A stretch of 40,220 bases of DNA from Clostridia bacterium (GTDB lineage: Bacteria > Bacillota > Sulfobacillia > JAJZYS01 > JAJYTV01): NCBI GenBank assembly GCA_027420455.1, contig DAIBJA010000021.1, positions 1-40,220 of the forward strand, given 5' to 3'. The notes under the pieces were generated by a model. It saw nothing but the letters and a program-made list of their open reading frames with translations. It did no database searches and was not told where the DNA came from. A program made the position numbers and the translations under genes. Positions within the stretch are counted from its first letter, which is position 1. Each line of letters starts with the position of its first letter. Shown one piece after another: positions 1 through 40,220 of this stretch.

Positions 1-36
1 GGATTACGCACCCTCTATCAGCCCTCCTGCACGAAG

Positions 37-63
37 GAGCCTGCCGCTCTCCACGGCAGGCTC
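37..63. terminator. Perfect 10-bp hairpin, possible terminator of an upstream gene
   Basis: GAGCCTGCCG at 37-46 pairs exactly with CGGCAGGCTC at 54-63 around a 7-nt loop. It is followed by a pyrimidine stretch (CCTGTCTGTCTGTCC) rather than a clean T run. It could end a plus-strand transcript entering from the left. The T content is modest, so termination is an inference. Confidence 0.4.
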
Positions 64-119
64 CCTGTCTGTCTGTCCTTCGGTCTCAAAGACCCCGAGC
101 GACCCCCTGTCTGTCTGTC
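63..119. repeat. Pair of 15-nt direct repeats containing (GTCT)n
   Basis: CCCTGTCTGTCTGTC occurs at 63-77 and again at 105-119, 42 nt apart start to start. Each copy has three GTCT/TGTC units. Between them lies a small inverted repeat, GGTCT-caa-AGACC, at 82-94. The function is unknown. Tandem tetranucleotides are prone to slippage, and the pair could also be a binding site for an element-encoded protein. Confidence 0.55.
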
Positions 120-317
120 GCTCGCACCGGAAGCACCTACACGTTGCAGAAAGTTTAGGAGAAGGGAGCTTAAACGGCTAAAGAGGACCACAGGGCCCCC
201 TGGCGGCAAACAGCTGGGCCTACCGAACGCCTCGACGGCGACGGGTACGTCTGCTGTACATGCCGCGTCCGACCGGGCGCGGCATAGGATCCCAGGTGGG
301 AATGGGGGTGCGCGTTG

Positions 318-542
318 ATGGCAAGGATAGACCCTGACGACCTGTCCGACATCGAGTTGGATCAGGCGTTCGAGGTCATCATCAACCAGGCGCGTATCCG
401 CCTTGAGCTGCCGCAACTAATGGCGAGGGTGCTGGACTGCAACCCGGAGCAAGTCCATCGAGCAATTCGTGAGTTGGCGGACCACAGTCGACCGCTTGCG
501 GACATTGCCGAGGACCTCCGGAGGACCTTGGGGGAGGGGTAG
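318..542 (+). CDS. Small acidic helical protein upstream of the recombinase
   Basis: An ATG at 318, preceded by GGGGGTG at a suitable distance, opens a 74-residue protein; a TTG at 315 is the alternative start. It is acidic, predicted mostly helical, and has no cysteines beyond one and no membrane segment. I do not recognise the family. It stops only 3 nt before the recombinase start, and the recombinase ribosome site (GGGGAGGGG, about 530-538) lies inside its last codons, so the two are almost certainly cotranscribed and translationally coupled. That position makes an accessory factor for the recombinase, such as a directionality factor, possible, but nothing in the sequence proves it. Confidence 0.6.
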   Translation: MARIDPDDLSDIELDQAFEVIINQARIRLELPQLMARVLDCNPEQVHRAIRELADHSRPLADIAEDLRRTLGEG

Positions 543-545
543 TAC

Positions 546-2057
546 GTGCGGGTGGCATTGTACTGCCGTATCTCTACCGACGAGGACCTGCAACGTTACT
601 CCTTGGTGAACCAGGAGGCGTCGTTGCGCCGCTACGCAGAAGAACGGGGCTGGGAGATCGCCGGCGTCTTCGTGGACCGGATCAGCGGCAGCAAGGACAA
701 GCGTCCCGGTCTGAACCGCCTTCTCGACTCCCTGGCCAGCGGGGACGCGGACGCGGTGATGGTGACGGAACAAGATCGATTGAGCCGCCTGGACGAGATT
801 CCGTGGGCCCTTCTCAAGCAGACCTTCCGGGACTCTGGGGCCAGGTTCTTCACCCTGTCGGGCGAGGTGGACTTCCACAACGAGGACGACGAGTTCTCGG
901 CCGACATCATGGCCTTGATCGACCGCCGGCGGCGCAAGACCATTGTGAGGCAGATGGTTCGAGGCCGGGCGGGAGCGGCCAAGCGAGGCGAGTGGTTGGG
1001 GCGGCTTCCCTTCGGATACCGCAGGAGTCCCGAGACAAAGCATCTTGAGTCTCATCCGGCCGAGGCCCAGCTGGTTCGGCAGATCTTTCAGCTTTTCAGC
1101 CAACAAAAGATGGGCAGCATGCGTCTCTCTGCCCTCATGCGGGACCTCATTCCGACAAGACGTGTCGACCAGGCGTTCATCATTCATGTGTTGCGCAACC
1201 CCGTATACAGAGGCGACTTGGTGATGCAGGTCGGTGGGGAAAGCATATGTGTCGAAGGAACACATGAGCCGATCGTCAGCCGCGATCTCTGGGAGACGTG
1301 CAACCAGCTACTGAACAGGAGGAGCGCCGAGAACAAGAAGTCCAGGATCGAGAGCACCGTTGGGCTCGTTGCCGGCATGGTCTACTGCGCCGACTGCGGG
1401 CAGCTCCTCTCGCCCACCACGGCTACGAAACGGGTTCGCGATGAGGTTCGTCGTTACCACTATTACCGGCACGTTCGCCAGCACCGGGACGCAGAGTTGC
1501 CTGACGGCCACCTGTGTCGTGCGGCGCATCGGGCAGATCAGGTAGACGCGGACGTCCGAGCCCAACTGACCCGCATCGCCACGTCGCCGGCCGCAAGGCG
1601 CCAGATGCTCCGCCGCTTGGGGGACAGCAAGGAGGCGGAGCAACTCGACGCGAGGCAGCGGGAACTCGGCGATCAGATTGCGTCCTTGCGCCGAAAGCAG
1701 GAGCGGCTCCTGCAGCTCTTCCTCTCGGGGGACTGGGATCGGACCCGCCTGAACGCGGAGAAGAGAAACCTCGATCGAAGCATCGCGACCCTCGAAGGTG
1801 AGGCGAGCGACGTGCAGGGGAGGCTGCGGCTCGCCCGTGTGGACGCCTTCAGCCTCGATCTGCTTGCGGAGACGTTCGCGGTGGCGGCGGACATGGCGAG
1901 CCTGTCCTTCAGCGACCAGCAAACGGTCGTGCGCGGGCTCGTCGACCGTGTGGAGATCCACCGTAACGGGAGCGTCAGGGTGATCGCCAAGGTGTCCGTG
2001 GCCGCACATGAGACAAATGCGACGCAGTTTGTACACCATGGCACTGGGGCAGGATAA
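546..2057 (+). CDS. Large serine recombinase, SpoIVCA/phage-integrase type
   Basis: This 503-residue protein starts with GTG at 546 and has the layout of a large serine recombinase. Residues 1-150 are the resolvase catalytic domain, with the nucleophile Ser10 in YCRISTDED and a conserved DRLSR motif near 78-82. Residues about 165-265 are the recombinase DNA-binding domain. A zinc ribbon begins with CADC near residue 281. A coiled coil lies at about 350-425. The size matches SpoIVCA (about 500 residues), which excises skin from sigK in Bacillus. Enzymes of this family join or excise DNA between short att sites through a phosphoserine intermediate. The last codons and the stop overlap, in another frame, sequence that encodes the end of dpaB, so the gene sits exactly at an insertion boundary. 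Its codon use is looser than that of the neighbouring asd operon (for example AGA and AGG arginine codons), which fits foreign origin. Whether it is still active is not known. Confidence 0.93.
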   Translation: MRVALYCRISTDEDLQRYSLVNQEASLRRYAEERGWEIAGVFVDRISGSKDKRPGLNRLLDSLASGDADAVMVTEQDRLSRLDEIPWALLKQTFRDSGARFFTLSGEVDFHNEDDEFSADIMALIDRRRRKTIVRQMVRGRAGAAKRGEWLGRLPFGYRRSPETKHLESHPAEAQLVRQIFQLFSQQKMGSMRLSALMRDLIPTRRVDQAFIIHVLRNPVYRGDLVMQVGGESICVEGTHEPIVSRDLWETCNQLLNRRSAENKKSRIESTVGLVAGMVYCADCGQLLSPTTATKRVRDEVRRYHYYRHVRQHRDAELPDGHLCRAAHRADQVDADVRAQLTRIATSPAARRQMLRRLGDSKEAEQLDARQRELGDQIASLRRKQERLLQLFLSGDWDRTRLNAEKRNLDRSIATLEGEASDVQGRLRLARVDAFSLDLLAETFAVAADMASLSFSDQQTVVRGLVDRVEIHRNGSVRVIAKVSVAAHETNATQFVHHGTGAG

Positions 2058-2060
2058 TCC
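2030..2060. other. Probable element/dpaB junction (right attachment site)
   Basis: Recognisable dpaB coding starts at about 2041-2046, while the recombinase frame runs on to its stop at 2055-2057. The crossover point of the recombinase must therefore lie within or just before this segment. The core sequence cannot be fixed because the matching site at the other end of the element is outside the window. Confidence 0.45.
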
Positions 2061-2163
2061 GAGCGTCAAACCGAACTCGGTGGCCGCCGATTTGAGCCGT
2101 GTCGCGGACACCGTCGTCGCCGCCCTCGAGCATCGGCAACTGCAGCCCTTGCTGGTATGCTGA
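2041..2163 (+). pseudogene. dpaB: 3' fragment of dipicolinate synthase subunit B (dpaB/spoVFB), split by an insertion
   Basis: Reading from 2041 in frame 1 gives 40 codons and a TGA at 2161-2163. They contain the DpaB signature GQDNPSVKPNSVA and the ending ALEHRQLQPLLV, close to the C-terminus of Bacillus SpoVFB as I remember it (FGQDDP..KPNSMVA...LQPILV). Just upstream the frame stays open, but the similarity fades (YTMALGQD where YFVPFGQD is usual), so the junction is near 2030-2046. Subunits A and B make dipicolinic acid from the DapA product in the mother cell. The place, directly before asd-dapG-dapA, is where dpaB sits in Bacillus. The 5' part of dpaB is not in the window. The fragment is either one exon-like half of a gene restored by excision during sporulation, or a relic. 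I typed it as pseudogene because it has no start of its own. Confidence 0.85.
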
Positions 2164-2181
2164 CCTGGACGGAGGATGACC

Positions 2182-3198
2182 TTGAAAAGCGCTAATGTCG
2201 TAATCGTAGGTGCTGCCGGTCTCGTGGGCCAGGAGATCGCCTTGGTCCTGGCCGAGCACGGCGACGCCCTGCCGGTGAGGGAGATCCGCGTGGTTGCGAG
2301 CGACCGCTCCGCGGGGCATGAACTGACCGCCCTTGGCCGCCGCCTCACGGTGGCAGCGATCTCCGAAGACAGCTTCCGCGGGATGGATTTCGCGTTCTTC
2401 GCCGCGCCGAACGACGTCTCGGCGCATTATGCGCCGATCGCGGCGCAAGCGGGCGTCGTGTGCATCGACAAGTCTAGCCACTTCCGCATGCAGGCGGGCA
2501 TCCCCCTGGTGGTGCCCGAGGTGAACCTCGGGCACATCGGTCCCGAGGATCGCATCATCGCGAGCCCCAACTGCTCGACCATCCAGCTCGTCATGGCCCT
2601 CGGACCGCTCGAACGGGCGTACGGCATCCGCCGCGTGATCGTCAGCACGTACCAGTCGGTTTCGGGCAGCGGGCGCGAGGCGCTTGACGGCCTTGAGGCC
2701 GAGGCACGGGCCTGGGCCGGGGGTGCGGCGAGCGAGCCCAAGGCGTACCGGGAGCCGATCGCCTTCAACGTGCTGGCACAGTGCGACGCGTTCCAGCCGG
2801 ATGGCTTCACGAAGGAAGAGCTCAAGCTGCGCCAAGAGACGCGCAAGATCCTAGGACGGCCGGACCTGGAGCTCGCCGCGACCGCGGTGCGCGTGCCGGT
2901 CCGGATCGGGCACGCGGAAGCGGTCACGGTGGAACTCGGCCGCAGCGTCACCGCCGAAGAGGCTCGCGAGCTGCTGCGCGGCCAGACGGGCGTGCGCATC
3001 GTGGATGATCCGCAGGCGGGGGTGTACCCGACGCCGCTCCAGGCGGCTGGTCAGGACGACGTGCTGATTGGGCGGCTGCGCCAGGATCCGGATCGCGAGG
3101 ACACCCTGCACTTCTTTGTCGTGGCGGACAACTTGCGCAAGGGCGCGGCGACCAACGCCGTGCAGATTGCCGAGGCGTTATGGCAGAACAGGAAGTAA
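2182..3198 (+). CDS. asd: Aspartate-semialdehyde dehydrogenase
   Basis: This enzyme reduces aspartyl phosphate to aspartate semialdehyde with NADPH, the branch step to lysine/DAP, threonine and methionine. The N-terminal VVIVGAAGLVGQE is the NADP-binding Rossmann loop. SPNCSTIQ carries the catalytic cysteine at about residue 131, and RIGHAEA the catalytic histidine at about residue 244. The length (338) is normal. I chose TTG at 2182 because the GGAGG at 2171-2175 is 6 nt away; the ATG at 2176 touches the ribosome site and would add two residues. The 3' end overlaps dapG by 19 nt. The operon order asd-dapG-dapA after dpaB is the Bacillus order, and the product feeds DapA, whose product goes to both peptidoglycan and spore dipicolinate. 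Confidence 0.95.
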   Translation: MKSANVVIVGAAGLVGQEIALVLAEHGDALPVREIRVVASDRSAGHELTALGRRLTVAAISEDSFRGMDFAFFAAPNDVSAHYAPIAAQAGVVCIDKSSHFRMQAGIPLVVPEVNLGHIGPEDRIIASPNCSTIQLVMALGPLERAYGIRRVIVSTYQSVSGSGREALDGLEAEARAWAGGAASEPKAYREPIAFNVLAQCDAFQPDGFTKEELKLRQETRKILGRPDLELAATAVRVPVRIGHAEAVTVELGRSVTAEEARELLRGQTGVRIVDDPQAGVYPTPLQAAGQDDVLIGRLRQDPDREDTLHFFVVADNLRKGAATNAVQIAEALWQNRK

Positions 3199-4409
3199 TC
3201 GTCCAGAAGTTCGGCGGCACCTCCGTCGTCGACTTCGAGCATCGCGCGCGCGTCTCGCAGATCGTGCAGACCGCCTTGCAGGAGGGCTTTCGCACCGTCG
3301 TCGTCGTGTCGGCCCCTGGCCGGCTCGGGGACGCCTACGCCACCGACACCCTGCTGCAGCTCGTGGCCAACGAGGGCGCCAAAGTGCCGACGCGCGAGAC
3401 CGACCTCCTCCTGAGCTGCGGCGAGATCATCTCCGCCGTGGTGATGGCGGGCCACCTGCGCAAGGACGGAGTGCCCGCGAGGGCCTTGACCGGCCCCCAG
3501 GCCGGCATCGAGACCGACGGCCGCTTCGGCGACGCCAAGATCCTTCGGGTGGACCCGGGACCGATCAGCGCCGTGCTGGATGAGGGGCTGGTGCCTGTGG
3601 TGGCGGGATTCCAGGGCAGGACGCCGCAGGGCGAGATCGCCACGCTCGGCCGCGGTGGCTCCGACACCTCGGCGGCCGCGATCGGCGCGGCCCTGGGGGC
3701 GACCTATGTCGACATCTATACCGACGTCGACGGCGTGAAGACGGCCGACCCGCGCATCGTGCCGGAGGCGCGGACGATCAGTGCCCTCGACTACGACGAG
3801 CTCTTCCAGATGGCGCAGGCAGGCGCCAAGGTGGTACACCCGCGTGCCGTGGAAGTTGCCCGCCAGGCCCGCGTACCGTTGCGCGTTCGCTCCACGGTGG
3901 GGGACGAGACAGGCACCGTGGTGGGCGGAGCGCGCCTGCAGGACCTCTGGCACGCGCGCCGGCCTGAGAACACCGTGGTCGGCGTCACGGACCGATCCGA
4001 CATCGGCGAGGTCATCGTGAGCACGCCGACCGGCAGCGAACGCACCCAGGTCGAGGCGAAGGTCTTCCAGGAGCTGGCCTCGCATGGCATCTCGGCCGAC
4101 ATGATCTCCGTTTCGCCAGGACGTGTGGCGTTCATCGTCAGCAAGACGCGCCTTGAGGACGCTGGCCGCCTGGTCGCGGCGCTCGGACTGCCGGTCCAGA
4201 CCAGGGACGACGTGGCCAAGGTCGCGATCATCGGCTCCGCCATCGCCGGACTGCCCGGTGTCATGGCGACCCTGATGGCGGGACTCGTCGACGCGGGCGT
4301 CGAGATCCTCGAGACGTCGGACTCCCACTCATCCATCGCCTGCCTCGTGCCGGAAGGTCGCCGCGTCGACGCGGTGCGCACCCTCCATCGCCAGTTCCAC
4401 CTCTCTTAA
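3180..4409 (+). CDS. dapG: Aspartate kinase (DapG type)
   Basis: This enzyme phosphorylates L-aspartate with ATP and opens the aspartate pathway. The N-terminal VQKFGGTSV is the aspartokinase signature, and RGGSDTSAAAIGAALGA with the YTDVDGV segment completes the kinase core (residues about 1-230). From about 260 there are two ACT-like regulatory repeats, the place of allosteric control. At 409 residues it is the single-chain type used in DapG/LysC and not a fusion with homoserine dehydrogenase. I call it DapG from gene order; which effector it senses (DAP, lysine or threonine) is not visible. The start lies inside asd, so translation is coupled. Confidence 0.93.
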   Translation: MAEQEVIVQKFGGTSVVDFEHRARVSQIVQTALQEGFRTVVVVSAPGRLGDAYATDTLLQLVANEGAKVPTRETDLLLSCGEIISAVVMAGHLRKDGVPARALTGPQAGIETDGRFGDAKILRVDPGPISAVLDEGLVPVVAGFQGRTPQGEIATLGRGGSDTSAAAIGAALGATYVDIYTDVDGVKTADPRIVPEARTISALDYDELFQMAQAGAKVVHPRAVEVARQARVPLRVRSTVGDETGTVVGGARLQDLWHARRPENTVVGVTDRSDIGEVIVSTPTGSERTQVEAKVFQELASHGISADMISVSPGRVAFIVSKTRLEDAGRLVAALGLPVQTRDDVAKVAIIGSAIAGLPGVMATLMAGLVDAGVEILETSDSHSSIACLVPEGRRVDAVRTLHRQFHLS

Positions 4410-4433
4410 GCGATCGCGGAAGGAGGCTGCACG

Positions 4434-5315
4434 ATGCCGGCTGGAAAGCTCTTGACGGCCATGGCCACGCCCTTCGATCAGGACCTCCAGGTGGATCTGC
4501 GCAAGGCGCAGGCCCTCGCGCTGCAGCTCGTCGAGGACGCTTCCGACGGCATCGTGGTGGCGGGGACGACCGGGGAGTCGCCGACCTTGGGCGAACGCGA
4601 GAAGCTCGACCTCTTCACCGCCGTCGTGGACGCCGTCGGCGACCGGGCGGATGTCTGGGCGAACACGGGCAACTACGACACGAAGGCGTCGATCGACCTC
4701 AGCCGCGCGGCCGAGAAGCTCGGCGTCCATGGCGTCATGCTCGTGGTGCCGTACTACAACAAGCCGCCGCAGGAGGGGCTCTACCGGCATTTCCGCGCGA
4801 TCGCGGAAGCGATCGAGGTGCCGGTGATGCTCTACAACGTTCCTTCCCGCACCAGCCAGAACATGACGGCCGAGACGGTGCTGCGCCTGCAGCGGGACTG
4901 CCCGAACATCGTCGCGGTCAAGGAGGCTTCGGGCAACTTCGAGCAGGCGGCCGAGATCATCAAAGGCGCGAGAGGCGACTTCGCGCTCTATTCGGGCGAT
5001 GACAAGTCGACGTTGCCCCTGCTCTCGATCGGGGGGCAGGGCGTGGTCTCCGTCGCGTCGCACCTCGCGGGAGTGCGCATCCGGCGCATGATCGACGCGT
5101 TCATGACCGGGCAGGTACGCGTGGCGCAGGAGCTGCACCTCGAACTTCTGCCGCTCTTCACCGGACTCTTCGTGACCACGAGCCCCGTGCCGCTCAAGTG
5201 GGCCATGAAGGCGGTCGGCAGGGATCTGGGCGGCGTCAGGCCCCCGCTCTGCCCGCCGAGCGCATCCGAGGAGGCGTTCCTGCGCAGCCTTCTCCATGAC
5301 CAGGGCCTCGGCTGA
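4434..5315 (+). CDS. dapA: 4-hydroxy-tetrahydrodipicolinate synthase
   Basis: It condenses pyruvate with aspartate semialdehyde. The 293-residue TIM barrel has the family motifs GTTGESPTL (residues about 43-51), MLYNVPSRT with the catalytic tyrosine at about 134, and VAVKEASGN with the Schiff-base lysine at about 163. ATG at 4434 has an AAGGAGG 7 nt upstream. It is the last gene of the asd-dapG-dapA unit. In spore formers its product is also the substrate of DpaAB, whose B subunit remnant lies two genes upstream. A new promoter follows at once at 5335. Confidence 0.96.
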   Translation: MPAGKLLTAMATPFDQDLQVDLRKAQALALQLVEDASDGIVVAGTTGESPTLGEREKLDLFTAVVDAVGDRADVWANTGNYDTKASIDLSRAAEKLGVHGVMLVVPYYNKPPQEGLYRHFRAIAEAIEVPVMLYNVPSRTSQNMTAETVLRLQRDCPNIVAVKEASGNFEQAAEIIKGARGDFALYSGDDKSTLPLLSIGGQGVVSVASHLAGVRIRRMIDAFMTGQVRVAQELHLELLPLFTGLFVTTSPVPLKWAMKAVGRDLGGVRPPLCPPSASEEAFLRSLLHDQGLG

Positions 5316-5334
5316 CGCCGCCGGCCCCTTGCGG

Positions 5335-5363
5335 TTGCGGCGGCGCGATCCAGTGGCTATACT
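5335..5363 (+). promoter_or_regulatory. Sigma-A-like promoter for rnj
   Basis: TTGCGG at 5335-5340 and TATACT at 5358-5363 are separated by exactly 17 bp; the -10 matches the consensus at five of six bases. The expected start of transcription is near 5370, which gives RNase J a leader of about 180 nt and makes its expression independent of the dap genes. Confidence 0.6.
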
Positions 5364-5397
5364 GGACGCTAGATACTTGTGTACGGACCTGCGCTGA

Positions 5398-5481
5398 GGG
5401 CAAACGATGCTGCCTCGGGGTCGCCAGGACGTCGGGCGACAAGCTGGGGGAGCGGGGCGCCGATGTGCGCCCTTGTTTGCC
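5398..5481 (+). promoter_or_regulatory. Structured leader of rnj with a possible attenuator
   Basis: Three pairings are visible between the promoter and the rnj ribosome site. GTCGCC (5420-5425) pairs with GGCGAC (5435-5440). GGGCGC (5455-5460) pairs with GCGCCC (5467-5472) and is followed by TTGTTT, like a weak intrinsic terminator. GGCAAAC (5399-5405) pairs with GTTTGCC (5475-5481), which would cover that T-rich tail. This looks like a structure that could switch or attenuate. I see no match to a known riboswitch class. Confidence 0.35.
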
Positions 5482-5551
5482 GTAGGCGCTCACATAGGCC
5501 GCGCCTGTGGGCGCGCGTCGAGGGCCTGCGCACGTGGGAGGTAAAATCAGT

Positions 5552-7255
<1,704 letters not shown>

Positions 7256-7257
7256 GC

Positions 7258-8130
7258 GTGTCGCCTCGTGCGCAGGCTGGCCTCGCCGTCCTGTTCGCGA
7301 ACCTTGTCTGGTCGACCACCTACCCCGTGTCGCAGGTGGCTCTGGGAATCGGCGCAGGACGGCTTGCCGCCCTGCGCTTCCTCATTTCCGGCATTATCGC
7401 GCTGCCGCTCTTATGGGGGCAGCGCCTGCCGCGCGGACGCATGCTGCTCGCGGCGATCGGACTCGGCCTCCTCGGCTTCAGCGTGGCCTTCCTCCTGCAG
7501 GTCGAGGGTATTCGCCTCGCTGGCGCTTCCCTCGCCGCGATCTCGATCGCGCTCGAGCCGCTCGCGACCGCCATCGTGGCGCGCTTCTTCTTGCGTGAGC
7601 GCCTGCCGCGCCTCGCGCCGATCGGCTTTGCCCTCGCAGTCCTCGGCACGTGGCTCCTCGCGGGTGAGCCGCGCCCGGGCCACGACGCGAACCTGCCCGG
7701 AATCCTCCTGCTCGTGGCGTCCGCCGCGAGCTTCGGCTTCTACAACGTGTTCTCGAAGCCCGTGACGGAGCAGGTGGGCGAGATGCCGCTGACGGTGATC
7801 GGCGCCCTGGCCGCAGGCGTCGCCTTCCTGCCGTGGCTCTTCATCGGCCCGCCGCTCCCGAGCATGCCGCGCGCTGATGTGCTTTGGACGCTCTACCTGG
7901 CGCTTGGGCCGACGCTGCTCAGCTACTTCCTCTGGTTCTACGCGGTGCGGCGCGCGGATGTCGGCTTCGCGGCGTTCTTTCTCTATGTCCAGCCGGTCGT
8001 CGGCTCGCTCCTCAGCTGGGTCTGGCTTGGGCAGGCCCTGACGCCCGTGGAAATTGCAGGCGCCGTGCTGGTGCTGTTCGCGGTCTATCTCGGCGTTCGT
8101 CCTGCCGAACCTCTCGTGGAGCGCGCCTGA
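7258..8130 (+). CDS. EamA/DMT-family transporter
   Basis: This 290-residue protein has about ten hydrophobic segments in two similar halves, the EamA pattern (drug/metabolite exporter superfamily). The first half begins with AVLFANLVWSTTYPV, and the second contains LLSYFLWFYAVRR and VGSLLSWVWLG. Such proteins usually export amino acids or other small metabolites; the substrate cannot be read. GTG at 7258 follows the rnj stop by 2 nt, so it probably shares the rnj transcript. It sits between rnj and tepA, which are adjacent in Bacillus, so it is an insertion into a conserved cluster. Confidence 0.88.
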   Translation: MSPRAQAGLAVLFANLVWSTTYPVSQVALGIGAGRLAALRFLISGIIALPLLWGQRLPRGRMLLAAIGLGLLGFSVAFLLQVEGIRLAGASLAAISIALEPLATAIVARFFLRERLPRLAPIGFALAVLGTWLLAGEPRPGHDANLPGILLLVASAASFGFYNVFSKPVTEQVGEMPLTVIGALAAGVAFLPWLFIGPPLPSMPRADVLWTLYLALGPTLLSYFLWFYAVRRADVGFAAFFLYVQPVVGSLLSWVWLGQALTPVEIAGAVLVLFAVYLGVRPAEPLVERA

Positions 8131-8171
8131 GCCCGGAGCGGGCATGCTAGGGTGCGGGGAGGGACGCCCAG

Positions 8172-8990
8172 GTGTCGAAGCCTGCCGAGGGCCCCGAAGA
8201 GAACCGGGAATCGGCCCGGGCCGAAGAGGCCATCACGTCGCTTGGCACGTCCACCGTGCCGAAGGCGCGCAGCCCCATCCACTGCCTGACCGTGATCGGC
8301 CAGGTGGAGGGGCACATCCTGCTGCCGAGCCAGAACAAGACGACCAAGTACGAACACGTGATCCCGCAGCTCGTGGCGATCGAGGAGGACCCCGAGGTCA
8401 AGGGCCTGCTCGTCGTGCTCAACACGGTGGGCGGCGATGTCGAGGCGGGGCTGGCCATCGCCGAATTGATCGCGGGGCTCAGCAAGCCGACCGTGAGCCT
8501 CGTCCTCGGCGGTGGCCACTCGATCGGCGTGCCGATCGCGGTCGCCGCGGACTGCTCCTTCATCGCCCCGACCGCCACGATGACGGTGCACCCGCTGCGC
8601 CTCAACGGGCAGGTCGTCGGGGTGCCGCAGACCTACGAGTACATCGACCGCATGCAGGACCGCGTGATCCGCTTCATCGCCGGCCACTCCCGCATCCGCG
8701 AGGGCAGGCTCAAGGAACTGATGCTGCGGACGGGGGAACTCGCGCGCGACGTCGGTACGGTCCTCGTGGGCCAGGAGGCGGTGCGCGAAGGCCTGATCGA
8801 CCGGGTCGGCACGTTGCAGGAGGCCATGGCCGAGGTGGAGCGCCGCGTAGGCGGGGAAGGAGGTAAGCGCCACGATGCTGTGGACGATCGTCGATCCCGA
8901 GACCATCTGGCAGCAGCCGGCGGAGGAGGCGCTGACGGTGCGCAGGCACCGGCAGGGCTTCGTCGTCGTCCGCGCCGGTCGCGGTGGTAA
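8172..8990 (+). CDS. tepA: TepA-like ClpP-family serine protease with overrunning C-terminus
   Basis: This is a cytoplasmic ClpP/crotonase-fold protease related to Bacillus TepA, linked there to protein translocation and spore small-protein degradation. [16 protein letters not shown] holds the oxyanion region, GGGHSIGVP carries the nucleophile Ser at about residue 117, and MTVHPLR the His at about 140. GTG at 8172 has GGGGAGGG about 8 nt upstream. Family members end near the sequence [14 protein letters not shown]. Here the frame stays open for about 40 more residues, rich in Arg and Gly, and runs 116 nt into ylzJ. Stops lie in both other frames just before ylzJ (TAG 8848-8850, TAA 8864-8866). 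The tail therefore looks like an accident of a small indel in the last codons, or a sequencing error. Confidence 0.9.
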
Positions 8991-9078
8991 CGAGCAACTG
9001 GAGCGCCTGATCGCGACCGACCCCGCCCTCTACCTCGATCCGTCGCTGCAGCCGGGAGGACCGCCGCCCGCGTCGTGA
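8875..9078 (+). CDS. ylzJ: YlzJ-like small protein
   Basis: This is a 67-residue protein starting [12 protein letters not shown], the start pattern of YlzJ, which follows tepA in many spore-forming Firmicutes. No function is established. ATG at 8875 is preceded by a very strong site, AAGGAGGT at 8857-8864. Most of its length overlaps the tail of the tepA frame. In Bacillus the next gene is spoIIIE; here an alpha/beta hydrolase follows, so the conserved cluster ends at this gene. Confidence 0.82.
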
Positions 9079-9142
9079 CGGCGCAGGAAACGGGCCTTTT
9101 CCTCCCGAAAGCGTGCTGCGTTGCGAAAGGGAGGAAGGGCCG

Positions 9143-10027
9143 TTGCCGGACGTCCGCCGTGTTCTCTTGTCCCTCCGTGACGGGCGCGAGCTCGATGTCT
9201 ATACCGCCGGGGATGCCAGCTGGCCGCTTGTGCTGATCCACAACGGCACGCCCACGGGTGGCGGGTTCCTCACGCAGCATCTGATCGACGCCGAAGCGCG
9301 GCACCTGCGACTCGCGAGCTACAGCCGGCCGGGGTACGGGCGGTCGACGCGCCTTCGGGGGCGCGTCGTAGCCCAGGCCGCGGCGGACGCCGCCGCGATC
9401 GCCGATCACCTCGGCGCGGACCGGTTCGCCACCTGGGGCATCTCGGGCGGCGGGCCGCACGCCCTTGCCTGCGCCGCCCTGCTTCCTGACCGCATCGTCG
9501 CCGCGGCCTCCTTTGCGGCGGTCGCCCCCTACGACCTCATGGGGCGGGACTTCATGACGGGCATGGGTCAGGAGAACATCGACGAGTTCTCCGCCGCGCT
9601 GGCGGGCGAGGAGACCTTGACCGCCTACCTCGCGGAGGCGATGAAGGGCCTCCAGGCGGCCAGCGTCGAGCAGGCGGTGGAGGCGATGCATACCCTCCTG
9701 AGCCCTGAGGACCGCGCCGTCTTCACCGGCGAGTTCGGTCGCGAGCTCGTGCAGACGATGCGGGATGGTCTCGCAACCGGGTTCTACGGCTGGCTCGACG
9801 ACGACCTTGCGTTTACGCGGCCCTGGGGATTCGCCCTCGGTGACATCCGGGTGCCCTTGCAGGTCTGGCAGGGTCGGCACGACCTGATGGTGCCTTACGC
9901 GCACGGCCCGCTCATCGCCGACGCGATCCCTGGAGTCGAGCGGCATCTCTCGGACGTCGATGGCCATCTCACGCTCTACGCCCGGCGCGTGCCCGAGGTC
10001 CACGGCTGGATCGCCGAGCACTTCTGA
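9143..10027 (+). CDS. Alpha/beta hydrolase
   Basis: This is a cytoplasmic hydrolase of 294 residues. The catalytic triad can be read as Ser101 in GISGGGPHAL, Asp247 in GRHDLMVPY and His275 in DGHLTLY. HNGTPTGG near residue 34 gives the oxyanion loop. The lid region (about 130-200) is helical. The substrate is not known; esters or small amides are usual. TTG at 9143 was chosen because GGGAGG at 9129-9134 lies 8 nt upstream; a GTG at 9113 would add ten residues without a site. Confidence 0.85.
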   Translation: MPDVRRVLLSLRDGRELDVYTAGDASWPLVLIHNGTPTGGGFLTQHLIDAEARHLRLASYSRPGYGRSTRLRGRVVAQAAADAAAIADHLGADRFATWGISGGGPHALACAALLPDRIVAAASFAAVAPYDLMGRDFMTGMGQENIDEFSAALAGEETLTAYLAEAMKGLQAASVEQAVEAMHTLLSPEDRAVFTGEFGRELVQTMRDGLATGFYGWLDDDLAFTRPWGFALGDIRVPLQVWQGRHDLMVPYAHGPLIADAIPGVERHLSDVDGHLTLYARRVPEVHGWIAEHF

Positions 10028-10038
10028 AGTTCGCAGAC

Positions 10039-10107
10039 CGCCTCCCGGCAGGAACGGCGCCCCGCTTGGACGAAGGCGCTCTTGTTCCTGAGTCAGGGAG
10101 GCGTTTT
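10039..10107 (+). promoter_or_regulatory. Nested hairpin that ends in TTTT and holds the ribosome site of the S9 peptidase
   Basis: Three arms nest. CGCCTCCC (10039-10046) pairs with GGGAGGCG (10096-10103), CAGGAAC (10049-10055) with GTTCCTG (10084-10090), and GGCGC (10056-10060) with GGCGC(T) near 10075-10080, partly by symmetry. The outer right arm contains the GGGAGG ribosome site for the GTG at 10110 and is followed by TTTT. It could work as the terminator of the hydrolase gene, as a lock on translation of the peptidase, or as both. Confidence 0.5.
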
Positions 10108-10109
10108 GC

Positions 10110-12092
10110 GTGCCCAAAGCACCGGTAACCGCCCAGGACATCTTGCGCATCCGCCTTGCGGCGAATGTCGAGATCTCGCCCGACGGAGGGCTGATCGCGT
10201 TCGAGGAGGTCCATCAGAACCCGGAGACCAACGAGACCCGCAGCCGCATCCGCGGCATCCGGCCAGGCCATACGCCGTGGGACCTGACGACAGGCGAGCG
10301 GGACAAGAGGCCACAGTTTTCCCCGGATGGTACCTGCCTTGCGTTCCTGCGCAAGGGCAAGCAGGAGGCGCAGATCTGGGTCCTGCCGCTTTCGGGCGGC
10401 GAGGCCTGGCAACTGACCCGCGTCGCCGGCGGCGTCTCGGACTATGCCTGGTCGCCGGACGGGCGATCGATCGCGTTCACCACACCACTTGGCCGCGAGG
10501 GTCTGCAGAGCGAGCCGCGGCCCGAGGAGAAGGACCCCGAGCGTCGCTTCACGGCCGACGTCAAGGTCATCGAGGAGCTCGCGCACAAGCTGGACGGCGA
10601 AGGCTACTTCAAGGATCCGCCGTGCCTGTGCACGATCGAGGCCCGCGAGGGATCGGCGCCTTTGGCGCTCACCTTCCCGCCCTACCGCGTGCACGACTTC
10701 GGCTTCGCGGCGGATGGCAGGTCGATCTACTTCCTCTCCCGCCGTGGTGCGGACTACGACCGGGAGCTCTTCGACCTCAAACTCTACCGGATCGGCGTCG
10801 CCGGCGGTGACGCGGAGGAAATCGCCCCTGTGGGCGTCGAGGGCTTCGCAGCGGGAGCGCAGAGCCTCGCGATCGCCATGTCCGACCCCAAGGAGATGGG
10901 CTACGACAATACGCGCCTTTACGTCGCCGGACTCGACGGCCAAGACCTGCGAGCGGCCGCGCCGGACTTCGACCGCACGCTAGGCAACGCGGCAATCAGC
11001 GACGTGCCCGCGTCCGGCTTTACGGGGCTCACCTGGGCCGCGGACGGTCAGGGTATCTACGGCATCTACAGCGACGAGGGCACCTGCCAGCTCGGCCTGT
11101 TCCACCCGGACGGGCGCGTGGAGCCCGTGACCGAGGGACGCCATGTCGTCTACGGCTACAGCGTGGCCAGCGAAGGCGGCCGCATCGCCCTTCTCATCTC
11201 GAACCTCGAGGATCCGGGCAACGTCTACCTCCTCGAGAACGGCCGGCTCGAGCGGCTTACCGACCTCAACCACGACTTCTTCGCGCAGTTCGAGCTTGCG
11301 GAGACGGAGTTCTTCCAGGCCGAGGACGGCGAGGGACACAAGGTGGACACCTGGGTTGTGCCACCACTGACGCCTCCGGCCTCCGGCAAGGCGCCGACCG
11401 TTCTTATGATCCACGGCGGCCCCATGAGCATGTACGCCCACACCTACTTTTTCGAGGTCCAGCTGCTCGCGGCCCAGGGCTTCGGCGTCGTCTACACGAA
11501 CCCGCGCGGCAGCCAGGGCTATGGCTTCGAGTTCTGCCGCGCCATTCAGCGCGAGTGGGGCAACCTCGACCTCAAGGACATCTACCTCGGGCTCGACGCC
11601 GCCATCGCCCGCCACTCCTTCATCGACGCGGACCGGCTGGGCGTCGGCGGTGGCTCCTACGGCGGCTACATGACCAACTGGATCGTCGGCCACACCGACC
11701 GCTTCAAGGCCGCCGTGAGCGGCCGTTCGGTGGTGGACTGGCAGGCGATGTTCGGCAGCGGCGACGGCGGCTGGGGCTGGATCGATCGGGCGGGCGGCAT
11801 GCCGCCGTGGCGCGACGACAGCTGGTACCGCCAACAGAGCCCGATCACCTATGTCGACAACATCGTGACGCCGCTCCTGATCGAGAACCAGGAAGGGGAC
11901 CTGCGCTGCCCAATCGAGCAGGGCATGATCCTCTACACAGCGGTGAAGTGGCTCGGCAAGGCACCCGTGCGCTTCGTGCGCTACCCGGACGAGTTCCACG
12001 GCATGAACCGCGGCGGCAAGCCCTGGCACAGGGTGCACCGCCTGCAGGAGATCGTGCGCTGGTACCGGCGCTATCTTTACGGAGAATCCTGA
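10110..12092 (+). CDS. S9 family peptidase (acylaminoacyl peptidase/dipeptidyl peptidase type)
   Basis: This 660-residue serine peptidase has an N-terminal beta-propeller with TolB/WD-like repeats (about 15-380; for example EISPDGGLIAFEE, AWSPDGRSIAF and FAADGRSIYF) and a C-terminal alpha/beta hydrolase domain (about 400-655). The triad is Ser516 in GGSYGGYMTNW, Asp597 in QEGDLRCP and His630 in DEFHGMN. There is no signal peptide, so it acts in the cytoplasm on short peptides that pass the propeller. GTG at 10110 has GGGAGG 8 nt upstream, inside the hairpin described separately. A strong terminator follows the stop. Confidence 0.93.
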   Translation: MPKAPVTAQDILRIRLAANVEISPDGGLIAFEEVHQNPETNETRSRIRGIRPGHTPWDLTTGERDKRPQFSPDGTCLAFLRKGKQEAQIWVLPLSGGEAWQLTRVAGGVSDYAWSPDGRSIAFTTPLGREGLQSEPRPEEKDPERRFTADVKVIEELAHKLDGEGYFKDPPCLCTIEAREGSAPLALTFPPYRVHDFGFAADGRSIYFLSRRGADYDRELFDLKLYRIGVAGGDAEEIAPVGVEGFAAGAQSLAIAMSDPKEMGYDNTRLYVAGLDGQDLRAAAPDFDRTLGNAAISDVPASGFTGLTWAADGQGIYGIYSDEGTCQLGLFHPDGRVEPVTEGRHVVYGYSVASEGGRIALLISNLEDPGNVYLLENGRLERLTDLNHDFFAQFELAETEFFQAEDGEGHKVDTWVVPPLTPPASGKAPTVLMIHGGPMSMYAHTYFFEVQLLAAQGFGVVYTNPRGSQGYGFEFCRAIQREWGNLDLKDIYLGLDAAIARHSFIDADRLGVGGGSYGGYMTNWIVGHTDRFKAAVSGRSVVDWQAMFGSGDGGWGWIDRAGGMPPWRDDSWYRQQSPITYVDNIVTPLLIENQEGDLRCPIEQGMILYTAVKWLGKAPVRFVRYPDEFHGMNRGGKPWHRVHRLQEIVRWYRRYLYGES

Positions 12093-12103
12093 AGGCCGAA
12101 GGG

Positions 12104-12134
12104 AGCGCCCCCGCACGGGGGCGTTTCTCTTTTT
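12104..12134 (+). terminator. Rho-independent terminator after the S9 peptidase
   Basis: GCGCCCCC at about 12105-12112 pairs with GGGGGCGT around a 4-nt loop, followed by TTTCTCTTTTT at 12124-12134. It starts 12 nt after the stop codon and is a classic intrinsic terminator. Confidence 0.9.
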
Positions 12135-12147
12135 GGTCGCCCAGGAC

Positions 12148-12182
12148 GGCCATCGCCGCGGACCCGGCGGCGTGCGATGGCC
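12148..12182. repeat. 9-bp inverted repeat in the gap before the lipoprotein gene
   Basis: GGCCATCGC (12148-12156) pairs exactly with GCGATGGCC (12174-12182). It lies in the 240-nt stretch between the terminator and the lipoprotein gene. The role is unknown: leader hairpin or protein site. I see no known riboswitch and no clear promoter in the rest of this gap. Confidence 0.45.
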
Positions 12183-12373
12183 ACCCGGTTTCTGCTGCCG
12201 GTAGGCGGCATGTGTCGGCGACCGAGCAAGGCAGGCGTGGGATGTGTCACAGGATTTGCGCGCATGGCCGCGAACCAGTTTCAGGAAAGGGGCCGCGGGC
12301 GCGTTCCACAGCTCTGATCCACGGCGGGCGTGTGCGTCCCTCACGACGACGGGCGCCCTTCGGAGGTGCTCCC

Positions 12374-13627
12374 ATGAAGAGGCTGGCGTTTGTCGCAGCC
12401 GGGTTGCTGCTGACGGGTTGCGGCATCGCAGCCCAGTCGGTGCAGGCGCCCAAGTATCCGGCAGAGTTTGGCGGCATTCCGGTGCGCAGAATCGCCTGGG
12501 ACGCAAACCTGCCCTACGTTGCGAGATCCCAGTACATCATGTGGCAAACGAAGAAGCCCAAAAGCTATCGGGTATCGCCGCGTGCCGCCATAGCCAGGGC
12601 GATCGACACGTGGCCGAACCTCAGGCAAGACGCGACATCGATCTATATCCAAGCAGCAGGGCTGATCGGCGGGAAGACGGGGAACCCGATCTCGGCGTAC
12701 GTTGTCGAGTTCCTCGGGAAAGACTTGGGCTTGAACGGTCAGCCGACATTTGTGCAGCCGAAGCTCCAGTTCGTGCTCGCCATCGTCAACGGTTCGAGTG
12801 GTAGGGCGACCATGGCGGTAGGCGGGGGGTATCCCGTGCCGACGCCACCGATCAATCCGCTTCTGCCCCAGCGGGGTGGCGTCGCTGGCGCTGTCAAGTA
12901 CCTGACCCAGGCTGCAGCGGCCGCCTCCTACGGCGGCCTGCCGAAGACCGTCACGCGAACCAAGGTCGCGAGCGGGGTGGTGGTCTCCATCTCGCAGCCG
13001 TGGACGGTCACCGCGGCGTTCGTCCAGCCGAAGGCGGGGACGTGGGTCGGTTTGCCACTCGACTTTGCGGTCAACTCGTTCGAGCGTGAGACGTCGGACG
13101 GCAGTCTCATGTTCCTGACGCAGGGGCCGATGGACGACGGCAACTATGCGCCGTTTCCGGTGCAGGAACTGTGCGCTCCCCAGGCAGACGGCACGTTCAA
13201 GTGCCAGGAGGGACCCAAGTACTTCCCGCTCGCCGCGCCCGACGTGCGTTTCGGCAGCAAACCGAACGAGTCCCTGACCGGCATCGCGGCAACGGCCCGG
13301 GGCGTGAAGTTCGTCTTCGGGAATCTCAGCTACGCCGACTATCTCTCCGTCCCGCCGACGAGCATCCACTTGAACGCGGAGAACAGGACACTTCTGGTGG
13401 ACTTTTCGGACACAACCTTGGGCACCCTGTCGGGTCTCGCCACGCTGCATAGCGTGTACGTGCAGAGCGTGAGCGTCGCGCCGTCCGGCCAAGACACCGT
13501 CGCGGCCCTCCGCCTCACCCCGGCCGCCGCCTATTACACCGGTAGCATCAATGCTCCGGCGGGCCCCGAGGTGTACTTCGAGATCGACTTCGCGGGCGGT
13601 CCGCCGGCACCGCCCTGGGGCCCCTGA
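12374..13627 (+). CDS. Lipoprotein of unknown function
   Basis: ATG at 12374 has GGAGGT 6 nt upstream. The first residues, MKRLAFVAAGLLLTGC, form a lipoprotein signal with lipobox LLTGC and acylated Cys16, so the 401-residue mature protein should be anchored outside the membrane. No known domain is recognised. It is rich in Gly, Pro, Ala and beta-forming residues. Two cysteines at about LCAPQADGTFKCQ could form a disulfide. The C-terminal part has a repeated beta-strand feel and ends in the Pro-rich PPAPPWGP. The frame is open far upstream, but that part is a shadow of the S9 gene. Codon use is somewhat looser than in the neighbours. Confidence 0.8.
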   Translation: MKRLAFVAAGLLLTGCGIAAQSVQAPKYPAEFGGIPVRRIAWDANLPYVARSQYIMWQTKKPKSYRVSPRAAIARAIDTWPNLRQDATSIYIQAAGLIGGKTGNPISAYVVEFLGKDLGLNGQPTFVQPKLQFVLAIVNGSSGRATMAVGGGYPVPTPPINPLLPQRGGVAGAVKYLTQAAAAASYGGLPKTVTRTKVASGVVVSISQPWTVTAAFVQPKAGTWVGLPLDFAVNSFERETSDGSLMFLTQGPMDDGNYAPFPVQELCAPQADGTFKCQEGPKYFPLAAPDVRFGSKPNESLTGIAATARGVKFVFGNLSYADYLSVPPTSIHLNAENRTLLVDFSDTTLGTLSGLATLHSVYVQSVSVAPSGQDTVAALRLTPAAAYYTGSINAPAGPEVYFEIDFAGGPPAPPWGP

Positions 13628-13701
13628 AGCCATGCAAGAGGTCGGGGCACAGGTGCCGGCCCGTGCCCCGATCATGGGTACCAGTCGTTGGGCATGGAGG
13701 T

Positions 13702-16308
13702 TCAGGCGATCTCCTGCACCTCGCCGACGCGACGCAGGAGCGCGATCGGCGTCTGTTCGTGGCCCTGTCCAAGGGGGTTGTCGAAGAGGAGATGGCGCAC
13801 GAGCTCCCGGTCGACGTCGGGCGTCGCGCCGAGGATGTTCACCGAGATGTCGTTCGCGTCGATGATCGCGACGCCGATGCCCTCGCCGAGGGCGGTGGCA
13901 AGATCCTTAGCCGCGCCGTCCGGATTCAGGGGGGCAAGCTTGGCGTGCGTGTTGTAGGGCGGGATGGTGCCGCGCGTCGGTCCGTCGATCGCCGAGGCCT
14001 GCGGGCCGAGGAGATCGTAGAAGACGCCCTTCCTGCCGAAGACCCGCGCGATGGCCGCCACCGCGGCCGCGAAGAGGATGCGGGTGGGACCCACCTCGCG
14101 CACCGCGAGCTCCATCGTCTCGGGGATGCCGAGGCCGATGCCGTGCGGCGTCTTGCGCACGAACCGCGTCAGAAACCGGGCCAACGGGCGCGGATGGATC
14201 TCGGCCACCGGGTAGGAGCGTCCCTGGCTGATCGCGACGATCTTCTCGCTGATCGCGATGACGTCACCGGGCATAAGATCGCCCGCCACCGCGTCGCGCA
14301 CGATGGTCTGCAGATCATCGCCCTTTTGGACGAGCGGTGTCTTGACGGGGGCGCGCAGGAAGACCTGTCCATGGGCGCTCGCGAAGAGGTGGCGGCCCCA
14401 ATTGGGCCGGTAGCGGGCGAAGGCCGCCTTCGCGGCCTCGCCGGCGGCCTCGGCGAAGCGGCGGTCTCCGACCGTGGTGAAGTGCGTGCCGGCCTCGCTG
14501 GAGCGTCCGCCCCCCTCGAAGAAGACGCGCAGCCAGAGTTCGACGTTGATCACGCGCCAGAAGAGGAGGCTCGAGGCCGCGCGTCCCTGCGCCGCGTCGC
14601 GGAAGGCCTGGGCGATGCGTGCGCCCTGCCAGTATGGCCGGCTCTGGAAGAGCGGCGAGCGGAACAGGCTCTCGAACACCGCGCGACGGGCGAAGAGCCA
14701 GCGGGACTCTGGTGTCGTGAAGCCGACCTTCCAGCGGCGCAGGCGGATCTTGTCCGGCAGGAGGCGCCGCATCGACACGCGCAGGATGATGCGGCTCCAG
14801 CCGTCGCGGATGATCTCTTCGTCCGGCAGGCCGAGGATGGCTTCGACGAGTTCCTGGTCGAGGTAGGGGACGCGCGACTCGATCGAGTGGGCCATCGAGT
14901 TGCGGTCCTCGTAGCGCAGGAGGGCAGGCAGGCTGTAGGTGGTGAGATCCTGCCTGAGGCGTTCCTTGAGGTTGTCGTCGGGCCGGGTGTCCCGGGCCGG
15001 GTGGTGGCCAGCGAGGAAGTCATCCCTGAGCAGCGAGCGAACCGGTATGGCGCCCTTGCGCTGGCGCAGGGTCCGGCGCACCACGGGCCAGATCACGTCG
15101 CGGGCAAGGACCGCCTCGCGCAACAGCCTGCCGAGCTTGCGCTGATGCCAGAGCTGGCGCAGGTAGACCATCTGGTACGGCACGTAGCCGGCCAGGAGCT
15201 CGTCGCCGCCCTGGCCGTCCAGGACCACCTTGACCTGCTCCTTCGCGGTGCGCATCACGCACCACTGCGCATAGGGGCCGGTGCTGACGACGGGCTCGTC
15301 GAGATGCCAGACCATGTCTTCCATCTCGTCGACGAAGGTCTGGGAGCTCGGGCTGGTGTAGGTCGTGTCGGCGCCCGTCTTGGCGATTGCCTCCTCGATG
15401 TAGGCGCGCTCGTCGATCGGGTCGCCGTCGAACACGGCGGAGAAGGTCTTGACGTGGCCGCGCAGCGAGGCAGCGTCCGGAAGGTGCTCGCGCAAGAGGT
15501 CCGTCATCAGGGCGACGATGGTCGTCGAGTCGAGGCCGCCCGATAGCGCCGCTCCCACCGGCACGTCGCTCACCAGCCGGCGAGCGACGGACTTCTTGAA
15601 GAGGTCGTGGAAGGCCTCCGGCGTCATCGCGCCGTCTCGGCGGAGCTGCGGCTGCCAGTAGCTGACCGGGTCCTGGATCTTACCGTCCTGGATCACGATG
15701 TAGCTCGCGGCGGGCACGTGTCGGACGCCCTGAAAGAACGTCTCGGGGCTGTGGTCGTGGAGGCCCTGCACCAGGTACTCGAAGACCATTTGCTCGTTGA
15801 CGGCGCGCGGCAGTGCCGGGTCCTGCCAGAGCGACTTGACCTCCGACGCGAACAGGATGCGCTCGCCGGCTCGGGCGTAGTAGAGCGGCTTGATGCCGAA
15901 ATGGTCGCGGCAGAGCACGAGGCGGTCCTCGCGCAGGTCGGCGATGGCCACGGCCCACATGCCGTTCAGGCGCCGAAAGCAGTCGGTGCCCCACTCGGCG
16001 TACGCCTGGAGCAGCACCTCCGTGTCGGACTCCGTGTGGAAGTGGCGACCCTGCTCGATCAGTTCCGCGCGCACTTCGCGGTAATTGTAGATCTCGCCGT
16101 TGTACACGAGGCGGATCTGCCCGTCCTCCGTCTCCATCGGCTGGTGCCCGCCCTGGACGTCGATGATGCTCAGGCGGCGCATGCCGATGCTGATGGCGGG
16201 ACTCTCGCTGAAGCCGTGGTCGTCGGGACCGCGATGCCAGATCGCCGCGTTCATGCGCTCGAGCAGCCCATGGTCAGGAGGGCCGAAGAAGCCGGCGATA
16301 CCGCACAC
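13702..16308 (-). CDS. asnB: Asparagine synthetase (glutamine-hydrolysing) fused to a CofE/F420-0 gamma-glutamyl-ligase-like domain
   Basis: Residues 2-210 are a class II glutamine amidotransferase with catalytic Cys2 (MCGIAGFFG), RHRGPDD-like IWHRGPDDHG and VYNGEIYNY. Residues about 235-600 are the AsnB synthetase, with the PP-loop SGGLDS near 256 and DGQGGDELLAGY. AsnB normally ends at about 610-640. This chain continues without a break into about 240 residues that resemble the coenzyme F420-0:glutamate ligase family: VKTPLVQKGDDLQTIV, GDVIAISEKIVAISQGR, GIGVAIIDANDISVNILG. GTG at 16308 has GGGAGG about 10 nt upstream. The likely activity is glutamine-dependent amide formation on aspartate or another acid, plus a second ATP/GTP ligase activity of unknown substrate. 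No other F420 gene is in the window. Confidence 0.88.
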   Translation of the reverse strand: MCGIAGFFGPPDHGLLERMNAAIWHRGPDDHGFSESPAISIGMRRLSIIDVQGGHQPMETEDGQIRLVYNGEIYNYREVRAELIEQGRHFHTESDTEVLLQAYAEWGTDCFRRLNGMWAVAIADLREDRLVLCRDHFGIKPLYYARAGERILFASEVKSLWQDPALPRAVNEQMVFEYLVQGLHDHSPETFFQGVRHVPAASYIVIQDGKIQDPVSYWQPQLRRDGAMTPEAFHDLFKKSVARRLVSDVPVGAALSGGLDSTTIVALMTDLLREHLPDAASLRGHVKTFSAVFDGDPIDERAYIEEAIAKTGADTTYTSPSSQTFVDEMEDMVWHLDEPVVSTGPYAQWCVMRTAKEQVKVVLDGQGGDELLAGYVPYQMVYLRQLWHQRKLGRLLREAVLARDVIWPVVRRTLRQRKGAIPVRSLLRDDFLAGHHPARDTRPDDNLKERLRQDLTTYSLPALLRYEDRNSMAHSIESRVPYLDQELVEAILGLPDEEIIRDGWSRIILRVSMRRLLPDKIRLRRWKVGFTTPESRWLFARRAVFESLFRSPLFQSRPYWQGARIAQAFRDAAQGRAASSLLFWRVINVELWLRVFFEGGGRSSEAGTHFTTVGDRRFAEAAGEAAKAAFARYRPNWGRHLFASAHGQVFLRAPVKTPLVQKGDDLQTIVRDAVAGDLMPGDVIAISEKIVAISQGRSYPVAEIHPRPLARFLTRFVRKTPHGIGLGIPETMELAVREVGPTRILFAAAVAAIARVFGRKGVFYDLLGPQASAIDGPTRGTIPPYNTHAKLAPLNPDGAAKDLATALGEGIGVAIIDANDISVNILGATPDVDRELVRHLLFDNPLGQGHEQTPIALLRRVGEVQEIA

Positions 16309-16516
16309 GGCGAAGAATCCCTCCCAATGTATCCTGCACGATCGCAGGTCCCATTCAGGATAGCGCTTACCGATTAAACGTGCATCCGTGCAATCCCATG
16401 GTCGCCCTCTGCGGGCCGGTTCACACGCTTTTAGCCCGGAAGCGTGGAGCAGTTGACCGATTGCGGCACGCGGGCATGCAGTGTAGTGTATTGGACGGCG
16501 CTAGGGGAGGGGTCTC
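16309..16516. promoter_or_regulatory. Divergent intergenic region between asnB fusion and APC permease
   Basis: This 208-nt region must hold both promoters. On the plus strand TTGCGG (16461-16466) and TAGTGT (16484-16489) are 17 bp apart, and a TTGACC lies at 16453-16458; both are weak. On the minus strand no good pair is seen. The ribosome sites are GGGAGGG (minus, 16321-16327) and GGGGAGGGG (plus, 16504-16512). Confidence 0.35.
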
Positions 16517-18085
16517 GTGGGTCAGCCCGAAGAAGCCGGCAACGCATTACGCCGCGACGTTACGGTCTGGGGTTCGTTCATGTGGGGCTACGCCGATGTC
16601 GGCGCCGACATCTACACCGCGCTTGGCCTCGTCGCCGGCGCCGCCATGGGCGCGACGCCCGTCGCCTTCGCCGTGGCCGGCATCGTCTATCTTCTGGTGG
16701 GGCTTGCGTACACGGAGCTCGCTTCGAGCTATCCCGTAGCCGGCGGCGGCCAGTATTTCACCCTGCGCGGGCTTGGTGACGTCTGGGGCTTTGTCTGCGG
16801 ATCGGCGCTGCTCCTCGACTACACGATCGACATCTCGCTCTTCGCCGTCTCCTCGTCCGGCTATTTCAACTTCTTTCTGCCGGCCCTCGGCGTCAACATC
16901 CAGTCCTTTGCGGTGAACATCGGCCCGTTCGTCGGCGTCAACGTGCTCTGGCTGATCGAGACGCTCTTGATCATCATGTTCCTCGTAGCGATCAATTACG
17001 TCGGCATCAAGATCTCGTCGCGGATCAACGAGGTGCTCGGCGCCATCGCGATCATCGGCCAGGTCGTCATTGTGATCTTCGGCTTCGTCTTCGCCTGGGA
17101 CCCGAACCAGATGCTCCTGCAGATGCGTCTGCAGTTCCCGGACATGCACAACTTCATGTACGGTTCGTCCCTCGCCATCATCTCGTTCGTCGGGCTCGAG
17201 TCGATCTCGCAGGTGTCGCAGGAGACGAGGCGACCGGCGACGATCGTTCCGAGAACGTCGATCTCGCTCGTGCTCAATGTCCTCATCTTCGCGCTCGCGT
17301 TCTCGGTGCTCGGCATGGGCCTTCTGCCCTGGCAGGTGCTCGGCGCGCACGCCGGGGACCCGATCGCCATCGTCGCGCAGAAGATCCCGATTATCGGCGC
17401 CATCGCCGCGCCGATGACCGCCCTGATCGGCGGCGTGATCGTGCTCATCTCCTCGAATTCCGGCGTGATGAGCGCGTCGCGTCTCACCTACTCGATGAGC
17501 ACGTTCCAGCTGCTGCCCGAATGGTTCTCGGCCGTGCATCCGCGCTACCATACGCCATACCGCACCATCGTCGTCTTCTCGGGCGTCGCGGTGGTGCAGG
17601 CGATTCTCGCCTTCCTCTCGGGAGGCGCGATGAACACGCTCGCGAACATGTACGCCTTCGGCGCCACGTTCGGCTATCTCCTCGTCTTCATCTCGCTGAT
17701 CGTGCTGCGCTTCAAGGACCCCTTCACGCCGCGTCCCTACCGCATGCCGCTCAATGTGAGCTTGAAGGGGCAGGGCGATGGGGCCCCCAGGATCGCATTC
17801 CCGGTCCTGGCCGTGATCGGCTTCCTCGGCGTCGGAACCATCCTCTTCGAGGTCATCCTGACCCACGCGATCGGGCGCATTGCGGGTCCCGCGTGGGTGC
17901 TCATGATGCTGCTCTTCTACTACATCTACCGCCGCAAGGCGGGCTTGCCACCGTGGCGCGCCCTGCCGCGCGACTGGGAGGCGCAGCAGCGGCACACCCT
18001 GCGCGAGGCCGAGGAGTTCGAGCTCCTGGCGGAGTATGAGCAGGCCCTCGCGGACAAGGCCGCCAGGGGAGGCCAGAGCACATGA
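16517..18085 (+). CDS. APC-superfamily amino acid permease
   Basis: This is a 522-residue membrane protein with about 12 hydrophobic segments. The first motif, FMWGYADVGADIYTALGLVAG, and ASSYPVAGGGQYFTLRGLG are typical of the APC family, as is SYLAIISFVGLESISQ-like sequence near residue 220. It should take up amino acids or related amines by cation symport. GTG at 16517 follows a GGGGAGGGG site. The stop overlaps the ATG of the next small gene in an ATGA, and a universal stress protein follows, a pairing known for this permease group (some relatives carry the Usp domain fused at the C-terminus). Confidence 0.92.
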   Translation: MGQPEEAGNALRRDVTVWGSFMWGYADVGADIYTALGLVAGAAMGATPVAFAVAGIVYLLVGLAYTELASSYPVAGGGQYFTLRGLGDVWGFVCGSALLLDYTIDISLFAVSSSGYFNFFLPALGVNIQSFAVNIGPFVGVNVLWLIETLLIIMFLVAINYVGIKISSRINEVLGAIAIIGQVVIVIFGFVFAWDPNQMLLQMRLQFPDMHNFMYGSSLAIISFVGLESISQVSQETRRPATIVPRTSISLVLNVLIFALAFSVLGMGLLPWQVLGAHAGDPIAIVAQKIPIIGAIAAPMTALIGGVIVLISSNSGVMSASRLTYSMSTFQLLPEWFSAVHPRYHTPYRTIVVFSGVAVVQAILAFLSGGAMNTLANMYAFGATFGYLLVFISLIVLRFKDPFTPRPYRMPLNVSLKGQGDGAPRIAFPVLAVIGFLGVGTILFEVILTHAIGRIAGPAWVLMMLLFYYIYRRKAGLPPWRALPRDWEAQQRHTLREAEEFELLAEYEQALADKAARGGQST

Positions 18086-18252
18086 AACGCGGCTTCGTCG
18101 TGGCGATCGGCCTCGTCGCCCTCGTGCTCGGCCTGATCATCCTCGTGCGCGGCATCGTGGAGCACGGCAGCCTGCTCTACGACCTTTTCGGCGTCCTGTT
18201 CATGGCGCTCGGCGTCGCCCGCCTCTATGACGCCCGGCGGAGGAGCAGCTGA
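18082..18252 (+). CDS. 56-residue membrane peptide between permease and Usp
   Basis: An ATG overlapping the permease stop (ATGA at 18082-18085) opens a 56-codon frame ending in TGA at 18250-18252. It has two hydrophobic helices (residues about 5-22 and 31-45) joined by a short loop, and a basic tail (ARRRSS). The ribosome site GGGGAGG is at about 18066-18072. Its placement inside a tight operon and its clean membrane pattern make it a real gene below usual length cut-offs. It may be a small subunit or regulator of the permease; the family is not recognised. Confidence 0.75.
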   Translation: MKRGFVVAIGLVALVLGLIILVRGIVEHGSLLYDLFGVLFMALGVARLYDARRRSS

Positions 18253-18253
18253 G

Positions 18254-18841
18254 ATGGCGCTTCACGTCGGCGTTCTCGGCACGGCCATCGCCATCGTCTT
18301 CCTTGTCCTTCTCACGCTCGTCTTCCGGTGGATGTTCCGTGTGCCGCGCCAGCTGCCCTATGAAGTGGCGAAGATCCGCCGCACCGTGAACCAGTTGCGC
18401 ACAGTGGTGGTGCCGGTCGTCGCGGCCATGTCTTCCGAGCGCGCCGTGGAACTCGCATGCCGGCTGGCGGAACCGCAGCAGGCGCAGATCGTGCTCGTGC
18501 ACGTGGTGGAGGTGCCCCTGTCGCTGCCGCTGGACGCGGCCATGCCGAGCCAGCGCGAGAAAGGCGAGGCGTCGCTCGCGGTCGGCGTGACGATCTGCGA
18601 GACGCACGAGCTCAAGTCCGAAGGTGTCATCGTGCCGGCCCGCAGCGCGTGGGAGGGCATTTTGCGCGTGGCGCGCGAGCGCCACGCGGATCTCATCGTG
18701 CTCGGCCTCGACGCCAAGCAGCGGCGTCCGGGCGAGGAGATGAGCCGCAACGTCGCGCAAGTGGTCCGGCGCGCGGCCTGCGAGGTGCTGGTGGACAGGC
18801 CGGCTGTCGGCGGCATCGACAAGGTCGAACGCGCGGACTGA
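18254..18841 (+). CDS. Membrane-anchored universal stress protein (UspA family)
   Basis: ATG at 18254 lies one base after the stop of the small membrane gene, with GGAGGAG at 18239-18245. Residues 5-27 form one transmembrane helix. Residues about 45-185 are a Usp domain: VVVPVVAAMSSERAVELACRLA, IVLVHVVEV, and the region HADLIVLGLDAKQRRPGEEMSRNVAQVV, which corresponds to the ATP-loop segment, although the classic GxxGxxxxxxGS pattern is not well kept. It ends with CEVLVDRP. It probably senses nucleotide or stress and acts on the permease encoded upstream; that role is inference from the operon. Confidence 0.85.
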   Translation: MALHVGVLGTAIAIVFLVLLTLVFRWMFRVPRQLPYEVAKIRRTVNQLRTVVVPVVAAMSSERAVELACRLAEPQQAQIVLVHVVEVPLSLPLDAAMPSQREKGEASLAVGVTICETHELKSEGVIVPARSAWEGILRVARERHADLIVLGLDAKQRRPGEEMSRNVAQVVRRAACEVLVDRPAVGGIDKVERAD

Positions 18842-18886
18842 GCGCCAAGGCAAACTTGGTGATGCTAAGACGCGGAGGTGGCCCCC

Positions 18887-19777
18887 ATGCCCCACGCGTC
18901 CTGGCCTTTTTTGGCGTTTTTGCTGCTCTCCCTTTGGCCGCCCCGCTTCGCGACCGCTCCAGCCGGCGGTGCGGCGCCGTCCGTGGCCGTCACGGGTTCC
19001 CCTGCACAGGCCGAGCCAGGCTGCGGGCCTGGGCAGCCGGACGACCCCGGCACGGCCTGGGCTCTGATCGGCCACATGACGACCGACTATCCGACGTCGG
19101 CGCCCGGGCGCAACTTCAACATGGCCCTCGCCTCGCAGCGCCTGTGCGGGACCCTAATCCCACCGGGCGGCGTCTTCTCGTTCAACGGCCAGCTGGGTGA
19201 GTCCGGCAAGACCCAAGGCTACAAGGTCGGGCGCGTCTTCATCGGCGACCGCATCGTGCCGGGGTATGGCGGTGGGGTCTGCCAGGTCGCCACGACCATC
19301 TACGAAGCGGCTCTGCGGGCGGGGCTCGACATCGAGGAGCGCCACCAGCACGGCCTGACGGTGCCGTACCTTCTGCCCGGCGAGGACGCGACGATCTCGT
19401 ATGGCGCCCTCGACCTGCGCCTGCGCAACGACACGGGCGGTCCGCTACGCCTCGTCACCCGGGCGACGGGCGGCCGTGTGACCGCCGAGTTCTATGGCAC
19501 CCGCCAGCCGCCGGAGGTGCGCTGGATCCACAAGGAACTCAGGCGCTTCCCGTTCTACACGATCCGCAACTCGGATCCGGGCCTGCCTAAGGGCAAGGAG
19601 GAGATCGACGCGCCAGGGCAGGAAGGCGTCGTCGTCCACTCCTGGCTGGAGCGCGAATGGCCCGACGGTCGGGTGGAGCGGTTCGACATGGGCGTCGACA
19701 GCTACCGGGCCAGTCCCCGCATCGTCCGCGTGGGCACGGGCCGGACGGCCGGCCAGACCGCGGCTACCGCCGATTGA
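18887..19777 (+). CDS. VanW-family exported protein
   Basis: ATG at 18887 has GGAGG 8 nt upstream; the earlier GTG at 18878 overlaps that site. Residues 1-24 are a signal peptide. The VanW core follows: FNMALASQRLCGTLIPPGGVFSFNGQLG, then YGGGVCQVATTIYEAAL and IEERHQHGLTVPYLLPGEDATISYG, with the conserved Cys and Glu/His. This fold (YoaR/VanW) is common outside the membrane in spore formers and is thought to act on or near peptidoglycan. The name comes from a vancomycin cluster but does not imply resistance, and no van genes are near. Confidence 0.9.
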   Translation: MPHASWPFLAFLLLSLWPPRFATAPAGGAAPSVAVTGSPAQAEPGCGPGQPDDPGTAWALIGHMTTDYPTSAPGRNFNMALASQRLCGTLIPPGGVFSFNGQLGESGKTQGYKVGRVFIGDRIVPGYGGGVCQVATTIYEAALRAGLDIEERHQHGLTVPYLLPGEDATISYGALDLRLRNDTGGPLRLVTRATGGRVTAEFYGTRQPPEVRWIHKELRRFPFYTIRNSDPGLPKGKEEIDAPGQEGVVVHSWLEREWPDGRVERFDMGVDSYRASPRIVRVGTGRTAGQTAATAD

Positions 19778-19855
19778 CAGCGCCGCCGGCTCTGCTAGCC
19801 TTGGTGCGGGAGGCGATCGGAGCTGGCGGCCGAGGAGACTGAGGGCCTGAGAAGG

Positions 19856-21109
19856 GTGCTCGGGTGGCGCGAGGGGGCCGCGCTGACGGTGGCGTCGGTG
19901 CTCGGGTCGGGCGTGCTCTACCTGCCCGCCCTGACGGCGCAGGAGGCGGGGCCGGGCGGCATCCTGGCGTGGGTCGCGATGGGCCTGTTGATCGTGCCGC
20001 TGGCGTTCACCCTGGCGCGCCTTTCGACGCGCATCCCGGACGCCGGCGGCATCGCCGCGTTCGCGCGCGCGGCCTTCGGGCCCGCGGGCGGGGCCGCAGC
20101 AGGCTGGCTCTTTCTCGGCACCGTTCCACTTGGCGCGCCGATCGCGGCCTTGATCGGCGCCGGCTATCTGGCGGCGGCGTTTGGCTTCACGCACCTGACG
20201 ACGGTTCTGATCGCCGCGGCGCTTCTGGCCCTGGCCGTCTTGCTGAACGCGCTCGGCGTCGAGATCTCCGGCCGGGCGGCAAGCGCGGTGGTCGGCCTGA
20301 TCGCGGCGCTCTTGCTCGCGGCCGTCGCCGTCGGCTTCATGCATCTGCGCCTCAGCCGCTTCACGCCGGTCCTGCCGCACGGGCTCATGCCGGTCGGCCT
20401 GGACCTCGCGCTCCTCTTCTGGGCCTTCGTCGGCTGGGAGGCCGTGGCGAACTATGCGGAGGAATTTGCCGATCCCGAGCGGGACCTGCGTCGCGCGATG
20501 ATCCTCAGCATCGTCGTGATCGACGTTCTCTACATCCTGCTTGCGGTGGTCACGGTGGGCACAGGCGCCTATGCGGGGAGCGGCAGCCGCGACGCCCTCG
20601 CCGTGATGCTCGGCCAGGGCGGCGGGCGCGTCGGCGTGCTTGCGACGTCGCTGCTCGCCCTGCTCGTCACCTACGGCACCATCCACGCCTACGTCGGCGG
20701 GTTCGTCCGGCTCGTCTACGCCCAGGCGAGGGCGGGAGACTTCCCCGCCTTCTTCGCACGGCTGCACCCGGGCACCCGCACGCCCCTGCGAGCGGTCTGG
20801 ACACTGGCGCTGGTCTTCGGGCTCGTGCTGACGCTCGAGGCCCTTCATCCCATCGGGCTCGAGCGGTTGGTCGCCTGGTCGTCGGCCGTCTTCATCGCGC
20901 TCTACGTGCTGGCGATGGCGTCCGCGCTGCGGTTGCTGACGGTCACCGGCGAGCGTATGGTCGCGCTCCTTGCCATGCTCGTCTGCCTCGGCACGCTGCC
21001 GTTCCTCGGCTGGGGAGCCATGTATCCGCTCGCGCTGGCGGCGATCGGGGCGGGGCTGCACTTGGCGCGCCGCGACCGCCGCGACGCGCCGCCCCTCTTT
21101 CGGGCCTGA
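19856..21109 (+). CDS. APC-family amino acid permease
   Basis: This 417-residue protein has about 12 membrane segments. The N-terminal GAALTVASVLGSGVLYLPALTA and RIPDAGGIAAFARAAFG are APC signatures, and AFVGWEAVANYAEEF lies near residue 185. It is shorter than the first permease and lacks a long tail, like the YfnA/YjeH branch of amino acid transporters. The substrate is not known. GTG at 19856 has only a weak purine stretch upstream, so the exact start is less sure than for its neighbours. Confidence 0.88.
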   Translation: MLGWREGAALTVASVLGSGVLYLPALTAQEAGPGGILAWVAMGLLIVPLAFTLARLSTRIPDAGGIAAFARAAFGPAGGAAAGWLFLGTVPLGAPIAALIGAGYLAAAFGFTHLTTVLIAAALLALAVLLNALGVEISGRAASAVVGLIAALLLAAVAVGFMHLRLSRFTPVLPHGLMPVGLDLALLFWAFVGWEAVANYAEEFADPERDLRRAMILSIVVIDVLYILLAVVTVGTGAYAGSGSRDALAVMLGQGGGRVGVLATSLLALLVTYGTIHAYVGGFVRLVYAQARAGDFPAFFARLHPGTRTPLRAVWTLALVFGLVLTLEALHPIGLERLVAWSSAVFIALYVLAMASALRLLTVTGERMVALLAMLVCLGTLPFLGWGAMYPLALAAIGAGLHLARRDRRDAPPLFRA

Positions 21110-21144
21110 GGCGATCGGAGCTCGGCAGGAAGCCATCGCCTGCG

Positions 21145-21153
21145 TGGTAAACT
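21145..21153 (+). promoter_or_regulatory. Possible extended -10 promoter for upp
   Basis: TGG followed by TAAACT at 21148-21153 gives an extended -10 element, about 54 nt before the upp start. No good -35 is present. It falls in the 97-nt gap after the permease, which otherwise shows nothing but the ribosome site. Confidence 0.25.
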
Positions 21154-21206
21154 TTCCGACAGAAATCGACGTCCCCCATTCGGCCAAGCCCTAAGGAGGT
21201 CCCCTC

Positions 21207-21833
21207 TTGGAGTTCACGCCGGTCGACCACCCGCTCGTGCAGGAGAAGCTCCGCCTGCTGCGCGACGTCTCGACGAGCCCGAAGGAGTTTCGCGCCCTGC
21301 TGGCCGAGGTGTCGGTGCTGCTGGCGTACGAGGCACTGCGCGACCTGCCCCTCGAGACCGTCAGCGTCGAGACGCCGGTCGCGACCGCGAGCGCAGTTCG
21401 GCTGAGGAACGGCCAGCCGGTCCTAGTGCCGATCCTGCGCGCGGGCCTCGGCATGTCCGACGGCATCCTGCGGGTGGTGCCGGAGGCGTCGGTCGGGCAC
21501 ATCGGGCTCTACCGCGACCACGACACCCACCAGCCGGTGGAGTATTACCGCAAGCTTCCGGCGGACATCGCCGGGCGCGACGTCCTGCTGCTCGATCCCA
21601 TGCTGGCGACCGGCGGTTCGGCCGTGGCCGCGCTCGACCTGCTCAAGTCTGTCGGCGTGAGAAGCCTGCGCCTCATCTGCCTTGTGGCGGCGCCGGAAGG
21701 CGTCCGGGCCGTCGCGGCGGCGCATCCCGACGTGCCGATGTTCGGGGCGGCGCTCGATAGCCATCTGAACCAGGATGCCTACATTGTGCCAGGCCTCGGT
21801 GACGCGGGAGACCGGTTGTTCGGCACGCTCTAG
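21207..21833 (+). CDS. upp: Uracil phosphoribosyltransferase
   Basis: It converts uracil and PRPP to UMP in pyrimidine salvage. TTG at 21207 follows AAGGAGGT (21193-21200) by 6 nt. The 208-residue length is normal. [12 protein letters not shown] (about 73-84) and the PRPP loop [16 protein letters not shown] (about 127-142) are conserved, and the C-terminal [14 protein letters not shown] closes the uracil site. It is preceded by a permease of the APC family, not of the uracil family, so the linkage is not obviously functional. Confidence 0.96.
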
Positions 21834-21860
21834 GCGGGAGGTGCCGCAACGCGAGCATGC

Positions 21861-21886
21861 CTTGGCGTTCCGATGGCGAAGCCAAG
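21861..21886 (+). repeat. Small inverted repeat before pepE
   Basis: CTTGGC (21861-21866) pairs with GCCAAG (21881-21886). It lies directly before the pepE ribosome site and could affect translation. The structure is weak. Confidence 0.3.
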
Positions 21887-21904
21887 AGGAAGGGTGGGCG
21901 ATCC

Positions 21905-22630
21905 ATGCCCCGTGAACTGCTGCTCCTGTCGAACTCCTACGTGTTCGACCGTGGCTTCCTGGAGCACGCCCGCGAGGAGATCGCTTCGATCATGGGCGAA
22001 CGCAGGCGGCTGCTCTTCTTTCCCTTCGCGAGCCAAGACCACGATGGCTACACCCGACGGATGCGGGAGGCGATGGCGCCTTTGGGCATCGCTGTCGAGG
22101 GGGCCCACCGCCAGCGGGACCTGCCGGAGGCCGTGCGTGCGGCCGAGGCCATCTTCGTCGGCGGCGGCAACACGTTCCGGCTGGTGCGCGCGCTGCGCGA
22201 CCTGGGGGTCGTCGATGCCATCCGGACGCAGGTGGGCCAGGGCACCCCGTACCTTGGCGCCAGCGCCGGCTCCAACGTCGCCTGCCCCACGATCCGGACG
22301 ACGAACGACATGCCGATCGTGGAGCCCGGGTCGTTCGCCGCCATCGGACTGATCCCGTTTCAGATCAATCCCCACTACGTCGACCCGCAGCCGGGGAGCA
22401 CCCATATGGGCGAGACACGCGAGGAGCGCCTGCTGCAGTTCCTCGAGGAGAACGATGTTCCTGTCCTCGGCCTGCGTGAAGGTTCCTGGCTACGCGTCGC
22501 CGGCGAACGAGCGGAGCTCGGCGGGGCCGCAGGCGCACGCCTCTTCCTGCGAGGTCAGCCGCCTGAGGAACACGCCGTCGGGGCGGACCTCTCCTGGCTC
22601 CTCGCGACGGAGCCGCGATTCGCCGAATGA
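21905..22630 (+). CDS. pepE: Alpha-aspartyl dipeptidase (peptidase E, S51)
   Basis: It cleaves dipeptides with N-terminal aspartate. The 241-residue chain has the PepE motifs: FVGGGNTFRLVRAL (about 82-95), GASAGSNVA with the nucleophile at residue 120, TTNDMPIVEP, and INPHYVD with histidine 157. Both catalytic positions coincide with the numbering of the E. coli enzyme. ATG at 21905 is preceded by GGAAGGGTGGG; an ATG at 21857 would add 16 residues unlike the family. The protein fits the peptide-using theme of the region. Confidence 0.93.
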   Translation: MPRELLLLSNSYVFDRGFLEHAREEIASIMGERRRLLFFPFASQDHDGYTRRMREAMAPLGIAVEGAHRQRDLPEAVRAAEAIFVGGGNTFRLVRALRDLGVVDAIRTQVGQGTPYLGASAGSNVACPTIRTTNDMPIVEPGSFAAIGLIPFQINPHYVDPQPGSTHMGETREERLLQFLEENDVPVLGLREGSWLRVAGERAELGGAAGARLFLRGQPPEEHAVGADLSWLLATEPRFAE

Positions 22631-22665
22631 TCGTCGCCCGCCCGAGCGGCGGGTGATCTCCAAAA

Positions 22666-22708
22666 GGTGAAGGGGCCGTCCCGCGTGCTGCGGGGCGGCC
22701 CCTTCACC
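22666..22708. terminator. 19-bp hairpin between convergent pepE and ilvE
   Basis: The arms 22666-22684 and 22690-22708 pair over 19 bp with a single G-T wobble and a 5-nt loop. On the minus strand the stem is followed by TTTT, so it terminates ilvE well. On the plus strand no T run follows, but the stem is strong enough to block or protect the pepE transcript. A second stem, CCCGCC/GGCGGG at 22636-22652, precedes it. Confidence 0.85.
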
Positions 22709-22715
22709 TGACAGG

Positions 22716-23588
22716 TTAGAGCCTGACGCCGTTGGTCGGGGCGTAGGCGCGGAAGAGTCGCATGAGTTCCTGCGTGACAGGCCCAGGCTTGCCGTTGCCG
22801 ATGACGCGCTCGTCGACCTTGGTCACCGGCACGATCTCCGCCGCCGAGCCGGTGAGAAACGCTTCGTCCGCGTTCCAAAGCTCGTGTCGGGTGAATGTCG
22901 TCTCCACCACCTCGAAGCCGGCCTGCCGCGCGAGGTCCATGACGGTCCGGCGCGTGATGCCGAGCAGGATGCCGAGATGGGGGGCGGGGGTAACGAGCAC
23001 GCCTTCGCGCACCATGAAGATGTTGTCCGCGCTGCACTCGGCCACGAAGCCTTCCTCGCTCAGCATCAGGACCTCGCCCCAGCCGTGCTGGTTGGCTTCG
23101 AGCTTGGCGAGGATGTTGTTCAGGTAGTTGAGGGACTTGATCTGCGGATTGATGATTTCGGCCCGCGAACGGCGGATGGAGCCCGTGCCGATGCTCATGC
23201 CGCGCTCGTAGAGTTCGGGCGGGTAGAGCGAGATCTTGTCGGCGATCACGACGACCGTCGCCTGGTCGCACTTGCGCGGATCGAGCCCGAGGTCTCCCGG
23301 ACCGCGGGTGACCACGAGGCGGATGTAGGCGTCGCTGAGCCCGTTCTCGATGCAGCTCTGGCGCACGATCTCGCGCATCTCGTCCCTGGTCTGGGGGATG
23401 TCCAGCATGATGGTCTTGGCCGACCCGTATAGCCTCGTGAGATGCTCTTCAAGTTTGAAGATGACGCCGTCGTAGACGCGAATGCCCTCGAACACGCCGT
23501 CGCCGTACAGCAGACCGTGGTCGAAGACCGAGACCTTCGCTTCTTCCCGGGGGACGAACTTGCCGTCGAGGAATATCTTCTGGCTCAA
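22716..23588 (-). CDS. ilvE: Branched-chain amino acid aminotransferase
   Basis: This is a class IV PLP aminotransferase of 290 residues that interconverts leucine, isoleucine or valine and their keto acids. The start KIFLDGKFVPREEAKVS and FDHGLLYGDGVFEGIRVY are typical; the PLP lysine is at about 151 in QIKSLNYLNN. FVAECSADNIFMV and TRRTVMDLAR are family motifs. TTG at 23588 lies 8 nt after AGGAGGT; the open frame upstream (to 23906) is not supported. D-amino acid aminotransferase is the near alternative, but the YGDGVFEGIR pattern favours IlvE. Confidence 0.93.
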   Translation of the reverse strand: MSQKIFLDGKFVPREEAKVSVFDHGLLYGDGVFEGIRVYDGVIFKLEEHLTRLYGSAKTIMLDIPQTRDEMREIVRQSCIENGLSDAYIRLVVTRGPGDLGLDPRKCDQATVVVIADKISLYPPELYERGMSIGTGSIRRSRAEIINPQIKSLNYLNNILAKLEANQHGWGEVLMLSEEGFVAECSADNIFMVREGVLVTPAPHLGILLGITRRTVMDLARQAGFEVVETTFTRHELWNADEAFLTGSAAEIVPVTKVDERVIGNGKPGPVTQELMRLFRAYAPTNGVRL

Positions 23589-23730
23589 CTGTGCAGACCT
23601 CCTGCGCACGAAAGCGGATGGGTACTCCCCCCGAGTCCACGCATAGCTTACCACTTTGCACCCGTCGCTTCCTGAGGACGGCAGGTGCCTTCCTCGGCGG
23701 GGCGAACCCCGAAACTGGAGGGGTACAAAG

Positions 23731-26625
23731 GTGCAGGGCGATCTGAGAAGCCGACTGATCAAGAGGCTGGCCGGGGATCCCTTCGGCCCGCCGGTACGGC
23801 TGGTCACCGCGCCGGGCGCCACCCTGCTTTGGGAACGCGAGACGCTCGCCGCGCTCGGCGGGGGCAGCCTGCGGCTGCGCGTGCAGACACCGGCCCGGCT
23901 GGCCACGGAAGTTTTGGCCCAGTGCGGGGAGCCAGCGGCGGCTCTGTCGCACGCGCAACTGAAGGCGCTCTTGCGCGTCGTCGCGGACCGAAAGCGCGCC
24001 CTTCAAGTGCTCGGTGGCACGGAGGGAGCACGTGCGGGGGCGGAGTCGCTGCTTCTTGGCACGCTCGAGGCGGCCTGGTGGCAGGGGCCGAAGGTGCCGG
24101 AGGCTGCCGCCGAGGTTTTGGGAGCCGAGTTCTGTGCCGCCCTTCAGGGTATCCAGGACGAGATCGTCGAGTGGGCTGCCGAAGCCGGACTCGCGCCGGA
24201 ACCCTGGCTCCTTTGGCGTGCGGTGGAGTTCCTGGACCGCGTCGCCTGGGAGCCTGCAAGCGTCTTCTGGCCCGAGGGGCCGCTGCGTGCGCCGGAGGCG
24301 GCTCTGCGTGCGGAGCTGCTGCGCCGCGGCTATCTGGCGGACCTGGCCGAGGGGCCAGGGGAGGGTCCGCGGCCAGGGGTGACGGTCGAGGTGCGGGCGG
24401 CACCGGACGTGCGGACCGAGGCCCGGGCAGCGGCGCGGCACTGCCTTGATCTCGTGCGCGACGGATGGCGGCCGGGCGACATCCTCATCGGCTGCGGCGA
24501 CTTTCCGCTGCAGTCCGTCCTGCTGCGTGCCGCCCTCGAGGAGGCGGGGATCGCCGTCGACGCGGGACCCGGCGATGTCCGGGGAGAGCCCATCCGGCTC
24601 TGCCTCGGCGGATTCCTTGACGTGCTGCGCGGCCGGCGGCAGGAGGGACTGCTGGCCATCGTCGGCAGCGGCATCGCGCCGGCGCCCGGTCCCTTGCGCG
24701 ACAGCCTCCTTGGCCATCTGCGCGACGGCAGGGACCCTTCCGAGGAAGCGGCGGCCTTTCTGGCGCAGATCGACGAGGCGGCGGGGCACTGGCCGCGCCA
24801 GGGCCCGTTCGAGGAGCACCGTGCCGCGCTCGGGTCGCTCCTCGAGGCGTGGGACCTCGTAGGTCGGCTTGGCATCTCTGAGCTCATGCGTCAGCGTGAG
24901 ATCCTGCGGTCCTTCGGCGAGCAGCTGGACGCCGTCGCGACCGTTGCGGGCCCAGATCCGCTCGAGCGCGCGCTCGCGCTGCGCCTACTGGAGGACGCGC
25001 TCGATGCCGCAAGGCCCGAGTACCAGCCGAGGGGCGAGGCGGTGCGCGTCGTTCCAGTCGGGGAGATGTACGGCCTTGAGGCCGGGCATGTTCTTCTCCT
25101 GGGCCTCGCGGAGGGGAGGTTTCCCGCGCTCGCGTCCTCGCCGACCCTGCTCAGGGCCGGTGAGATCCAACGCTGCGAGCAGCGGGGCGCGCCGCTCCAG
25201 GAGCCGCTCGCCGAGCGTAGGCGACGCAGCCTCGAGGCGGTGGAGGCCGCGCTAGGAGCAGCGACGCGCGGCCTCTACCTGAGCTACGCCGAGATCGACG
25301 CCGAAGGTGGCGTGCAGGCGGCCAGCATCCGGCTCCGGCAACTGGGCGAGCCTCAGCCGCTCACGCCCGCAGCGCCGGATGAGGTTTCTCGGGTCGCACT
25401 CAGCCGCCAGGAGGCCGGGGAACTGTTGGCCCAGGCTGCGGGCCGGGCGCGCGACATCGGCGCCGACGCCGCCCTGCCGTTCGCTTTGCTCGCAGCGCAC
25501 GCCGAGGCGTGCGGGCAAGGGGCTCATCTTGGCGGACTCGCCGGGAGTCCCGAGGAGGAACGGGTGCAGGCCTTCAGCGGACCCTTCACGGTCACGGCCT
25601 TGGAGCGCCGGGCGGCCTGTCCGTTCATGGCCTTCGCGCACGACGTGGTGCGCATCGAGCCAGAGCAGAGGACGGGATTCGATCCGGCGGCCCGCGGCGC
25701 CCTGGTGCACCAGGTGCTGAGGGAACTGCCGGAGCTCGCGCCGCCGGGCGCGGCGCAGCATGGCATCGTTGCGCAGCTGGTGGAACAGGCGGCCGAGCAG
25801 ATCGGCGTCCTGCCCAAGGACTCGCCGCAAGGGCGCAGTCTCAGGGACGAACTCGCCGCGGAGGTGCTACGCACGGCGAGGCTCGTCTGGGAAGAGGGCA
25901 GGCGATCGGGTTTCCACCCGGCCGGACGGGAGGTGGCGTTCGGTCGCCGCGGCGAGCTGCCGGCGCTGACCGTTCGCCTGGACGATGGCCGGGAAGTCCT
26001 CATCGAGGGGCGCATCGACCGGCTCGACCGGCTGGACGGGTGGGTACGCGTCGTCGACTACAAGGTGCGCCGGCGGCAGCCGTTCAGCTTCGCGCGCGTC
26101 TTCAACGGCCTCGACCTGCAGATCGGCGCCTATGCCCTCGCGGCGGCCCAGGGTGGTGGCCGACCGGTCGCCATGATGTACTGGCCGGTGCGCCTCGGGC
26201 AGAGCTGGGTCCATGACGAGGACGACGACGATTCCGATGGCGTATGGCGTCAGCAGCGCCCGCAGGGTCTCTTCCTCTCGGACCCGGGTCTCGTCGAGGC
26301 GTTGGACCGCGAGGAGCCGGACGGCGGCTCTCCCTTCCACCCCTTGCGCCGCAAGAAGGACGGCGGCTTGCGCGACTCCGCCTGGGCCCTGCCCGATGCC
26401 CGCTGGCAGAGTCTGCTGCGCCATGTGGAACGAACCCTCGGCCGGCTGGCGCAGCAGGCGCAGGAGGGCCATTGGGCACCAGCGCCGTATGCGCTCGGAC
26501 GGCAGACGGCATGCGACGGTTGTGGACTGCGCCCGGCCTGCCGGCATGTGCCCGGACGCGACGGTTACCGGCGGCTGCAGAAGACCACGCAGGAGGTGCT
26601 GGACGATGGCGCGGCTGACGACTGA
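23731..26625 (+). CDS. addB: AddB subunit of the AddAB helicase-nuclease
   Basis: AddAB processes double-strand DNA ends for RecA. This 964-residue subunit has an inactivated helicase-like body and a C-terminal RecB-family nuclease, with RGALVHQVL, RIDRLDRL and VVDYKVRR (Asp at about 776). Four cysteines for the iron-sulfur staple are present: C630 in AACPFMAFA, and C928, C931 and C937 in CDGCGLRPAC. GTG at 23731 follows GGAGGGGT. The chain is about 200 residues shorter than Bacillus AddB. The usual N-terminal P-loop (GxxGSGKT) is absent, since the sequence starts directly with LVTAPGATLLWERETLAAL. It overlaps addA by 20 nt. Confidence 0.92.
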   Translation: MQGDLRSRLIKRLAGDPFGPPVRLVTAPGATLLWERETLAALGGGSLRLRVQTPARLATEVLAQCGEPAAALSHAQLKALLRVVADRKRALQVLGGTEGARAGAESLLLGTLEAAWWQGPKVPEAAAEVLGAEFCAALQGIQDEIVEWAAEAGLAPEPWLLWRAVEFLDRVAWEPASVFWPEGPLRAPEAALRAELLRRGYLADLAEGPGEGPRPGVTVEVRAAPDVRTEARAAARHCLDLVRDGWRPGDILIGCGDFPLQSVLLRAALEEAGIAVDAGPGDVRGEPIRLCLGGFLDVLRGRRQEGLLAIVGSGIAPAPGPLRDSLLGHLRDGRDPSEEAAAFLAQIDEAAGHWPRQGPFEEHRAALGSLLEAWDLVGRLGISELMRQREILRSFGEQLDAVATVAGPDPLERALALRLLEDALDAARPEYQPRGEAVRVVPVGEMYGLEAGHVLLLGLAEGRFPALASSPTLLRAGEIQRCEQRGAPLQEPLAERRRRSLEAVEAALGAATRGLYLSYAEIDAEGGVQAASIRLRQLGEPQPLTPAAPDEVSRVALSRQEAGELLAQAAGRARDIGADAALPFALLAAHAEACGQGAHLGGLAGSPEEERVQAFSGPFTVTALERRAACPFMAFAHDVVRIEPEQRTGFDPAARGALVHQVLRELPELAPPGAAQHGIVAQLVEQAAEQIGVLPKDSPQGRSLRDELAAEVLRTARLVWEEGRRSGFHPAGREVAFGRRGELPALTVRLDDGREVLIEGRIDRLDRLDGWVRVVDYKVRRRQPFSFARVFNGLDLQIGAYALAAAQGGGRPVAMMYWPVRLGQSWVHDEDDDDSDGVWRQQRPQGLFLSDPGLVEALDREEPDGGSPFHPLRRKKDGGLRDSAWALPDARWQSLLRHVERTLGRLAQQAQEGHWAPAPYALGRQTACDGCGLRPACRHVPGRDGYRRLQKTTQEVLDDGAADD

Positions 26626-29600
26626 GCAGGAGGCGGCGTGCGCCTTCAGCGGCGGCAGCGTCCTCGTGTCCGCGGCGGCAGGGGCAGGCAAGACGACCAC
26701 CTTGAGCGAGCGGGTTGTCCGGCGCTGCCTCGCCGCGGACGATCCCTTGGACATCGACCGCTTCCTGCTCGTCACCTTCACCGAAAAGGCGGCCCTCGAG
26801 ATGCGGCTGCGCATCTCGGCCGAGTTCGCGCAGCGTGCGCTCGCGGGCGACGAGAGAGCCAAGGGGCAGAGCGAGCGTTTGCCGCTCGCGCACATCTCCA
26901 CCATCCACGGCTTCTGCCTGCGCCTCCTCAAGGAGGAGTGGCAGGCGGCAGGCCTCGACCCCGAGGCGGGCCTGATGGACGAGCGCCAGACCGAGATCCT
27001 ACGGCGGCAGGCCCTGGACAAGACACTAGCGGCGGCCTACGCGGAGCGGCCCGGCATGGCGCGGCTCGTCGCCTACTTCGGCGGCATGGGGGAAGACGAC
27101 GGTCTCCGCGAGGCGCTGCTTCGCGCCCTCAAATTCCTCGACACGCTGCCGGATCCCGCGGGCTATCTCCAGGACGCGCTCAAGCGCCATGCACTCGAGA
27201 TGGAGCACAAGGCCGCCCTGAGGCGGGTGATGGAGGACAACCTCAGCCGGGTGGAGGAGGCGGCGAGCCTCCTGCGGCACGCGGCCGACATGGCCCGCCG
27301 GGCGGAGGGGGAGACGGCGTACGCCGCGGCCCTCGAGCTCGAGGCGATGGAACGCGAGACGGCGACCCGCAGCGGGCGACTCGACTGGGAAGAGCACCGC
27401 ACCCTCATCGCGGCCCTCGCGGACTTCGGAACCCTCCCGGGCAACAGCCAGCCGCAGCGGCGGGTGGCGCGCCGCCTGCGCGACCAGGCGAAGAAGCAGC
27501 TCGGGCGGCTGGCAAAGGGCCTCGGCAGCCTCGACGAAAGGGAGGCGGCCCGGCGCGCCCAGGCCACGGAGCCGGTCCTGCGAGACTTCGTCGCGCTGCT
27601 CTCCGCCGCCATGGACGACTACCGGCGGCTCAAGCGGCAAAGGCAGGCCCTCGACTTCGCGGATCTCGAGCAGGAGGCCCATCGCCTGCTGGTCTCTCGG
27701 GGCGGATCGGTTGGGCGGATGCTGCGCCAGCGCTTTGCCGAGGTGCTGGTGGACGAGTTCCAGGACGTCAATCCGCTGCAGGCCGCGATCGTCGATCAGG
27801 TCTCGCGGCTTGGTCGGGGTGGCAACCTCTTCGCGGTGGGCGACGTCAAGCAGAGCATCTACGGCTTTCGGCACGCCGCGCCTGGCATCTTTCTCAGCCG
27901 CGAGCGCGAGGCCGCAGGGCGCGACGCCGCCCTGCGGCTGAGGCTCAACTTCCGTAGCCGACCCGAGATCGTTGACGTGGTGAACGCCGTCTTCCGGGAA
28001 CTGATGCGGGAGGAGGACTCTCCGCTCTACGACGAGCGCGCGGAACTGAGGGCCGGGCGCGATGCCAAGACCTTGCCGCCGGACCCCGATCCCCGTGTGC
28101 GCCTCGTCTTCGTGCAGGGAGCGGAGGCCGAGGAGGGCCTGGAGGAGCCGTCGGCCCTGGAGCGGGAAGCCGGGTGGATCGCAGGCGAGATCGGGCGGCT
28201 AGTGGAGGCGGAGCATCCCGTCTGGGACCCGGCTCTCGGGCGGGTGCGGCCGATGCGCTTCGGCGACTGCGCGGTCCTCCTGCGCGGGCTGCAGGGGGCG
28301 GCGGCCCAGTTCGACGACGCCTTCGCGCTGCGCGGTGTGCCGGCGCTGATCCAGCGCAACGAGGGCTACCTCGGCGGGCTCGAGCTGCAGACGCTGACGG
28401 CGCTCCTGCGGGCCGTCGAACTGCCAGAGCGCGATTGGGACCTCTTCGTGACCCTGCGCGCGCCCTGGTTCGCCTGCAGCCTTCAGGAGGTCTGGCGCAT
28501 CCGTGAGGCCGCCCGGAAGCAGCCGCTCTGGCATGGACTGCGGCGGCTCGCGGCGGACGATGGCCGCATGCGGGAGATCCTGGAGCGAATCGAACTCTGG
28601 CGCCGGTGGTCCCTCTCGATGCCTCTCGATCGCCTCGTCGAGCGGCTGCTGTGCGACACGGAGTATGCGGCGCACGTGGCGGGACTGCCGCGCGGTGCCC
28701 AGCGACGGCGCGACGTGCTCGCCTTCCACGAGGCGGCGCAGCGGGCCGTGCGCCAGGGGGTGGCCTCGCTCGGGAGTTTTCTCGCCACGTTCGAGGAACT
28801 GACCCGCCAGCATCTCGATCTCGCACCGCCCGACGTCGACCTCGGCGACGCCGTCCGCGTCACCAGCATCCATCGCAGCAAGGGGCTCGAGTTCCCGATC
28901 GTCTTTGTCGCCGGCCTTGGCAGGCGCCTCGGCGGCGCCCAGGAGCGCGAGCGGATCCGGCTGCATCGCGAACTCGGCCTGGCGGCCGCCTTCGTCGACG
29001 ACGAGGGCGGCCTGCACCCGACCGCCTTCTGGCAGGCGATCGAGGCGGAGGAGCGCAAAGCGGACCGCTCCGAGGAGATCCGTCTGCTCTACGTGGCCCT
29101 GACCCGCGCCCGCGACCGACTCTACCTGACGTCCTCCGCGACGCCGAGCGGCGCCCAGGGGCCTCTCCATCCCGCCCGGATCAGGACCGCAAGGTGTGGC
29201 CTGGACTGGCTCGAGGCTCCTCTCGCCGCCGAGGGCTTGCCCGTCAAATGGGAGGTGGTGGAGGGAGCGCAGGGCCCTTCAGCTCGGGAGCCGCAGGTAT
29301 CCGAGGACTTCGCTGCGGCCAGGGCGGTGGCCGAGTTCGCCGCCCTGCCGGACAGAGCGGATCCGCCGCCCGCCGCCTGGCCACTCCGCGTCAGCGCAAG
29401 CTCGCTCGCGGAGGCCGGACAGGGCTACGGCGCCATCCTGCGCACGCGGCGCAGCCAGCGCGGTGCCCGCTCGCCGGCCGCGGCGCGCGCCGCGGGCGTG
29501 TACACCCATCGCCTGCTCGAGTGCATCGATCTGCGGGAGCCGCCGACGCACGTCGGGGAAGCACTCGACGACCTGATCGGGCGGGGCCTGCTGCCGCGGG

Positions 29601-29974
29601 CCGCGGCGGGGGCGGTGGACCTGCAGGCGGTGGAGCGCTTCCTTGCGTCGCCGACGGCTGCGCGCATCCGGGGAGCCCGACGACTTGAGCGGGAACTCGC
29701 CTTCAGCGCGCTCGCGGACGCCGAGGGCCGCCCGGACCCGTCGGGCGGATCGGTGCTGCAGGGTAAGATCGACCTGTTGCTCGAGGACGAGGAAGGCTGG
29801 CTGATCATCGACTTCAAGACGGACCACGTGGCCAAGGACCAGGTGGCGGAGGCGGCGCAGGCCTACCGGGGCCAGATCGATGCCTACCGTCGGGCGATCG
29901 CGGCGATCGCGGGAGTGGAGGCCAAGGGGCTCCTCTACTTCCTCACAGCGGGCGTCGCGGTGACGGTGGAGTAA
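26606..29974 (+). CDS. addA: AddA subunit of the AddAB helicase-nuclease
   Basis: This is a UvrD-type motor and nuclease of 1122 residues. Motifs in order are: the TTEQEAACAF Q motif, AAAGAGKTTTL Walker A (about 22-32), LVTFTEKAALEMRLR (motif Ia), STIHGFCLRLL, VDEFQDVNPLQ (Walker B, about 386), VGDVKQSIYGFRHA, LRLNFRSRPEIV, SIHRSKGLEFPIVFV and LYVALTRARDRLYL. The C-terminal nuclease has GVYTHRLLE and IIDFKTDHV (Asp at about 1069). ATG at 26606 has AGGAGGT 8 nt upstream, inside addB; open frame before it is shadow. This enzyme replaces RecBCD in Firmicutes. Its Chi sequence cannot be told from here. Confidence 0.97.
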   Translation: MARLTTEQEAACAFSGGSVLVSAAAGAGKTTTLSERVVRRCLAADDPLDIDRFLLVTFTEKAALEMRLRISAEFAQRALAGDERAKGQSERLPLAHISTIHGFCLRLLKEEWQAAGLDPEAGLMDERQTEILRRQALDKTLAAAYAERPGMARLVAYFGGMGEDDGLREALLRALKFLDTLPDPAGYLQDALKRHALEMEHKAALRRVMEDNLSRVEEAASLLRHAADMARRAEGETAYAAALELEAMERETATRSGRLDWEEHRTLIAALADFGTLPGNSQPQRRVARRLRDQAKKQLGRLAKGLGSLDEREAARRAQATEPVLRDFVALLSAAMDDYRRLKRQRQALDFADLEQEAHRLLVSRGGSVGRMLRQRFAEVLVDEFQDVNPLQAAIVDQVSRLGRGGNLFAVGDVKQSIYGFRHAAPGIFLSREREAAGRDAALRLRLNFRSRPEIVDVVNAVFRELMREEDSPLYDERAELRAGRDAKTLPPDPDPRVRLVFVQGAEAEEGLEEPSALEREAGWIAGEIGRLVEAEHPVWDPALGRVRPMRFGDCAVLLRGLQGAAAQFDDAFALRGVPALIQRNEGYLGGLELQTLTALLRAVELPERDWDLFVTLRAPWFACSLQEVWRIREAARKQPLWHGLRRLAADDGRMREILERIELWRRWSLSMPLDRLVERLLCDTEYAAHVAGLPRGAQRRRDVLAFHEAAQRAVRQGVASLGSFLATFEELTRQHLDLAPPDVDLGDAVRVTSIHRSKGLEFPIVFVAGLGRRLGGAQERERIRLHRELGLAAAFVDDEGGLHPTAFWQAIEAEERKADRSEEIRLLYVALTRARDRLYLTSSATPSGAQGPLHPARIRTARCGLDWLEAPLAAEGLPVKWEVVEGAQGPSAREPQVSEDFAAARAVAEFAALPDRADPPPAAWPLRVSASSLAEAGQGYGAILRTRRSQRGARSPAAARAAGVYTHRLLECIDLREPPTHVGEALDDLIGRGLLPRAAAGAVDLQAVERFLASPTAARIRGARRLERELAFSALADAEGRPDPSGGSVLQGKIDLLLEDEEGWLIIDFKTDHVAKDQVAEAAQAYRGQIDAYRRAIAAIAGVEAKGLLYFLTAGVAVTVE

Positions 29975-30019
29975 CTTGGCCTGAGGGAGAGACGGGAGAC
30001 CGACGGGAGGAGACCAGAC

Positions 30020-31060
30020 ATGGCGGAGGTCAGGAAGAGGCTACGCGATCTTGGCGTCCCGGTCGGTGTCCTGCAGCCCGGCCCATGGAACGCCATCACC
30101 GACATCCTGGGGGTGCGGGTCGGGCACGTGACCTTGGGGCAGGACGGTGGCGCGGATTCCGTCTGCACCGGCGTGACGGCGATCGTGCCGCAGGGTGGGC
30201 CGATGCCGGCGACGAAGCTGAGGGCGGCAAGCCACATCGTCAACGGCTTCGGCAAGACGGCGGGGCTCGTGCAGGTCGGCGAACTCGGCGAGCTCGAGGC
30301 GCCGATCCTGCTCACCAACACGTTCGCCGTTGGCGCCGCGCTGGAGGGCGGCATCCGCTATCTGATGCGGCAAGAACCCGCCGTCGGCAACGGCCTGCCG
30401 ACGCCGAACGTCGTGGTGGGGGAGTGCAACGACGGCTACCTCAACGACCTGCGCCAGCTGGCGGTCCGCCCGGAGCACGCGCAGGCGGCCATCGAGGCCG
30501 CCGTTTCCGGTCCGGTGCCGGAGGGCGCGGTCGGGGGCGGCCGGGGCATGGTCTGCTGCGGCTGGAAGGGCGGCATCGGCACCGCGTCGCGGCTCGTCGG
30601 GGACAGCGGCCACATCGTTGGGGTTCTCGTGCAGGCGAACTTCGGCTCCGCTGAGGACCTCACGATCCTCGGCGTGCCCGTCGGGCGTCACCTGCGGCCG
30701 CTGGATTTCCGGCCTCCCGACGGCTCGATCATCATGGTCGTCGCGACCGACCTGCCCTGGGACGCCCTCTCGCTTGGGCGCCTGGCGCGGCGCACGGCGT
30801 TCGGGCTCGCGCGCCTGGGGTCCGTCGCGTCGCACGGCAGCGGCGATATCGCGATCGCCTTCTCGACCGCTGCAGAGGCGAGGCCAGCGCACTTAGACGG
30901 CGGGCCCCTGGCGAGTGCCGCGTTTCACGCCGTGGCGGAGGCGACGGAGGAGGCCATCCTCAACGCACTCGCGATGGCGGAGACCACCCGCGGGCGGCTC
31001 GGCCGCGTCGTACCCGCCCTGCCGCTCGAGGAGACGCTGAGGCTCCTCGAGCAACGCTAG
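30020..31060 (+). CDS. P1 family peptidase (DmpA/beta-peptidyl aminopeptidase)
   Basis: This 346-residue N-terminal-nucleophile enzyme is related to DmpA. The opening GPWNAITDILGVRVGHVTL and VGECNDGYLNDLR fit the family. The chain should cut itself before Ser236 in PPDGSIIMVVATDLP, giving two subunits, and the new N-terminal Ser is the nucleophile. RTAFGLARLGSVASHGSGDIAIAFSTA is the conserved C-terminal part. It removes N-terminal residues, including D- or beta-amino acids, from small peptides. ATG at 30020 follows GGGAGGAG by about 8 nt. Confidence 0.92.
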   Translation: MAEVRKRLRDLGVPVGVLQPGPWNAITDILGVRVGHVTLGQDGGADSVCTGVTAIVPQGGPMPATKLRAASHIVNGFGKTAGLVQVGELGELEAPILLTNTFAVGAALEGGIRYLMRQEPAVGNGLPTPNVVVGECNDGYLNDLRQLAVRPEHAQAAIEAAVSGPVPEGAVGGGRGMVCCGWKGGIGTASRLVGDSGHIVGVLVQANFGSAEDLTILGVPVGRHLRPLDFRPPDGSIIMVVATDLPWDALSLGRLARRTAFGLARLGSVASHGSGDIAIAFSTAAEARPAHLDGGPLASAAFHAVAEATEEAILNALAMAETTRGRLGRVVPALPLEETLRLLEQR

Positions 31061-31071
31061 GCGCGAAGGGG

Positions 31072-31096
31072 GGCGATCCCTCGGCAGGGGATCGCC
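31072..31096. terminator. 9-bp perfect hairpin between convergent genes
   Basis: GGCGATCCC (31072-31080) pairs with GGGATCGCC (31088-31096) around a 7-nt loop, 11 nt after the P1 peptidase stop. There is no T run, so it is a putative terminator or 3' stabiliser for this gene or for the zinc ribbon on the other strand. Confidence 0.5.
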
Positions 31097-31145
31097 TGGG
31101 CGGAGCGGAAGAATTCTGGTCGGCGCACGGCCGACCGCGTCCTCA

Positions 31146-31313
31146 TCAGGTGCAGGGCGGAGCGGTCGTGAAGCCGCAAAGCGGGCAGCTCACCTGACCG
31201 CGCGGCTCCGCTACGAGGCGCGCGAGCTGGCAGTTGGGGCAAAGCTGACCCGGCGAGAGCGCAGGCGGGGCTTCGGGACGCGGTGTCTCAGGGCCTGGCA
31301 GTTCGATGGACAC
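31146..31313 (-). CDS. 55-residue zinc-ribbon protein
   Basis: GTG at 31313 lies 7 nt after AGGAGAGGT on the minus strand. The first half is Pro-rich (LPGPETPRPEAPPALSPG). The second half has CPNC and CPLC separated by about 14 residues, a complete rubredoxin-like or zinc-ribbon knuckle pair, and then ends with a further Cys (PPCT). The frame is open further upstream but without a site. It diverges from the M32 peptidase gene with about 67 nt between starts. The function is unknown; such short ribbons often bind RNA or partner proteins. Confidence 0.65.
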   Translation of the reverse strand: MSIELPGPETPRPEAPPALSPGQLCPNCQLARLVAEPRGQVSCPLCGFTTAPPCT

Positions 31314-31380
31314 GTCTCGCACCTCTCCTGTCGAAGGTATCCCGGGTCGGGAAGCAAGGCAAGCGGAAGGGGCGACCGGC

Positions 31381-32883
31381 TTGGCAGATCGGCTTGCGGA
31401 GTTGACGAAGCGGCTTCTCGAGATCGACGACATCGAGCGCGCGGCGGCCGTACTCGGCTGGGACCAGATGACCTACATGCCGCAGGGCGGCAACCAGGGC
31501 CGCGGCGAGCAGCTGGCGACCCTCGCGTCCCTGGCGCACGAGCGGCTCGTGAGCCCCGAGTTCGGCGACGCCCTGAAGGCGTTCGCCGAGGAGGCGCAGG
31601 GTGCGCCCGAGGACGATGTCCGGCACGCCTTCCTGCGCACCGTGCAGCGGGCCTACGACCAGGCGACCAAGCTGCCGCAGGAGCTTGTAGCGCGCCAGAT
31701 GCGCCTCACGACGGAGGCGTACGAGGCCTGGGTGGCCGCCCGGGCCGCGAAGGACTTCTCGGTGTTCGCGCCGGCGTTCGCGAAGACGGTCGATCTGAGC
31801 CGGGAGATCGCCGAGGCGCTCGGCTACCCCGAGGAGCCGTACGACGCCCTGCTCGACCTGTCCGAACCCGGCATGACGACGAAGGCCGCCGCCGACCTGC
31901 TCGGGGAGCTCAAGACGAGCCTCGTTCCGCTGGTGCAGGCGATCGCCGAGCATAAGGACCGGGTCGACCGCGGCATCCTCTACGGCCACTTCGCCGACGA
32001 GACGCAGTGGCGGCTTGGCCTCGAGGCGATCACGGCCTTCGGTTTCGACTTCAGCCGCGGCCGCCAGGACCGCTCGATCCACCCCTTCACGACATCGTTC
32101 GGCGTCGGCGACGTCCGCATCACGACGCGCATCAGCGAGGACACGTTCGCGTCCGCGTTCTTCAGCACCTTGCACGAGGGCGGACACGGGCTCTACGAGC
32201 AGGGACTGCCCGCCGAGTGGGCGCGCACGCCCCTGGGGCAGGCCATCTCGAGCGGCGTGCACGAGTCCCAGTCGCGCCTGTGGGAGAACCTCGTCGGCCG
32301 TTCGCGCCCCTTCTGGCGCTACTTCCTGCCGAAGGCGCAGGCCGCGTTCCCCAGCCAGTTCGGCCAGGTGAGCGTCGAGGACATGTACCGGGCCGTCAAC
32401 TACGTCGAACCTTCACTGATCCGCGTCGACGCGGACGAGGTGACCTACAACCTGCACATCGCGGTGCGGTTCGAAGTCGAGCGGGCCCTGATGCGGGGCG
32501 AGCTCGCCGCACGGGACGTGCCGGAGGCCTGGCGGGCCAAGATGCAGGAGTACCTCGGCGTCGTGCCGCCCGACGACCTCGTGGGAGCTCTGCAGGACAT
32601 CCACTGGTCGGGTGGCCTCGGCGGCTTCATCGGCTACACCGTGGGCAACGTCGTCTCGGCGCAGGTCTGGGAGGCTGCCGGGCGTATGATCGGGGACCTG
32701 CCGGAGCGCATCGCGCAGGGCGACTTCGCGCCGCTGCTCGGCTTCCTGCGCCAGGAGCTCCACCAGCTCGGCTCGCGCGAGACGACGGACGGCTTCCTGC
32801 GCAAGGCAACCGGACAGGGACTCACCACCCGTCCGTACCTCGCGTACATCCAGGGCAAGTTCGGCGAGCTCTACGGCATCTGA
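31381..32883 (+). CDS. M32 carboxypeptidase (carboxypeptidase Taq)
   Basis: This is a zinc carboxypeptidase of 500 residues, the usual size for the Taq family. The HEXXH motif is HEGGHGLYEQG at 265-269, with the third ligand expected in SGVHESQSRLWEN (Glu near 295). VLGWDQMTYMPQGG and YNLHIAVRFEVERAL are family markers. I chose TTG at 31381 because GGAAGGGG lies 8 nt upstream; an ATG at 31306 would add 25 residues that overlap the divergent zinc-ribbon start and do not resemble the family. It is cytoplasmic and trims C-terminal residues from peptides. Confidence 0.93.
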   Translation: MADRLAELTKRLLEIDDIERAAAVLGWDQMTYMPQGGNQGRGEQLATLASLAHERLVSPEFGDALKAFAEEAQGAPEDDVRHAFLRTVQRAYDQATKLPQELVARQMRLTTEAYEAWVAARAAKDFSVFAPAFAKTVDLSREIAEALGYPEEPYDALLDLSEPGMTTKAAADLLGELKTSLVPLVQAIAEHKDRVDRGILYGHFADETQWRLGLEAITAFGFDFSRGRQDRSIHPFTTSFGVGDVRITTRISEDTFASAFFSTLHEGGHGLYEQGLPAEWARTPLGQAISSGVHESQSRLWENLVGRSRPFWRYFLPKAQAAFPSQFGQVSVEDMYRAVNYVEPSLIRVDADEVTYNLHIAVRFEVERALMRGELAARDVPEAWRAKMQEYLGVVPPDDLVGALQDIHWSGGLGGFIGYTVGNVVSAQVWEAAGRMIGDLPERIAQGDFAPLLGFLRQELHQLGSRETTDGFLRKATGQGLTTRPYLAYIQGKFGELYGI

Positions 32884-32906
32884 AAGTCCTGGGCCGAGAC
32901 GCGCAA

Positions 32907-32942
32907 CCAGGGCGCCCGTGGCTTTTGCCGCGGGCGCCCTGG
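32907..32942. terminator. Long hairpin between convergent M32 peptidase and CBS/ACT gene
   Basis: CCAGGGCGCCCG (32907-32918) pairs exactly with CGGGCGCCCTGG (32931-32942). The stem extends inward through a T-G wobble and GGC/GCC to a TTTT loop, 16 bp in all. No clear T run follows on either strand. It separates two convergent genes and should serve both. Confidence 0.7.
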
Positions 32943-32957
32943 CACGAGATGGCGCGT

Positions 32958-33566
32958 TCAGTCGATCAGGCGGAAGCCCGCCCCCTTCAGGGCGTCACGG
33001 GCGGAACCGGCCGCTTCGTCCGGCACGTAGATGGTGCCGGAGCGCTGGTCGCCGTGCGGGTGCGAGAGATAGGTCGCCTGCACGTTGGCGCCCGCTCCCG
33101 CCACCGCCGCGAGGGCGCGGGCCATCTCGCCCGGACGGTCGCCGACGTGGAAGTGCAGGCGGGTCGCGTAGTCGATGTCGAGGATCTCGTCGAAGAAGTG
33201 ATTGAGCTGCGGCCAGCCGAGCAGGCCGATGACGTCGCCCTGATCGTCCGCCACCAGCACGGCCCGGCTCGGCCTGCGCCAGAGCGCCTTGGCCGCGAGT
33301 TCGATGGGCGCGGACGCGGGCAAGGTCTCGACGTGCTCCGCGATCGTGGCGATCGGGCGGTCGGGGTCGGCCTTCATGCCGTGCATCACGGAGCCGGCGA
33401 GGTGTTCGAGAATGCTGCGCATGCGCACGATGCGCCCGCGCGGCTGCTCGTCGAGCACAAGGCACGTGAGCTGCGCGTCCAGGAGATGCGTGTAGGCTTC
33501 ACCAAGCGTTGCCACAGGGGAAATCAGCGAGCGGTCCAGGGGCAGCATCAGGGCTCCGAGCAACAT
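32958..33566 (-). CDS. CBS-domain pair with C-terminal ACT-like domain (AcuB-like)
   Basis: This 202-residue protein has two CBS repeats (about 1-60 and 70-130; LPLDRSLISPVATLGEAYTHLL and ADDQGDVIGLLGW) followed by an ACT-like domain (about 138-202; RLHFHVGDRPGEMARALAAVAGAGANVQ). CBS pairs bind adenine nucleotides and ACT domains bind amino acids, so this is a likely sensor. The same layout is annotated as AcuB in Bacillus. The start ATG shares its A with the stop of the EamA gene (TGATG), so the two are coupled. In an operon with threonine dehydratase, an energy and amino-acid sensing role is reasonable but unproven. Confidence 0.85.
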   Translation of the reverse strand: MLLGALMLPLDRSLISPVATLGEAYTHLLDAQLTCLVLDEQPRGRIVRMRSILEHLAGSVMHGMKADPDRPIATIAEHVETLPASAPIELAAKALWRRPSRAVLVADDQGDVIGLLGWPQLNHFFDEILDIDYATRLHFHVGDRPGEMARALAAVAGAGANVQATYLSHPHGDQRSGTIYVPDEAAGSARDALKGAGFRLID

Positions 33567-34501
33567 CAGGCATCAGGCCTCCCGCCTGCGGTTACTGGGG
33601 TGGGTTCTGCTTCGCCGGCCTCGCTCCTGCCGTTTTGCCGCGCAAGGGCCAGCATGGCGCCCAAGATCAGCGCGCCGCCGACGTATTGCGGCCAGGTCAG
33701 GGCCTGGCCCAGAACGAGGAACGCGCTGACCGCGGCCGAGAGCGGCTCGGCCGTCGCCGCGATGCCGACGACGGTGGGGCGCACGTGGGTCAGGGCATAG
33801 ATGTACAGGGCAAACGGCACCAAGGTGCCGAGCACGACGACAAAGGCGATGAGAAGTAGGCTGCCCGCCGTCACCTGGCCGATGCCGTGAAGCCAGAGCG
33901 GCCAGGGGATGCTGGCGGCGACGGCTCCGAAGAGGAAACCGTAGGCCGTGGTGACGAAGGCGCCGCGCCGGCGTATGAGACCGCTGGGATAGATCGTGTA
34001 GAAGGCGAGGCTGAACGCCGAGAGGAGTCCGAAGAGGACGCCGATCGGCTCGAGGCGGAGGCCGCCGTGGCCCAGCACGAGCAGCATCGTGCCGCCGAGG
34101 GCCAGAGCGAGGGCCAACGTCTCCGCCGGCGCCGGGGCGCGCCGCTCGCTGATGACGAAGAAGAGCGCGATCAGCGATGGGGCCAGGTACTGCAGGAAGG
34201 TCGCCATGGCGACGCCGATGCGCGCGATGGCGAAGAAGTACGAGAACTGCACAAGGAGGAAGCCGAAGAGGCCGAAGATCACCAGGCGGCCGAGATCCGG
34301 CCACGGGACCGCAAGGCGCCCCGGCCCGCGCAAGGCGAGAACCAGCATGAGGATCACGGCGGCGCCCCAGAGCCGCACGACCACGAGGAAGAGCGCCGAG
34401 AAGCCGTCCTGGGTGAAGAGCAGCTGCGCGGCCGTACCGCTCAGGCCCCAGAGACTCGCCGCGAGGAACACGAGCAGGATGCCGCGGACGCTCCCGGACA
34501 C
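33566..34501 (-). CDS. EamA/DMT-family transporter
   Basis: This 311-residue membrane protein has ten hydrophobic segments in two EamA repeats (LLVFLAASLWGLSGTAAQLL; later LVPFALYIYALTHVRPTVVGI and ALTWPQYVGGALILGAML). Export of amino acids or their products is likely. The GTG at 34501 starts 2 nt after the ilvA stop with no clear ribosome site of its own, so translation depends on ilvA. The operon order is ilvA, EamA, CBS/ACT. It is not a recent copy of the EamA gene at 7258, as the sequences differ throughout. Confidence 0.9.
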   Translation of the reverse strand: MSGSVRGILLVFLAASLWGLSGTAAQLLFTQDGFSALFLVVVRLWGAAVILMLVLALRGPGRLAVPWPDLGRLVIFGLFGFLLVQFSYFFAIARIGVAMATFLQYLAPSLIALFFVISERRAPAPAETLALALALGGTMLLVLGHGGLRLEPIGVLFGLLSAFSLAFYTIYPSGLIRRRGAFVTTAYGFLFGAVAASIPWPLWLHGIGQVTAGSLLLIAFVVVLGTLVPFALYIYALTHVRPTVVGIAATAEPLSAAVSAFLVLGQALTWPQYVGGALILGAMLALARQNGRSEAGEAEPTPVTAGGRPDA

Positions 34502-34503
34502 GT

Positions 34504-35457
34504 TCAGTCGACGACCCGACGCATGTAGTCCAGGGAGATGTTGCCCCCCGAGAGCACGGCGGCGCTCGGCACGTCCCGAGCGACCTTGCCCGACATGAAC
34601 GCGGCGTAGGCGACGGCCCCCGAAGGCTCCACGACCAGCTTCTCGCGCCAGAGCAGGGAGCGCACGGCCGCGAGGATCTCTTCCTCGGACACCGTGACCA
34701 CCTCATCCACCGTGGCCTTCAGGATCTCGTAGTTGAGGTTGCCGACCGACTGCGTGCGCAGGCCGTCGGCGGCGGTGTCGATCGTGTCGAGGGAGACGTG
34801 CTCACCGCGGGCGAAACTGAGGTAGAGGTCGTTGGCCCCTTCGGGCTCGACGCCGACCACCCTGACGCCCGGCAAGATCGCCTTCAAGGCGCTGGCGCTG
34901 CCGCTCAGAAGTCCGCCGCCGCCGACCGGCACGAGCACCTGGCGCACGTCGGGGAACGCCCGGGCGATCTCGAGTCCGACGCTGGCCTGTCCCTGGACGA
35001 TGTCGATGTCGTCGTAGGGCGGGACCAGCACGAGACCGTCGCTCGCGGCCAGTTCCTCGGCGATGCGCCGCCGCTCGTCGGAACCTCCCTGGCAGAGCAC
35101 GACGTTGCCGCCGTAGGATTCGACGCCGCGGCGCTTCTCGACGACGCCACCCTCGGGCATCACGATCGTGGCCCGGCAGCCGAGCATGGCGGCGGCGCAA
35201 GCCACGGCCTGGCCGTGGTTGCCGGACGAGTAGGCGACGACGCCACGGGCCCTCGCGTCTTCGAGGGAGCGCGTCAGCTTGTGGTAGGCGCCGCGGATCT
35301 TGAAGGAGCCGGTGCGCTGCAGGTTCTCCGGCTTGAGGCGGAGGCCCTCGAGGCCGTCGGCGCGGGCGGGGAGAAGCGGTGTCGGCAGCAGGACGGGGGC
35401 GATCAGCCGGGCGGCTTCCTCGATGCTCGACAGCGATGGTACGGGAGCGTTGGTCAT
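34504..35457 (-). CDS. ilvA: Threonine/serine dehydratase, catabolic type
   Basis: This is a fold-type II PLP enzyme of 317 residues that deaminates threonine to 2-oxobutanoate (or serine to pyruvate). The PLP lysine is at about 53 in RTGSFKIRGAYHKL; SSGNHGQAVA binds the substrate, and VPVGGGGLLSG holds the phosphate. There is no C-terminal regulatory domain, so it resembles TdcB or serine racemase in size. ATG at 35457 is supported by the family start, but the nearest ribosome site (GGGAGGT) is 26 nt away with a hairpin in between; see the separate entry. The gene heads an operon with an exporter and a CBS/ACT sensor, consistent with amino-acid breakdown. Confidence 0.92.
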   Translation of the reverse strand: MTNAPVPSLSSIEEAARLIAPVLLPTPLLPARADGLEGLRLKPENLQRTGSFKIRGAYHKLTRSLEDARARGVVAYSSGNHGQAVACAAAMLGCRATIVMPEGGVVEKRRGVESYGGNVVLCQGGSDERRRIAEELAASDGLVLVPPYDDIDIVQGQASVGLEIARAFPDVRQVLVPVGGGGLLSGSASALKAILPGVRVVGVEPEGANDLYLSFARGEHVSLDTIDTAADGLRTQSVGNLNYEILKATVDEVVTVSEEEILAAVRSLLWREKLVVEPSGAVAYAAFMSGKVARDVPSAAVLSGGNISLDYMRRVVD

Positions 35458-35490
35458 GGCCGGGCGCGCCGGATTGGCGCGCCACCTCCC
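35458..35490 (-). promoter_or_regulatory. Hairpin-bridged ribosome site of ilvA
   Basis: On the minus strand GGGAGGT (35490-35484) is directly followed by GGCGCGCC, AATCC and GGCGCGCC (35483-35463), then 5 nt and the ATG. Linear spacing is 26 nt, far too long. If the two 8-nt arms pair, the site and the start come within about 5 nt of each other. The arms are also self-palindromes (AscI-like). An unrelated frame begins with the GTG next to the site but matches no protein family. Confidence 0.5.
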
Positions 35491-35604
35491 TTCGGGGTGT
35501 TCCTGCAACACTTCTCGCGGGGGTCGCCGCATCCTGCCGGAGGCGACGCAGGATGCGTGGACAGTTGGTGGAAGAATGCTAGCAAGAGATGGAGGAGGCT
35601 TGAC

Positions 35605-37404
35605 ATGGCGACAGTCGAGGTCAGGAAGCGAAACGAGATGGATCCCGCCCTGCAGTGGAACCTGCAGGACCTCTACCCGAGCTACGAGGCCTGGCAGGCC
35701 GCACTCGGAGAGGTCTCGGAACTCTGCGGCGGGTTTGAAGCGTTCCGGGGCACGCTTGGCGAGAGCGGCGGGCGGGTGCTCGCAGCGCTGCGGGCGGAGG
35801 ACGAGATCGGGCGGCGCCTCGAGCGCATCTGGGCGTACGGCATGTTCCACCACGACCAGGACACGCAGGATCCGAAGGGCACCGAGATGGTGGCGAAGGC
35901 CCAGGCCCTCGCGGCGCAGGCCGGCGAGGCGACGGCGTTCCTGGTGCCGGAACTCGTCGCGCTGCCCGACGGGCGGCTCGACGCGATGCGGCGCGAGACG
36001 CCGGAACTGCAGGAATACGCCCACACCCTGAAGGAGATCGAGCGGCAGCGCCGGCATGTCCTGGCGCCAGGCGAGGAGGCCCTCCTCGCCGCGTTCTCGC
36101 CGGTCCTCGGCAACGCGGACACGATCGCGGGACAGCTCGCGAACGCCGACATGCGGTTCAAGGACGCGGAGACGAGCCACGGCGAGCCGATGCCGCTCAG
36201 CCACGGCCGCTACGGCCAGTACATGGAATCGCGGGACAGGCGGCTGCGTCAGACGGCGTACCTCAACATGCACAAGGCCTACGAGGAGCACCGCCATACC
36301 TTCGCGGCGACCTTGGACCAGCAGATGCGCACCGCCGTGACGGCCGCGCGCGTACGACACTACCCTTCGGCGCTGGAGGCCGCCCTCGACGGGCGCAACC
36401 TGCCGCGTGAACTGTACTTCCGCCTGATCGACGCCGTGCACGCGGCGCTTCCCTCCCTGCACCGCTACGTGGCCTGGCGAGGCAAGAAGCTGGGCGTCGA
36501 CCGGATGCACTTCTACGACCTCTACCCACCGGTGCTCGACCTTCCTGAGAAGCGCTACAGCTGGCAGGAGGCGCAGGCGATGGCGCGGGCGGGACTCGGC
36601 CCGCTCGGCGACCACTACCTCGAGGGACTCTCGCATATCCTGCACGACCGTTTCGTCGACGTGTACGAGAACCAGGGCAAGCGGTCCGGCGCGTACTCGA
36701 TGGACGTCTACGACGTGCACCCGTACATCCTGATGAGTTTCACCGGTACGCGCGACAGCGTCTTCACCCTCGTGCACGAGGCCGGGCACTCGATGCACTC
36801 CATCCTCTCGCGCGAGAGCCAGACGTTCCGCAACGCCCAATACCCGATCTTCCTCGCGGAGATCGCGTCCACGACCAACGAGCACCTGCTGCTGCAGCAC
36901 CTTCTGCGTACCACGAGCGACCAGCTCGAGCAGACCGATCTCAGGGACGACCTCGCGCAGAAGTTCCTCGGTACCGTCTTCCGCCAGACCCTCTTCGCCG
37001 AGTTCGAACTCAAGGCGCACGAGCGGGTGGAGGCGGGCGGCGCCCTGACGGCGGAATTCCTGCAGGAGACCTACGGCGACCTCCTGAGGCTCTACTATGG
37101 ACCGGACCTCGAGGTCGACGAGGCGGGGACGTTCGAGTGGGCGCGGATCCCCCATTTCTACATGGGCTACTACGTCTTCCAGTACGCCACGGGCTTCATC
37201 GCGGCGGCCGCGCTCTCGCAGGCTGTGCTGCGTGACGGAGCCGAGGCGGCCGAGCGCTACCTCCGGTTCCTCGGCTTCGGCGGCAGCGACGATCCCTTGC
37301 CGATTCTCGAGCGCGCCGGCGTCGACCTGATGGAGGAGTCCACACTGGGGCATGGTCTCGCCAGCTTCCAGGCGGTGGTCGACGATCTCGCCGGGCGGAA
37401 CTAG
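35605..37404 (+). CDS. pepF: Oligoendopeptidase F
   Basis: This is an M3 zinc metallopeptidase of 599 residues that cuts peptides of about 6-18 residues in the cytoplasm. LVHEAGHSMHS gives the HEXXH motif at 391-395, with the third ligand in FLAEIASTTNEHLL. The N-terminal MDPALQWNLQDLYPSYEAWQ is typical. ATG at 35605 has GGAGGAGG 6 nt upstream; the open frame before it crosses ilvA and is shadow. The 147 nt before it, shared with divergent ilvA, must hold both promoters; no strong match is seen. Confidence 0.96.
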   Translation: MATVEVRKRNEMDPALQWNLQDLYPSYEAWQAALGEVSELCGGFEAFRGTLGESGGRVLAALRAEDEIGRRLERIWAYGMFHHDQDTQDPKGTEMVAKAQALAAQAGEATAFLVPELVALPDGRLDAMRRETPELQEYAHTLKEIERQRRHVLAPGEEALLAAFSPVLGNADTIAGQLANADMRFKDAETSHGEPMPLSHGRYGQYMESRDRRLRQTAYLNMHKAYEEHRHTFAATLDQQMRTAVTAARVRHYPSALEAALDGRNLPRELYFRLIDAVHAALPSLHRYVAWRGKKLGVDRMHFYDLYPPVLDLPEKRYSWQEAQAMARAGLGPLGDHYLEGLSHILHDRFVDVYENQGKRSGAYSMDVYDVHPYILMSFTGTRDSVFTLVHEAGHSMHSILSRESQTFRNAQYPIFLAEIASTTNEHLLLQHLLRTTSDQLEQTDLRDDLAQKFLGTVFRQTLFAEFELKAHERVEAGGALTAEFLQETYGDLLRLYYGPDLEVDEAGTFEWARIPHFYMGYYVFQYATGFIAAAALSQAVLRDGAEAAERYLRFLGFGGSDDPLPILERAGVDLMEESTLGHGLASFQAVVDDLAGRN

Positions 37405-37409
37405 CGACC

Positions 37410-38282
37410 GTGGCGCGGCCGGGCGTCCCATCCGACGTTCTCGGTCCGTGGCGGCGGGAGATCGTCCGGACGCCGCGCGGACGGTTTGAGATCTTCCGGC
37501 GGGGCAGCGGACAACCGCTCGCGGTGACGCATCTCTACTCGGCCTACAACGCGACGGGCGACCGCTTTGCGGCCGCCTTCGCCGCTTGGCGCGAGGTCTT
37601 CCTCGTGAACCTGCGCGGCGCGGGCGCTTCGGACTGGTCCGGGGATCCCGAGGAGCTCGGCATGACCGCGGCGGTGGCGGATCTCGAGGCCATCCGGTCG
37701 GAGCTGGGCTTGGCCGGATGGGATTTCGCCGGCCACTCGACAGGCGGCATGCTGGGCCTGCAATACGCTGTACAGGCGCAGGCCGGGCTCAGGCGCCTCG
37801 TCGTGGTGGGCGCGGCGGCGTCGCGCGCGTACAATCGAGGCCCCGACTGCATCTATCATCCCGCGCACCCGCGCTTTCAGGAGATGCAGGACCTGATCGA
37901 ACGGCTGAAGGCGCCGGACCTCCTGGACGAAGAGCGGGCGCGCCTCACGGCCAGGCGCACGGCGCTTTCGCTCCACCATCCCGAGCGCTACGGCGAGTAC
38001 TTCGGCGGGGACGTCGCGAAGACGATGGCCGTCCCCAGGCTCGACCACTTCTCGCGGATCGACTACCCCGTGTTCGACCTGCGCGCGAGTCTGCGGCTGA
38101 TCCGCATCCCGACACTGGTGGCGGTCGGGCGCCATGACGTCCAGTGTCCCGCCTGGTGCTCCGAGGAGATCCACCGGCTCGTGCCGGGATCCCGTCTCGC
38201 CGTCTTCGAGGAGAGCAATCACTACCCACACCTGGAGGAGCCGGCGGCGTTCCGGGCGGCAATCGGGGAATTTCTCCGCTGA
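37410..38282 (+). CDS. Alpha/beta hydrolase (proline iminopeptidase-like)
   Basis: This is a cytoplasmic hydrolase of 290 residues. The triad is Ser110 in FAGHSTGGMLGL, Asp243 in GRHDVQCP and His271 in ESNHYPHLEEP. VNLRGAGASDWSG resembles the N-terminal motif of proline iminopeptidases, which would suit its place 5 nt after pepF and the peptidase-rich region, but esterases share it. GTG at 37410 has no strong ribosome site, so translation is probably coupled to pepF. Confidence 0.85.
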   Translation: MARPGVPSDVLGPWRREIVRTPRGRFEIFRRGSGQPLAVTHLYSAYNATGDRFAAAFAAWREVFLVNLRGAGASDWSGDPEELGMTAAVADLEAIRSELGLAGWDFAGHSTGGMLGLQYAVQAQAGLRRLVVVGAAASRAYNRGPDCIYHPAHPRFQEMQDLIERLKAPDLLDEERARLTARRTALSLHHPERYGEYFGGDVAKTMAVPRLDHFSRIDYPVFDLRASLRLIRIPTLVAVGRHDVQCPAWCSEEIHRLVPGSRLAVFEESNHYPHLEEPAAFRAAIGEFLR

Positions 38283-38355
38283 AGCGTCTTCCGCGTGACC
38301 CGGGGCCGCGCATTGCGTACGCTTGTGGCAAGTCGGTCTCGCGCTCGCGTGAGAG

Positions 38356-38634
38356 GTGGTGCGTGCCACGTACTGCTACGGGCTGACGGTGCTGGGCTCT
38401 TGCGTGCCCTGGCCGCCCGCGTACGTCATCTGGGGCATGATGGCGGCGGACGTCGCGCTGACGTGGCTCGGGTGGAGTCCAAGGCGTTGGTACGCGCTTA
38501 TCCTCGGTCTCGTGCTCAGCGCCTATCTGACGGTTGCCGGCCTCTTTTCGGTCGGGGTGCTGTTCCTCGGGCTTGGCCTGGTGCAGATCGGTTTCCTGGT
38601 CCGGCTCGGGGTGCGCCGCGCGTCGGTGCGGTAG
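38356..38634 (+). CDS. Small membrane protein
   Basis: This 92-residue protein has three hydrophobic segments (about 8-33, 45-62 and 65-84) and a basic C-terminus. No family is recognised. GTG at 38356 or 38359 is the start; GAGAGG directly precedes it, so the second may be the better one. It lies between the hydrolase and the lipoprotein, with no tight coupling to either. Confidence 0.55.
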   Translation: MVRATYCYGLTVLGSCVPWPPAYVIWGMMAADVALTWLGWSPRRWYALILGLVLSAYLTVAGLFSVGVLFLGLGLVQIGFLVRLGVRRASVR

Positions 38635-38697
38635 GTTGTCCATGGAGGATCGATCCGGCCGGTGGCGCGTGCAAACTCGCCGTAGGGGGTGGAGGTC

Positions 38698-39770
38698 ATG
38701 CGGGAGGTTGCGCTCCGGGTAGGCGCGCGAGCCCGAGTCTCCCTCGCGGGCCTGACCCTATGCGCTCTGGCCCTCACGGCTTGCGGCGCTCCCCGCGCGA
38801 CCCCCGGCCAGCCCCTTGACCTCCAGACCGTGCTCAAGATGAAAGCGCGAGCCGTCCAGGTTGCGACCGTGCCAGGGGTGCCGCCACAGCTTGGCGCGAT
38901 CGGTTTCGCGGACCTGGACCACGGCTGGGCCGGCGGACGGGGCGTGCTGCTCGCCACATCGGACGGCGGCCGGACCTGGCGCACCTCGTACACCGGCAAC
39001 GCCACCGTCCAAGGTTTCTCCGTCCTGTCCGCCCATGCGGCGTTCGCCGCCACGAACAAGGGGCTCCTCATGACGAGTGACGGCTCGAGCTGGCACTTCG
39101 TCGACAGCACACCGCTCCAGTCCGCACAGTTCTTCACGCCGCAGGGGGGGTCGCGACGGGCCCCAGCGGGAGCCTGGGGCCCGTCGGGCCAAACGGCGCC
39201 ACGCCCAAGGGGCTCCGCGTTTTGCACACGGCCGACGGCGGCCGCACATGGCAGGCGGAGCCGGGACAGCCGGTGCTGGCGGCCTGCTTTTTCAGCGCGC
39301 GGCAAGGCGCCGCCGCTCTCTATGCCCCGGGCGGCTTGACGCTCGCCTACACGGTGGATGGCGGGAGCACCTGGTCCAAGGCCACGCCGGTGCCGGGCGG
39401 GTACGGCGCCACGCTCACCTGCACGCCTGATGGCGGTGCCTGGGCTGTCGCACTGGGCGGCGTCGGCATGACGCAGGCGTCCTATACGGTGCTGCGCAGC
39501 GGGGACTTCGGCCGCACCTGGGCAGCTGTGCTCGCCCGCCCGACGGCAGGTGGAGGACCGGCGCCGGGCAACCCGAGTGGTGTGACCCCCGGACCGGGCC
39601 TGGGTCCGGGGCCGCTCGGGGCCACCGACAAGGAGCACGCCGTCATGCTGGGTAGCTGCTGGGCATGCGGAAGCGGAAGCGGCACCGTCCTGCTCGACAG
39701 CACCAGCGACGGCGGTCGCAGTTGGCGAAGGGTTTCGTCCGCGCTCCCGGGGTTTGAACAGTTCACTTGA
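38698..39770 (+). pseudogene. Lipoprotein with Ycf48/sialidase-like repeats, frame broken at a G7 run
   Basis: The first part, from ATG 38698, has a lipoprotein signal (lipobox LTAC) and repeats of the type DGGRTW and DGSSWHF, typical of Ycf48/BNR-like beta-propellers on the outside of the cell. The reading frame is coherent up to the seven G at 39144-39150. After that the sense continues in the -1 frame: GPNGATPKGLRVLHTADGGRTW, DGGSTWSKA and DGGRSWRRVS, ending at TGA 39768-39770. Without a shift the first frame ends at 39339 in a nonsense tail. Sequencing error, a true inactivating indel, slippage-based phase variation and a -1 ribosomal shift on G_GGG_GGG are all possible. The end of the protein may also be cut by the adjacent transposon. 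Confidence 0.75.
39144..39150 (+). repeat. Run of seven G at the frame change
   Basis: This homopolymer sits exactly where the two coherent frames of the lipoprotein gene meet. One more G (eight), or a -1 slip of the ribosome, restores a single frame. Confidence 0.8.
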
Positions 39771-39802
39771 AACCAGGGCGAATCTACTCTAACCTTACCG
39801 GC

Positions 39803-40220
39803 TTGGAAAGGTTGATTGGGATTGGTGAGGCAGCCAAAGCGTTAGGTGTCGCTCACGACACTCAGATGGTAGGAAGCGCAGGGCAAGCTGATACCCGAAC
39901 ACACGGCCGGGAAGCATCTCCGGTATGATCTGGCCAAACGCAAGCCGGAGATGTACCGCAGCGCGCCGGATAAGCGCCGGACGATCGCCTACGCCCGTGT
40001 GTCCAGCCACGACCAGAAGGGCGACCTGGAATGGCAGAGGCAGGTCCTGGAGTTCGATTGCGCACGCCAGGGCTGGGCCAACGAGGTCGTGTCGGACCTC
40101 GGCTCGGGCATGAGTTACCAAAAGAAGGGATTCAGGCATCTCCCCGGCGAAATCCTCGACGGCCACGTCGGACTGGTGCTCACCCACAAGGACCGACTGC
40201 TGCGGTTCGGAGCCAAGCTG
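39803..40220 (+). mobile_element. Decayed IS607-type transposase (serine recombinase TnpA), cut by the window end
   Basis: From TTG 39803 (or 39812) the chain begins LIGIGEAAKALGVAHD, a MerR-like helix-turn-helix. Near 39857 the sense moves to another frame, consistent with loss of two bases in an AC repeat. It continues as TLRW, an in-frame TAG at 39870-39872 where a Trp codon is expected, and EAQGKLIPEHTAGKHLRYD. The catalytic domain follows, with YARVSSHDQKGDLEWQRQ and its nucleophile Ser. The last readable part, LTHKDRLLRFGA, is the usual helix before the TnpB-side end. Frameshift plus stop make it inactive as written. A TnpB gene, if present, would lie to the right of the window. Confidence 0.85.

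Follow-up and report, generated by a model that had tools for sequence, protein, structure and literature searches.

The element vfbin interrupts spoVFB, the gene for dipicolinate synthase subunit B, in Bacillus weihenstephanensis KBAB4, and as far as the accounts of it in PMC10747680 and PMC4191935 go, the gene is rejoined during sporulation (Abe 2013, doi 10.1111/mmi.12375). In the skin elements of sigK (Bacillus subtilis, Clostridioides difficile), a large serine recombinase (LSR) is encoded at one end of the island and the att sites are imperfect inverted repeats (PMC6957869, PMC5025042); the 64-aa recombination directionality factor of skin, skr, is encoded directly upstream of spoIVCA (PMC6957869). 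The gin element of gerE in Bacillus cereus ATCC10987 is a non-prophage island carrying an LSR and a small accessory factor, and its host gene is also rebuilt in sporulation (PMC5595907).

The stretch of DNA analysed here (the window, 40,220 nucleotides) is the start of contig C15 in a 1.98-Mb, 77%-complete Bacillota bin (G000), and it holds the 3' side of a comparable arrangement (Table 1). A sequence-only reading of the window had claimed that the end of dpaB (spoVFB) directly follows a recombinase gene, that asd, dapG and dapA come next in their normal order, and that the start of dpaB is missing. Profile matches confirm the layout: the 3' piece (QDNPSVKPNS...LLVC, stop TGA at 2161-2163) matches NF006161 (1.2e-10) and TIGR02852 (3.8e-10) at profile positions 150-187, and the LSR stop codon (TAA, 2055-2057) falls within this piece. 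Three bases separate the LSR start from a conserved 74-aa ORF immediately upstream, which the sequence-only reading had overlooked.

Table 1. Features at the left end of the window
Feature	Position	Strand	Remarks
CATA-type -10-like motif (sigmaE/sigmaK-like), GCATAGGATC	281..290	+	35 bp upstream of 74-aa ORF
74-aa all-helical small ORF, candidate recombination directionality factor	318..542	+	one operon with LSR
Large serine recombinase (LSR), 503 aa, intact	546..2057	+	Pfam Resolvase 8e-30, Recombinase 1e-11
attR outer arm (P arm), GTTTGTACACCATGGCACTGGGG	2027..2049	+	18/23 complementary to attL arms of G001, G004 and G005
CA crossover core	2050..2051	+	GCA common to attL, attR and intact site
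dpaB (spoVFB) 3' piece, 37 codons + stop	2050..2163	+	NF006161 and TIGR02852 C-terminal matches
asd, downstream neighbour	2176..3198	+	usual spoVF order; TIGR01296 4.5e-118
dapG (aspartate kinase)	3180..4409	+	NF006068 2.6e-150
dapA	4434..5315	+	TIGR00674 1.7e-93

Sequence further to the left cannot be read because the window begins at base 1 of its contig, and neither a complete dpaB nor a dpaB 5' piece was found in the 77%-complete bin. The start of dpaB is thus absent from this assembly, as had been claimed; it is present in five relatives, where it ends at the same codon, and the 5' piece that the window's own genome presumably has is here supplied by their sequences. The dpaA gene is intact on a separate short contig and does not stand immediately left of dpaB here. 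Another contig of the bin, C13 (57 kb), has a like arrangement with a recombinase 91% identical to that of the window. Since it is 99.86% identical to contig C156 of G003 over 5.7 kb, we treated C13 as another species' sequence, likely a contamination of the bin, and rejected it as a second copy of the locus in the same genome.

Relatives show both sides of the interruption (SKS1.bin49, G005; DX1.bin88, G006; DX1.bin42, G007; HSP1.bin35, G002; LSA3.bin48, G030; others are numbered likewise). The split falls at the same codon throughout the genus (all six sampled species), in a sister genus (two species) and in one distant family. In a DpaB family search, 5' pieces end at model position 154-156 (G001, G003, G004, G005, G007) and 3' pieces start at about 143-151 (G000, G002, G003, G005, G006, G007). 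Where the intact gene reads FVPFGQDNP, the 5' pieces run ...YFVPFG and then into HSKS-, and the 3' pieces begin with QDNP...; the 5' fragment that the sequence-only reading called for therefore exists in relatives and ends exactly before the 3' fragment starts. Full-length dpaB occurs in about 100 of the 154 genomes of the class, and such split pieces are confined to family f1 and G030. A complete dpaB elsewhere, which that reading held would mark the locus as a dead relic, was found in none of the 97-99% complete split genomes, nor was any second copy.

Two genomes display the island between its flanks. In SKS1.bin49 (99% complete), a 159-bp overlap with 1 mismatch links contig C7 to C127 and places both dpaB pieces on one strand in direct orientation, flanking a 13,343-bp island. 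In LSA3.bin48, a middle piece of dpaB, a 5,949-bp island and the 3' piece are all on one contig. Joining the pieces at the CA core in silico gives an in-frame DpaB of 194 aa in G003, G005 and G007 and of 209 aa in the three-piece G030. These joined products score 268-297 bits against a TIGR02852 cut-off of 229, below which most single pieces fall.

It counts against an excision reading that the 5' piece is absent from the bins of G000, G002 and G006, the latter two 97% complete; in G002 the MFS contig of the left flank ends before the dpaB 5' region, so its absence there is read as an assembly gap, and a proven loss was rejected. Also against it, the sequence to the left of an attL-like end in G006 (contig C34) does not belong to dpaB. 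In G007, contig C2 ends 13 nt past an intact FGQDNP junction and other contigs of the same bin hold attL and attR; the intact junction may come from an excised form or from another strain.

The junctions in relatives also contain the short shared core, GCA, that had been expected at both ends. The left site is TTCGGG-CA-CTCCAAGTCCATGGTGTGCAAAC (attL) and the right site GTTTGTACACCRTGGCACTGGRG-CA-GGATAATCC (attR); excision is predicted to join TTCGGGCA to GGATAATCC in dpaB and to create a 48-bp attP, GTTTG...GGAG-CA-CTCC...CAAAC. The outer arms form a 23+CA+23 inverted repeat with 14-19 of 23 positions complementary around the CA, as against a mean of 6.3 matches of 23, and a maximum of 16, in 200,000 random arm pairs. 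The arms of G030 and G007 are other sequences, yet they still match each other, and between lineages the two arms differ together. An attP with a central dinucleotide and inverted-repeat arms is the usual form for serine integrases. In the excised circle, the recombinase frame is predicted to lack its stop codon and to gain about 16-41 residues.

The description of the recombinase as SpoIVCA-like holds in the broad sense of an LSR and goes no further: its best NCBIfam matches are XisF (121 of a cut-off of 375) and CcrB (115 bits of 900), both far below the cut-offs. Identity is 67-92% across the LSR family and 54% in G030. All eight LSRs of this family that adjoin dpaB flank its 3' piece; one more lies away from dpaB in G030 and one beyond a dpaB 5' piece in G007. 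No relatives of the LSR were found in viral contigs. At locus L076 (9992-11596, contig C111 of G030), a second LSR of this family, preceded by a small ORF of its own, is located outside dpaB, beside a PuuD-like gene.

The 74-aa ORF always stands immediately before a family LSR, and it is 84-85% identical in G002 and G006 and 49% identical in G030. Its AlphaFold model (pLDDT 89) consists of three helices, with no PDB fold match and no homology match. We regard it as a candidate recombination directionality factor. Against the excision reading, the ORF is broken in C13 and in contig C84 of G007, and in G005 the copy beside the LSR has decayed; a second copy in the G005 island, about 4 kb away, is intact and has its own CATA motif.

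We searched upstream regions for sporulation-type promoters. The motif CATA..[ATG]T, which resembles the -10 element of sigmaE/sigmaK promoters, is found upstream of dpaA in 10/10 cases and of dpaB in 8/8, versus 2/69 background upstream regions. It also precedes the LSR operon at all five dpaB-flanking loci of the genus and G006 (G000, G002, C13, G006, G005) and, as the variant CATAGTGTA, in G030. Upstream of dpaB, CACC stands 15-16 bases before the motif in nearly all cases (CACC-N16-CATATATTA in G030), and the spacing of sigmaK promoters is 14-16 (PMC517825). A clear -35 is lacking from the LSR promoters. The strict 10-mer GCATACVATG shows no genome-wide enrichment in G002 (5 sites vs 4 control) and is not supported as a genome-wide sporulation signature. 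For these two reasons we count the motif only as suggestive of mother-cell sigma control of the LSR operon. Homologues of sigK occur in 9/10 family genomes, by a model that also matches other sporulation sigma factors.

The cargo of the islands is variable: ars genes in contig C84 of G007, Fic and MNT/HEPN toxin-antitoxin genes in G030, adenine deaminase, MFS and BNR proteins in G005, and PHO4 in G002. The part of the cargo examined in these four yielded no phage genes.

In LSA3.bin48 dpaB is in three pieces, with two different LSR elements in one gene. The second LSR, of 531 aa, precedes the middle piece; the ends of its element share ATAACCGACACACC as a 14-bp core and carry the inverted repeat TTAGCGTCAAAT. 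This interruption falls at the ITDTP codons (L058, contig C78, 4072-5856; L059, 1538-1858). Removing both elements in silico restores the dpaB frame, and since the two are unrelated, two independent excisions would be needed for dipicolinic acid.

Other fragments were seen in the same group of genomes. Relic 5' fragments of dpaB in G007, G008 and G009 stop close to this ITDxP site; in the sister genus, truncated relics that end at the site lie at L055 (6531-6698), L057 (3665-3826), L061, L062, L063 and L064. Most share the non-dpaB tail GTGTGGACACCACTATGG and some are just upstream of a longer dpaB copy, and they perhaps derive from elements that brought a substitute 5' end with them. Orphan attL-like sites, in which the same outer arm as at dpaB follows a conserved left flank of other origin than dpaB, CTACCGAAGGCGGCTTGTCCCC, occur at L050 (13644 and 15765), L053 (1843), L116 (two sites, contig C20 of G007), L117 and L118, often before lipoprotein or ECF-sigma genes. 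Several orphan 3' fragments of sigK (L119, L120, L121, L122 and L123; sigK regions of G007, G002 and G003) start at one of two fixed junctions, either IENEIL (about codon 111) or HIVKKF (about codon 65). Their left arms are conserved and are not sigK, and intact sigK copies lie beside them in G007 and G002. As their sequences read, these fragments are the remains of skin-like elements.

The dN/dS ratios are 0.02-0.12 for dpaB 5' pieces, 0-0.26 for 3' pieces and 0.11-0.26 for the LSR (within the family), values that would partly reflect the time before insertion if the insertions are recent. The window's own 3' piece has 100% amino acid identity to that of G002 at a dS of 0.25. By these ratios both dpaB pieces and the LSR are under purifying selection. 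That the gene is still under selection, as the sequence-only reading held, agrees with these ratios; like the matched attP arms, the intact dpaA and the independent repeat insertions, they argue against a dead relic.

The trees of the recombinase and of asd conflict. Between G000 and three relatives, dS is lower in the LSR than in the adjacent asd (0.30 against 0.75 for G003, 0.50 against 0.91 for G005, 0.74 against 1.19 for G006), and a G006+G007 clade, which has 99/97 support from asd, is rejected by the LSR tree (p-AU 0.003). Islands have moved horizontally between genera. The conflict of the two trees, together with G030, therefore implies at least three island entries into one dpaB codon. 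We lean towards the reading that a dedicated family of non-phage LSR islands, with a mother-cell promoter like that of its target, captured dpaB at this codon at least three times, and that the doubly interrupted gene of LSA3.bin48 needs two excisions.

A recombinase with matched end sites would rejoin dpaB exactly, and the island is therefore probably cut out at sporulation. We consider it very likely that sporulation-time excision of a non-phage island rebuilds dpaB, with the LSR operon under sigmaE/sigmaK-type control. The island sits between the FG and QDNP codons, and growing cells, with dpaB in two pieces, would lack a working dipicolinate synthase B subunit. During sporulation, a sigmaE/sigmaK-type RNA polymerase would turn on the LSR operon in the mother cell, including the small ORF as presumed directionality factor; the LSR would recombine attL with attR at the CA dinucleotide and the island would leave as a circle. 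The restored, in-frame dpaB would then be expressed for dipicolinic acid synthesis. The forespore would retain the island, which would therefore be inherited. In this scheme regulated excision is what we infer; the split, the matched att sites, the exact restoration, the conservation and the independent acquisitions are read from the sequences.

Some of the same observations could be seen otherwise. If dpaB served simply as attB for a selfish site-specific island excising at low, unregulated frequency, the host would tolerate it because a minority of cells carry intact dpaB; the variable cargo, the movement between genera and the intact junction of G007 beside contigs with attL and attR would all fit. 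This reading is unlikely, though: the island is fixed in 6/6 sampled species of the genus, it shares the CATA motif with both dpaA and dpaB, and sigK, spoVFB, gerE, spsM and spoVR are known targets of regulated elements (PMC6957869, PMC4191935). Still less probable is that the island destroyed dpaB and left decaying remnants. The three assemblies that have a 3' piece and lack the 5' piece would suit a dead relic, as would the truncated dpaB relics that do exist, ending at another site, in the sister genus. Against it, the reading frames of the two pieces are open, strong purifying selection acts on them, all of 10/10 genomes keep an undamaged dpaA, the LSR is intact, the att arms still match, the joined products exceed the DpaB cut-off, and insertion has been repeated independently; moreover, true relics in the same genomes look unlike these pieces, being frameshifted and truncated.

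That the two pieces function as separate polypeptides is hardly credible. Both reading frames are open, but the 3' piece, of 37-38 codons, overlaps the LSR stop and lacks a conserved start and ribosome site of its own, the tail in which the 5' piece ends is not conserved, and the complementarity of the att arms would be left unexplained. An artefact of assembly or binning might be feared in low-coverage metagenome bins, one of which contains a contig nearly identical to that of another species; the chance of this is negligible, being refuted by recurrence: at least eight genomes, whose recombinases are 54-92% identical, have this junction, and in G030 it is seen on single contigs.

Rebuilding of dpaB by excision would extend programmed gene rearrangement in sporulation to deep-branching, uncultured, GC-rich Bacillota, with the same spore gene captured independently in these Bacillota and in Bacillus. 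It would also bear on why late mother-cell genes are favoured homes of mobile elements: an insertion there would do no harm provided that the element is gone in time, and it would be retained in the forespore. Serial, genus-wide and doubly interrupted cases in dpaB offer a natural series for testing this idea, and the compact LSR, small ORF and 48-bp attP make up a new candidate recombination unit.

Among the described systems, the locus shares with skin, vfbin and gin a sporulation gene split by an island (in relatives; the window holds the 3' side only), a serine recombinase of its own at one end, a shared core with inverted-repeat att sites in direct orientation, and precise excision that restores the frame in in silico joins. 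XisF, of the fdxN element of Nostoc, likewise acts in a terminally differentiated cell to restore a gene, and XisF and the Ccr proteins of SCC islands are the nearest NCBIfam LSR models; the distance of the island LSR from both cut-offs sets it apart, and an SCC element was rejected on the CcrB score. A prophage-like element of the skin, SPbeta or vfbin type was likewise rejected, given the cargo examined and the lack of viral LSR relatives. Skin resides in another gene and has prophage-like cargo; the position of skr before spoIVCA is that of the 74-aa ORF here (PMC6957869), and the likeness to SpoIVCA is one of LSR domain architecture only. The gin element is also in another gene and has three recombinases (PMC5595907). 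The parallel with vfbin drawn by the sequence-only reading is real, to the extent that PMC10747680 and PMC4191935 describe it: the gene is the same and the element has a serine recombinase, whereas vfbin has phage-related genes and a Bacillales host, and here the islands have non-phage cargo and interrupt the gene across a whole genus, in deep-branching, GC-rich Bacillota. Since dpaB is also the gene that vfbin interrupts, and since gin is an example of such an island that is not a phage, the kind is already known; what is new here is the host group, along with fixation across a genus, repeated entry into one codon and a gene interrupted twice.
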